This document shows, one piece after another, positions 1-37,281 of a stretch of 37,281 nucleotides of DNA; the first letter of the stretch is position 1; every line of letters starts with the position of its first letter. This stretch comes from Candidatus Levybacteria bacterium RIFCSPHIGHO2_02_FULL_37_13 (GTDB lineage Bacteria; Patescibacteriota; Microgenomatia; Levybacterales; UBA12049), in NCBI GenBank assembly GCA_001782195.1, contig MFNZ01000002.1:1-37281 (forward strand), given 5' to 3'. The translations under genes and the position numbers were made by a program. The notes beneath the pieces are model-generated. The model was not told the DNA's origin. It saw only the letters and a list, made by a program, of their open reading frames with translations, and did not search any database.

Positions 1-337
1 AAGGTGTTATGCCATCTGGAGAATTATGAGCCCAATAGTCTTTTGCAAACATATCCCCCGCCTTTAAAGCTGCCGCTTGAGACAGATTAGGATCTAGCTT
101 CAAAGGCGAAAGGCCGGCTTCTGCCCTTTTTTTATTGGTAATAGTTACCAACTGTTCTACTGTTATATTGTTTTGAATTCCCAAAACGGAGGGAAAATTA
201 ATTTTAACAAAGTCAAGGAAAAATGTTGCGGAAAAAATAAGAGTTATAAAAAAAATCAGGGTTTTATGATGCAAAAGTTTTGCTCTATAGTTATTGCGCT
301 CATGGGGCAAAAAAAGATGGTGCAGAAAATCTTTCAT
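1..337 (-). CDS. CAP/SCP-domain secreted protein, 3' end cut by window edge
   Basis: Reading the minus strand from the ATG at 337 gives 112 codons before the window ends. Residues about 25-45 form one hydrophobic segment (IFFITLIFSATFF), a signal anchor. After it comes the start of a CAP domain (YkwD-like, cysteine-rich secretory protein/antigen 5/PR-1 family): a TNKKRAEAGLSPLKLDPNL stretch followed by an AAALKAGDMF helix and AHNSPDGITP, the usual first half of bacterial CAP domains. CAP proteins are extracellular; their biochemical role in bacteria is unsettled. The start has an AGGTAA ribosome site and lies 16 bp after the tsaB stop, so it is the last visible gene of the ftsE-to-tsaB operon. 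The family call is fairly sure; function is not. Confidence 0.8.
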   Translation of the reverse strand, partial: MKDFLHHLFLPHERNNYRAKLLHHKTLIFFITLIFSATFFLDFVKINFPSVLGIQNNITVEQLVTITNKKRAEAGLSPLKLDPNLSQAAALKAGDMFAKDYWAHNSPDGITP

Positions 338-353
338 GTTATTACCTAGTATA

Positions 354-638
354 TCACTTAATAGTATTAACAGGAATTTTGAGCGCAAATGAAAGCGCGT
401 TGGCAATCGCCATCCCAACCCTTATCCCGGTAAAAGAACCAAGGCCCGTATTTACTTCAACCAACGTAAGATCTTTTAATGTTACCCCTTGCTCTTTTAA
501 GAGCTTATCAATCATCGGCAGAACAATCTGAGTTTTATTAGACTTTATCAAATGAGTCTTAATATGCTCTTTACCGTTAATCTTTAAACCTATCGAAATC
601 TTTTTATTGTCCGCCGTATCAAGCATTAATGTATTCAT
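354..638 (-). CDS. tsaB: TsaB-like t6A protein, half-length
   Basis: The 94-residue product matches the N-terminal ASKHA half of TsaB: MNTLMLDTADNKKISIG at the start and NTGLGSFTGIRVGMAIANAL (canonical GPGSFTGLR) at about 63-82. TsaB is the non-catalytic partner of TsaD in the complex that transfers threonylcarbamoyl to A37 of ANN-decoding tRNAs. Usual length is about 220 residues, so the second ASKHA lobe is missing; the stop at 354 is followed directly by the next gene's ribosome site, so there is no obvious frameshifted remainder. The retained half contains the helices that dimerise with TsaD in other bacteria. It follows tsaC with a 3 bp gap and tsaE precedes both, which supports the assignment. 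Confidence 0.82.
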   Translation of the reverse strand: MNTLMLDTADNKKISIGLKINGKEHIKTHLIKSNKTQIVLPMIDKLLKEQGVTLKDLTLVEVNTGLGSFTGIRVGMAIANALSFALKIPVNTIK

Positions 639-641
639 ATT

Positions 642-1229
642 TTAGAAATTAGAAATTAGCTCCACAGCTCCCTTTCTTATTACCTTCCAGGGATTTATTG
701 AACAATCAATTACAGTCGACGCTTGTTTAACTGAACACTCTCCAAAAACCACATAATCAACTAATTTTACGATATCTTTGTCTAAATCTTCAAATCTATA
801 CGGCGTTTTTTCTCCATGAAAATTCGCAGAAGGACCAAGAATCGGAACTCCGACTCCTTTTATGATCTCCAAAATAACAGGATTATCGGGAATCCTGACT
901 CCAATAGTTTTACCCCCACCCCTGACAAGCTTAGGAACTTTATCAATTCTGCAAGGCAGAACAATCGTAAGCCCTCCCGGCCAATACGGCTTTATCAGCT
1001 CATCAATAACATCTTTTGGAATTGGCGACAAATAATCCTTTGCCATCTCAAGACTATCAACCAAAACCGGTGTTGCCTGATCCTTTGGCCTCTGGCGAAT
1101 TCTGAACAATTTTTCTATGGCTTTCTCATCATCAATCCTGCATCCTATTCCAAAAGCAGTATCTGTAGGAAAGATCACTATACCACCATCTCTTAAAACT
1201 TTAATTGCATCTTTAATGTATGCTTTCAT
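642..1229 (-). CDS. tsaC: L-threonylcarbamoyladenylate synthase
   Basis: A 195-residue YrdC/Sua5 domain protein without the Sua5 C-terminal extension. It uses threonine, bicarbonate and ATP to make threonylcarbamoyl-AMP, the first step of t6A synthesis. Visible family features are the N-terminal GGIVIFPTDTAFGIG strand-turn, RIRQRPKDQATPVLV in the substrate pocket, YWPGGLTIVLP, TIGVRIPDNP and the nucleotide-binding LGPSANFHGEKTP. The ATG at 1229 has a GGAAAAG site. The last codons and stop (ISNF-stop) lie in a short run of the 7-bp word TTAGAAA at 642-659, so the C-terminus has been set by that repeat. Confidence 0.95.
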   Translation of the reverse strand: MKAYIKDAIKVLRDGGIVIFPTDTAFGIGCRIDDEKAIEKLFRIRQRPKDQATPVLVDSLEMAKDYLSPIPKDVIDELIKPYWPGGLTIVLPCRIDKVPKLVRGGGKTIGVRIPDNPVILEIIKGVGVPILGPSANFHGEKTPYRFEDLDKDIVKLVDYVVFGECSVKQASTVIDCSINPWKVIRKGAVELISNF

Positions 1230-1240
1230 ATCTTTTCCAT

Positions 1241-1308
1241 GTCATGCCGAATTTATTTCGGCATCTCGTTTACTCATGAACCAGATCCTGAAACAAGTTC
1301 AGGATGAC
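1241..1308. repeat. Palindromic element copy 1 (GTCAT...ATGAC)
   Basis: A 68 bp element with GTCAT at 1241 and its complement ATGAC ending at 1308. The left half is a CCGAA/TTCGG hairpin closed by GTCATG/CATCTC; the right half is a CTGAA/TTCAG hairpin between AGATC and ATGAC. It is closely similar to copies at 22769-22831 and 27755-27817. It lies between tsaE and tsaC and overlaps the last codons of tsaE, providing that gene's TGA stop. Translations of such elements (CHAEFISAS, VQDD) are widespread spurious ORFs in bacterial genomes. Confidence 0.9.
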
Positions 1309-1727
1309 ACAATTGTTATCCTCCTCTTATCCTCATCCAAGTATTCAAACTTAATATTCCATCTCTTCTTTGGTAGCAAATTTCCCATCTTCTCCGCCCA
1401 CTCGATAGCTACAATGTTTTCCGGATTTTTAATAATTTCCTCAATTCCTAAACTTTCAATATCTTTTTCATTCTGAATTCTATACAAATCAATGTGATAA
1501 AAACTTCCAACTTCTAACTTATAATTCCTAACAATGATAAATGTTGGCGATATAATTCTTCTTTTTATCCCAAGCCCTTTCGCTAATCCCTGAACAAAAG
1601 TTGTTTTGCCGCTTCCCAAATCCCCATAAAGAGCAATTACTCCATATTTTAGCCTCGCAAGGTGAGACCTTGCAAATTCTTCTCCAAGTTTTCGTGTTTC
1701 TTCAAAACTATTTGTAATATTATCCAC
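1299..1727 (-). CDS. tsaE: t6A complex ATPase TsaE
   Basis: A 142-residue P-loop ATPase. Walker A is YGDLGSGKTTFVQG at about residue 34-47; SPTFIIVRNYKL and FYHIDLYRI are the switch-like strands typical of TsaE, and IVAIEWAEKMGNLLP is the conserved C-terminal motif. It binds the TsaB-TsaD complex and its ATPase resets it between cycles. The start is a GTG at 1727, preceded by GGAAAAC and overlapping the stop of the lamin-tail gene by 8 bp, so translation is coupled. The final residues (VSS) and the TGA stop come from the palindromic element at 1241-1308. Confidence 0.95.
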   Translation of the reverse strand: MDNITNSFEETRKLGEEFARSHLARLKYGVIALYGDLGSGKTTFVQGLAKGLGIKRRIISPTFIIVRNYKLEVGSFYHIDLYRIQNEKDIESLGIEEIIKNPENIVAIEWAEKMGNLLPKKRWNIKFEYLDEDKRRITIVSS

Positions 1728-2625
1728 TGTAATTGTTTTCCTTTCTGTTTTTTACATAGCTACGAAAGGCAAGTATACCACAAGAGATTAGGAAAATAAC
1801 TCCTACGCCAATTAATATTTTTGAAAGATTACCCGAACTGCTCCCAAGGACTTTTGTCTCTTTTTCAGGAGGTGATATTTTTACTTTAGAATCTGCTGCG
1901 CTTTCCGTGCTTTCTCCCAAAACCGATGTCGGCAAAACCTTTTCTGAAACCTTAGCTAGAGTATTTGTAGGCGAAAACGTAGGCTTTATTGTTGGATCAG
2001 ATTTAATCGGAGTAGGGGTTGGGATTTTGGTAGGAGTAGGAATTTTAGGTGTGGATGTTGGTTTTATAGTTGGTGTTGGAGTTGGAGTTCTTGTCGGCGT
2101 CGGTGTATTTGTGGGAACAGACGTAGGAGTGGCGGTTGGGGTAGGTGCTGGCGTTGACGCATTGTTAGTAGATCCTTTACTTGAAGCCGAAAAAATAATC
2201 CATACACCTGTTCCATCTGTATTTCTACCTGCAGACTGACCTTGTTCTGGAGCAAAGACGTCGCTACCTCGATCTCCATAAGCAACTTCATCAACCAATG
2301 AGGGATTACTTATTCTAAACAAACTGATTACATCTCCATTCTTGTTAAGCTTATTACTCCAATCAAAAGTAGTAAAAGAAAAAGGATCAATTATACCAGT
2401 CAATATTTTTTTATTTGTTGCTTCAAAATCCTCAAGTCGATAGTCAGATAGATCAATTGATGAAACTCCACTATTGTAAATTTCAACCCAATCGGGATCT
2501 GCTATAGTACCTTCTGTATCAGAAGCAAACTCGTTGATAAAAAGTTCTGCGTAAGCTTGGGTTTGTGAGATAAAGAAAGTTAAAAAAACAGCTAAGAGAG
2601 CAGGCCATACCTTTGCATTATTCAT
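1720..2625 (-). CDS. Lamin-tail-domain surface protein with Pro/Thr stalk
   Basis: 301 residues, secreted and anchored. Residues 1-27 are a signal peptide (ALLAVFLTFFISQTQAYA). Residues about 28-145 form a lamin-tail (LTD) immunoglobulin-like domain, seen in FINEFASD, DPDWVEIYNSG, IDLSDYRLED and GDVISLF. Residues about 155-215 are a low-complexity Pro-Thr stalk, then a Ser/Lys-rich region, one TM helix (about 270-290) and a basic tail (RSYVKNRKEN). LTDs in bacterial surface proteins are thought to bind DNA or carbohydrate or to act as adhesins; nothing here fixes the ligand. The gene sits 6 bp after the coiled-coil peptidase gene. Two VLG motifs (SVLGEST, KVLGSSS) flank the stalk. Confidence 0.85.
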   Translation of the reverse strand: MNNAKVWPALLAVFLTFFISQTQAYAELFINEFASDTEGTIADPDWVEIYNSGVSSIDLSDYRLEDFEATNKKILTGIIDPFSFTTFDWSNKLNKNGDVISLFRISNPSLVDEVAYGDRGSDVFAPEQGQSAGRNTDGTGVWIIFSASSKGSTNNASTPAPTPTATPTSVPTNTPTPTRTPTPTPTIKPTSTPKIPTPTKIPTPTPIKSDPTIKPTFSPTNTLAKVSEKVLPTSVLGESTESAADSKVKISPPEKETKVLGSSSGNLSKILIGVGVIFLISCGILAFRSYVKNRKENNYSG

Positions 2626-2631
2626 GCTACA

Positions 2632-3864
2632 CTATCCGTTATAAAATCCGTATTGAAATATTTGCGATGTTGAATAGTAATCGGAGAATTTGAGATCCGG
2701 GCCATACCATGGATCATTAATAACGTAGTCTCCATTTGACCCACTCTTTAATACAAGAAAATGCGTACCTACACTATTGGTCGCAACTTTAACGCCTACA
2801 ATAACCGGATTTCCTGCTGCAAGCTTTGCATCAATCGCATTAAAATCACGTTGCCAAATAGATTGGAATTTTCCATCTGCCCAAGGAATGAGCATTGAAG
2901 CAGTATCGGCGAAATAATACCATGAACTTGCCGCAACATCAGCGGGCGTTACATTTACACCCTTTTTCTTCATAACCATAGCAACCGATGTCGCAAGACA
3001 TCCTACTTCCCACGTTTGGTCCTGAGATGTGCCAATCCTATTCCTACCCCATCTTTCGTCTCTTTGATTATAATACCAGCCATCAGGACTTGGCTGGGCA
3101 GGCAGAATCTGGGCTCCACCTCTTGAGGACGCAAACGACTTAAAGCCACTTATCTGAAGCTCTGCTTCTTTTAGTAACTGCTGGTATTTGCTCTCGTCAT
3201 TTTTAGTTACAACCAACAGATTTTGCTTACTCTTTTTTTCCAGATCCAATTGCGACGTATATGCCTCAAGTTGCAGCTTAAGACTCTCTACTTTCTTTTT
3301 CTTTTCTTCAAAAATTTTCTTTTGGTTTATATAATCGTTTTTGGCAGCTTGAGTATCGTAAATAAGTCTTTTATCATGCGACTGCGCAATTTCAAGATAG
3401 TTAAGTCTTGAGAAGTAATTTGAGGCATTACTTGATGACAAAAGCACTTCAAACGGCTTAACCATTCCCGCCTGATAAGTGGCAACTATTCTATTAAGAA
3501 GAATTTCCGAAAGAGTATCTAAAGCCTCTTGAAGGCTTGTTATCTTTTTAGTCGCTATGTCAATATCTAAAACAAGATTTGAAATATCCTGCTTTGTAGC
3601 AAATATTCTTGCTTCCGATAATTTTATCTGATTATCCATAATAGCAATTTGAGAAGAAAGAGTTTTGCCTTTTTCCTTAAGTTCTGCAATTTTGTTTTTT
3701 AGACTCTGTATCTGATCTTCTAATTCCTTTTGATTTTGTGATGTATCCAGAGAAGGTGTTGGGGTAGGTGTTTGATCTTGCGCAAATACAGATGGATAAT
3801 TAAATACGCTGAATGTTAGAAAAAAAACAATAATTAAACCTATTATTAGCGTAAAGTGTTTCAT
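2632..3864 (-). CDS. Secreted coiled-coil protein with C39-like cysteine peptidase domain (PcsB/EnvC-like)
   Basis: 410 residues from the ATG at 3864; a longer frame back to 3933 would overlap ftsX and adds a non-signal-like leader, so I prefer the shorter start. Residues 1-28 are a signal peptide ending VFAQD. About 40-240 is a long coiled coil with two helical runs, as in PcsB, CwlO and EnvC. The C-terminal 140 residues match C39-like peptidases: WYYNQRDERWG, catalytic Cys in EVGCLATSVAMV, His in GTHFLVL and Asn/Asp in VINDPW. Directly downstream of ftsE-ftsX, it fits the role of the FtsEX-controlled peptidoglycan hydrolase, though PcsB carries CHAP and EnvC a degenerate M23 domain. The role is inferred from context. 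Confidence 0.82.
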   Translation of the reverse strand: MKHFTLIIGLIIVFFLTFSVFNYPSVFAQDQTPTPTPSLDTSQNQKELEDQIQSLKNKIAELKEKGKTLSSQIAIMDNQIKLSEARIFATKQDISNLVLDIDIATKKITSLQEALDTLSEILLNRIVATYQAGMVKPFEVLLSSSNASNYFSRLNYLEIAQSHDKRLIYDTQAAKNDYINQKKIFEEKKKKVESLKLQLEAYTSQLDLEKKSKQNLLVVTKNDESKYQQLLKEAELQISGFKSFASSRGGAQILPAQPSPDGWYYNQRDERWGRNRIGTSQDQTWEVGCLATSVAMVMKKKGVNVTPADVAASSWYYFADTASMLIPWADGKFQSIWQRDFNAIDAKLAAGNPVIVGVKVATNSVGTHFLVLKSGSNGDYVINDPWYGPDLKFSDYYSTSQIFQYGFYNG

Positions 3865-3880
3865 AAAATTCCATAGGATC

Positions 3881-4744
3881 CTATTTAAGATATCTGATAA
3901 CTGCCATAAAGCTGGAAATTCCACCAAGAACAATTGCGAGCAAAACTTCTATTCCCAGAACAAGGAAGAGGAAGGTTGGAGGAATAGGAAAAACCGGAAT
4001 CTCGTGCAAAAAAGTGGACAAAAATGGAGTTGCATACCATAAGGCGCCTAATGCCAATCCCCATCCAAGAATTGCTCCCACAATCCCGTAAAGTACTCCC
4101 TCAAAAATAAACGGCCAGCGAATATACCAATTTGTTGCGCCAATAAGCCTCATTATTTCAATATCTTCTTTCTTGTGTGAAATCTTGATCCCAACAATAA
4201 TTACCATTATAAGAATTGCATCAACTACCAAAAATGTAACAAGAGCAATGCCGACTTTCCTAAGCACTTCTGTCCATTCTATAAGTTTTGAAACAACCTG
4301 TTTTGGAAAAACTACCCGTTCAACTATAAGTGATTTTTTGAGATTATCCGCAATGGATGATAAATCGTTTATAGAAACACTTGAAATATGGAATGAAGAA
4401 GGCAAAATATCTGCTGTTACTAACTCCAAAAGAAGAGGGTCGTCTTTATTTTGTTCCCGGTAAATCTTAAGCGCTTCTTCTTTGGAAACAAAACGAATAC
4501 TTGCTGTTTTACCGCTTTCCTCCAATTGCTTTTTAAGCGCATCTATTTCTGTCTGTTTTGCTTCGTTTCGGAAAAATACATCTACTTGGGGTAAAGATTC
4601 AAAATAATTAATAATCATTGCCGAGCCCCATACCGCAAAGCTAAAAATTGACACAACAAAAAAAGTTTGGAGAATTATAAAAACAGCAGTAAATGCCTGA
4701 TATGGAGAACGCCTAATATTGTGCCACATTGTTTTTAAAATCAT
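3881..4744 (-). CDS. ftsX: Cell division ABC transporter permease FtsX
   Basis: 287 residues with the FtsX plan: cytoplasmic MILKTMWHNIRRSPYQ start, TM1 (about 20-45), a large extracellular loop (about 46-150; QVDVFFRNEAKQTEIDAL and RFVSKEEALKIYREQN are typical), then three C-terminal TMs with the conserved KKEDIEIMRLIGATNWYIRW coupling segment. A 310-residue frame is open but its first 23 codons lie inside ftsE; the ATG at 4744 is one base after the ftsE stop and gives the family start. FtsX relays FtsE ATP hydrolysis to an extracellular wall hydrolase, here probably the next gene, 16 bp downstream. Confidence 0.95.
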   Translation of the reverse strand: MILKTMWHNIRRSPYQAFTAVFIILQTFFVVSIFSFAVWGSAMIINYFESLPQVDVFFRNEAKQTEIDALKKQLEESGKTASIRFVSKEEALKIYREQNKDDPLLLELVTADILPSSFHISSVSINDLSSIADNLKKSLIVERVVFPKQVVSKLIEWTEVLRKVGIALVTFLVVDAILIMVIIVGIKISHKKEDIEIMRLIGATNWYIRWPFIFEGVLYGIVGAILGWGLALGALWYATPFLSTFLHEIPVFPIPPTFLFLVLGIEVLLAIVLGGISSFMAVIRYLK

Positions 4745-4745
4745 A

Positions 4746-5444
4746 TTACTTGACCCCCGAAGCTTTACGCGAAGGGGGTTCATCGCGAACCAATCTTCCT
4801 TTATCCAATCCAATAACCCTTTTTGAAAGGTTTTTTACAATCTCTGTATTATGCGTTGCCATGATAATTGTTGTTCCTTTTTCGTTAATACTCTCTAACA
4901 ATTTCACTATTTCCCATGAAGTTTCCAAATCCAAATTGCCTGTCGGCTCATCAGCCAAAACTATATCCGGGGACAAAACAAGCGCCCTGGCAATCGCAGC
5001 TCTTTGCAATTCACCGCCGGATAACTGAATAGGGAATTTATCTTTGTGATTAATTATCCCTACCTTTTCCAATGCCTCCTCTACTCTCTTTTTTATATCT
5101 GCCTTTGGGACTTTTGCAATCTCCAAAGACAAAGCGATATTTTCAAAAATTGTTTGATCCAATAATAGCTTTAAATCCTGAAAGACAAATCCGATTTTTT
5201 TTCGTAAAGTAGGAATTTTGCCATGAGGAAGTTTTACAATATCAAAGTCAGCAACAGTAATACTCCCAGTCGATGGAAGCAAATCTCTAATCAAAAGCCT
5301 AAAAATTGTTGTTTTTCCAGAACCGGTAGGCCCAACTAAAAATACAAATTCTCCCTTATCAACCGAAAAGTTTATCTCCGAAAGAGCAAAAACTCCTGTG
5401 CCATATTTTTTTGAAACCTTATCAAGTTTTATCATGCATGTCAT
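4746..5444 (-). CDS. ftsE: Cell division ATP-binding protein FtsE
   Basis: 232-residue ABC ATPase. Walker A GPTGSGKTT (about 38-46), Q-loop FVFQDLKLLLDQ, signature LSGGELQRAAIARAL, Walker B IVLADEPTGNLD and the switch His in MATHNTEIV are all intact. The sequence is the FtsE type (KVSKKYGTGVFALSEINF). It forms the cytoplasmic half of FtsEX. The ATG at 5444 overlaps the preceding stop (ATGA); an internal ATG at 5435 (MIKLDKVSKKY) is closer to the family start and cannot be excluded. The C-terminal tail ends right before the ftsX start. Confidence 0.97.
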   Translation of the reverse strand: MTCMIKLDKVSKKYGTGVFALSEINFSVDKGEFVFLVGPTGSGKTTIFRLLIRDLLPSTGSITVADFDIVKLPHGKIPTLRKKIGFVFQDLKLLLDQTIFENIALSLEIAKVPKADIKKRVEEALEKVGIINHKDKFPIQLSGGELQRAAIARALVLSPDIVLADEPTGNLDLETSWEIVKLLESINEKGTTIIMATHNTEIVKNLSKRVIGLDKGRLVRDEPPSRKASGVK

Positions 5445-5938
5445 TGCAAAACTTCAAGTTTTCCAACATCCATCAGCCACCCTGCTACTTTGGCTTGTTG
5501 CGTCTCTCCCCAAACTTTAATTTTTCTCCCTAAGAATTGGGACAGATCAACAATTGACGAGGTAAGATAAACATTTTGGCTGTCCCCACCCGGTCTTACT
5601 AGATGATAAGCTCCTTCTCCCTCGATTCCCCCCGCCTTTAAAATTCCTTCAGCGACATCTTTAAATATTTTTGTATCACCCTCTCCAACAGTTGTCCCTT
5701 TTGAAATTTTGGAGGAGCTAACAGATCCCCCTACAGTATCCCCGCCAACTGCTCCTCTTTTGGAAAGAGCGTATCCGCTACCAATACCTAATACAACTGC
5801 AACAATTAAAATTATAAGTAATTTTGGCGTAAAAATTGATCCATTTTTCATAGCAAAATCATGAACCAAAGAATTATCTAATGGTTTTTCAGTTTGTGCT
5901 TTACTTTGTTCCTTGTCTATTTTTTTTGTTTCCGGCAT
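5441..5938 (-). CDS. Single-TM protein heading the ftsEX operon, function unknown
   Basis: 165 residues: a charged cytoplasmic start, one TM helix (about 40-59, LLIILIVAVVLGIGSGYAL), a Gly/Ser linker, then a small extracellular domain with YLTSSIVDLSQFLGRKIKVW and a VAGWLMDVGKLEVL end. That pattern resembles a small OB-like beta domain, but I cannot name a family. It is the first gene of the operon and overlaps ftsE by 4 bp, so a role near FtsEX at the envelope is a reasonable guess only. The start has a promoter placed as for leaderless mRNAs and also a weak TAAGG. Confidence 0.65.
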   Translation of the reverse strand: MPETKKIDKEQSKAQTEKPLDNSLVHDFAMKNGSIFTPKLLIILIVAVVLGIGSGYALSKRGAVGGDTVGGSVSSSKISKGTTVGEGDTKIFKDVAEGILKAGGIEGEGAYHLVRPGGDSQNVYLTSSIVDLSQFLGRKIKVWGETQQAKVAGWLMDVGKLEVLQ

Positions 5939-5944
5939 ACCTTA

Positions 5945-5973
5945 AGTAAACCATATTTTCTTACTTTTGACAA
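5945..5973 (-). promoter_or_regulatory. Promoter of the ftsEX operon
   Basis: On the minus strand a TTGTCA box (5973-5968), a 17-base spacer and TTTACT (5950-5945) end six bases before the ATG at 5938. The predicted start point falls at the ATG, so the mRNA may lack a leader, although TAAGG within the six bases could be a weak ribosome site. Confidence 0.6.
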
Positions 5974-6061
5974 GTCAGCTTATCTTTTTCTGATAAAAAG
6001 CTGTTTGCCGATAATTCTCTTTTTCAACTGCCACTAAATTGAAGTCTAGCATCTCATAAAA

Positions 6062-6577
6062 TTATTTCAAAACTTTATATCGGAGCTCCTGTATATTATC
6101 ATCTATCTTTTCCATGGATACTAACTTAAGCTTCATTTCAAAATTAGCTGGAGCGAAAACAGGTATTCCTTCACCAATTACCACAGAATTTATATCAAAA
6201 ATTACTTCATCTATTAAACCTCGTTTTGCAAACTCACTATTATTTGTAGATCCACCTGTAAGAATAACTTCCTTGAATCCTTCATTCTCAAGTTTCCCTA
6301 ATGCTTCTTCCGGTGAATGTGCCAATGTAAAACCTTCTTTTAATTCAAGGTCTGCATGGGAAATAATAATTTTTTTTGCGTCTTTAAGATCATTTAAATA
6401 ATCTCCTTCCCATCTAATAACTGCTTCGTAAGTTTTTCTTCCCCAAATAAAACATCCAACTTTGTTTACTAATTTTACAAACTGTATCCAATTACCATGA
6501 GGTAAAAAGTCTTCGCTTCCTTCCTTTGTGGCGATAATTCCATTTACTGAAATTGCCATTGATAAAATTACTTTCAT
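6062..6577 (-). CDS. RibD C-terminal/DHFR-like reductase
   Basis: 171 residues of the dihydrofolate reductase-like fold (RibD_C family): MKVILSMAISVNGIIA at the start, CFIWGRKTYEAV (the NADPH-site loop), KKIIISHADLEL, then EVILTGGSTNNSEFAKRGLIDE and a VIFDINSVVIGEGIPVF strand. Members are NADPH-dependent reductases related to bacterial DHFR and the riboflavin reductase RibD; the true substrate cannot be told from sequence, and no riboflavin gene is near. It follows the EamA gene by 3 bp and ends the prfB operon. Confidence 0.82.
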   Translation of the reverse strand: MKVILSMAISVNGIIATKEGSEDFLPHGNWIQFVKLVNKVGCFIWGRKTYEAVIRWEGDYLNDLKDAKKIIISHADLELKEGFTLAHSPEEALGKLENEGFKEVILTGGSTNNSEFAKRGLIDEVIFDINSVVIGEGIPVFAPANFEMKLKLVSMEKIDDNIQELRYKVLK

Positions 6578-6580
6578 AAT

Positions 6581-7447
6581 TTATATACTCAAAAAAGATA
6601 ATAACGCTATTCCTATTAAAGTAATAGCTATTCCAATAATTTGTTGTTTGGTAATAGGATCTTTAAGAAATAAGAAAGCCAAAATTACAAAAAGGGTCGG
6701 ATTTGCGCCTGCTATAGGAGCAACTACTGTCACAAGCCCCTTACTTATTCCCAAGTTATAACTAAACTCAGCTACACGAACCAATACAGTTGAAACAATA
6801 AGGGGAATAATGGCGTGATTTATAGTAGGCCGTTGTATAGGAATTTTCCTTATCTTTATATATAAAAATAATATAGGAAAAAGTAGGAAAGTAATATAAT
6901 TTGGCCAGAACCAACCTATTTCCCTAACAGGAATTTTAAGGAGAGCAATCCAAGTACCCCAGCATAACATAGTTATAAATGCTAATAAAACTCCTTTGTC
7001 AGAAAAGATTTTTTTCTTTGCAAGCTCCCTTATATTAAGACTGGAAAGTATAAGTCCAGAAAAAATAATAATTATCGCAATTACTTGTTGAGAAGATACT
7101 TTCTCATGAAGGAAAATAACGGAGATTACTACTGCTACAGCGGGAAACGATGAGGCAATCGTACCAACTAAAGCTCTATTACTTATTCTTAAGGCTTCGT
7201 AATATACTATCGTACCAATAAATAAGCCAATTATTCCGATGATAATAATGAGCAATAAGAGACCGAAGGTTAAGCCTTCAAGCTCATTTATTACAAACGG
7301 CGCATAAAAACTTAATGTAAAAGAGCTAAGTACAAAAGCCCATAATGCTAAAGAATATGGCTGTATCCTTCTGGCAACAATAGCCTCAACCAATATTCCT
7401 GTTCCCCAAGTGAAATATGAGATTAAAGCAAAAATTACAGCTTGCAT
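6581..7447 (-). CDS. EamA-family drug/metabolite transporter
   Basis: 288 residues, almost entirely hydrophobic, with about ten TM helices in two repeats of five, the DMT superfamily plan. EamA signatures are ALISYFTWGTGILVEAIV at the N-terminus, LRISNRALVGTIASSFPAVAVVISVIFLHEKV in repeat one, and GLVTVVAPIAGANPTLFVILAFLFLKDPIT in repeat two. The substrate is unknown; relatives export metabolites or amino acids. The ATG abuts the stop of the RBBP9-like gene (TAAATG), so translation is coupled. Confidence 0.9.
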   Translation of the reverse strand: MQAVIFALISYFTWGTGILVEAIVARRIQPYSLALWAFVLSSFTLSFYAPFVINELEGLTFGLLLLIIIIGIIGLFIGTIVYYEALRISNRALVGTIASSFPAVAVVISVIFLHEKVSSQQVIAIIIIFSGLILSSLNIRELAKKKIFSDKGVLLAFITMLCWGTWIALLKIPVREIGWFWPNYITFLLFPILFLYIKIRKIPIQRPTINHAIIPLIVSTVLVRVAEFSYNLGISKGLVTVVAPIAGANPTLFVILAFLFLKDPITKQQIIGIAITLIGIALLSFLSI

Positions 7448-8014
7448 TTAATTTGCAATTTTTAGTAATGATTCTAATGCTATAGGAAGCTCTAAAATTC
7501 CATTATCTCCGCTGAAATGTTTCATGTTGTGCATAATTATTGATTCCGCACCTAGTTTTTCTTTAAAAAAAGTATTATGCTTTATTGGGACATAAGGGTC
7601 ATCGTCTGAATGAATAGCAACAAATTTATTACAATGTTTTTTAATCTTCTTCCAGTTTATTGAAGTTTGAAAAAAACTTGAAAGTTCTCCTTCATAGCCT
7701 TCGTAATCCAAGTCCTGACCAAAACCTGCTACCAACACAGCCCCACCTATTCGCTGAACCTTACTCAAAGATTCTAAGTATCTCAAGATTGTGATACACC
7801 CCAAACTATGACCGACAAAATAACAATTCTTATCCGGATTTCCTACAATTTCTGCAAGATATTGCACCCACTTTTCCATTATTGGATTTGCTGTGTCAGG
7901 CATTGCTGGAACAGATGCTTTAAACTCTCTTTTCTCCAATTCATTTTTCAACCACGGCCGCCATGATCCTTCCGGATATCCTTCCCAACCATGAATTATA
8001 AATACTTTCTTCAC
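7448..8014 (-). CDS. RBBP9/YdeN-family serine hydrolase
   Basis: 188 residues starting from a GTG at 8014 that overlaps the prfB stop (GTGA); a longer frame to 8155 only shadows prfB. The alpha/beta-hydrolase features of the RBBP9/YdeN family are present: VFIIHGWEGYPEGSWRPWL near the start, the nucleophile Ser in FVGHSLGCITILRYL, Asp in HSDDDPYVPI and the catalytic His in MKHFSGDNGILELP. Substrates of bacterial members are not known. It lies between prfB and the transporter in one operon. Confidence 0.9.
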   Translation of the reverse strand: MKKVFIIHGWEGYPEGSWRPWLKNELEKREFKASVPAMPDTANPIMEKWVQYLAEIVGNPDKNCYFVGHSLGCITILRYLESLSKVQRIGGAVLVAGFGQDLDYEGYEGELSSFFQTSINWKKIKKHCNKFVAIHSDDDPYVPIKHNTFFKEKLGAESIIMHNMKHFSGDNGILELPIALESLLKIAN

Positions 8015-9012
8015 AGTTTTCTTAGCTCTTCTTCTATAAACCCATCCAACTCTCCATCCAAAACCGCGTCTGTATTTGAAGTTTCGAAATTGGTTCGCAG
8101 ATCTTTCACCATATGATACGGATGTAAAACATAAGAACGGATTTGATTGCCCCAACCCGGAGTTTTGTACCCTCCTTTTAATTTTTTTTCCTCTTTTTTC
8201 CTTGCTTCTTCTTTAAGCGTCCAGAGTTTTCCCCGCAAAATTTTCAGGGCATATTCGCGATTCTGGGCTTGATATCTCTCTGACTGGGCAGTTACTACAA
8301 TACCTGTTGGTTTATGTTTTAGTCGAACCGCAGATGAAACTTTCTGTACATTTTGCCCTCCATGCGAACTTGCCCTGTAAAAATCCCACTCTAAGTCATC
8401 TTCTTTTAAATCTACCTCTTTATCCTGAATCTGAGGTAATACCTCAACCAAAGCAAATGATGTCTGGCGTAAATTATCGGCATTAAATGGAGATTGTCTA
8501 ACCAGACGATGTACACCTGCTTCGCCTTTTAAATATCCATAGGCAAATCTACCATCAATAGTTATGGTTGAACTTTTAATCCCTGCTTCTTCCCCTAATG
8601 TTTCATCGATTATCTCACATGACCACCCTTTTTTCTCTGCATATCTTGTGTACATACGCTTAAGCATTGATGCCCAATCCATAGCCTCAACTCCGCCTTG
8701 CCCTGAATGGATAGAAAGAATTGCCGAACTTTCATCGTAAGGATTAGATAAATAAAGCGCTTTCTCAAGTTTTCCTAATAATTTTTCCGCCTCCTCATAT
8801 TTTCCATCGTTAACCATCCGTTGAAGAAGTTCTCCCTCCTCAATCTCTTTTTGAATTTCCGCTAATTTAATCATTTTGGAGGATGCCATTGCATGATCTT
8901 TCCAAAAATCAGGCTTAGAACTTTCCGCCTCAATAATTCTTGCTTCCTGTCTTTTTTTATCTATGTCAAACTTTTCCAATAACTTATTAATTCTATCTTT
9001 CAACTCGTCCAT
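8011..9012 (-). CDS. prfB: Peptide chain release factor 2
   Basis: 333 residues. The UGA-recognition tripeptide SPF (RQSPFNADNLRQTSF) and the peptidyl-tRNA hydrolysis loop SSHGGQNVQKVSSAVRL identify RF2, which reads UAA and UGA. The reading frame runs unbroken through LEKFDIDKKR, where many bacteria carry the autoregulatory +1 frameshift at a UGA, so that control is absent. Its presence argues against UGA recoding in this organism. A TATAAT box at 9022-9027 lies nine bases before the ATG, giving at most a very short leader. Confidence 0.97.
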   Translation of the reverse strand: MDELKDRINKLLEKFDIDKKRQEARIIEAESSKPDFWKDHAMASSKMIKLAEIQKEIEEGELLQRMVNDGKYEEAEKLLGKLEKALYLSNPYDESSAILSIHSGQGGVEAMDWASMLKRMYTRYAEKKGWSCEIIDETLGEEAGIKSSTITIDGRFAYGYLKGEAGVHRLVRQSPFNADNLRQTSFALVEVLPQIQDKEVDLKEDDLEWDFYRASSHGGQNVQKVSSAVRLKHKPTGIVVTAQSERYQAQNREYALKILRGKLWTLKEEARKKEEKKLKGGYKTPGWGNQIRSYVLHPYHMVKDLRTNFETSNTDAVLDGELDGFIEEELRKL

Positions 9013-9022
9013 AGACCCAACA

Positions 9023-9379
9023 TTATAAACTTTTACAAATATTCTGGCAAACTTCTTTTATTTGATCGCTTGGGTAATTTTTGAGCGAATTGAGATCTTT
9101 AATTAACTTTTGTATTTGGGGCGAAGACGAAGCAATTTCTGCAATATCTAATTTCGATGTTTCCTGTTTTATATAATCCAGTTTTTGCTGCAAAGAATTC
9201 TGAAGGCTCGAAGCCGATGGCAAGGAAGCGTTTTCTTGTTTTTGAGTGCTAATCCCTTTAACGGATTTTCCAAACAGATCAAATTTATTTTTTTCCAGTA
9301 TAAATGTTTTGCCAAAATATCCCGCTAATCCAAGTATTATTAAAATAAATACTACGATAACAATTCTTTTTTTATTCAT
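9023..9379 (-). CDS. Small single-TM protein, unknown
   Basis: About 118 residues from the ATG at 9379 (MNKKRIVIVVFILIILG), which has AGAAG seven bases upstream; in-frame ATGs at 9400 and 9406 are also possible, but the latter overlaps the likely -10 box. One TM helix near the N-terminus is followed by a Ser/Gln-rich, helical extracellular part containing two cysteines (EVCQNICKSL) at the very end. I recognise no family. It is divergent from the glycosidase gene and lies just upstream of prfB. Confidence 0.6.
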   Translation of the reverse strand: MNKKRIVIVVFILIILGLAGYFGKTFILEKNKFDLFGKSVKGISTQKQENASLPSASSLQNSLQQKLDYIKQETSKLDIAEIASSSPQIQKLIKDLNSLKNYPSDQIKEVCQNICKSL

Positions 9380-9404
9380 AAGTTCTTCTAACTTCTGCAT
9401 AAAC

Positions 9405-9413
9405 ATTGTAGCA
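9405..9413 (-). promoter_or_regulatory. Extended -10 promoter for the small TM gene and prfB operon
   Basis: Minus-strand TGCTACAAT is an extended -10 box (TGn plus TACAAT). It lies in the short divergent spacer shared with the plus-strand glycosidase gene. Confidence 0.45.
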
Positions 9414-9432
9414 AATCCTGGTTTAATTATGG

Positions 9433-9438
9433 TAGACT
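9433..9438 (+). promoter_or_regulatory. -10 box for the phosphodiester glycosidase gene
   Basis: TAGACT ends six bases before the ATG at 9445 and there is no Shine-Dalgarno, matching the leaderless layout seen at other operon heads. No good -35 box is visible at the usual distance. Confidence 0.45.
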
Positions 9439-9444
9439 GTAATC

Positions 9445-10653
9445 ATGCCTAGCATCGTTAACTTAAAAAAACTTCTTGCTAAATATCCTCAGCTTTTAGT
9501 CATCTTTCCTGTAATATTAGCCCTAGCAATCATCATGACAATACTTTCGATCTTTTACTATACAAAAAACCAGACTGTCGAGACTAAGCTTAGTGCACTA
9601 ACAACGCTGGAAGCAAAAGAAAAAAAGAAACTCGAAATGATAGAAGAAGAATTAAAGGAACTTAAAGCCGAAGATCAGTACATTGTTAATCAAGAATTAA
9701 AAGAGAATATAAGAAACGTAGAAACAACCTACAAAAAGGCAGTTACCGCGTACGAGAAACTCTTGGATCTAAAAACGCAAACCAAAAATACAACTAAATT
9801 TGATGATTTATTTGCCGAAAGTCTTACATACTTATCCCAAAGAAATTATGCGTCAGGAAGTTCCACTCTTAATAATTTGACTAAACTTATAGATGATGAG
9901 AAAGCAAAAATCGCGGCAACATTTGTTATTCCTGAAACTGTCAAAGCCAACAATGCTCCGCCAAACAGTGGATATAGCAGGCAATCTGTAAATAGCGATA
10001 TAGGGACTTATCTTGTGGATATAGTTGCGGCAGATCTTAATTCAACTAAAGTAATAGTTGATACCGCATCTGATTCTGATTGCTCAAACAATTGTCCTGT
10101 TTTATCTTTAGGTGATTACGTTAATAGAAACGGAGCATTCGCGGGTGTTAACGGAGCGTATTTTTGTCCGGCAGAATATCCAAGCTGTACAGGTAAAACT
10201 AACTCATTTGATACTCTGCTTATGAACAAAAATAAAACATATTTTAATTCTGAAAATAATAAATACAGCAGCGTTCCTCTTATATATTTTTCCGGTAATT
10301 CTGCAGGAGTAAGAGGTCAATCTTTAGATTGGGGAAGAGATACTGGATCGGACATGGTACTGGCCAACCAAGGGCTACTTCTATCCGGAGGAAATATTGC
10401 TTTTGGGGGAGATGGAGATCCTAAGAAAGGAAGCAAAGGAACAAGAAGTTTTGTCGGAAATAAAGGAAACACTGCCTATATTGGCGTTGTTCATAGCGTA
10501 ACTGTTGCAGAAGTTGCCCATGTTTTAAAAACATTGGGACTTGAAAATGCTCTAAATCTTGACAGCGGCGGATCGGTTGCGCTTTGGAGTGGTGGATATA
10601 AAGCAGGCCCCGGCCGCAATCTCCCAAACGCGATATTGTTTGTGAGAAAATAA
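9445..10653 (+). CDS. Membrane-anchored phosphodiester glycosidase (NAGPA-like) domain protein
   Basis: 402 residues. A cytoplasmic start and one TM helix (about 17-41) are followed by a coiled coil (about 45-130) and an extracellular C-terminal domain (about 185-402). That domain has the NAGPA/DUF2233 signatures: VNGAYFCP, a GTRSFVGNKGNTAYIGVV segment and the conserved NALNLDSGGSVALW followed by GPGRNLPNAILFV. Family members remove N-acetylglucosamine or similar sugars from phosphodiesters, so action on wall or teichoic-like polymers is plausible. Two cysteine pairs (DCSNNC, CPAEYPSC) suggest disulfides outside the cell. Confidence 0.87.
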   Translation: MPSIVNLKKLLAKYPQLLVIFPVILALAIIMTILSIFYYTKNQTVETKLSALTTLEAKEKKKLEMIEEELKELKAEDQYIVNQELKENIRNVETTYKKAVTAYEKLLDLKTQTKNTTKFDDLFAESLTYLSQRNYASGSSTLNNLTKLIDDEKAKIAATFVIPETVKANNAPPNSGYSRQSVNSDIGTYLVDIVAADLNSTKVIVDTASDSDCSNNCPVLSLGDYVNRNGAFAGVNGAYFCPAEYPSCTGKTNSFDTLLMNKNKTYFNSENNKYSSVPLIYFSGNSAGVRGQSLDWGRDTGSDMVLANQGLLLSGGNIAFGGDGDPKKGSKGTRSFVGNKGNTAYIGVVHSVTVAEVAHVLKTLGLENALNLDSGGSVALWSGGYKAGPGRNLPNAILFVRK

Positions 10654-10766
10654 ACATGCCTCTTTAACCTACAAGACGGACATTTAAACTAATTCATTTT
10701 TGTTCAGAGTGTAACGCTATGTAGTAGCGTACTTTGGAAAAAGTTAAAAGTTTAGACTACGACATA

Positions 10767-10795
10767 TTGACAAGGACAACTAAGTATTATATCTT
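10767..10795 (+). promoter_or_regulatory. Sigma70-type promoter upstream of the unknown gene pair
   Basis: TTGACA at 10767-10772, a 17-base spacer and TATCTT at 10790-10795 (TATATC at 10788 is an alternative). About 20 bases of leader follow, with AAGAGG before the ATG at 10815. The spacer further upstream (10654-10766) also holds an ACGCTA/TAGCGT hairpin near 10711-10728 and no other signal I can support. Confidence 0.55.
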
Positions 10796-10814
10796 ATGGT
10801 TAAGAGGTATTATT

Positions 10815-11621
10815 ATGCCAGAAGCTGGAACCCCTGAACAAACACCTAAGCAGACAGGTGAAAATTTAAGACAAAAAACGAGAAGGATAATGGGAAAATT
10901 TGGAGTTGGAAAGAAGGACATAGTTGTTTCAAGTACAGGAGCAAATCGAACAGGAGCAGATGAAGCTCCTAATCAAATGCCTAATTCTGAAGATAAAAAT
11001 CCAAGACAAAAGATGATAGAAGTGATGAATGAATTAGCTTCTAAAAGAAATGAGCTTGGTGTCTTAGGTGTAGGATCAGATCCAAATGATCCCGATAAAA
11101 GAGTTGAAATTTTTATTGAGCCTGTTAACGCAATAAAAGATAAGTCTCCAGAAGATGGAGGAGACAGTGACATTGTTATTGCTACAACACAAGGATTTTT
11201 TGCGATTCGTTTTACAGGTTCACCTGAAGGGCAAAGTGCTGCTGCTAATTTAGGACGCGATTTATCGTGGATGTGGACTGGGGCAGTTGGAGGCATCGGC
11301 AAGGACAAAATCACAATAACCGATACGTTTAGCCTCGAAAGAGCTGGGAAATATAATGAACTAGTCTTAAAATTTAATTTATTTGCTCCTAACCATGAGT
11401 ATGCAGAACGTGGTAGGTTTGCTCCATCTTTTGACAACAGCAATAAAAGCGTTCTTGTTTCAAAAATTGTTCCAGTCGGCAAAGATACAGTTGACAGGGC
11501 ATTTGATGCCAGTAGAGAAAAAGCAAGAGAATCAAAGATGCCCGATGCAAAGTCAGCGCTTAGATCTATGGACACTAATGCTGCAGCAGATTCTATTCTT
11601 GACAAATTAGAAAACAGTTAA
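10815..11621 (+). CDS. Unknown cytosolic protein, first of a two-gene cassette
   Basis: 268 residues from the ATG at 10815, chosen for its AAGAGG site nine bases upstream; a TTG 81 bases earlier would add an unlikely leader beyond the promoter. There is no signal peptide or TM. Residues 1-75 are charged and low in order (basic RRIMGKFGVGKKDI, then Asn/Asp/Glu rich). The rest looks like one alpha/beta domain: RVEIFIEPVN, DIVIATTQGFFAIRF, a Trp-containing LSWMWTGAVGGIGKDKI and ELVLKFNLF. The tail is helical and acidic/basic. I do not recognise a family. It is followed 7 bp later by a second unknown gene, so they likely work together. Confidence 0.7.
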   Translation: MPEAGTPEQTPKQTGENLRQKTRRIMGKFGVGKKDIVVSSTGANRTGADEAPNQMPNSEDKNPRQKMIEVMNELASKRNELGVLGVGSDPNDPDKRVEIFIEPVNAIKDKSPEDGGDSDIVIATTQGFFAIRFTGSPEGQSAAANLGRDLSWMWTGAVGGIGKDKITITDTFSLERAGKYNELVLKFNLFAPNHEYAERGRFAPSFDNSNKSVLVSKIVPVGKDTVDRAFDASREKARESKMPDAKSALRSMDTNAAADSILDKLENS

Positions 11622-11628
11622 TCATTTT

Positions 11629-12603
11629 ATGGATGCCGGTAGCGAACTGCCAAAGGATCAGCCAAATCCAGAAAGACCAGTTTCTAACTTAACGCAAGAA
11701 AAAAATAGGGCAATCTTACGTTCTATTTTTGAAAATGGAATCCTCGCTCCTCACGGAGTTTACAAAAGAGGACAAAAGACTTTCTCTTCAAATACTTCTT
11801 CGGAAAGAACACCAACGGTTGTAGGAAACATCTTTAATCCTACACTTGATGCTGATTACGATCAAGACAAGGATGAAGTGACGTTAAAAATTAAAGAGAA
11901 CGAAAACGTTCTTTTTCATCGTCAGGGAGGACGATTTTTTCCACCAAAATACTATTACCAAGGTTTTATTGACCTACAAGAAGGAAAAGATACTCAACGT
12001 TCTCAGCTAGTGAATGATTTGGTATTAGATCAAGCGTTATACTATGGATGGAGCGCGGTATTGCCTGTGATGGCTGAGCGGCCTTGGATTATTCCCGATG
12101 GCAATTTTAGCGAAAGCAATCAACCTTATCGAGATCTAAAAGAATCGGAATGTGTCGCTCGAATGCAGGCTTCGATTCTAGCGGTTGCCGATCTTAAAGA
12201 TATTAAAAAGATGAGAAAAGAAATGTCGGTTTTTAATCTGCCAAGTTTGACATCAGGACCTCTTGAATACTTGGTTGAAAAAGGCGTTCCATTTGAAGGA
12301 ATTAAATATTTGATTGTACCTGCACATCTAAAAGAAGAAATAGAAAAGATTTTCCCGGAAGAAATTATAAAACAAAAAGTCCGTTTTGTTGAAAATACAA
12401 AAAAAGACGTAAGCGTATATAAATGGTGGAAAGAAATGCAAGTTCCTGATTATGAAGGAGCGTTGCGGCAATTAACTGATGAAAATCCAGGCGAACAGTT
12501 TTGGATTCATGGTATTCGTTTAACAATCCCCACAGATATATGGCAGGAGGAAAAATGGGAAGAGTATAAAGGCTTTGAAAGAGATAGAAAAAAGGTACTT
12601 TAA
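11629..12603 (+). CDS. Unknown cytosolic protein, second of a two-gene cassette
   Basis: 324 residues with no TM or signal. The start follows the previous stop by 7 bp. An N-terminal RAILRSIFENGILAPHGV and a later FEGIKYLIVPAHLKEEIEKI are weakly reminiscent of the first helix-loop and the closing strand of ADP-ribosyltransferase-like folds, where a protein begins with an ...ILxxGL segment and ends with VLVPxxI. No catalytic glutamate can be placed with confidence, so this is only a hint. Other landmarks are FHRQGGRFFPPKYYYQG, ERPWIIPDG and a Trp-rich C-terminus (YKWWKEMQ, QFWIHGIRL). No family is recognised. Confidence 0.7.
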   Translation: MDAGSELPKDQPNPERPVSNLTQEKNRAILRSIFENGILAPHGVYKRGQKTFSSNTSSERTPTVVGNIFNPTLDADYDQDKDEVTLKIKENENVLFHRQGGRFFPPKYYYQGFIDLQEGKDTQRSQLVNDLVLDQALYYGWSAVLPVMAERPWIIPDGNFSESNQPYRDLKESECVARMQASILAVADLKDIKKMRKEMSVFNLPSLTSGPLEYLVEKGVPFEGIKYLIVPAHLKEEIEKIFPEEIIKQKVRFVENTKKDVSVYKWWKEMQVPDYEGALRQLTDENPGEQFWIHGIRLTIPTDIWQEEKWEEYKGFERDRKKVL

Positions 12604-12660
12604 GAGGATAACAAGCCTACTTAATCGCCTTGCTGCTAAACCTACCATTACACCCTCGGG

Positions 12661-12703
12661 TATTCGACTCTGAGAGATGAACTTTCAAGCTCAGACTCGA
12701 ATG
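12661..12703 (+). other. Long stem-loop between the unknown pair and the toxin-antitoxin operon
   Basis: Arms 12662-12674 and 12690-12702 are complementary at 12 of 13 positions (one C-C mismatch) with a 15-base loop, and a G-T pair extends the base. No T-run follows, so it is not a clear intrinsic terminator; it may be an RNA processing signal, an operator or a mobile-element trace. The rest of the 12604-12731 spacer shows nothing else I can support. Confidence 0.6.
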
Positions 12704-12731
12704 ATGTGTTTTACGATTGCAATAATATCTT

Positions 12732-12761
12732 TTGACTTTTGTGATTAATCCATGATATTAT
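12732..12761 (+). promoter_or_regulatory. Promoter of the toxin-antitoxin operon
   Basis: TTGACT at 12732-12737, an 18-base spacer and TATTAT at 12756-12761 end six bases before the antitoxin ATG at 12768. The start point is expected at the ATG itself, giving a leaderless mRNA. Confidence 0.65.
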
Positions 12762-12767
12762 TAGAGA

Positions 12768-13010
12768 ATGAATACTAATATTGCCATACAAAAAACAGAA
12801 TATCAGAAAATTATTTCTCTTCCTTTGACGTTGGAACAAATTGCTTTCTCATTGAAACAGCTTTCAAGAACTGACTTAGAAATTCTTGAGGAATTGATGG
12901 ATAAAAAATTTCAAAAGACGATTCTTTCTCGAGGAAAAGAGATAGTTTCCCAATATAAAAAGGGGCAAACCGATTCTCTCAAACAACTTCAGCGAGATTT
13001 TGGAAAGTGA
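12768..13010 (+). CDS. Antitoxin of a RelE/ParE-type pair
   Basis: 80 residues, mostly helical and charged. The middle (LEQIAFSLKQLSRTDLEILEELM) is a Leu-rich helix and the end (IVSQYKKGQTDSLKQLQRDFG) is the type of basic tail that wraps a RelE-fold toxin. The N-terminal region is not an obvious ribbon-helix-helix or HTH domain, so DNA binding is uncertain. The call rests mainly on position: it overlaps the toxin start by 4 bp (GTGA) and has its own promoter. Confidence 0.75.
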   Translation: MNTNIAIQKTEYQKIISLPLTLEQIAFSLKQLSRTDLEILEELMDKKFQKTILSRGKEIVSQYKKGQTDSLKQLQRDFGK

Positions 13011-13306
13011 ATAATATCTCATTTACTCTTGAAGCCCATAAGGCAGTAAAAAAGGATCTGAAAAAGATTTATCCTAAAGCAGCAAAAGAGATTGTTAACA
13101 AGGTTATACCTCATATTTTAGAAAATCCATCTATCGGTCTTCCATTGGTAGGAATACTAAAAGGATATTCTAAAATTGAATTTCATTATCAAGGTGTAAG
13201 TTACAGAATTGTGTATAACATAGATCGTGAGATGAAGATTGTTTTTATTATCGCTGTAGGATCAAGGGAAAAAATTTACGAGAGATTGATGAGAAGAATA
13301 TCGTAA
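13007..13306 (+). CDS. RelE/ParE-family toxin
   Basis: 99 residues from a GTG overlapping the antitoxin stop. The RelE/ParE fold is plain: FTLEAHKAVKKDLKKIYPKA (first helices), LENPSIGLPLVGILKGYSKIEF, then the core strands SYRIVYNIDREMKIVFIIAVGSREKIYERL. YRIVY and the final strand are hallmarks of the family. RelE members cut mRNA on the ribosome while ParE members poison gyrase; the sequence alone does not decide between them. Confidence 0.88.
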   Translation: MNNISFTLEAHKAVKKDLKKIYPKAAKEIVNKVIPHILENPSIGLPLVGILKGYSKIEFHYQGVSYRIVYNIDREMKIVFIIAVGSREKIYERLMRRIS

Positions 13307-13328
13307 TAAAATATACCCAGTGACATGT

Positions 13329-13334
13329 TAGAAT
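13329..13334 (+). promoter_or_regulatory. -10 box for the mazG-like gene
   Basis: TAGAAT ends six bases before the ATG at 13341, with no Shine-Dalgarno; same leaderless geometry as other operon heads. The -35 region is poor. Confidence 0.5.
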
Positions 13335-13340
13335 AAATTT

Positions 13341-13700
13341 ATGAATTTAAAAAATCTTCAGGAAAAAATAAAGATATTAAATGAAAAAACTGCGACGCAG
13401 TACAGACTTTATTCTCAAAAAGAAAAAGAGATCTTAACTAAAACAGTTAAGTTGAATGAAGAAGTGGGGGAATTATGCAACGATATACTCTCAATTCTCA
13501 AACTTCAAAGAAAAGCAAAACTGCAAAAATTTGACAGAAGAAATATGTACGAGGAATTTGCCGATGTTATAATAACTGCTATGCAACTGGCAATTGCCGC
13601 GGGTGTTGATGTAGAAAGAGCAGTTGGCGATAAGCTGAAAAAAATTGATGAAAGATATCTAAAAGAACGTTATCTAAAAACTGCTCCCAAAAACAAATGA
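13341..13700 (+). CDS. MazG-like nucleotide pyrophosphohydrolase
   Basis: 119 residues, all helical. The metal-binding signature of the all-alpha NTP pyrophosphatases is present: KLNEEVGELCNDIL (ExxE-like pair, about residue 38-50) and EEFADVIITAMQLA (ExxD, about 70-84). Such enzymes hydrolyse NTPs to NMP and pyrophosphate, often as housecleaning of damaged nucleotides. Its ATGA overlap with the alkyltransferase-glycosylase fusion suggests that pool cleaning and DNA repair are expressed together. Confidence 0.9.
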   Translation: MNLKNLQEKIKILNEKTATQYRLYSQKEKEILTKTVKLNEEVGELCNDILSILKLQRKAKLQKFDRRNMYEEFADVIITAMQLAIAAGVDVERAVGDKLKKIDERYLKERYLKTAPKNK

Positions 13701-14611
13701 GGGTCTTTCAAAAAATATATAATGTAGTTTCTCTAGTCCCCAAAGGAAGAGTCATAACCTACAAACAAGTAGCAGAACTTACCAATACTAATAATCCGCG
13801 AGTTGTTGGATTCGCGATGCATTCAAACAAAGATACAAAATTAATCCCATGCCATCGTGTAGTAGGAATCACCGGTAAATTAACCGGTTATGCGCGCGGA
13901 GGAATTTTAATAAAAAAAGAAATACTAAAAAAAGAAGGAGTATATTTTTTAGATAATGAAACTGTCGATCTTAACAAAAACCTTTATAAACCAACAAAAA
14001 CACTTCTTGTCTATTTTCATCTTCTTTTTAAGTTTGATTATCCGGGCAAATGGCCGTGGTACGACAACGATAAACCTCATACAATGGATGAAATAGTAAT
14101 AGGAAGCATTCTAACCCAACATACAAATTGGAATAATGTTCAGCGGTCAATTGAAAATTTAAGAAAAGAAAAGGCAAATAATATTAACTCAATTTATAAA
14201 CTGGCATTAAAAGATATTGAAAAATTAAAACGCTTAATAAAACCATCCGGTCTTTATAATCAAAAGGCAGAAAGACTGTTTGCGTTTTCAAAGTTTGTTA
14301 TTAGCAATCATAAATCGCTTCAGCACTTATCAAAGCTTCAAACAGATAAAATTAGGAACAAACTACTTTCTATAAAAGGTGTTGGTAAAGAAACTGCAGA
14401 CACAATTCTTCTTTACGCTTTTAACAAACCGATCTTTATCATTGATAACTATACGAAAAGATTTATTGATAAACATAATCTTACCGTAAAAAAAGAGTAT
14501 GACGAACTTCAAAATTTCTTTATGAAAAACCTACCAGCTAACACAGAGGTTTACCAAAACTACCACGCCCTTATCGTGCAGTGGGGGAAGAAGATCTCTT
14601 TGCCTCTTTAA
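13697..14611 (+). CDS. Fused O6-alkylguanine alkyltransferase and MagIII-like DNA glycosylase
   Basis: 304 residues with two repair domains. Residues 1-90 are the C-terminal catalytic domain of MGMT/Ogt: PKGRVITYKQVAELT, PRVVGFAMHSN and the active-site PCHRVVG with Cys52 kept, so it is not a Trp-type alkyltransferase-like protein. Residues about 105-304 are an HhH-GPD glycosylase of the COG2231/MagIII branch: VIGSILTQHTNWNNVQRSIENL, hairpin LLSIKGVGKETADTILLY (about 223-240) and the catalytic Asp in FIIDNYTKRF. Where endonuclease III has the lyase Lys there is Glu, and the C-terminal iron-sulfur cysteines are absent, both as in MagIII. A single protein for O6-alkylguanine and 3-methyladenine-type damage is inferred. 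Confidence 0.9.
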   Translation: MRVFQKIYNVVSLVPKGRVITYKQVAELTNTNNPRVVGFAMHSNKDTKLIPCHRVVGITGKLTGYARGGILIKKEILKKEGVYFLDNETVDLNKNLYKPTKTLLVYFHLLFKFDYPGKWPWYDNDKPHTMDEIVIGSILTQHTNWNNVQRSIENLRKEKANNINSIYKLALKDIEKLKRLIKPSGLYNQKAERLFAFSKFVISNHKSLQHLSKLQTDKIRNKLLSIKGVGKETADTILLYAFNKPIFIIDNYTKRFIDKHNLTVKKEYDELQNFFMKNLPANTEVYQNYHALIVQWGKKISLPL

Positions 14612-14915
14612 TGTCCTTATGCAGCTCTTTTTTTAAGGCCTCCGCGGTTTTTTTAATTTTTTCTTCTATATTGTCAATATTTTTTTTTAGGTGTTCCCAG
14701 ACTTTATCGTGCTGTTCCGACGCAAGATGCGATAAAAAGATTTTTTTATTTTCCTCCGAAAGTTTCGATAAAATCGCGTCAAGAATAGCATGATGAATAT
14801 TATTTTCAGCAAGTTCAATCAAATGGCGTCTTTCTTCCTTCGATAAGTCCATTTCACCTAACTCAACGCTTAGCGTTGATGTTTCGACAATATGACTATA
14901 AAAATGCTTACCCAT
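14571..14915 (-). CDS. Small helical protein of the pilB operon, unknown
   Basis: 114 residues from the ATG at 14915 (MGKHFYSHIVET), which overlaps the preceding gene by 8 bp; an upstream ATG at 14957 adds residues read from the preceding gene. The product is all helix and charged, with HLIELAENNIHHAILDAILS and EQHDKVWEHLKKNIDNIEEKI, then a Lys/Glu coiled tail. I do not recognise a family. Its 3' end overlaps the convergent glycosylase fusion by 41 bp. Confidence 0.65.
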   Translation of the reverse strand: MGKHFYSHIVETSTLSVELGEMDLSKEERRHLIELAENNIHHAILDAILSKLSEENKKIFLSHLASEQHDKVWEHLKKNIDNIEEKIKKTAEALKKELHKDIKEAKRSSSPTAR

Positions 14916-15798
14916 AGCTTTGTTTTGGAACAATAGGTCCCAAAGGAATTGTATCATTTGGATCGTCGATAAAAAAGTAGATAACCGGACCTTTTTTTGC
15001 CCCGTCCTCTCGTTCTAAATAATCCATAACCTCCGGCGATCCGCCCAAATGTTTTCCTGTCCATTCAGCAGGCCCAGCATCGCCAATCACAACTACCATC
15101 GCTTTACCATTTTCAGGATTAACAATCAACATCTTCCTGAATTTAAAAAAATCTCTATACTCTTCAACTCTACTGTTATAATCTGGAACTAAAAACGTTT
15201 GCACTGCCAAATAATATTTTTCTCTTAGTTTATCTTTTTGGGTCATCTGCTCTTCCGATAAGGCAAAATATCTCCAAGCTCCAAGACCAGGAGCCATGCC
15301 TGACGACCAAAACTTATCCTGTTCCTCCTTTGTGTCAAAATGCGTATACATATTATCTCCCGGAAAACGAGCTAAATGCTGTTCTGCTCCTATTAATCCA
15401 TAACTTCTGTTAAGCCGCTTATTATCAAGTTCTGCGGTGACTCGAAAACCAAAATCGCCAGATAAAATATCCGCAATTTTATTTTCTTCATTAACTGTTA
15501 AAGGCCTCATTGCACTTGGCAAAATCAGAGACAGATCCGATATCAAAGAAGAAGTAACGTCAACATCTTTTTTTGTTTCGTTACTGACAATAAGTAGTGG
15601 GTTTTTGGGAAGAAGCGGAACGCTTGGACCTGCAAGAAGCAATATCCCTCCAAGAGATCCAATCGCAAGCTGTTTAGAGTTACCAACAAGCCATTCAAGA
15701 GAATCTTTATGCTTTTTCCAAAGTTTCTCTCGTAGTTTTTTGGACCGAGCAGTCCACTTTTGACTTAAATGTTTATAATGCGGCCTTGCAGATATCAT
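14908..15798 (-). CDS. Membrane-anchored protein with double-psi-barrel-like domain
   Basis: 296 residues. A basic cytoplasmic start (about 1-40), one TM helix (about 43-60) and an extracellular part follow. Near the C-terminus KMLIVNPENGKAMVVVIGDA, GPAEWTGKHLGGSPEVMDYL resembles the RlpA/expansin double-psi beta-barrel: a strand, NG-K-VVV, an invariant-type D-GP and a (G)xSPxxMxxL end, where the Asp would be the catalytic residue. This would make it a wall-cleaving or wall-binding protein, but the match is by eye. It has a good GGTGA ribosome site and follows pilB by 7 bp, so it may clear wall for a pilus or secretion machine. Confidence 0.65.
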   Translation of the reverse strand: MISARPHYKHLSQKWTARSKKLREKLWKKHKDSLEWLVGNSKQLAIGSLGGILLLAGPSVPLLPKNPLLIVSNETKKDVDVTSSLISDLSLILPSAMRPLTVNEENKIADILSGDFGFRVTAELDNKRLNRSYGLIGAEQHLARFPGDNMYTHFDTKEEQDKFWSSGMAPGLGAWRYFALSEEQMTQKDKLREKYYLAVQTFLVPDYNSRVEEYRDFFKFRKMLIVNPENGKAMVVVIGDAGPAEWTGKHLGGSPEVMDYLEREDGAKKGPVIYFFIDDPNDTIPLGPIVPKQSYG

Positions 15799-15805
15799 CT
15801 GTTTT

Positions 15806-16996
15806 TCACCCTATTCGCGAACCTAAAACCCTAGAGACTTCCTCAATTGTAGTGACGCCTTGAAAAACTTTCTCCATTGCCGCGTCCCTTAGGCTTCTTG
15901 CCTTTTTCCTTTGAATAAGCGCGGATATATATGAAGGAAGTTTATATTCGATAATGCACGTTTTTATCTCCTCGTCAAAATACACCACTTCAAAAACTCC
16001 GGTTCTTCCAAGATATCCCGTGTTGCCGCATTTATCGCAACCCCGGCCTTTTTGGAAATTAATAGGAGTAGTATGGTGTTCTATTAAATTTCTGGTGTAA
16101 GTATCAAGCTTTTCAAGTTCCTTTATCGCATATGGTTCTTTGCACGAATCGCAAATCTTTCTTACCAACCTTGTCGAAATCACGCCCTTTATTGTCTGGG
16201 CAATTATTGAATTCGTGACCCCAAATTCAAGAAAGCGAGTAATAAGCGCCGGCACATCAAAAGTATGAAATGTAGTAAGTATCAAAATACCTGTCAGGGT
16301 TGCCAGTATGGCCATTTGCGCTGTGTCAACATCTCTTATTTCTCCCAACATAACAACGTCCGGATCTTGCCTAACAACAGATCTCATAGCCTTTACATAA
16401 CTTAACCCTATGCTCTCATTAATCTGGGTTTGGCGTATATTGGTCATTTGATATTCTATTGGATCTTCAAGAGTAATAATATTTTTGTTCGGCTTATTTA
16501 ATGCGTGAATAATCGAATAAAGAAGATTTGTTTTTCCCGATCCTGTCGGACCGGTTGTTAAAACCATCCCGGACGAACTGGAAATAAGCTTATTTACAAG
16601 CTCCAGCTGATCGGGCAATAAACCTAATCCTTCAAGCCTGATTAAAATATCCTCTCTATTTAATATACGAAAAACAATAGTTTCTCCATATAAGGAAGGC
16701 AATACCGAAACTCGAATGTTATAAACTTTATTCATATAATTAAATTCAAAGTGGCCATCTTGAGGCAACCGTCGTTCTGTAATGTTCATGTTTGACATTA
16801 CTTTTATCATGGAAATAATATTGTCCTGCAGGTGATTTCCTAAAACTTCAATTTGCTGGAGAAGTCCGTCTATCCTAAACCTAATGTTAAGAGTATCTCT
16901 TTCTGGTTCGATATGAACATCGCTCGCGCGCTTCGCAATAGCGTTATGCATAGTATTTTCAAACCAGCTGCTTACGTCTTGGGGTTGATTATCCAT
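15806..16996 (-). CDS. pilB: Type IV pilus/type II secretion assembly ATPase, PilB/GspE-type
   Basis: 396 residues, compared with about 560 for full PilB: the N1 domain is missing and the protein begins at the N2 region (RASDVHIEPERDTLNIRFRI). Walker A GPTGSGKT lies at 149-156, the Asp box in IITLEDPIEY, Walker B in VVMLGEIRD, and the zinc site in CDSC plus CDKCGNTGYLGRTGVFE. In the His box the usual LTGH is LTGI (ATLTGILILTTFHTFDVP), while the second His is kept. It powers pilin assembly or secretion at the inner membrane; no pilin or platform gene lies in this window. Confidence 0.93.
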   Translation of the reverse strand: MDNQPQDVSSWFENTMHNAIAKRASDVHIEPERDTLNIRFRIDGLLQQIEVLGNHLQDNIISMIKVMSNMNITERRLPQDGHFEFNYMNKVYNIRVSVLPSLYGETIVFRILNREDILIRLEGLGLLPDQLELVNKLISSSSGMVLTTGPTGSGKTNLLYSIIHALNKPNKNIITLEDPIEYQMTNIRQTQINESIGLSYVKAMRSVVRQDPDVVMLGEIRDVDTAQMAILATLTGILILTTFHTFDVPALITRFLEFGVTNSIIAQTIKGVISTRLVRKICDSCKEPYAIKELEKLDTYTRNLIEHHTTPINFQKGRGCDKCGNTGYLGRTGVFEVVYFDEEIKTCIIEYKLPSYISALIQRKKARSLRDAAMEKVFQGVTTIEEVSRVLGSRIG

Positions 16997-17014
16997 TTTT
17001 CACCTTAATCACAT

Positions 17015-17042
17015 CGTATACTTTCCTAATAGAAGTTGTCAA
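17015..17042 (-). promoter_or_regulatory. Promoter of the pilB operon
   Basis: Minus-strand TTGACA (17042-17037), a 16-base spacer and TATACG (17020-17015), then a leader of about 18 bases with AAGGTG ahead of the ATG at 16996. Unlike most operon heads here, this one keeps a ribosome site. Confidence 0.65.
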
Positions 17043-17075
17043 TATGATTTAGCGGAATATATTTAGGGTAAAAAT

Positions 17076-19793
17076 TCAATTAGGGTAGTGACATTTCTTA
17101 TACTTCTTCCCGCTTCCGCACCAACATTTATCATTTCGGCCGAGTTTATTTTTTCCTAATCCTTGATTAGATCCCTGATTTTTATCTGGCTGGCTTACTT
17201 CTCTACTTTGAAGAGACGGAGAAATTGATGTGTCGCCTGCTGCCTGTTTAATAACATGCTGGTGCTGATGAGGAATTATCGGTGCTTGCTGAACTTGAAT
17301 TTTATAGATTCTGTGGACTATCTCATCATCGATTCCACTGATTAATTGCTCAAACATTTTGAATGCCTCGTTTTTGTATTCAACCAACGGATCTCTTTGT
17401 CCGTAACCCCGAAGGCCAATGCCTCCTCTTAAGTTTTCAATTGCATCCAAGTGATCCATCCAAAGATTATCAACAACCGATAGTATTACAAATCGCTCTA
17501 TTTGACGCATTAGTTCTTTTCCCAAATGCTGCTCTCTTTTTTCGTAAACATCTGTTGCGATTTTTGAAAGAAGATTTATTCTTTCATCAGTCGTTGACAA
17601 CCTTTCGATCTGCTGAACTAATTGTTTTTTAGAATTTTCGTCAAATGGAATAATCGTAACAAAATCATCACTGATTTTTTCTCCTTGAGATTTATCACCA
17701 GTATCAATTTCGCTACTATAAAGATTAACAATCGTAGCAATTGCCATATTTATTTTTTCTAGCATTTCATCTTTAGTCGAACTCTCTTTTTCCGAAGTTC
17801 CTTCTAATATCTTTCTTCTCCTTTTGTAAATAATCTCTCTTTGCTTATTTAAAACATCATCGTAGTCAACCAAATGCTTTCTGATATCAAAATTAAACCC
17901 TTCAACCTTACTCTGTGCTTGCTCAATTGCTCTTGACACAATCATATGTTGCAGGGGCATATTTTCCGGCATGTTAAATCTAGTCATAAGATTAGAAATA
18001 GTCTCTCCTCCAAAAATGCGCATTATCTCATCATCAAGACTTACAAAAAAACGTGATACTCCCGGATCGCCCTGACGACCTGATCGTCCGCGCAGCTGGT
18101 TGTCAATCCTTCGCGACTCGTGCCGCTCGGTACCAATCACATAAAGCCCGCCGGACGCAACAACCTCATTATGCTTTTTTTCCCATGCTTTCCATTCGGT
18201 TGTCCCTACCTTTTCTTTTCCATCCTCATATTTTGGTGTATCGCCACCCAAAATAATATCTACCCCTCTTCCCGCCATATTGGTCGCAACAGTAATTGCG
18301 CCTTTTTCTCCGGCCTTTGCAATTATTTGCGCCTCTTTTTCGTGATTCTTGGCATTTAAGATTTCATGCTTTACGTTACGGCGCCTTAACAATTGAGATA
18401 TTAATTCGTTTTTCTCAATCGAAGTAGTTCCTACCAAAACCGGTTGTCCCTTTTTGTACGCTTTTTCTATTTCATCCGCAACTGCTGACAACTTTGCTCT
18501 GCCTGTTTTATAAACAAAATCGTTATGATCTTTTCTCACCATCGGCTTATTTGTAGGAATAACTACTACCGGAAGATTGTAGATCTTATGAAATTCCCTT
18601 GCTTCTGTTACAGCTGTACCGGTCATTCCTGCTAATTTTTCGTACATACGGAAATAATTTTGCAAAGAAACAGTAGCCAGTGTCTTTGACTCTCTCTGGA
18701 TTGTGACCCCTTCTTTTGCCTCAATTGCCTGGTGCAAACCTTCAGATAAGCGTCTTCCCATAAGTAGCCGTCCTGTAAACTCATCAACTAAAATAACTTG
18801 ATTATCCTTCACTATGTAGTCTTTTTCTTTCTTAAATAGTGTTCGCGCCTTAAGCGCTGCTTCCAAATGATAGACAGTATCAAAATCCTTTTCATAAATA
18901 TTGCTAATTCCATACAGCTTTTCTATTTTCCCAATTCCATGATCTGTTAAATGAGCGGTTCGCAATTTCTCATCAATTTTATAATCGATTTCCGAATTCA
19001 ATTTCTCGATTAATTTTGCGTATTCATAATATTTTTGCGCCGGCGCTTCATCTGGCGCCGATATAATATGAGGCGTTCTAGCTTCATCAATCAAAACTGA
19101 ATCTACTTCGTCAACAACAGCGTAGTAATAATTTTTTTGAACCAGATCTTTTATATCTTGCGCCATATTGTCCCTTAGATAATCAAACCCAAACTCGGAA
19201 TTTATTCCATATACAATATCAGCTTCATAAGCTTCTTTTCTCGTGACGGGCTTTAGATGCGCTAATCTAAATTCCGAAGCGTCCCGGTCTAAATGTTCAA
19301 AATCAAAAACAAATGACTGCTCGCTAATAATAGTAGAAACTTTAAGTCCCAAAAGATTAAATGCAGGACCCATCCAACCGGCGTCTCGGCGGGCAAGATA
19401 ATCATTAACCGTCACCAAATGAACACTTTTTCCTGTTAAGCTATGCAGGTATAATGCGGGAATTGCGGAAAGAGTTTTTCCTTCACCTGTTTTTTGCTCT
19501 GCGATTTTTCCCGATGCTAAAACAACACCCGCAATAAGTTGAACATCATAATGTCTTTGACCTATTGTTCTTTTTGCTGCCTCGCGAACTAAAGCAAAAG
19601 CTTCCGGTAAAATTAGATCCAAAGGCTCACTCTCTGCTACCCTTTCTCGAAACTCCTGCGTTTTTTTAGGAAAGTCTTTATCTTTTAACTTTTTTGTTTT
19701 TTCCTCAAGTCTATTGATTTGCAAGACCAGAGGTTTTATTTTGTTTATTTCTTTTTCGTTTGAGTCGAATATCTTATTGAAAATATTGAACAT
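17076..19793 (-). CDS. secA: Preprotein translocase ATPase SecA
   Basis: 905 residues, full length. Walker A QKTGEGKTL is at about 100-108; VHLVTVNDYLARRDA, NSEFGFDYLRDNM and AVVDEVDSVLIDEARTP are the first motor domain; GMTGTA, VLVGTTSIEKNE, TNMAGRGVDIIL and RQGDPGVSRFFVSLDDEIMRIF the rest. The C-terminus keeps the SEC-C zinc motif (DKCWCGSGKKYKKCHYPN), which contacts SecB or the ribosome in other bacteria. SecA drives secretion of the many signal-peptide proteins seen here. The start has no Shine-Dalgarno; a -10 box lies six bases upstream and a terminator 17 bases upstream, so its expression is unusual. Confidence 0.98.
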   Translation of the reverse strand: MFNIFNKIFDSNEKEINKIKPLVLQINRLEEKTKKLKDKDFPKKTQEFRERVAESEPLDLILPEAFALVREAAKRTIGQRHYDVQLIAGVVLASGKIAEQKTGEGKTLSAIPALYLHSLTGKSVHLVTVNDYLARRDAGWMGPAFNLLGLKVSTIISEQSFVFDFEHLDRDASEFRLAHLKPVTRKEAYEADIVYGINSEFGFDYLRDNMAQDIKDLVQKNYYYAVVDEVDSVLIDEARTPHIISAPDEAPAQKYYEYAKLIEKLNSEIDYKIDEKLRTAHLTDHGIGKIEKLYGISNIYEKDFDTVYHLEAALKARTLFKKEKDYIVKDNQVILVDEFTGRLLMGRRLSEGLHQAIEAKEGVTIQRESKTLATVSLQNYFRMYEKLAGMTGTAVTEAREFHKIYNLPVVVIPTNKPMVRKDHNDFVYKTGRAKLSAVADEIEKAYKKGQPVLVGTTSIEKNELISQLLRRRNVKHEILNAKNHEKEAQIIAKAGEKGAITVATNMAGRGVDIILGGDTPKYEDGKEKVGTTEWKAWEKKHNEVVASGGLYVIGTERHESRRIDNQLRGRSGRQGDPGVSRFFVSLDDEIMRIFGGETISNLMTRFNMPENMPLQHMIVSRAIEQAQSKVEGFNFDIRKHLVDYDDVLNKQREIIYKRRRKILEGTSEKESSTKDEMLEKINMAIATIVNLYSSEIDTGDKSQGEKISDDFVTIIPFDENSKKQLVQQIERLSTTDERINLLSKIATDVYEKREQHLGKELMRQIERFVILSVVDNLWMDHLDAIENLRGGIGLRGYGQRDPLVEYKNEAFKMFEQLISGIDDEIVHRIYKIQVQQAPIIPHQHQHVIKQAAGDTSISPSLQSREVSQPDKNQGSNQGLGKNKLGRNDKCWCGSGKKYKKCHYPN

Positions 19794-19799
19794 ACACTC

Positions 19800-19805
19800 A
19801 TTTTA
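19800..19805 (-). promoter_or_regulatory. -10 box for secA
   Basis: Minus-strand TAAAAT ends six bases before the secA ATG, with no Shine-Dalgarno. The -35 position would fall within the terminator stem and is not recognisable, so whether secA has its own promoter or depends on readthrough is open. Confidence 0.45.
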
Positions 19806-19809
19806 CCAC

Positions 19810-19840
19810 AAAAAACCCCCCACCGTATTAGGGTGAGGGG
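19810..19840 (-). terminator. Intrinsic terminator directly upstream of secA
   Basis: On the minus strand CCCCTCACC (19840-19832), a 7-base loop and GGTGGGGGG (19824-19816) form a 9 bp stem with one G-U pair, followed by six T. It ends 16 bases before the secA start codon, so it must terminate a transcript from the short upstream unit. Confidence 0.85.
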
Positions 19841-19884
19841 TTACCAACTGATCAATTGGTAATGCTCCAAATAGCTTACCAATT
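19841..19884 (-). promoter_or_regulatory. Competing hairpins in the secA leader
   Basis: Three minus-strand segments can pair in two exclusive ways: AATTGGTAA (19884-19876) with TTACCAATT (19862-19854), or that same TTACCAATT with AGTTGGTAA (19849-19841). The first segment overlaps the stop codon of the poly-lysine ORF, so a ribosome there would block the first hairpin. The terminator follows at once. The layout resembles an attenuator, but no element is seen that would open the terminator stem itself. Confidence 0.55.
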
Positions 19885-19912
19885 ACTTCTTCTTCTTCTT
19901 TTTCTTTGCCAT
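19883..19912 (-). CDS. Nine-codon poly-lysine ORF
   Basis: Minus-strand ATG GCA then seven Lys codons (AAG AAA AAG x5) and TAA. It has the strongest ribosome site in the window: GGGGGTGAT, nearly the full complement of the usual 16S 3' end, ending about seven bases before the ATG. A purposeful start of translation on such a short frame, followed by hairpins and a terminator and then secA, suggests a leader peptide or a very small basic peptide. No known family applies. Confidence 0.55.
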   Translation of the reverse strand: MAKKKKKKK

Positions 19913-20070
19913 TTTAGAATCACCCCCTTTTTAAATGTGATAATAATATCCTGAATAATTTTTTAATATTTGTCAAGTAAAATACCTTGCTTCAAAATTG
20001 ATAGTTTAGACCTTTAAATAAAGAAGAAAAATGAAGCTCAAAAATGATAATTTTAAATTAAAATTATGCA

Positions 20071-20145
20071 AATTGTTCAATTGTTGAATTGTTAAATTGT
20101 TGAAAATCTATCGGTAACAATGTAGCAATTTAGCAATATAACAAT
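20071..20145. repeat. Inverted pair of four-copy octamer arrays
   Basis: Left arm 20071-20102 is four 8-bp units of the form AATTGTTN. Right arm 20114-20145 is four units (GTAACAAT, GTAGCAAT, TTAGCAAT, ATAACAAT) that are diverged reverse complements. Eleven bases separate them. The arms can fold into a roughly 32 bp imperfect stem, and the right end overlaps the serS stop codon. The 19926-20070 part of the spacer is AT-rich, with a lone TTGACA at 19971-19976 on the minus strand and nothing else I can support. Confidence 0.8.
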
Positions 20146-21422
20146 TATTCTTTAGGTTTTATTACAGACTTACCAACATATTTTCTCAGCGCCTCTGGTA
20201 CAACTACCGAACCATCTTCCTGTTGATAATTTTCGAGAATCGCAATTATAGTTCTGCCAATTGCAAAAGCAGTACCATTAAGAATATGGGAATATTTTTT
20301 TTCATTGCCATCCTGATATTTAATATTCAGTCTTCTTGCCTGAAAATCTGTTGTTGTTGATGTTGATGTAACTTCTCTGTATTTTCCCTGTCCGGGCATC
20401 CATGCTTCTATGTCGTATTTTCGGGCGATTGGAAATCCTAAATCGCCGGTACACATTTTTACAACCTGGTATGGAATTTCCAAAAGTTGAAATAATTTTT
20501 CCTCAAGAGATAAAAGGTATTCGTGTTCTTTATCGTCATCTTCTTCTGTAACAAAAGAAACCATTTCTACTTTATCGAACTGATGAACCCTTAAAATTCC
20601 TCTTGTATCTTTTCCATAACTTCCTGCTTCTCTCCGAAACGCGGACGAAAATCCAACATAACGCTTGGGTAATTCTTTTTTTTGAAAAATTTCATCCTTA
20701 TGCATTGGAACAATTGAATGTTCTGCAGTTCCAACCAAATACAATTCCTTTTTTTCTTCGGGATCATTCAAATTGTAGTAATCTTCATTTCCTCCCGCTT
20801 GCCAATACCCAAGACCTTCTGTAATTTCTTTGTGAATTAGTACCGGAGGAATTATCGGAGTAAAACCTTCCGAAGTCAAAACTTCTAATACTAATTGAAC
20901 TAATGCAAATTCTAAAAGCGCTCCTTCGTTTTTTAAATATGCAAATCGTGTTCCGGAAACTTTTGCTGCTCTTTTTACATCAATTATATCTAAACCTTCA
21001 CCAAGATCCAGATGATCTTTTGGAGTAAAAGAAAATGGAGACGGAAGCATGTGTTTTCTAATAACTTCATTTTCCGATTCATCTTTTCCAACCCTTACGT
21101 TAGCTTTTGGAAGATTTGGAATTTTTAATAGCCATTCATGAAGTTCTTCTTCGACCGACTTTAATGCGTGTTCTTTTATCTCCAATTCGTTTTTAACTCT
21201 TTTTCCTTCTTCAATATATTTATTTTTTTCATTGTCAACCGCGTTTGACGCGGCTTTTGAGAATTTGTTTCTCTCTTCCCTAAGTTTTTGAACCGCAATA
21301 AAAAGTTCTTTGCATTTTGCGTCTATTTCGAGAACATGATCTATTTCAATAGCGATTCCTTTATCTTTCGCAGCCCTTTGAACCACCGATGGATTTTCCC
21401 TGATAAACTTTATATCTAACAT
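20145..21422 (-). CDS. serS: Seryl-tRNA synthetase
   Basis: 425 residues, normal length. An N-terminal antiparallel coiled coil (about 30-105) binds the tRNA long arm. Class II motifs follow: VGTAEHSIVPMHKDE, motif 2 SSAFRREAGSYGKDTRGILR, and motif 3 NGTAFAIGRTIIAILENYQ; MCTGDLGFPIARKYDIEAWM lines the active site. It charges tRNA-Ser with serine. It lies 45 bp after rdgB in the lysS-rdgB-serS unit; the spacer is filled by a heptamer array. Confidence 0.98.
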   Translation of the reverse strand: MLDIKFIRENPSVVQRAAKDKGIAIEIDHVLEIDAKCKELFIAVQKLREERNKFSKAASNAVDNEKNKYIEEGKRVKNELEIKEHALKSVEEELHEWLLKIPNLPKANVRVGKDESENEVIRKHMLPSPFSFTPKDHLDLGEGLDIIDVKRAAKVSGTRFAYLKNEGALLEFALVQLVLEVLTSEGFTPIIPPVLIHKEITEGLGYWQAGGNEDYYNLNDPEEKKELYLVGTAEHSIVPMHKDEIFQKKELPKRYVGFSSAFRREAGSYGKDTRGILRVHQFDKVEMVSFVTEEDDDKEHEYLLSLEEKLFQLLEIPYQVVKMCTGDLGFPIARKYDIEAWMPGQGKYREVTSTSTTTDFQARRLNIKYQDGNEKKYSHILNGTAFAIGRTIIAILENYQQEDGSVVVPEALRKYVGKSVIKPKE

Positions 21423-21426
21423 AATT

Positions 21427-21461
21427 TTAGAAATTAGAAATTAGAAATTAGAAATTAGAAA
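21427..21461. repeat. Heptamer array, five TTAGAAA units
   Basis: Five perfect tandem copies of TTAGAAA between rdgB and serS, five bases before the serS ATG. The same word appears at 642-655 (two copies, at the tsaC/tsaB border) and at 34528-34541 (two copies, before the cytidylyltransferase-like gene). Confidence 0.9.
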
Positions 21462-21467
21462 TTTAAA

Positions 21468-22079
21468 TTAAAGCCTTACCTCCTTTACTATAATAGGCTT
21501 TAATTTATTGATTGCTATGTATCTATGATTATACTTCTTCATCTCACCTTTGGTCAATTCGCTTTCGTGATAGTATTTTTGAACATCAGGAAGGTAGAAA
21601 AAAGAACGATACGGATAACCATGTAAAAGTTTCATGTGCGGTTTTTTAGCAATTTCTCCTTCCACTTTTCCCATCCGGCTCCATACATTTCCATTTGGCA
21701 ATGCTAAAGATACTACTAATCTAAAAACAGCTTTCCTATTATCCTCCGGTAATTTTTTTGAAACTTTTATCATATAATTTATCAAATCCTCATCGCTTGC
21801 CTCGAATCCTAGCCATCTTCTGCTTTTTATTCCAGGAGCATTATTTAAAGCTGATATCTCAATTCCTCCATCATCTGAAATCGCCGGTAACCCGCTTTTT
21901 TTGGCATAAAACAATGCTTTTTTCTGTGAATTTTCTTTATATGTTTTCCCAGTTTCTTCAATGTCATCGATAATTCCAACGTCTGATAATGAAACGAGTT
22001 GTACTGGCAAATCAGACAAAAAATCTTTATACTCCCTCAACTTCCCCGGATTCGTCGTAGCAATCAGAAGTTTTTTCAT
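21468..22079 (-). CDS. rdgB: RdgB/HAM1-like non-canonical purine NTP pyrophosphatase
   Basis: 203 residues. Family features are KLLIATTNPGKLREYKDFL at the start (phosphate-binding), ETGKTYKENSQKKALFYAKK, SGLPAISDDGGIEISALNNAPGI (metal-binding Asp pair) and GKVEGEIAKKP. The typical C-terminal SHR motif is replaced by NHRYIAINKL. It hydrolyses dITP, ITP and XTP to keep them out of DNA and RNA. The ATG overlaps the lysS stop (ATGA). Confidence 0.92.
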   Translation of the reverse strand: MKKLLIATTNPGKLREYKDFLSDLPVQLVSLSDVGIIDDIEETGKTYKENSQKKALFYAKKSGLPAISDDGGIEISALNNAPGIKSRRWLGFEASDEDLINYMIKVSKKLPEDNRKAVFRLVVSLALPNGNVWSRMGKVEGEIAKKPHMKLLHGYPYRSFFYLPDVQKYYHESELTKGEMKKYNHRYIAINKLKPIIVKEVRL

Positions 22080-24358
22080 GCAGTTTCTATTCCAAACAAA
22101 TCAAGTTTTCCGCCGCAATATTTTATTATTTTATCGCAAGCCTCTTGAAGGGATTTTTCAACTTGCTGTGGGGTAATATCATAAACTCCATCAACATTTA
22201 TGTATAAATTTTTTGTGGTAAGTTGCACAGCCGTTCTTTGGGCATCCCGATAATTAAAATCAATATTGTATCCTCCCTTTTTATCAAAATATGCAATTTC
22301 ACCATTTTTGTATTTCGTTGACTCTTTATCACCCAATAACAAAATCTCTTCCCTTTCTCTTGCAAAACGGAGAGCAGTTGGAAATTTAATAGTATCCAAA
22401 TCAAATGCTCCGATTGAAACCCTATGTTTCATAACAATCAAATTGTATGCGTCAACACATGTATTAATAGTATACAAACCTTTGTTAAGAGCAACTCTTC
22501 GAAGAAGCGCTTCAGGACTTGGTCTTCGCGAATGCCAATCAATTCCTGTTGCTTTATACAACTTCCTGTAACTTTGAACTTCCGGATATTTTCCCAATTC
22601 TTCCGTTATTAAACCCTCGAGCGACTTTAACAATTCTTTTTTTTCTTTTTCTAAATTAGAGTCTGATTTTTTAATATCAACGCCTTTAATAATAGCAATA
22701 CCAATAGAAACAGACGGAAATTTTTGTTTTAGATTTTGATCTATGGAAAAAATTTCGGGTCGAACCTTGTCATGCCGAATTAGTTTCGGCATCTCGACTG
22801 AAACGAGATCCTGAACCGAGTTCAGGATGACACGTAAATGCGCCGCTTCCTCAAACCTCTTCTGAACAAACTCTTTCTCAAGCGATAAGATCAACCATCC
22901 TGCCTTAGGACCGTGATCTTTCCCGATTAACGACAGATAAATTGCTGCAAACGCATCTTTCGATGGAAGACTTATTTCTTTTGACCATTCATATAATTTT
23001 TTTTGGAACTCTTCAGCATCCCATTTTTTTTCAAGCTCTGATGCAATTTTTTTAAGATATTCCTTTTGCGCTAAAGATAAACTTTTTGCTGTATCCGGTA
23101 GTTGTTTTTGCACCTCAAACTTTTCAGATTCTGCAGCATATTTCTCAAGCCAAATTCTTGCATATTTTACCCATTCCCCTAAGTTTTCTTTTTTTATCTC
23201 CTGCTCCATATTGGGCATTTGCACCCAATGAACAAGTTGCGAAAATCTAACGATTGGAGGCTTTTGAGGTTTATTAACTTGCGACAATTCAAATATTCGA
23301 GCTAAGTCTTCATCTTTTTTATTGTAATAAGCATCCGCTGCCTTCTGATAATCATCGAATAACTTTGGAATTGTATCGCCTGATGGATCAAAGTTAATTG
23401 CCTGATTAATTTTTGTTTTTACCATTAAAAATCGCAAAAGCTCAGGCGGTAATATTTCCAGCATCTCAGACGAAGACGAACCAAGTCCTTTGGAGGAAGA
23501 CATCTTTCTTCCGCCAACCAGGAAAAATTCGTATCCTACCGGATAAGGAACAGGATAATTAAGAACTCTTTTGCATACCAAAGATGCCAAATCATGCGAA
23601 CCGCCCCTGCTCATATGATCTTTACCAGCACCCTCAACTGTTACTCCAATTGCTTTCCATTTACACGGCCATTCAACTTTCCAAGGAAGTTTACCAACAA
23701 CTCCATCAATGCTACTAAACGGTGATATCTCTCCTTTAAATCCGCATCCTTTTGTCCACTTTACTTTCTCAATTTCGCAGACAAATGAAACTTTCTCTCC
23801 ATCCCAATCAAAAACTCGAGTTGTTGATTGTTTTCCGCATTTAGGACAAAATACCGAAAAAGGGAACCAATCGCTTGCCAATTTTCTTTTATAAAGTTCC
23901 TCATATATTCCCCTAATAACTTCTGCTTTATCCAAACATATCTTTATCAAAGGATTCATTTTACCGCTTAAATATAAATCACTCGCCCACAAAATTTCCG
24001 AATTACACCCAATTGCCGTAAAAACATCTATAAACTCCTGAGCATAATAATCTGCGTAGGATTTAAAACCTTCAACCGGTGATGGGACTTTGTAAAGAGG
24101 CATTCCTAAATACTTTTCGAATTTTTCGCGTGAGAGATATACAGGCAAAGCGTCCATTGGATCATGATTGTCAAAAATATAAGTATATTTTGCTTTAACA
24201 CCTTTTGATAACAATGCTTTGTACACCAAATCATGAATTACAACCCCACGCAAAGCGCCAACGTGAATTCTTCCGGATGGAGTTTTCATGTCATCTACCC
24301 ACTCAAGAGGTAATTTTCTTTTTTTTAAATCCTCAGCAACCTTATCCGCCCAAAACAT
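22076..24358 (-). CDS. lysS: Class I lysyl-tRNA synthetase fused to a B3/4 domain
   Basis: 760 residues from the ATG at 24358; an ATG 15 bases upstream (24373) overlaps the TATAAT box, so the inner start is preferred. Residues 1-509 are a class I LysRS, the archaeal/spirochete type: PSGRIHVGALRG (HIGH motif), a FCPKCGKQ zinc site, EGAGKDHMSRGGSHD and GGRKMSSSKG (KMSKS motif). Residues about 531-760 are a B3/B4 domain as in the PheRS beta subunit and in stand-alone COG3382 proteins: PSVSIGIAIIKGV, YRKLYKATGIDWHSRRPSPEALLRR, YTINTCVDAYNLI and the late IDFNYRDAQRTAV segment. Residues 510-530 are exactly a 63 bp palindromic element read in frame. The B3/4 part may help tRNA binding or editing; that is inference. 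Confidence 0.92.
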   Translation of the reverse strand: MFWADKVAEDLKKRKLPLEWVDDMKTPSGRIHVGALRGVVIHDLVYKALLSKGVKAKYTYIFDNHDPMDALPVYLSREKFEKYLGMPLYKVPSPVEGFKSYADYYAQEFIDVFTAIGCNSEILWASDLYLSGKMNPLIKICLDKAEVIRGIYEELYKRKLASDWFPFSVFCPKCGKQSTTRVFDWDGEKVSFVCEIEKVKWTKGCGFKGEISPFSSIDGVVGKLPWKVEWPCKWKAIGVTVEGAGKDHMSRGGSHDLASLVCKRVLNYPVPYPVGYEFFLVGGRKMSSSKGLGSSSSEMLEILPPELLRFLMVKTKINQAINFDPSGDTIPKLFDDYQKAADAYYNKKDEDLARIFELSQVNKPQKPPIVRFSQLVHWVQMPNMEQEIKKENLGEWVKYARIWLEKYAAESEKFEVQKQLPDTAKSLSLAQKEYLKKIASELEKKWDAEEFQKKLYEWSKEISLPSKDAFAAIYLSLIGKDHGPKAGWLILSLEKEFVQKRFEEAAHLRVILNSVQDLVSVEMPKLIRHDKVRPEIFSIDQNLKQKFPSVSIGIAIIKGVDIKKSDSNLEKEKKELLKSLEGLITEELGKYPEVQSYRKLYKATGIDWHSRRPSPEALLRRVALNKGLYTINTCVDAYNLIVMKHRVSIGAFDLDTIKFPTALRFAREREEILLLGDKESTKYKNGEIAYFDKKGGYNIDFNYRDAQRTAVQLTTKNLYINVDGVYDITPQQVEKSLQEACDKIIKYCGGKLDLFGIETA
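22769..22831. repeat. Palindromic element copy 2, in frame within lysS
   Basis: 63 bp from GTCAT to ATGAC, nearly the same as copies at 1241 and 27755. In the lysS frame it spans exactly 21 codons (VILNSVQDLV then SVEMPKLIRHD) and adds no stop. It sits between the last LysRS helix (KRFEEAAHLR) and the start of the B3/4 domain. Confidence 0.92.
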
Positions 24359-24364
24359 AGTTGT

Positions 24365-24370
24365 ATTATA
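24365..24370 (-). promoter_or_regulatory. -10 box for lysS
   Basis: Minus-strand TATAAT ends six bases before the ATG at 24358 and is itself within the longer open frame. No Shine-Dalgarno is present. This placement is why the start at 24358 is chosen. Confidence 0.6.
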
Positions 24371-24393
24371 CATGATTTAATATTTTAAAAACT

Positions 24394-25383
24394 TTAAGAA
24401 GCAGTAATTCTTGTACCTTCGCAAATACGATTGAAGGTATTTTTGACACAAAGAACAATACCTGTACCAAAAAGGGGTTCTAATGTTTTCCCATACAAAA
24501 CTTTGTTTCTATTTTTAGCCATAGCATCTGCTTCTTTATATGTCATTTTATCTATAAATTTTGCGTCAGGATTTTTATTGGGATCGTCTGTAAATACACC
24601 ATCTACATCTGTCCATATCCACACTTCTTTTGCATCCAAAGCCCAGCCAAGAATGGACGCTGTATAATCAGATCCTCCTCGTCCTAAAGTCGTAATCCTT
24701 CCATCTCTGGTCGCTCCTATAAAACCAGTAACAATCGGTATTACTCCTTTTTTAAGCATTGGGTTTATACGATAAGTCGCTTTTATCTTCGTTTGTTCAA
24801 AATCGGGTCTTGCCTCTCCAAAATTATCATCTGTTTCGATGATATCAAATGCATCAACTACTACTGATTGTAGTCTTTCCTGCTGGCATTTTGCCTCTAG
24901 AATCCTCGCACTCATGCGTTCACCATAAGAAAGAATTCTATCTCTGGCTTCTCCGCTTACAGTTATATTGCCTGATGCAGAACTGACATCATTTCTGAGC
25001 CCAATAAATAAATCACGCAATTTTTCTTGCAAACCTTTTTTCTGAATCATAGAAAGTCCTATTTCGTTGCTTGCAATCATATGTTTATCAAAAATTGCCC
25101 TAAGGTCTTTATTGATACTGGTTGTATCGGATTTTTTTATACCATCAACTACCGAAACTAAAAGGTTTGTAACGCCACTCATCGCTGAAGGAACAACGAC
25201 TAACGATTTTCCATCCCTATAATGCCCAGAAACAATATCTGCAACAATCGTTATCTCTTTTGCTCCACCCATTGATGTTCCTCCAAATTTCATGACATAT
25301 AAAGGACTACGTCTTTCCTTCTCTAAAGACGAATTTATATCCAAATAATGAGTACTAAGATTTTCTCCCTCGATGTTTATCAT
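24394..25383 (-). CDS. Aspartate kinase, catalytic domain only
   Basis: 329 residues from the ATG at 25383, which has GGGAG eight bases upstream; an open TTG start 18 bases earlier covers that site. The amino acid kinase fold is clear: MKFGGTSMGGAKEI, VVVPSAMSGVTNLLVSVVD, SGEARDRILSYGERMSARI, TGFIGATRDGRITTLGRGGS and VWIWTDVDGVFTDDPNKNPD. It phosphorylates aspartate, the first step to lysine, threonine and methionine. The regulatory ACT domains found in most aspartate kinases are absent, so feedback by amino acids would need another route; the leader with two hairpins and a short ORF may supply it. No other gene of the pathway is in view. Confidence 0.92.
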   Translation of the reverse strand: MINIEGENLSTHYLDINSSLEKERRSPLYVMKFGGTSMGGAKEITIVADIVSGHYRDGKSLVVVPSAMSGVTNLLVSVVDGIKKSDTTSINKDLRAIFDKHMIASNEIGLSMIQKKGLQEKLRDLFIGLRNDVSSASGNITVSGEARDRILSYGERMSARILEAKCQQERLQSVVVDAFDIIETDDNFGEARPDFEQTKIKATYRINPMLKKGVIPIVTGFIGATRDGRITTLGRGGSDYTASILGWALDAKEVWIWTDVDGVFTDDPNKNPDAKFIDKMTYKEADAMAKNRNKVLYGKTLEPLFGTGIVLCVKNTFNRICEGTRITAS

Positions 25384-25402
25384 ATTTATCTCCCAAACCA
25401 AT

Positions 25403-25425
25403 AAAAAAACCCCTCATCTGAGGGG
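25403..25425 (-). terminator. Intrinsic terminator in the aspartate kinase leader
   Basis: CCCCTCA (25410-25416) and TGAGGGG (25419-25425) form a tight hairpin followed on the minus strand by seven T (25409-25403). It ends 19 bases before the start codon, so it would cut off the aspartate kinase message. T-rich sequence on the other side makes it usable in both directions. Confidence 0.85.
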
Positions 25426-25452
25426 CTATATTTTTGCTGATTTTAATTTATT

Positions 25453-25536
25453 TTATGCGTTAAAACCAAGACAAAAACCCCTCATAAAGGGTTGCTTCTT
25501 GGTTCTCTTTAATAAAGAAACAATTTGTATATTCAT
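25453..25536 (-). CDS. Possible 27-residue leader peptide before aspartate kinase
   Basis: An ATG at 25536 about 17 bases after a strong -10 box opens 27 codons: MNIQIVSLLKRTKKQPFM then RGFCLGFNA. It is rich in Lys and also has Thr and Met, the end products of the aspartate pathway, and its second half lies across the first hairpin. The ribosome site is weak (GTAAG). Leader-peptide attenuation is a natural reading but unproven. Confidence 0.45.
   Translation of the reverse strand: MNIQIVSLLKRTKKQPFMRGFCLGFNA
25464..25504 (-). promoter_or_regulatory. Nested hairpin in the aspartate kinase leader
   Basis: Outer arms 25464-25471 and 25497-25504 pair perfectly over 8 bp (AACCAAGA/TCTTGGTT), and inner arms AACCC (25476-25480) and GGGTT (25489-25493) pair inside. 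On the minus strand GAGGGGTTTTTGTCTTGG of this element resembles the GAGGGGTTTTTTTATTGG of the following terminator, suggesting the two arose by duplication. Confidence 0.6.
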
Positions 25537-25552
25537 AAAAAACTTACGTACA

Positions 25553-25561
25553 ATTATAGCA
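25553..25561 (-). promoter_or_regulatory. Extended -10 promoter for aspartate kinase
   Basis: Minus-strand TGCTATAAT is a perfect extended -10 box, seven bases after the murB stop. A TTGTTT 15 bases upstream, inside murB, could be the -35. The start point would lie about 160 bases before the aspartate kinase ATG, so the leader is long. Confidence 0.65.
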
Positions 25562-25568
25562 CATACTG

Positions 25569-26534
25569 TCAAGAAACAATCTCTACTTCAAGCTCCGGAG
25601 AAAAGCCGAAGGTTTGGAAGAATTTTTCTTTTATTTTTTCTATTATCGAGATAACATCAGCAAACTTTGCGCCATCAACATTTACAATATAGTTTGCATG
25701 TTTTTTTGAAACTTCTGCCCCTCCAATCCTAAAACCCGCAAAACCAAGTCTTCGTATCACATATCCCATTGATGCTTTATTATGCCATTTTTCCTTAACT
25801 AGCTCCGACATATCCTCCCAAATACTGAGCATCTTATCAACTTCCTCTTTTTTTGTTATATTTTTAAAAACAGATCCACACGAAGGAAAACCACTGGGAT
25901 GATTTTTATTTCTATACGCAATTTTTGCAAAGTATGTTTCTTTTGCTTTTTCAAGCTCCTCTTTTGACGCTTTTTGTAATTGAAACGTCACAGAAACTAC
26001 CAATATATCTTTACTTCGTTTAATAAAACTATCACGATACCCAAACTCCAATTGCTCCCTTGTTAACTCTTCCAGCGAATATCCTTCGTCTAACAATTTA
26101 ACAATTTCAACAGTATTAACAACATCTTTTATTTCTCCACCAAATGCTCCAACATTACCCCGAACAGCACCGCCAACTGTACTTGGCAAACCTCCTGCCC
26201 ATTCAAGCCCAACTAAGTTATTTTCAAAAGAAAACTTTATTACATCATCCAATAATTCTGATGCAAATGCTTCAATTAAATTTTCTCCAATAAGTTTTAT
26301 CCCCGAAGATTCTCCTTTGGAGAAACACAAAATCGCTCCATCAAAAAAATTTTCGCTCATCAAAAGATTTGAACCAAGACCAACCGGAAGTATTTTTTGG
26401 ATCTTATTTTTTTTAACAAAATCCAAAGCCCCTAAAAGATCTTCTTTATTTTCGATTTTTAAAACGTACCGCGCGATTCCGCCAATTTTGTAATAGAGAA
26501 TTTTCGAAAGAGGATAGTTTTTATAAACAATCAT
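25569..26534 (-). CDS. murB: UDP-N-acetylenolpyruvoylglucosamine reductase
   Basis: 321 residues. FAD-binding signatures KIGGIARYVLKI and LPVGLGSNLLMSE open the protein; GLEWAGGLPSTVGGAVRGNVGAFG is the central conserved segment; EFGYRDSFIKR, FPSCGSVFKN (catalytic Ser) and IRRLGFAGFRIGGAEVSKKHANYIVN close it. MurB reduces the enolpyruvyl sugar to UDP-MurNAc with NADPH, so a normal peptidoglycan precursor is made. Its promoter overlaps the stop of kbl. Confidence 0.97.
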   Translation of the reverse strand: MIVYKNYPLSKILYYKIGGIARYVLKIENKEDLLGALDFVKKNKIQKILPVGLGSNLLMSENFFDGAILCFSKGESSGIKLIGENLIEAFASELLDDVIKFSFENNLVGLEWAGGLPSTVGGAVRGNVGAFGGEIKDVVNTVEIVKLLDEGYSLEELTREQLEFGYRDSFIKRSKDILVVSVTFQLQKASKEELEKAKETYFAKIAYRNKNHPSGFPSCGSVFKNITKKEEVDKMLSIWEDMSELVKEKWHNKASMGYVIRRLGFAGFRIGGAEVSKKHANYIVNVDGAKFADVISIIEKIKEKFFQTFGFSPELEVEIVS

Positions 26535-26540
26535 GAGGGA

Positions 26541-26549
26541 ATTATAGCA
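26541..26549 (-). promoter_or_regulatory. Extended -10 promoter for murB
   Basis: Minus-strand TGCTATAAT ends six bases before the murB ATG and overlaps the kbl stop codon. No Shine-Dalgarno is present in the six-base gap apart from none-pairing TCCCTC, so this is one of the clearest leaderless candidates. Confidence 0.7.
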
Positions 26550-27741
26550 CTTTTAGCTCTTTTGCGACTTTCCTGAAGGCTTTAATTCCAAAATCCAAAT
26601 CTTTCCTTGAATGAGAGGCAGATGGAATTACTCTAATTCTTGCCTTTCCTTTTGCTACCATTGGAAATACAATTGGTGTTGCAAAAACGCCTTCTTCAAA
26701 AAGTTTTGCGCTAAACTTTTTTGCTATTTCTTCATCCCCAAGCATTACCGGCGTAATCGGAGTCTTTGAATATCCAGTATCAAAACCTAATTTTTTGAAT
26801 TCTGATTTTATATAGTTGACATTATCCCACAATTTCTTAACAACAGCATCCGATTCCTGAAGAATCCTGACTGCTTCCAAAGCTGCTGCCGCATCCGGAA
26901 TAGTCAGTGCTATAGAAAAAAGCCTTTGTCTTGCTTTTTGATTAAAAAAATCAATTAACGTTTTTCTTCCCGAAATAAATCCTCCTATGACAGAAAATGC
27001 CTTTGAAAGACTCCCGATTTCAATATCTACTTTACCCAAAAGGCCAAAATGATCCACAATTCCCCGTCCGCCCTTACCCATTACGCCCTCGCCATGCGCA
27101 TCATCAACCATCGTTAATGCTCCGTATTTTTTTGCTAACCTAACAATCTCAGGAAGAGGCGCCAAATCCCCATCCATTGAAAATACCCCATCTGTAACTA
27201 TCAAAACAACTGGTAACTCTCCGTTTGACTTTGGAGCTTGAGAAAGTCTGCCTGCTTGTTTCAACTGTTCTTCCAGGCTTTTTGAATCTGCGTGTTTATA
27301 AATAAATTTATTTTTAACCTGAGAAAGTTTTATCGCGTCAATAATTGATGCATGATTCAGCTCATCAGAAATTACAATATCTTCTTTGCCGATGATTGTC
27401 TGAATGGCCGCGCAATTAGCCATATAAGCGCTTGAAAAAACCACCGAAGCTTCTGTTCCCTTAAATTCTGCGATTGCTTTTTCAAGCTCAAGGTGAAGTA
27501 CGTGTGTTCCGGCAAGCGTTCTATATCCGGTTCCAATGCCATATTTGTCAACCGCAACCTTTACTGCTTTTTTGAGCCGCTCATCAACTGCAAATCCTAA
27601 ATAATGGCTGGAGCAAAAATTAAGCTGCTTTTTACCATTGATAGTAAGATATGCTCCTTGCCCGGATTCAATGGTCTTAGGAATCGCACCCAATTTCACA
27701 ACGTCTTCTAATTTTTTATAGAAATTATCGATTCTGCTCAT
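26542..27741 (-). CDS. kbl: Glycine C-acetyltransferase (2-amino-3-ketobutyrate CoA ligase)
   Basis: 399 residues from the ATG at 27741 ([15 protein letters not shown]); the frame runs on to an ATG at 27759 inside a palindromic element, which is not likely used. It is an alpha-oxoamine synthase with [74 protein letters not shown] and the Schiff-base Lys in [13 protein letters not shown]. Biotin or haem synthases share this fold, but the tdh gene upstream favours Kbl, which cleaves 2-amino-3-ketobutyrate with CoA into glycine and acetyl-CoA. Confidence 0.9.
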
Positions 27742-27754
27742 ATACTTACACACT

Positions 27755-27817
27755 GTCATACCGAATTTATTTCGGCATCTCGAACGGAACGAGATCCTGA
27801 AACAAGTTCAGGATGAC
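27755..27817. repeat. Palindromic element copy 3, between tdh and kbl
   Basis: 63 bp from GTCAT to ATGAC with two internal hairpins (CCGAA/TTCGG and CTGAA/TTCAG). It occupies most of the 87 bp spacer and would be transcribed as a strong structure between the two genes. Confidence 0.92.
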
Positions 27818-27828
27818 AAATGATATAG

Positions 27829-28854
27829 TTACGGGGTCAAAACTACTTTACCACATTCTCCTGATTTCATCACTTTCATTGCTTTCTCGAACTCTGAGAG
27901 CTTAAATCTGTGAGTAATGATTTTTCGCAAGTCCACTTTTCCGGAAACCAGTAATTTTGTTGTGTCCTTCCATGTTTCCCAAATCATTCTGCCGAATACA
28001 GATTCTATAGACAATTCTTTATTAATCATATATTTTCCCCAATCGATATTTATATTCTCCTTAGGAATTCCAAATGCAATAATTTTTCCCGCAATTCTTG
28101 CCGCATCAAGTCCAATCTGAATTCCGAGTCTATTTCCGCTCATTTCCAAAACTACGTCAAATGTTCCATACTCCTTTTTATCAAGCTTATCTGTTACGCG
28201 ATCAAATCCGATTTTCATAGCAAGTTTTCTTCTGAATTCCCTCCTGTTTACCCCAACTACTTCTTTTGCCCCATATGCTTTTGCTACCATTCCGGCACAA
28301 AGCCCTGTAGGACCAAGCCCCATAATTAAAACTTTCTTGCCTTTTACATTTGCCTTAGTTACTACATTAACAGCATTACCTAAAGGTTCCTGAACACTCA
28401 TTGCTTCAACCGGAATTTTTGGATCATTTTTCCAAGTGGTTCTTAAAGGAATTGTCGCGTATTCCGCAAAAGCGCCATTCCTTCCTATTCCAAAAAGCTT
28501 CATATTTTCGCAAATATGATAATTTTTAATTTCGCACTGATAGCAATTAAGGCAGAAAATGTGCGTTTCCGATGAAACCAGATCGCCAATTTTAATATTG
28601 GTTTTAGATTTTGTATTAATTTCAACAACTTTTCCAACCATTTCATGTCCTATTATCTGCGGAGGCTTTATGTGCCCGGCAGCCCAAGGAGTCCAATCAT
28701 AAATACTAATATCGGTGCCACATATTGAGGAATGAACCACTTTAACCAAAACTTCGTCTTTTTGGGGCTTTGGAATCGGGACCTGTTTAAATGAAACTCC
28801 CGGAGCAGCTTTTTCTTTTAATACGGCACGCATTTTAGTTTGTTTTATGCTCAT
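27829..28854 (-). CDS. tdh: L-threonine 3-dehydrogenase (zinc-dependent)
   Basis: 341 residues from the ATG at 28854 (MSIKQTKMRAVLKE); a TTG 15 bases upstream and an ATG at 28833 are alternatives. A medium-chain dehydrogenase of the Tdh type: catalytic zinc ligands in SSICGTDISIYDW and IIGHEMVGKVVE, structural zinc cysteines CLNCYQCEIKNYHIC, and Rossmann motif VLIMGLGPTGLCAGMVAKAYGA. The segment DWTPWAAGHIKPP is characteristic of threonine dehydrogenase. It oxidises threonine to 2-amino-3-ketobutyrate, the substrate of the next gene's product. Confidence 0.92.
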   Translation of the reverse strand: MSIKQTKMRAVLKEKAAPGVSFKQVPIPKPQKDEVLVKVVHSSICGTDISIYDWTPWAAGHIKPPQIIGHEMVGKVVEINTKSKTNIKIGDLVSSETHIFCLNCYQCEIKNYHICENMKLFGIGRNGAFAEYATIPLRTTWKNDPKIPVEAMSVQEPLGNAVNVVTKANVKGKKVLIMGLGPTGLCAGMVAKAYGAKEVVGVNRREFRRKLAMKIGFDRVTDKLDKKEYGTFDVVLEMSGNRLGIQIGLDAARIAGKIIAFGIPKENINIDWGKYMINKELSIESVFGRMIWETWKDTTKLLVSGKVDLRKIITHRFKLSEFEKAMKVMKSGECGKVVLTP

Positions 28855-28897
28855 ATTATTTAGTCGCAAAAATCAGGAGAATCATTCGGATCCGAAA

Positions 28898-29362
28898 TTA
28901 TCCTATGCTAATGACCGAATAGCCAATTTTTCCGGCAGGGGCATCTACTTCGATTTTCTCTCCTACTCTTCTTCCAATTAATGCCTTGCCCAATGGTGAC
29001 TCATGAGAGATTTTTTTCTCTTTAGGATCTGCTTCCCATTCTCCAACCAACATGAATGTCTCCTCTTTACCTTTTATATTTAAGGTAACCTTTGACCCCA
29101 GCTTTACTGTGCCACTTGTTGTCTTACTATCCCTAATAAGAACCGCTTGTTTTAATAACTCCTCAAGCTCATCCAATCTACCGTCTATAAAAGAAAGTTC
29201 CTCTCTAGCCGCAACATACTCTGCATTCTCAGATAAATCTCCCTGATTTCTTGCCTGAGAAACCCGGCCTAATACCTCCGGACGCCTGACTTTAGATAAT
29301 TCCTCGTATTCTTTTTTAAGCTCTGATATACCTTCTTTTGTTAAAAAAATCTTTTTATCCAT
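28898..29362 (-). CDS. greA: Transcription elongation factor GreA
   Basis: 154 residues. An N-terminal coiled coil (about 1-75; KEGISELKKEYEELSKVRRP, SENAEYVAAREELSFIDGRL with the acidic tip DLSENAEY) is followed by an FKBP-like C-terminal domain ending ESPLGKALIGRRVGEKIEVDAPAGKIGYSVI. GreA rescues backtracked RNA polymerase by stimulating transcript cleavage. Its own leader contains an intrinsic terminator. Confidence 0.97.
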   Translation of the reverse strand: MDKKIFLTKEGISELKKEYEELSKVRRPEVLGRVSQARNQGDLSENAEYVAAREELSFIDGRLDELEELLKQAVLIRDSKTTSGTVKLGSKVTLNIKGKEETFMLVGEWEADPKEKKISHESPLGKALIGRRVGEKIEVDAPAGKIGYSVISIG

Positions 29363-29375
29363 ATTGTTTAAAGTA

Positions 29376-29412
29376 AAACAAAAATCCCTCCAAATTTAAA
29401 TAAGCGAGGGAT
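29376..29412 (-). terminator. Intrinsic terminator within the greA leader
   Basis: On the minus strand ATCCCTC (29412-29406) pairs with GAGGGAT (29390-29384) across a 15-base loop, followed by the T-rich TTTTGTTTT. It lies between the greA promoter and start codon, so it can prematurely end greA transcripts. Confidence 0.75.
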
Positions 29413-29433
29413 AATATCTATAAAGCCAACAAA

Positions 29434-29462
29434 AATATATAGCAAAACACCTTGTTTGTCAA
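29434..29462 (-). promoter_or_regulatory. Promoter of greA
   Basis: Minus-strand TTGACA (29462-29457), a 17-base spacer and TATATT (29439-29434): the best-matching full promoter in the window. The leader to the greA ATG is about 65 bases. Confidence 0.75.
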
Positions 29463-29468
29463 TGACCT

Positions 29469-30539
29469 CTAGTATAGCTTCTTAAATTGATCAATTAGAC
29501 TATAAGCGACTTTCTTAGTTTTTTCAGACACATTAACCATTACTATTCCTTCATTCGGCTGTCCATAAAAAATAACTGACCCCAATGGAACACCAAGGAT
29601 TAAAGGCAAGACGGAAAGGTCTTCCTCGCCTTCTATTTGAAGTATAATTCGCTGATTGTCTTCTTTTAATTTAAAGATTTTTGATATCGCTTTAAAAAGC
29701 GATGGAGTAATGCAACCTGCCGGATTGTTAACTTTAAAAATTTTTTCTCCTCCGGAAAAACCAAGCCCCGCAAGGCTTGAGAACTTTTTCTTTCTTGCGA
29801 CCTTAAAATCTATAACTGAAATATCTTGATTAAACCCCAAGTCATTAAAAGTTTTAGTAGTAACATCTCCTACAGTTATTATATAAGGATTGTCAGTCAT
29901 TCTGGTCGAAGATCCAGGATCTCCATTGTCATTCTGAACTTGCTCGCCTCGCGGCGAAGCGGGTTTCAGAATCTCGGGAATATCATTATTTTTCAAAAGT
30001 TTACCAAGTGGCATCTTAACATATGCCCGTACTGATTCTGAAATAAATAATTTATGACTTAACCACAAAGGATTAATATATGATTTTCCTTCACTGTCAA
30101 TTTCTCCCTTTCTTATTTTTGATGAAGAAATATATTCATTATTCTCATTTTTAATTAAAGGGCAGACCTCTATCTTTAACGGATACTTTTTTTGTTCTTT
30201 CCTTTTCAAATTAACCTTTTCTGCTCCCAATACTGTATTTTCAGAGACGATTATCGCTTCAATTGGTAAAGATTCCCATATTTTTGGGATAAAAACACTA
30301 TCAATTGGCGTTATAGATATTTTCTCCAGAGCCTTTTCTTCTTTTAAGAATTTTTCAAGCTGCAGTTTTCTTATCCGGTAGCTATCAACCCCCTCAGTTT
30401 TATTCTTTTCTTTAACATAAGCATCTGTTGTCAAGCCAATAAGAAGTTTAAGGCTTTTGGATAGAGCGTATCTCAAAAACTCTCTATGTCCTTTATGAAA
30501 ATGGTCAAATGTTCCTCCGCAAACAACAAGATTATACAT
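29469..30539 (-). CDS. Archaeal-type phosphopantetheine adenylyltransferase fused to GTP-dependent dephospho-CoA kinase
   Basis: 356 residues. Residues 1-150 are a nucleotidyltransferase of the archaeal/eukaryal PPAT group (COG1019): VVCGGTFDHFHKGHREFLRY, IGLTTDAYVKEKNK and the ISSSKIRKGEID motif. Residues about 170-356 match DUF359, the GTP-dependent dephospho-CoA kinase family of archaea: MPLGKLL, IITVGDVTTKTFNDLG, ISVIDFKVARKK, VNNPAGCITPSLFKAI, LQIEGEEDLSVLPLIL and GSVIFYGQPNEGIVMV. Together they would do the last two steps to CoA. Residues about 190-215 are a palindromic element read in frame, joining the kinase's first motif to the next. The gene overlaps the upstream nucleotidyltransferase gene by 8 bp. 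Confidence 0.9.
   Translation of the reverse strand: MYNLVVCGGTFDHFHKGHREFLRYALSKSLKLLIGLTTDAYVKEKNKTEGVDSYRIRKLQLEKFLKEEKALEKISITPIDSVFIPKIWESLPIEAIIVSENTVLGAEKVNLKRKEQKKYPLKIEVCPLIKNENNEYISSSKIRKGEIDSEGKSYINPLWLSHKLFISESVRAYVKMPLGKLLKNNDIPEILKPASPRGEQVQNDNGDPGSSTRMTDNPYIITVGDVTTKTFNDLGFNQDISVIDFKVARKKKFSSLAGLGFSGGEKIFKVNNPAGCITPSLFKAISKIFKLKEDNQRIILQIEGEEDLSVLPLILGVPLGSVIFYGQPNEGIVMVNVSEKTKKVAYSLIDQFKKLY
29896..29975. repeat. Two palindromic units inserted in the PPAT/DPCK gene
   Basis: Two units of the GTCAT-hairpin-ATCTC family in the same orientation: 29896-29923 (28 bp) and 29928-29975 (48 bp, whose loop holds a GC-rich CTCGCCTCGCGGCGAAG stem). They share the half-site GTTCAG(A/G)ATGAC with the other copies. 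Read in frame they give ILKPASPRGEQVQND and DPGSSTRMT, a low-order stretch with no stop. Confidence 0.85.
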
Positions 30540-31422
30540 ATATTCTTAACCGCTTTTTGTATTCTTTTAATACTTTTTTTGTATAGTCGTTTGGATGAAA
30601 AGCCAGAAGGCTATCGGTAATTGTTTCGTTTGTGATATGCTTCTTAATAAACCAGAGCTGTATAGCTTTCGCAAGATTTTCAAGCGCTGAACTACGTTGA
30701 ACGGAACGCATTACAACGCTGATAATAGATTCTGCGTTATTCCGCGTATAGTTCCGCTTAGTTCCGCGACTGAATGCATTAGGCAAGTAATCTTTTATCC
30801 ATTCATTTGCATTTATGAACTTCTTATACATATCATTCCTATCAAATATCGGCATTAATTGAACAATCTCATGCGCGGTATACAAATTATGTCTGATTTT
30901 AGGAAAAGCCAAAGCTGTCTCGTCTATTAGCATATTCAAACACATTTTATCAGAAACTTCTTGATCATTCCTCTTTCTGTAGCTTCCTCTTAATAGCAAA
31001 AAAATAATAATTGATAATCTAGTTAACCAAAGCCTGTTCTTTGAAGCAATAACAAACAAATCTATATCATCTTCTTTTGTCGCGTTGCCTAAAGATAATG
31101 CTCCGCTTATGCCTATGAATTGGATCGTTGGCAAAAAAGAAAGTTTCTTTATTATTGTTTTCGCAATAACTATTTTTTTCCGACTTGCTTTGTTTCTCTG
31201 AATTCTTGTATTAACAATGCTCTCTCTGCCTGAAAGGTAATAAAAGTTATTTCTAACTTTAATTTTTTCTATTTTTAAATTTTTAAGTTGATTAATAAAA
31301 GATTTTTTATCTATTTTTTTGTTGATTAAAAAGTTCCAAAGCTCGTCTTTAGATAAGGGATAGCTAAAAATATCGCTATAAATAAGAGTCTGTAAGATCG
31401 CCTTCTCAATTTCCTTATGCAC
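30532..31422 (-). CDS. Nucleotidyltransferase-fold protein
   Basis: 296 residues from a GTG at 31422. An N-terminal winged-helix-like segment (about 1-65, ILQTLIYSDIFSYPLSKDELW) precedes a minimal nucleotidyltransferase core: FIGISGALSLGNATKEDDIDLFVIA gives the G(S/A) and the DxD metal pair. The rest is helical with one hydrophobic stretch (LSIIIFLLLRG). The true substrate is unknown; such proteins are common in CPR genomes. Residues about 218-246 (RGTKRNYTRNN, SVVMRSVQRSSALE) coincide with a locally repetitive, GC-richer DNA stretch and look inserted. It overlaps the next gene by 8 bp. Confidence 0.75.
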   Translation of the reverse strand: MHKEIEKAILQTLIYSDIFSYPLSKDELWNFLINKKIDKKSFINQLKNLKIEKIKVRNNFYYLSGRESIVNTRIQRNKASRKKIVIAKTIIKKLSFLPTIQFIGISGALSLGNATKEDDIDLFVIASKNRLWLTRLSIIIFLLLRGSYRKRNDQEVSDKMCLNMLIDETALAFPKIRHNLYTAHEIVQLMPIFDRNDMYKKFINANEWIKDYLPNAFSRGTKRNYTRNNAESIISVVMRSVQRSSALENLAKAIQLWFIKKHITNETITDSLLAFHPNDYTKKVLKEYKKRLRIYV

Positions 31423-31429
31423 AAAATGA

Positions 31430-31435
31430 ATTATA
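31430..31435 (-). promoter_or_regulatory. -10 box for the nucleotidyltransferase operon
   Basis: Minus-strand TATAAT ends seven bases before the GTG at 31422; no Shine-Dalgarno is seen. Confidence 0.5.
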
Positions 31436-31455
31436 CTATAATTAAATTAATTAAA

Positions 31456-32979
31456 TTACTTTGCGGGTTTTGCGGAATACTGTTGCAATACTTGATTTAC
31501 TCCTTGAGAAAGTGTCCCAACAGCCGTCTGGGGAGATGTGGAGCGTAAAATGGAGTTAACCGCATCTCCAAGGTATGTATTCATTTGAAAGTTTAACCCA
31601 TTATCAAAGGTCTCGCTTGCGAAAAATGACGACTCAGCACCATTTGCCTGAGAAACAAACGGATAAACAGTTGCGTTACTTCTTAAAGTATCTGCAAGCT
31701 CTACATTTGCATACGGTTCCCCAAATAATCTTGTTTTTGCAATTTCGGCAAATAATCTTTCTTCCGTTTCTTTTTTAGCCAAAAATTTCATAAAAAGAAG
31801 CGCCTCTTTCTGATGTTTGCTTTTTATAGAAACTCCTTCTGCCCAGTAACTTGCGATAGTCGTATTTTCGTTCGGAAGATGCGGAACAGGATAAATTTCA
31901 AAAGCAAGATCGGGATTTATAGCTTTTATAGTAAAGACATCCCATGAATAACCAAAATACATAGCAAGATTCCCCTTTCCAAAGGCAAGTATAGATGTAT
32001 CAAGGTCGCTATCCCAAGTTTTACTCCCGCTTGGTAAAGCAAAAGAGGTATAAAAAGTTAAAGCATCAGCTGCCGCTTGCTCGCTTTGCGCAATATTGTT
32101 TAAATCAACCCCGCTTTGAACAAACAACAAAGAAATAATATCGGGAGCATGGGTGACGTTGTTGAATGTCCCAAGGGCAGCGCCTGCGGTTTTTATTTTT
32201 CCGCTTTCATCGACAACAGTAAGACTCCTTGCATGATTTATAAAGTCTACCCAATTATCGGGCGCTGATAATCCTGCTGAATTAAGAATATTCGTATTTG
32301 TATAAAGAGCAAGAGTGTCTATTCCAAGAGGAATACCGTAAATTACGCCATTTTTTATTAAATCTTTTTGTGCGACCGGGTAAAACCATTTCATAAAGTC
32401 ATCTTTTTTTATTGTATTGTTAGGGATGGGTAAAAGCACATCTGACAACATCTGCACCCATGTATTATGAAAACGGAAAATATCAGGTCCTGTACCGTTT
32501 TGTATTCGAGCCGTAAGTCTTTCCCTATATTGCTTAATATCTTGCTTTGAATAATTAACATTGATATCCGGATATTCTCTATTAAAATCAGATATTATCG
32601 CATTCATTACTGAAGCATCTTCCCATAACCCCCAGTATTCAATGGTAGCTTTAGACCCTTGTGTATTTTGGAAATTAGGAATTATGACCTTAGAGATAAA
32701 AAAAATTATAACTGCAACGATAATAACCCCAAGCAGTATTTTTACAACATTTCTAAGAGATATTGGAGATCCGGGAGCATGGAATACGAAAGAGGGTGGC
32801 TGCTCAGAAGATCCTGATCCTGAAACTTGAGCTTGTCCTGCGGGACTTTGTTGGGGAATAGCCTCTTGGCTTTGACCAAGCTGAGGCGGGTTCTGACCAA
32901 CTTCAGCTGGATTTTGACCCAGTTGAGCTGGGCTTTGACTCGTCTGAGGTGGATTTTGGAAAAGTGTATTTCCATTCAT
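31456..32979 (-). CDS. Membrane-anchored family 1 extracellular solute-binding protein
   Basis: 507 residues from the ATG at 32979; a GTG two codons upstream is possible but the -10 box spacing favours the ATG. Residues 1-75 are a Gln/Pro-rich cytoplasmic tail with near-repeats of QLGQNPA; one TM helix (about 80-100) follows; residues about 110-507 are a periplasmic binding protein fold: IEYWGLWEDASVMNAIISDF, NREYPDINVNYSKQ, GPDIFRFHNTW, YGIPLGIDTLALYTNT, FGKGNLAMYFGYSWD and ASYWAEGVSIKSK. Such proteins usually bind sugars for ABC importers as lipoproteins; here it is anchored by a TM and no permease is adjacent, so uptake may be through a distant transporter or it may sense a ligand. Confidence 0.87.
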   Translation of the reverse strand: MNGNTLFQNPPQTSQSPAQLGQNPAEVGQNPPQLGQSQEAIPQQSPAGQAQVSGSGSSEQPPSFVFHAPGSPISLRNVVKILLGVIIVAVIIFFISKVIIPNFQNTQGSKATIEYWGLWEDASVMNAIISDFNREYPDINVNYSKQDIKQYRERLTARIQNGTGPDIFRFHNTWVQMLSDVLLPIPNNTIKKDDFMKWFYPVAQKDLIKNGVIYGIPLGIDTLALYTNTNILNSAGLSAPDNWVDFINHARSLTVVDESGKIKTAGAALGTFNNVTHAPDIISLLFVQSGVDLNNIAQSEQAAADALTFYTSFALPSGSKTWDSDLDTSILAFGKGNLAMYFGYSWDVFTIKAINPDLAFEIYPVPHLPNENTTIASYWAEGVSIKSKHQKEALLFMKFLAKKETEERLFAEIAKTRLFGEPYANVELADTLRSNATVYPFVSQANGAESSFFASETFDNGLNFQMNTYLGDAVNSILRSTSPQTAVGTLSQGVNQVLQQYSAKPAK

Positions 32980-32985
32980 GTTCAC

Positions 32986-33014
32986 ATTTTAGTATAATAC
33001 CGTATACCTATAAT
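32986..33014. promoter_or_regulatory. Divergent back-to-back promoters for the binding protein and VanW genes
   Basis: Minus-strand TAAAAT (32991-32986) ends six bases before the binding-protein ATG; plus-strand TATAAT (33009-33014) ends five bases before the VanW ATG. Each -10 box lies 17 bases from the other, just where the other's -35 box would be, so the two promoters overlap and probably compete. Neither gene has a Shine-Dalgarno. Confidence 0.65.
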
Positions 33015-33019
33015 AGCAA

Positions 33020-34438
33020 ATGCGAACTTATTTTATCAAAAAAATGGTTTTAGGAAAAGTCACAAGGGTAGTTTTTTGGTTCTTGGTCGGGGTTTTTTTT
33101 GCATTATTTCTGTCCATAAGCTTCATTTTTATAATTTTCCAGAAGCAAAATGATAATGTTGTTTATCCTGGAATTACGGTCGGCGGAATAAATTTGGGCG
33201 GCAAGACCGAACAAGAGGTATACGAATTTTTTGCCAGCCAAAATACTACAGTCGACAAAACTCGATTTGTTATCTTAAACGACAACGACGTTGCTACGGT
33301 ATCAGCTAGAGAGATTAGCTATGGCTACGACCAAAACCTTCTTGCCAAACAAGCAATGGCAATCGGTCGGACAAACGACGTTATCTCTAATATAAGCTTA
33401 ATTTTTCAAGCCTATATGAATGGCATAGATTTACCCCCCGCATACCATTACGACGAATCTAAGCTCCTAAGCATTCTTTATCCGATCATTCAAAAAATAC
33501 ACGCTGATCCTGTTGATGCTGTATTTGCTTTCCAAAACGGAAAAGTTACCACCTTTAAACAATCCCTTGAAGGACAAACGGTCAATCTGCCCCAATTAAA
33601 AACTATGCTTGATTCTAAATTTATTAAAGTTTTAAAAGCTCAAAAAGCGCAAACCTTTATTATCGAAATGCCAATTATGGTCTTGAAACCAAATATCACA
33701 ACTGAGAAGGTAAACAATCTTGGGATAAAAGAACTCCTCTCAACAGGAACCTCTCTTTTTCAACACTCAATTTCTGGAAGGATTTACAATATAACACTGG
33801 CTTCTCAAAGATTAAACGGCATTTTAGTTAAACCTGGAGAATTGTTTTCTTTCAACAAAGCCTTAGGAGATGTTTCGGCTTTTACTGGATACAAACAGGC
33901 ATATATTATTCAAAACGGCAAAACTATCTTAGGAGACGGAGGAGGCGTATGTCAGGTTTCAACTACTCTTTTTCGAGCTCTTTTAAATGCCGGACTCCCT
34001 ATTCTTGAAAGGCAAGCGCATGCATATAGAGTCTCTTATTACGAACAGGATAGTTCTCCAGGATTGGACGCAACAGTGTACTCGCCAACTGTTGATTTGA
34101 AGTTCAAAAACGACACCAACAATCATATCCTTATTCAAACATCAATAGATCCTAATATGCAAGAGCTTAAGTTTTCGCTCTATGGAACAAAAGATGAAAG
34201 AGAGGTAATCTTGAGTAAGCCAATTATCACAAACCAAACTCAACCGCCTGAAGACTTATATCAGGACGATTCTACTCTTCCCAAAGGGACACTAAAACAG
34301 ATCGATTTTTCAGCCTGGGGAGCGCGTGTAAGTTTTACGCGCGAGGTTACGAAAGCTGGAAAAATAATTATATCTGAAACATATACATCAAACTATCGTC
34401 CCTGGCGGGCAGTATACCTTCGTGGCACGAAGGAATAG
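33020..34438 (+). CDS. VanW-family protein with peptidoglycan-binding-like domains
   Basis: 472 residues. One TM helix (about 14-40) anchors it. Residues about 55-235 contain the YoaR/PF12229-type putative peptidoglycan-binding repeats (YPGITVGGINLGGKTEQEVY). Residues about 250-400 are the VanW domain: GTSLFQHSISGR, VKPGELFSFNKALGDVSAFTG, GDGGGVCQVSTTLFRALLNAGL and ERQAHAYRVSYYEQD. The domain's reaction is unknown; it is found near vancomycin resistance and wall genes and contains conserved Cys and His. A cell wall role is inferred. Confidence 0.92.
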   Translation: MRTYFIKKMVLGKVTRVVFWFLVGVFFALFLSISFIFIIFQKQNDNVVYPGITVGGINLGGKTEQEVYEFFASQNTTVDKTRFVILNDNDVATVSAREISYGYDQNLLAKQAMAIGRTNDVISNISLIFQAYMNGIDLPPAYHYDESKLLSILYPIIQKIHADPVDAVFAFQNGKVTTFKQSLEGQTVNLPQLKTMLDSKFIKVLKAQKAQTFIIEMPIMVLKPNITTEKVNNLGIKELLSTGTSLFQHSISGRIYNITLASQRLNGILVKPGELFSFNKALGDVSAFTGYKQAYIIQNGKTILGDGGGVCQVSTTLFRALLNAGLPILERQAHAYRVSYYEQDSSPGLDATVYSPTVDLKFKNDTNNHILIQTSIDPNMQELKFSLYGTKDEREVILSKPIITNQTQPPEDLYQDDSTLPKGTLKQIDFSAWGARVSFTREVTKAGKIIISETYTSNYRPWRAVYLRGTKE

Positions 34439-34456
34439 TATAAAATTACTAATTGC

Positions 34457-34541
34457 TAATTTCTAATTAACCTAATCAATTCCCAATTTTTAAATGACTA
34501 AATTGAGAATTAACATTTGGGATTTATTTAGAAATTAGAAA
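34457..34541. repeat. Small inverted element with heptamer ends
   Basis: The spacer between the VanW gene and the next gene starts with TAATTTCTAATT and a CAATTCCCAA, and ends with TTTGGGATTT and TTAGAAATTAGAAA. The two ends are inverted copies of about 30 bp with mismatches, so the region could fold on itself. The right end is the same heptamer found before serS and tsaB. Confidence 0.6.
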
Positions 34542-34544
34542 TTT

Positions 34545-35033
34545 ATGAGTAAGATTTTAAAAATAGAAGATGCTATTAAAATTGCAAAAACGCTAAGAGA
34601 GCAGAACAAGTCAATTGTTTTGGTGGGCGGTGTTTTTGATATTCTTCATGTCGGACACGTTAAGTTTTTGGAAAAAGCAAAAGAACAAGGACATATCCTT
34701 TTTGTTATCTTAGAAAGTGATGGAAATACGAGAAAACTTAAAGGCAAAGATCGTCCGATAAACAATCAAAAAAATAGAGCAATCGTTCTTTCGTCCTTAA
34801 CGTGCGTTGACTACATCGTAATGCTCCCAAATCTAAGCACCAACACTCAATACGACTCTATCGTTTTCCAAATACAGCCATCTATTATAGCAACAACCGC
34901 TAAAGACCCAAATCTTTTGCATAAAATTCGCCAGGCAAAACAAGTCAATGGAAAAGTGGTTCGTGTTTTACAAAGAATTTCCGATCACTCAACATCCAGA
35001 TTAGCAAGGCTTATTCACCAAGATTTAACATGA
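34545..35033 (+). CDS. Cytidylyltransferase-like (RfaE C-terminal type) protein
   Basis: 162 residues. The HxGH nucleotidyltransferase motif is in VLVGGVFDILHVGHVKFLEKA (about 25-45), followed by ILFVILESDGNTRKLKGKDR, PINNQKNRAIVLSSL and VDYIVML. This matches the ADP-heptose synthase C-terminal/glycerol-3-phosphate cytidylyltransferase group, which couples a sugar or alcohol phosphate to a nucleotide. No heptose kinase domain is present, so the substrate is open. The gene overlaps the next one by 4 bp (ATGA). Confidence 0.85.
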   Translation: MSKILKIEDAIKIAKTLREQNKSIVLVGGVFDILHVGHVKFLEKAKEQGHILFVILESDGNTRKLKGKDRPINNQKNRAIVLSSLTCVDYIVMLPNLSTNTQYDSIVFQIQPSIIATTAKDPNLLHKIRQAKQVNGKVVRVLQRISDHSTSRLARLIHQDLT

Positions 35034-35491
35034 AAAAAATTTTAACTCTAATTTCAATATTGATTGTAACTTCAATAGCATTTATTTCACTAAAATATTT
35101 AGAAAATAATAACAATTCAAAAATTCCAACCGCAATTATTAATAACCATACTTTTAAACTAGACTTAGCAAAAACTCAGCAAGAGAAAGCGATCGGTTTG
35201 TCCAAAAAAGACATGCTTGAAAAAAACGCTGGCATGCTTTTTATGTTCGAAAAACCAAGTAATCTTTCATTTTGGATGAAAGACATGAAATTTCCAATTG
35301 ATATTATTTTTATAAAAAATAATCGCATTGTTACAATTCATAAAAATGTAATGCCTCCCGGAAATTCTAACGATATGTTGCCAACTTATAGCTCTAAACA
35401 ACCGGCAGATACAGTCCTGGAAATTAATGCAGGTCTTTCGGAAAAGTATAATTTTAAAGAAAACGATCTTGTCAGACTTGATAATATATGA
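35030..35491 (+). CDS. DUF192 membrane-anchored protein
   Basis: 153 residues: one TM or signal anchor (about 4-24) and a DUF192 domain with AIGLSKKDMLEKNAGMLFMF, SFWMKDMKFPIDIIFI and the late AGLSEKYNFKENDLV. The domain forms a small beta barrel exposed outside the membrane; its role is unknown. It is coupled by ATGA overlaps to both neighbours. Confidence 0.93.
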   Translation: MKKILTLISILIVTSIAFISLKYLENNNNSKIPTAIINNHTFKLDLAKTQQEKAIGLSKKDMLEKNAGMLFMFEKPSNLSFWMKDMKFPIDIIFIKNNRIVTIHKNVMPPGNSNDMLPTYSSKQPADTVLEINAGLSEKYNFKENDLVRLDNI

Positions 35492-36651
35492 CAATTTTAG
35501 GAATAGAAAGCAGTTGTGACGAAACTTCTGCTTCTGTAATAGAGGCAAAAAATAATGATAAAAAAGTTACTATTCTTTCAAACGTAGTCGCTTCTTCTTT
35601 ACGAATCCATGCAAAAACAGGCGGGATTATTCCAGAGAATGCAGCCCGCGAACAAGTCAAATATATCATTCCCGTAATCACGAAGGCTCTTAAAGACTCT
35701 AACCTCTACCCTCCATCTTCAAAAAACTACCTTCAATCTTCTACCATCTATCGTCCAAACATCGATGCTATTGCCGTAACTGTTGGTCCTGGTCTTATCG
35801 GATCTCTTTTGGTTGGAGTCGAAACTGCAAAAACGCTAGCATATGTTTGGCAAAAACCAATAATCCCAGTCAACCACCTGATTGGCCACATATACGCTAA
35901 TTTCATTCGCGAAAGTTCAAAGTTCAAAGTTCAAAGTTCAAAGTCAGATACCGAAGTTTCATTCCCAGCCATTTCTTTAATAGTCTCTGGTGCGCATACG
36001 GATTTAGTCCTAATGAAAAAACACGGAGATCTGCAGTTGATTGGCGGAACACGAGATGATGCAGCAGGAGAATGTTTTGATAAATGCGCACGCCTTTTGG
36101 GATATGATTATCCAGGAGGACCAAAGATTTCTCAATTGGCAGAAAAAGGGAATCCAAAAGCGTTTCAACTACCAAGACCAATGACAGATAGTAAAGATTT
36201 TGATTTTTCTTTTTCAGGACTTAAAGCCGCATTTATGAGACTCGTAAATGAAACATTTTCAATAACCAATACACCAGTTAGTAAAAATTTCCGATGGAAA
36301 CATATTGCACTTGAGGAAACGTTGTCCGAATCAAAAAAACAGATACTTTCCGATCTTTGCGCATCTCTTGAGCAAGCAATTGTTGATGTGTTGGTTTCAA
36401 AAACTCTAAAAGTCGCTCAAAAATATAAAGTAAAATCAATCCTTCTCGGCGGAGGCGTCGCAGCCAATCAAAAACTCAGAACAGATCTTCAATCATCAAT
36501 CATAAATCTTAAATCATCAATCAAATTTTTTGCTCCGCCAAAAAGTTTATGTACAGATAATGCCGCTATGATCGCCTCCGCAGCCTTTTTTAATCACAAA
36601 CCAGTCCCATGGCAAAACCTCACCGCCAACCCCGAATTATATTTTAACTAA
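35488..36651 (+). CDS. tsaD: tRNA threonylcarbamoyltransferase TsaD
   Basis: 387 residues, somewhat longer than the usual 330-350. ASKHA fold with GIESSCDETSASVIE, the metal-binding HxxxH in VNHLIGHIYANF, SGAHTDLVLM (usual SGGHT), GGTRDDAAGECFDKCARLLG, YPGGPKISQLAEKG, FSFSGLKAAFMR, GGGVAANQKLRTDL and PKSLCTDNAAMIASA. It transfers threonylcarbamoyl to A37 of tRNA. Extra residues lie at about 78-87, 143-152 and 253-271; the second is encoded by a four-copy TTCAAAG heptamer array, and an AATCAT-like run encodes SSIINLKSSIK near the C-terminus. Confidence 0.97.
   Translation: MTILGIESSCDETSASVIEAKNNDKKVTILSNVVASSLRIHAKTGGIIPENAAREQVKYIIPVITKALKDSNLYPPSSKNYLQSSTIYRPNIDAIAVTVGPGLIGSLLVGVETAKTLAYVWQKPIIPVNHLIGHIYANFIRESSKFKVQSSKSDTEVSFPAISLIVSGAHTDLVLMKKHGDLQLIGGTRDDAAGECFDKCARLLGYDYPGGPKISQLAEKGNPKAFQLPRPMTDSKDFDFSFSGLKAAFMRLVNETFSITNTPVSKNFRWKHIALEETLSESKKQILSDLCASLEQAIVDVLVSKTLKVAQKYKVKSILLGGGVAANQKLRTDLQSSIINLKSSIKFFAPPKSLCTDNAAMIASAAFFNHKPVPWQNLTANPELYFN
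35916..35943 (+). repeat. Heptamer array TTCAAAG x4 inside tsaD
   Basis: Four perfect tandem copies of TTCAAAG. As seven is not a multiple of three, the array is read in all three phases (SSKFKVQSSK) without a stop. It falls in a surface loop between IYANF and FPAISLIVSG, where other TsaD proteins have a shorter linker. Confidence 0.9.
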
Positions 36652-36685
36652 GAATTAATGTTCTTGGACTATAAATGGAATTGCT

Positions 36686-36916
36686 TTATATCCTTTTTAC
36701 TTTTTCAAAGCGAAGAGGAGCTTTTCTCCCATCTTTCCAAAAGGGTCGGATGGCCCAACGGTCAAATAGTATTACTGGCTTCCTAAATCTTTTCTCTGCA
36801 ATTGCCTGCTCTGCTTCTCTAATTGGTAAACTTTTAATGCTACTTACAAATTCTTCCAATTGCCTAAGTGAAGCTTCGGGACTCTGTGGTCTCCACCTAG
36901 AAATAATCTTTTCCAT
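36686..36916 (-). CDS. Possible small protein convergent with tsaD
   Basis: 76 residues, basic and Trp-containing (MEKIISRWRPQSPEASLR at the start, FDRWAIRPFWKDGRKAPLRF at the end), with no TM and no family I recognise. It fills the only sizeable space between tsaD and rmuC, is in neither neighbour's frame, and lies divergent to rmuC. No clear ribosome site is seen, so it could be a chance ORF. Confidence 0.4.
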   Translation of the reverse strand: MEKIISRWRPQSPEASLRQLEEFVSSIKSLPIREAEQAIAEKRFRKPVILFDRWAIRPFWKDGRKAPLRFEKVKRI

Positions 36917-36923
36917 AACCGCA

Positions 36924-36932
36924 TGGTATAAT
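36924..36932 (+). promoter_or_regulatory. Extended -10 promoter for rmuC
   Basis: TGGTATAAT is a perfect extended -10 box and ends seven bases before the rmuC ATG at 36940; no Shine-Dalgarno is present. Confidence 0.6.
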
Positions 36933-36939
36933 ATAAGAT

Positions 36940-37281
36940 ATGGAAAGTCAACTGCCTATTATAATTCTTATTCTTCTTTGTTTTGGGGCAGTTTTATTTT
37001 TCCTCAACAAAAAACTTTCTGATTTAAAAAAACCTCAGGAAAATGAAACACTTTTTGAGTGGCTTAAAAGTATGTCACAGACCATGCAAACAAGTTCTTC
37101 TGATGTTACAAAAGTTTTACAGGAAAATTCAAAACAACTAAACGACAGACTCGATAAGGCAGCAGCAGTTATTCGGGATGTTGGCAAAGAAGTAGGACAA
37201 ATGAGCGAGATTGGGCGCAACATGAGAGAGCTACAAGATTTTCTAAAAAGTCCAAAATTAAGAGGCAATATTGGCGAACAG
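36940..37281 (+). CDS. rmuC: RmuC-family DNA recombination protein, 3' end cut by window edge
   Basis: 114 codons are visible. One TM helix (about 6-23, PIIILILLCFGAVLFFL) precedes a long coiled coil (about 30-100) and then LQDFLKSPKLRGNIGEQ, the first conserved motif of RmuC, where the PD-(D/E)XK-like nuclease domain begins. RmuC limits inversions between short inverted repeats in E. coli, which is of interest in a genome with this many. The assignment is good although the catalytic part is outside the window. Confidence 0.88.
   Translation, partial: MESQLPIIILILLCFGAVLFFLNKKLSDLKKPQENETLFEWLKSMSQTMQTSSSDVTKVLQENSKQLNDRLDKAAAVIRDVGKEVGQMSEIGRNMRELQDFLKSPKLRGNIGEQ

Follow-up and report, generated by a model that had tools for sequence, protein, structure and literature searches.

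A short palindromic repeat lies within the coding sequence of a lysyl-tRNA synthetase gene, lysS, in a draft MAG (1.09 Mb, 66 contigs, 84% complete), at the point where the synthetase is joined to a B3/4 domain. Did the repeat create this fusion, or did it enter a fusion that already existed, and does its translated product serve the enzyme in any way? The window, the whole 37,281-nucleotide stretch of DNA that we analysed, holds the host gene and its neighbour as follows:

22076..24373, minus strand: lysS, the host gene, coding for a fusion of a class I (archaeal-type) lysyl-tRNA synthetase (LysRS) and a B3/4 domain, 765 residues
22847..24358, minus strand: LysRS part, residues 6-509 (TIGR00467, E 5.9e-108)
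22112..22570, minus strand: core of the B3/4 domain, residues 602-754 (PF03483, E 2.7e-22)
21468..22079, minus strand: gene downstream of lysS, whose product we take to be XTP/dITP pyrophosphatase-like from a recognized N-terminal motif

The host protein is a class I LysRS by its TIGR00467 score (361.6 bits, against a curated cut-off of 147.55), and the nearest named relatives of its LysRS are Candidatus Levybacteria/Levyibacteriota, of the Microgenomates group of CPR. Similarity to B3/4 partners begins at about residue 539 in a homology comparison. In an AlphaFold2 model based on an alignment of 38 sequences, mean pLDDT is 89.4 and pTM is 0.64, a value at which the relative placement of the LysRS and B3/4 domains is not fixed. 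Only residues 1-3 and 516-533 have a pLDDT below 50, and the low values in the element insert are partly expected, because the insert is missing from most of the alignment.

The repeat itself has two parts:

22768..22832, minus strand: 65-bp head-to-head REP dimer with TGTC tags at both ends, recognized from its sequence, its copies and its DNA fold
22804..22832, minus strand: first half-element in the sense of lysS, with tag TGTC, stem ATCCTGAA/TTCAGGAT, loop CTCGG and tail CTCG, from the sequence and the DNA fold
22768..22796, minus strand: second half-element, with CGAG, stem ATGCCGAA/TTCGGCAT, loop ACTAA and tag GACA

The palindrome reads TGTCAT...ATGACA, and its inner 63 bp (22769-22831) are exactly codons 515-535 of lysS, which code for the stop-free peptide VILNSVQDLVSVEMPKLIRHD. 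It follows the end of the LysRS model (residue 509) and precedes both the onset of B3/4 homology and the Pfam match from residue 602. The earlier note had described a 63-bp palindrome at these coordinates, a multiple of three in length, codon-aligned, free of stops and lying between the synthetase and the B3/4 domain; all of this held, with a terminal T and A extending the element to 65 bp. Folded as single-stranded DNA, the element forms three stems, two of them long and one, in the centre, short (z = -6.1); none of 200 shuffles folds as well. The loop triplet of the second half, an in-frame TAA in several other copies, is CTA in lysS. The element-bearing protein is presumably made and functional, and peptides spanning VILNSVQDLVSVEMPKLIR in the lysS product would mark translation of the element.

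Could the arrangement be an assembly chimera or a binning artefact? The genome is a draft MAG in 66 contigs, repeats break assemblies, and the contig of one relative, G002, ends inside the element. Yet the ORF is unbroken through the repeat, and both the order of its domains and the gene downstream are as in relatives. The pyrophosphatase-like gene also follows lysS in several relatives, fused and unfused, which argues against a chimeric contig. The LysRS of G002 (49% identical) has this element at the same position and in the same frame, so that the arrangement is matched on its LysRS side; this protein is seen up to the contig edge, where it stops within the element in SSS-VILNSFQNLNEMPKLVRHDK, and it stands outside the 67 fusions counted below. 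We therefore regard an artefact as extremely improbable.

The element is dispersed. There are about 30 full or partial matches in the genome, 15 of which cover the element almost from end to end at E < 1e-9, which excludes chance, and matches were found in 34 of 100 relatives. Two other copies lie in the window:

27754..27818, plus strand: intergenic copy, 88% identical to the lysS element, providing the predicted ATG of ORF 26542-27759
1240..1309, plus strand: copy of 70 bp, 84% identical, with a centre 5 bp longer; intergenic, overlapping the 3' end of ORF 1299-1727

These copies had been called nearly identical to the one in lysS; they are real, but at 84% and 88% identity that description was too strong. 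Aligned copies follow a common plan, in which TGTC is followed by a stem of 8 bp that opens with AT, a loop of 5 nt, a CTCG tail and a variable centre, and then by the same parts in inverted order. Of 16 aligned copies, 15 have TGTC at each outer end. Full copies are dimers with their tags outside, and single half-elements occur in the genome too. An Rfam search of the window gave no match. Most full copies are open in just one of the six reading frames; taken by halves, the second half has one open frame per strand and the first half has two.

Copies within genes are not peculiar to lysS: reading in frame is a genome-wide habit of the element. Twelve in-frame copies fall within 11 long ORFs of this genome (lysS and 10 others), and 10 of the 11 ORFs match known families, namely LysRS, ValRS, ArgRS, RecJ, a MurF-like protein, FolC, RsmI, FemAB, PMT_2 and an OmpR-type regulator. 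RecJ holds two insertions, and when it is aligned with a solved homologue, an insert of about 23 residues falls in an alignment gap. RsmI has about 36 additional residues between two parts that match its solved homologue, and ValRS and ArgRS have extra residues relative to solved structures in the same region as the insert. Among relatives, in-frame copies were found in ArgRS (G009) and in G045, where the host is a synthetase of the I/L/M/V type that has a LeuRS editing domain. Another domain junction in the window is occupied by a palindrome of the same type:

29927..29973, plus strand: single, loop-extended palindrome, in frame between CTP_transf_like (residues 6-144) and DUF359 (residues 227-352) of the CoaD/DUF359 protein encoded by ORF 29469-30539

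Its peptide ILKPASPRGEQVQ is found again in the ArgRS copy (L016). FolC (L023) and L024 also carry other repeat-like peptides, FDFAQGKVGAPARHR and DLPAGRQ, which suggest further families of in-frame repeats.

What kind of element is this? CGTC-tagged REPs, listed from five phyla (Di Nocera et al. 2013, PMC3733652), carry a terminal CGTC tag, often in the form TGTC, together with an 8-9 bp stem starting with a paired AT and a 4-5 nt loop; head-to-head dimers predominate, and most, not all, of their unpaired tails fit CCA (PMC3733652). Copies within genes code for 20-30 amino acids, tRNA synthetases being among the host genes (PMC3733652). The lysS element shares the TGTC variant of the tag, the head-to-head dimer, the lack of a linked transposase and the coding copies within genes, tRNA synthetases included, and its two stems with their 5-nt loops agree with the REP plan and have the dimensions of family CGTC-2. 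It departs from most of these REPs in its tail, which is CTCG and not CCA, and differs also in its host, which as a CPR bacterium belongs to none of the five phyla. Placed by architecture and not by the CGTC-1 to CGTC-4 consensus sequences, the element fits the CGTC-tagged REP superfamily.

This superfamily includes Rickettsia conorii RPE-4 and RPE-6 (equivalent to CGTC-4 and CGTC-1; PMC3733652), and the resemblance to Rickettsia palindromic elements proposed in the earlier note is borne out in that sense: like RPE-4 and RPE-6, these are small, dispersed palindromes translated in frame within unrelated housekeeping genes (12 insertions in 11 ORFs). The comparison is one of architecture and behaviour, and the host phyla are unrelated; the better-known class of RPEs is much longer, at about 150 bp (PMC10969869). 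REPINs and GTAG REPs, which are mobilised by RAYTs, likewise pair two REP hairpins in inverted orientation, with tags at the ends, and also occur as single halves, but the lysS element has no GTAG tag. Neither palindromic elements in CPR nor a LysRS-B3/4 fusion turned up in the open-licence papers that we searched.

How the element moves is a separate matter. Comparison of the flanks of 16 full copies revealed no excess identity for k = 1-9, and thus no target-site duplication of the kind that marks DDE-type MITEs. No Y1 transposase was found in this genome (84% complete) or in the element-rich relatives G001, G004, G017 and G060, and the motif flanked none of the 20 Y1 loci that we inspected in relatives, a further difference from REPINs. 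A RAYT/Y1 enzyme was accordingly rejected as the mobiliser, being absent from the genome and unlinked to the element in relatives (presence-presence Fisher P = 0.18). The lack of Y1 in element-bearing genomes is in line with the literature, according to which CGTC repeats have no dedicated transposase (PMC3733652). Copy number and position are what speak for movement here, and they suggest that the copies arose by transposition-like insertion.

As the earlier note had considered, the fusion might owe its existence to the element, which would have bridged lysS and a neighbouring B3/4 gene that was still separate. The element does sit exactly at the junction, and unfused LysRS proteins end near residue 510, just upstream. 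In a census that took in 100 relatives, the order, 374 genomes from the class and 80 named contigs, we counted 67 distinct LysRS-B3/4 fusions, of which 60 have element-free linkers of 11-21 residues (mean 16.9). The element-free fusion is spread over many CPR phyla (Levy-, Gottesman-, Roizman-, Davies-, Woese- and Beckwithbacteria, WWE3 and Dojkabacteria), and the same B3/4 domain also has a fusion partner that reads as a class II-type LysRS, again with no element between them. In a FastTree phylogeny of the LysRS domain, the lysS gene studied here is sister to a fused, element-free gene with 95% support, as is the G023 gene to another with 97% support. The element-bearing lysS is therefore nested among fused, element-free relatives, which places the fusion before the entry of the element. 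Bridging is refuted as a general origin of the fusion and is very improbable as its origin here.

The same tree and census bear on the history of the B3/4 module. On well-supported branches, class I LysRS switches between fused and unfused forms at least 11 times, which we read as frequent loss, gain or exchange of the module. One of the 67 fusions, a Roizmanbacteria LysRS (L213), has a second B3/4 domain in tandem. A fusion of the same B3/4 domain (68-70% identical) to the apparent class II-type LysRS is encoded at L071 (G049, 2816-4990) and at L125 (G109), and at L071 the same pyrophosphatase gene lies downstream; it seems that the synthetase part was swapped here while B3/4 stayed. At L078 (G088, 905-3643), a 30%-identical B3/4 domain forms the N-terminus of an ArgRS-like protein, so that LysRS is not the only synthetase of CPR bacteria to which B3/4 has been attached.

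If the fusion came first, was the element simply added to its linker? The proposal of an insertion into an existing linker stands as to the order of events, but not as a clean addition of 63 bp. The linker is 26 residues long here and 16-21 in the nearest fused relatives, the closest of which have about 76% LysRS identity, giving a net gain of about 5-8 residues instead of 21. With 21 residues in, about 11-13 residues of native linker have been lost, and element-bearing linkers keep 5-11 native residues by count. The element may have replaced the native linker, or later deletions may have trimmed it.

The remaining six fusions of the census have linkers of 26-43 residues: this gene, G023, G046 and G012 (Levy-type), and G217 and G239 (Gottesman-type). 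All six contain palindromic repeats that recur elsewhere in their own genomes, the evidence for G012 being weak; recurrence was seen at 17 places for L041, 7 for L032, 10 for L083, 8 for L084 and 4 for L038 (weak), and also for L031. Several families are involved. The G046 repeat (GTCATTGCG...CGCAATGAC) is distinct from the lysS element and has CGTC/GACG ends, and the G217 repeat is unrelated to it. Folding z-scores set only some element-bearing linkers apart from plain ones; length, GC content and copy number are more telling. With G002, repeats occupy the LysRS linker or junction in at least seven lineages, this one included.

Such recurrence could mean that the peptide, or the hairpins in mRNA or DNA, have been selected in lysS, for example to set the distance between domains, to pause translation between the domains or to regulate mRNA decay, and native linker sequence did shrink in element-bearing genes, as though the overall length were being kept in check. 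Most fused enzymes have no such element, however, the junction repeats belong to different families with unrelated peptides, and the same elements are present in many unrelated genes; we judge a selected role quite unlikely. The junction could instead be a true hotspot targeted by a mobilising machinery. If about 100 repeats per Mb were scattered evenly over the genome, repeats in 6 of 67 linkers would be far more than expected (P about 1e-6); if they survived only in non-essential DNA at about 1 per kb, with linkers as permissive as intergenic DNA, some 5% of such linkers would carry one and 6 of 67 would be unremarkable (P about 0.15). Both densities are guesses. No common target sequence and no target-site duplication was found, and we judge targeting of this kind quite unlikely.

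We favour, with a probability of roughly 86%, a history in which a selfish, CGTC/TGTC-tagged REP dimer entered the disordered linker of an old LysRS-B3/4 fusion, where it was tolerated and translated as a 21-residue spacer with no specific role. Under this reading, a small selfish palindrome of the RPE-4/RPE-6 architecture would have inserted into the already existing linker; random insertions would be purged unless they kept the frame and hit a tolerant loop, and the insertion in lysS would have done both. The element would have survived because one of its frames is usually free of stops and because additional residues are tolerated at the site. The resulting spacer would be floppy and is probably neutral.

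Protein-coding palindromes were first regarded as a peculiarity of Rickettsia, and REPs within genes were later found in a few other phyla (PMC10969869, PMC3733652). The setting here is a streamlined CPR genome, with elements in frame in essential genes and one orthologous junction hit by different repeat families. For annotators, it is a caution that CPR enzymes may contain repeat-coded inserts. The replicate natural insertions at a single site would allow the effects of repeat peptides to be compared on a known enzyme. More tentatively, and as a possibility that we hold to be doubtful, several unrelated palindrome families of Levybacteria and other Microgenomates may settle again and again at the places where the domains of essential enzymes meet, above all in tRNA synthetases, with the LysRS-B3/4 junction as a preferred site hit independently at least seven times. 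If so, repeat-coded peptides would be a standing source of new protein linkers.
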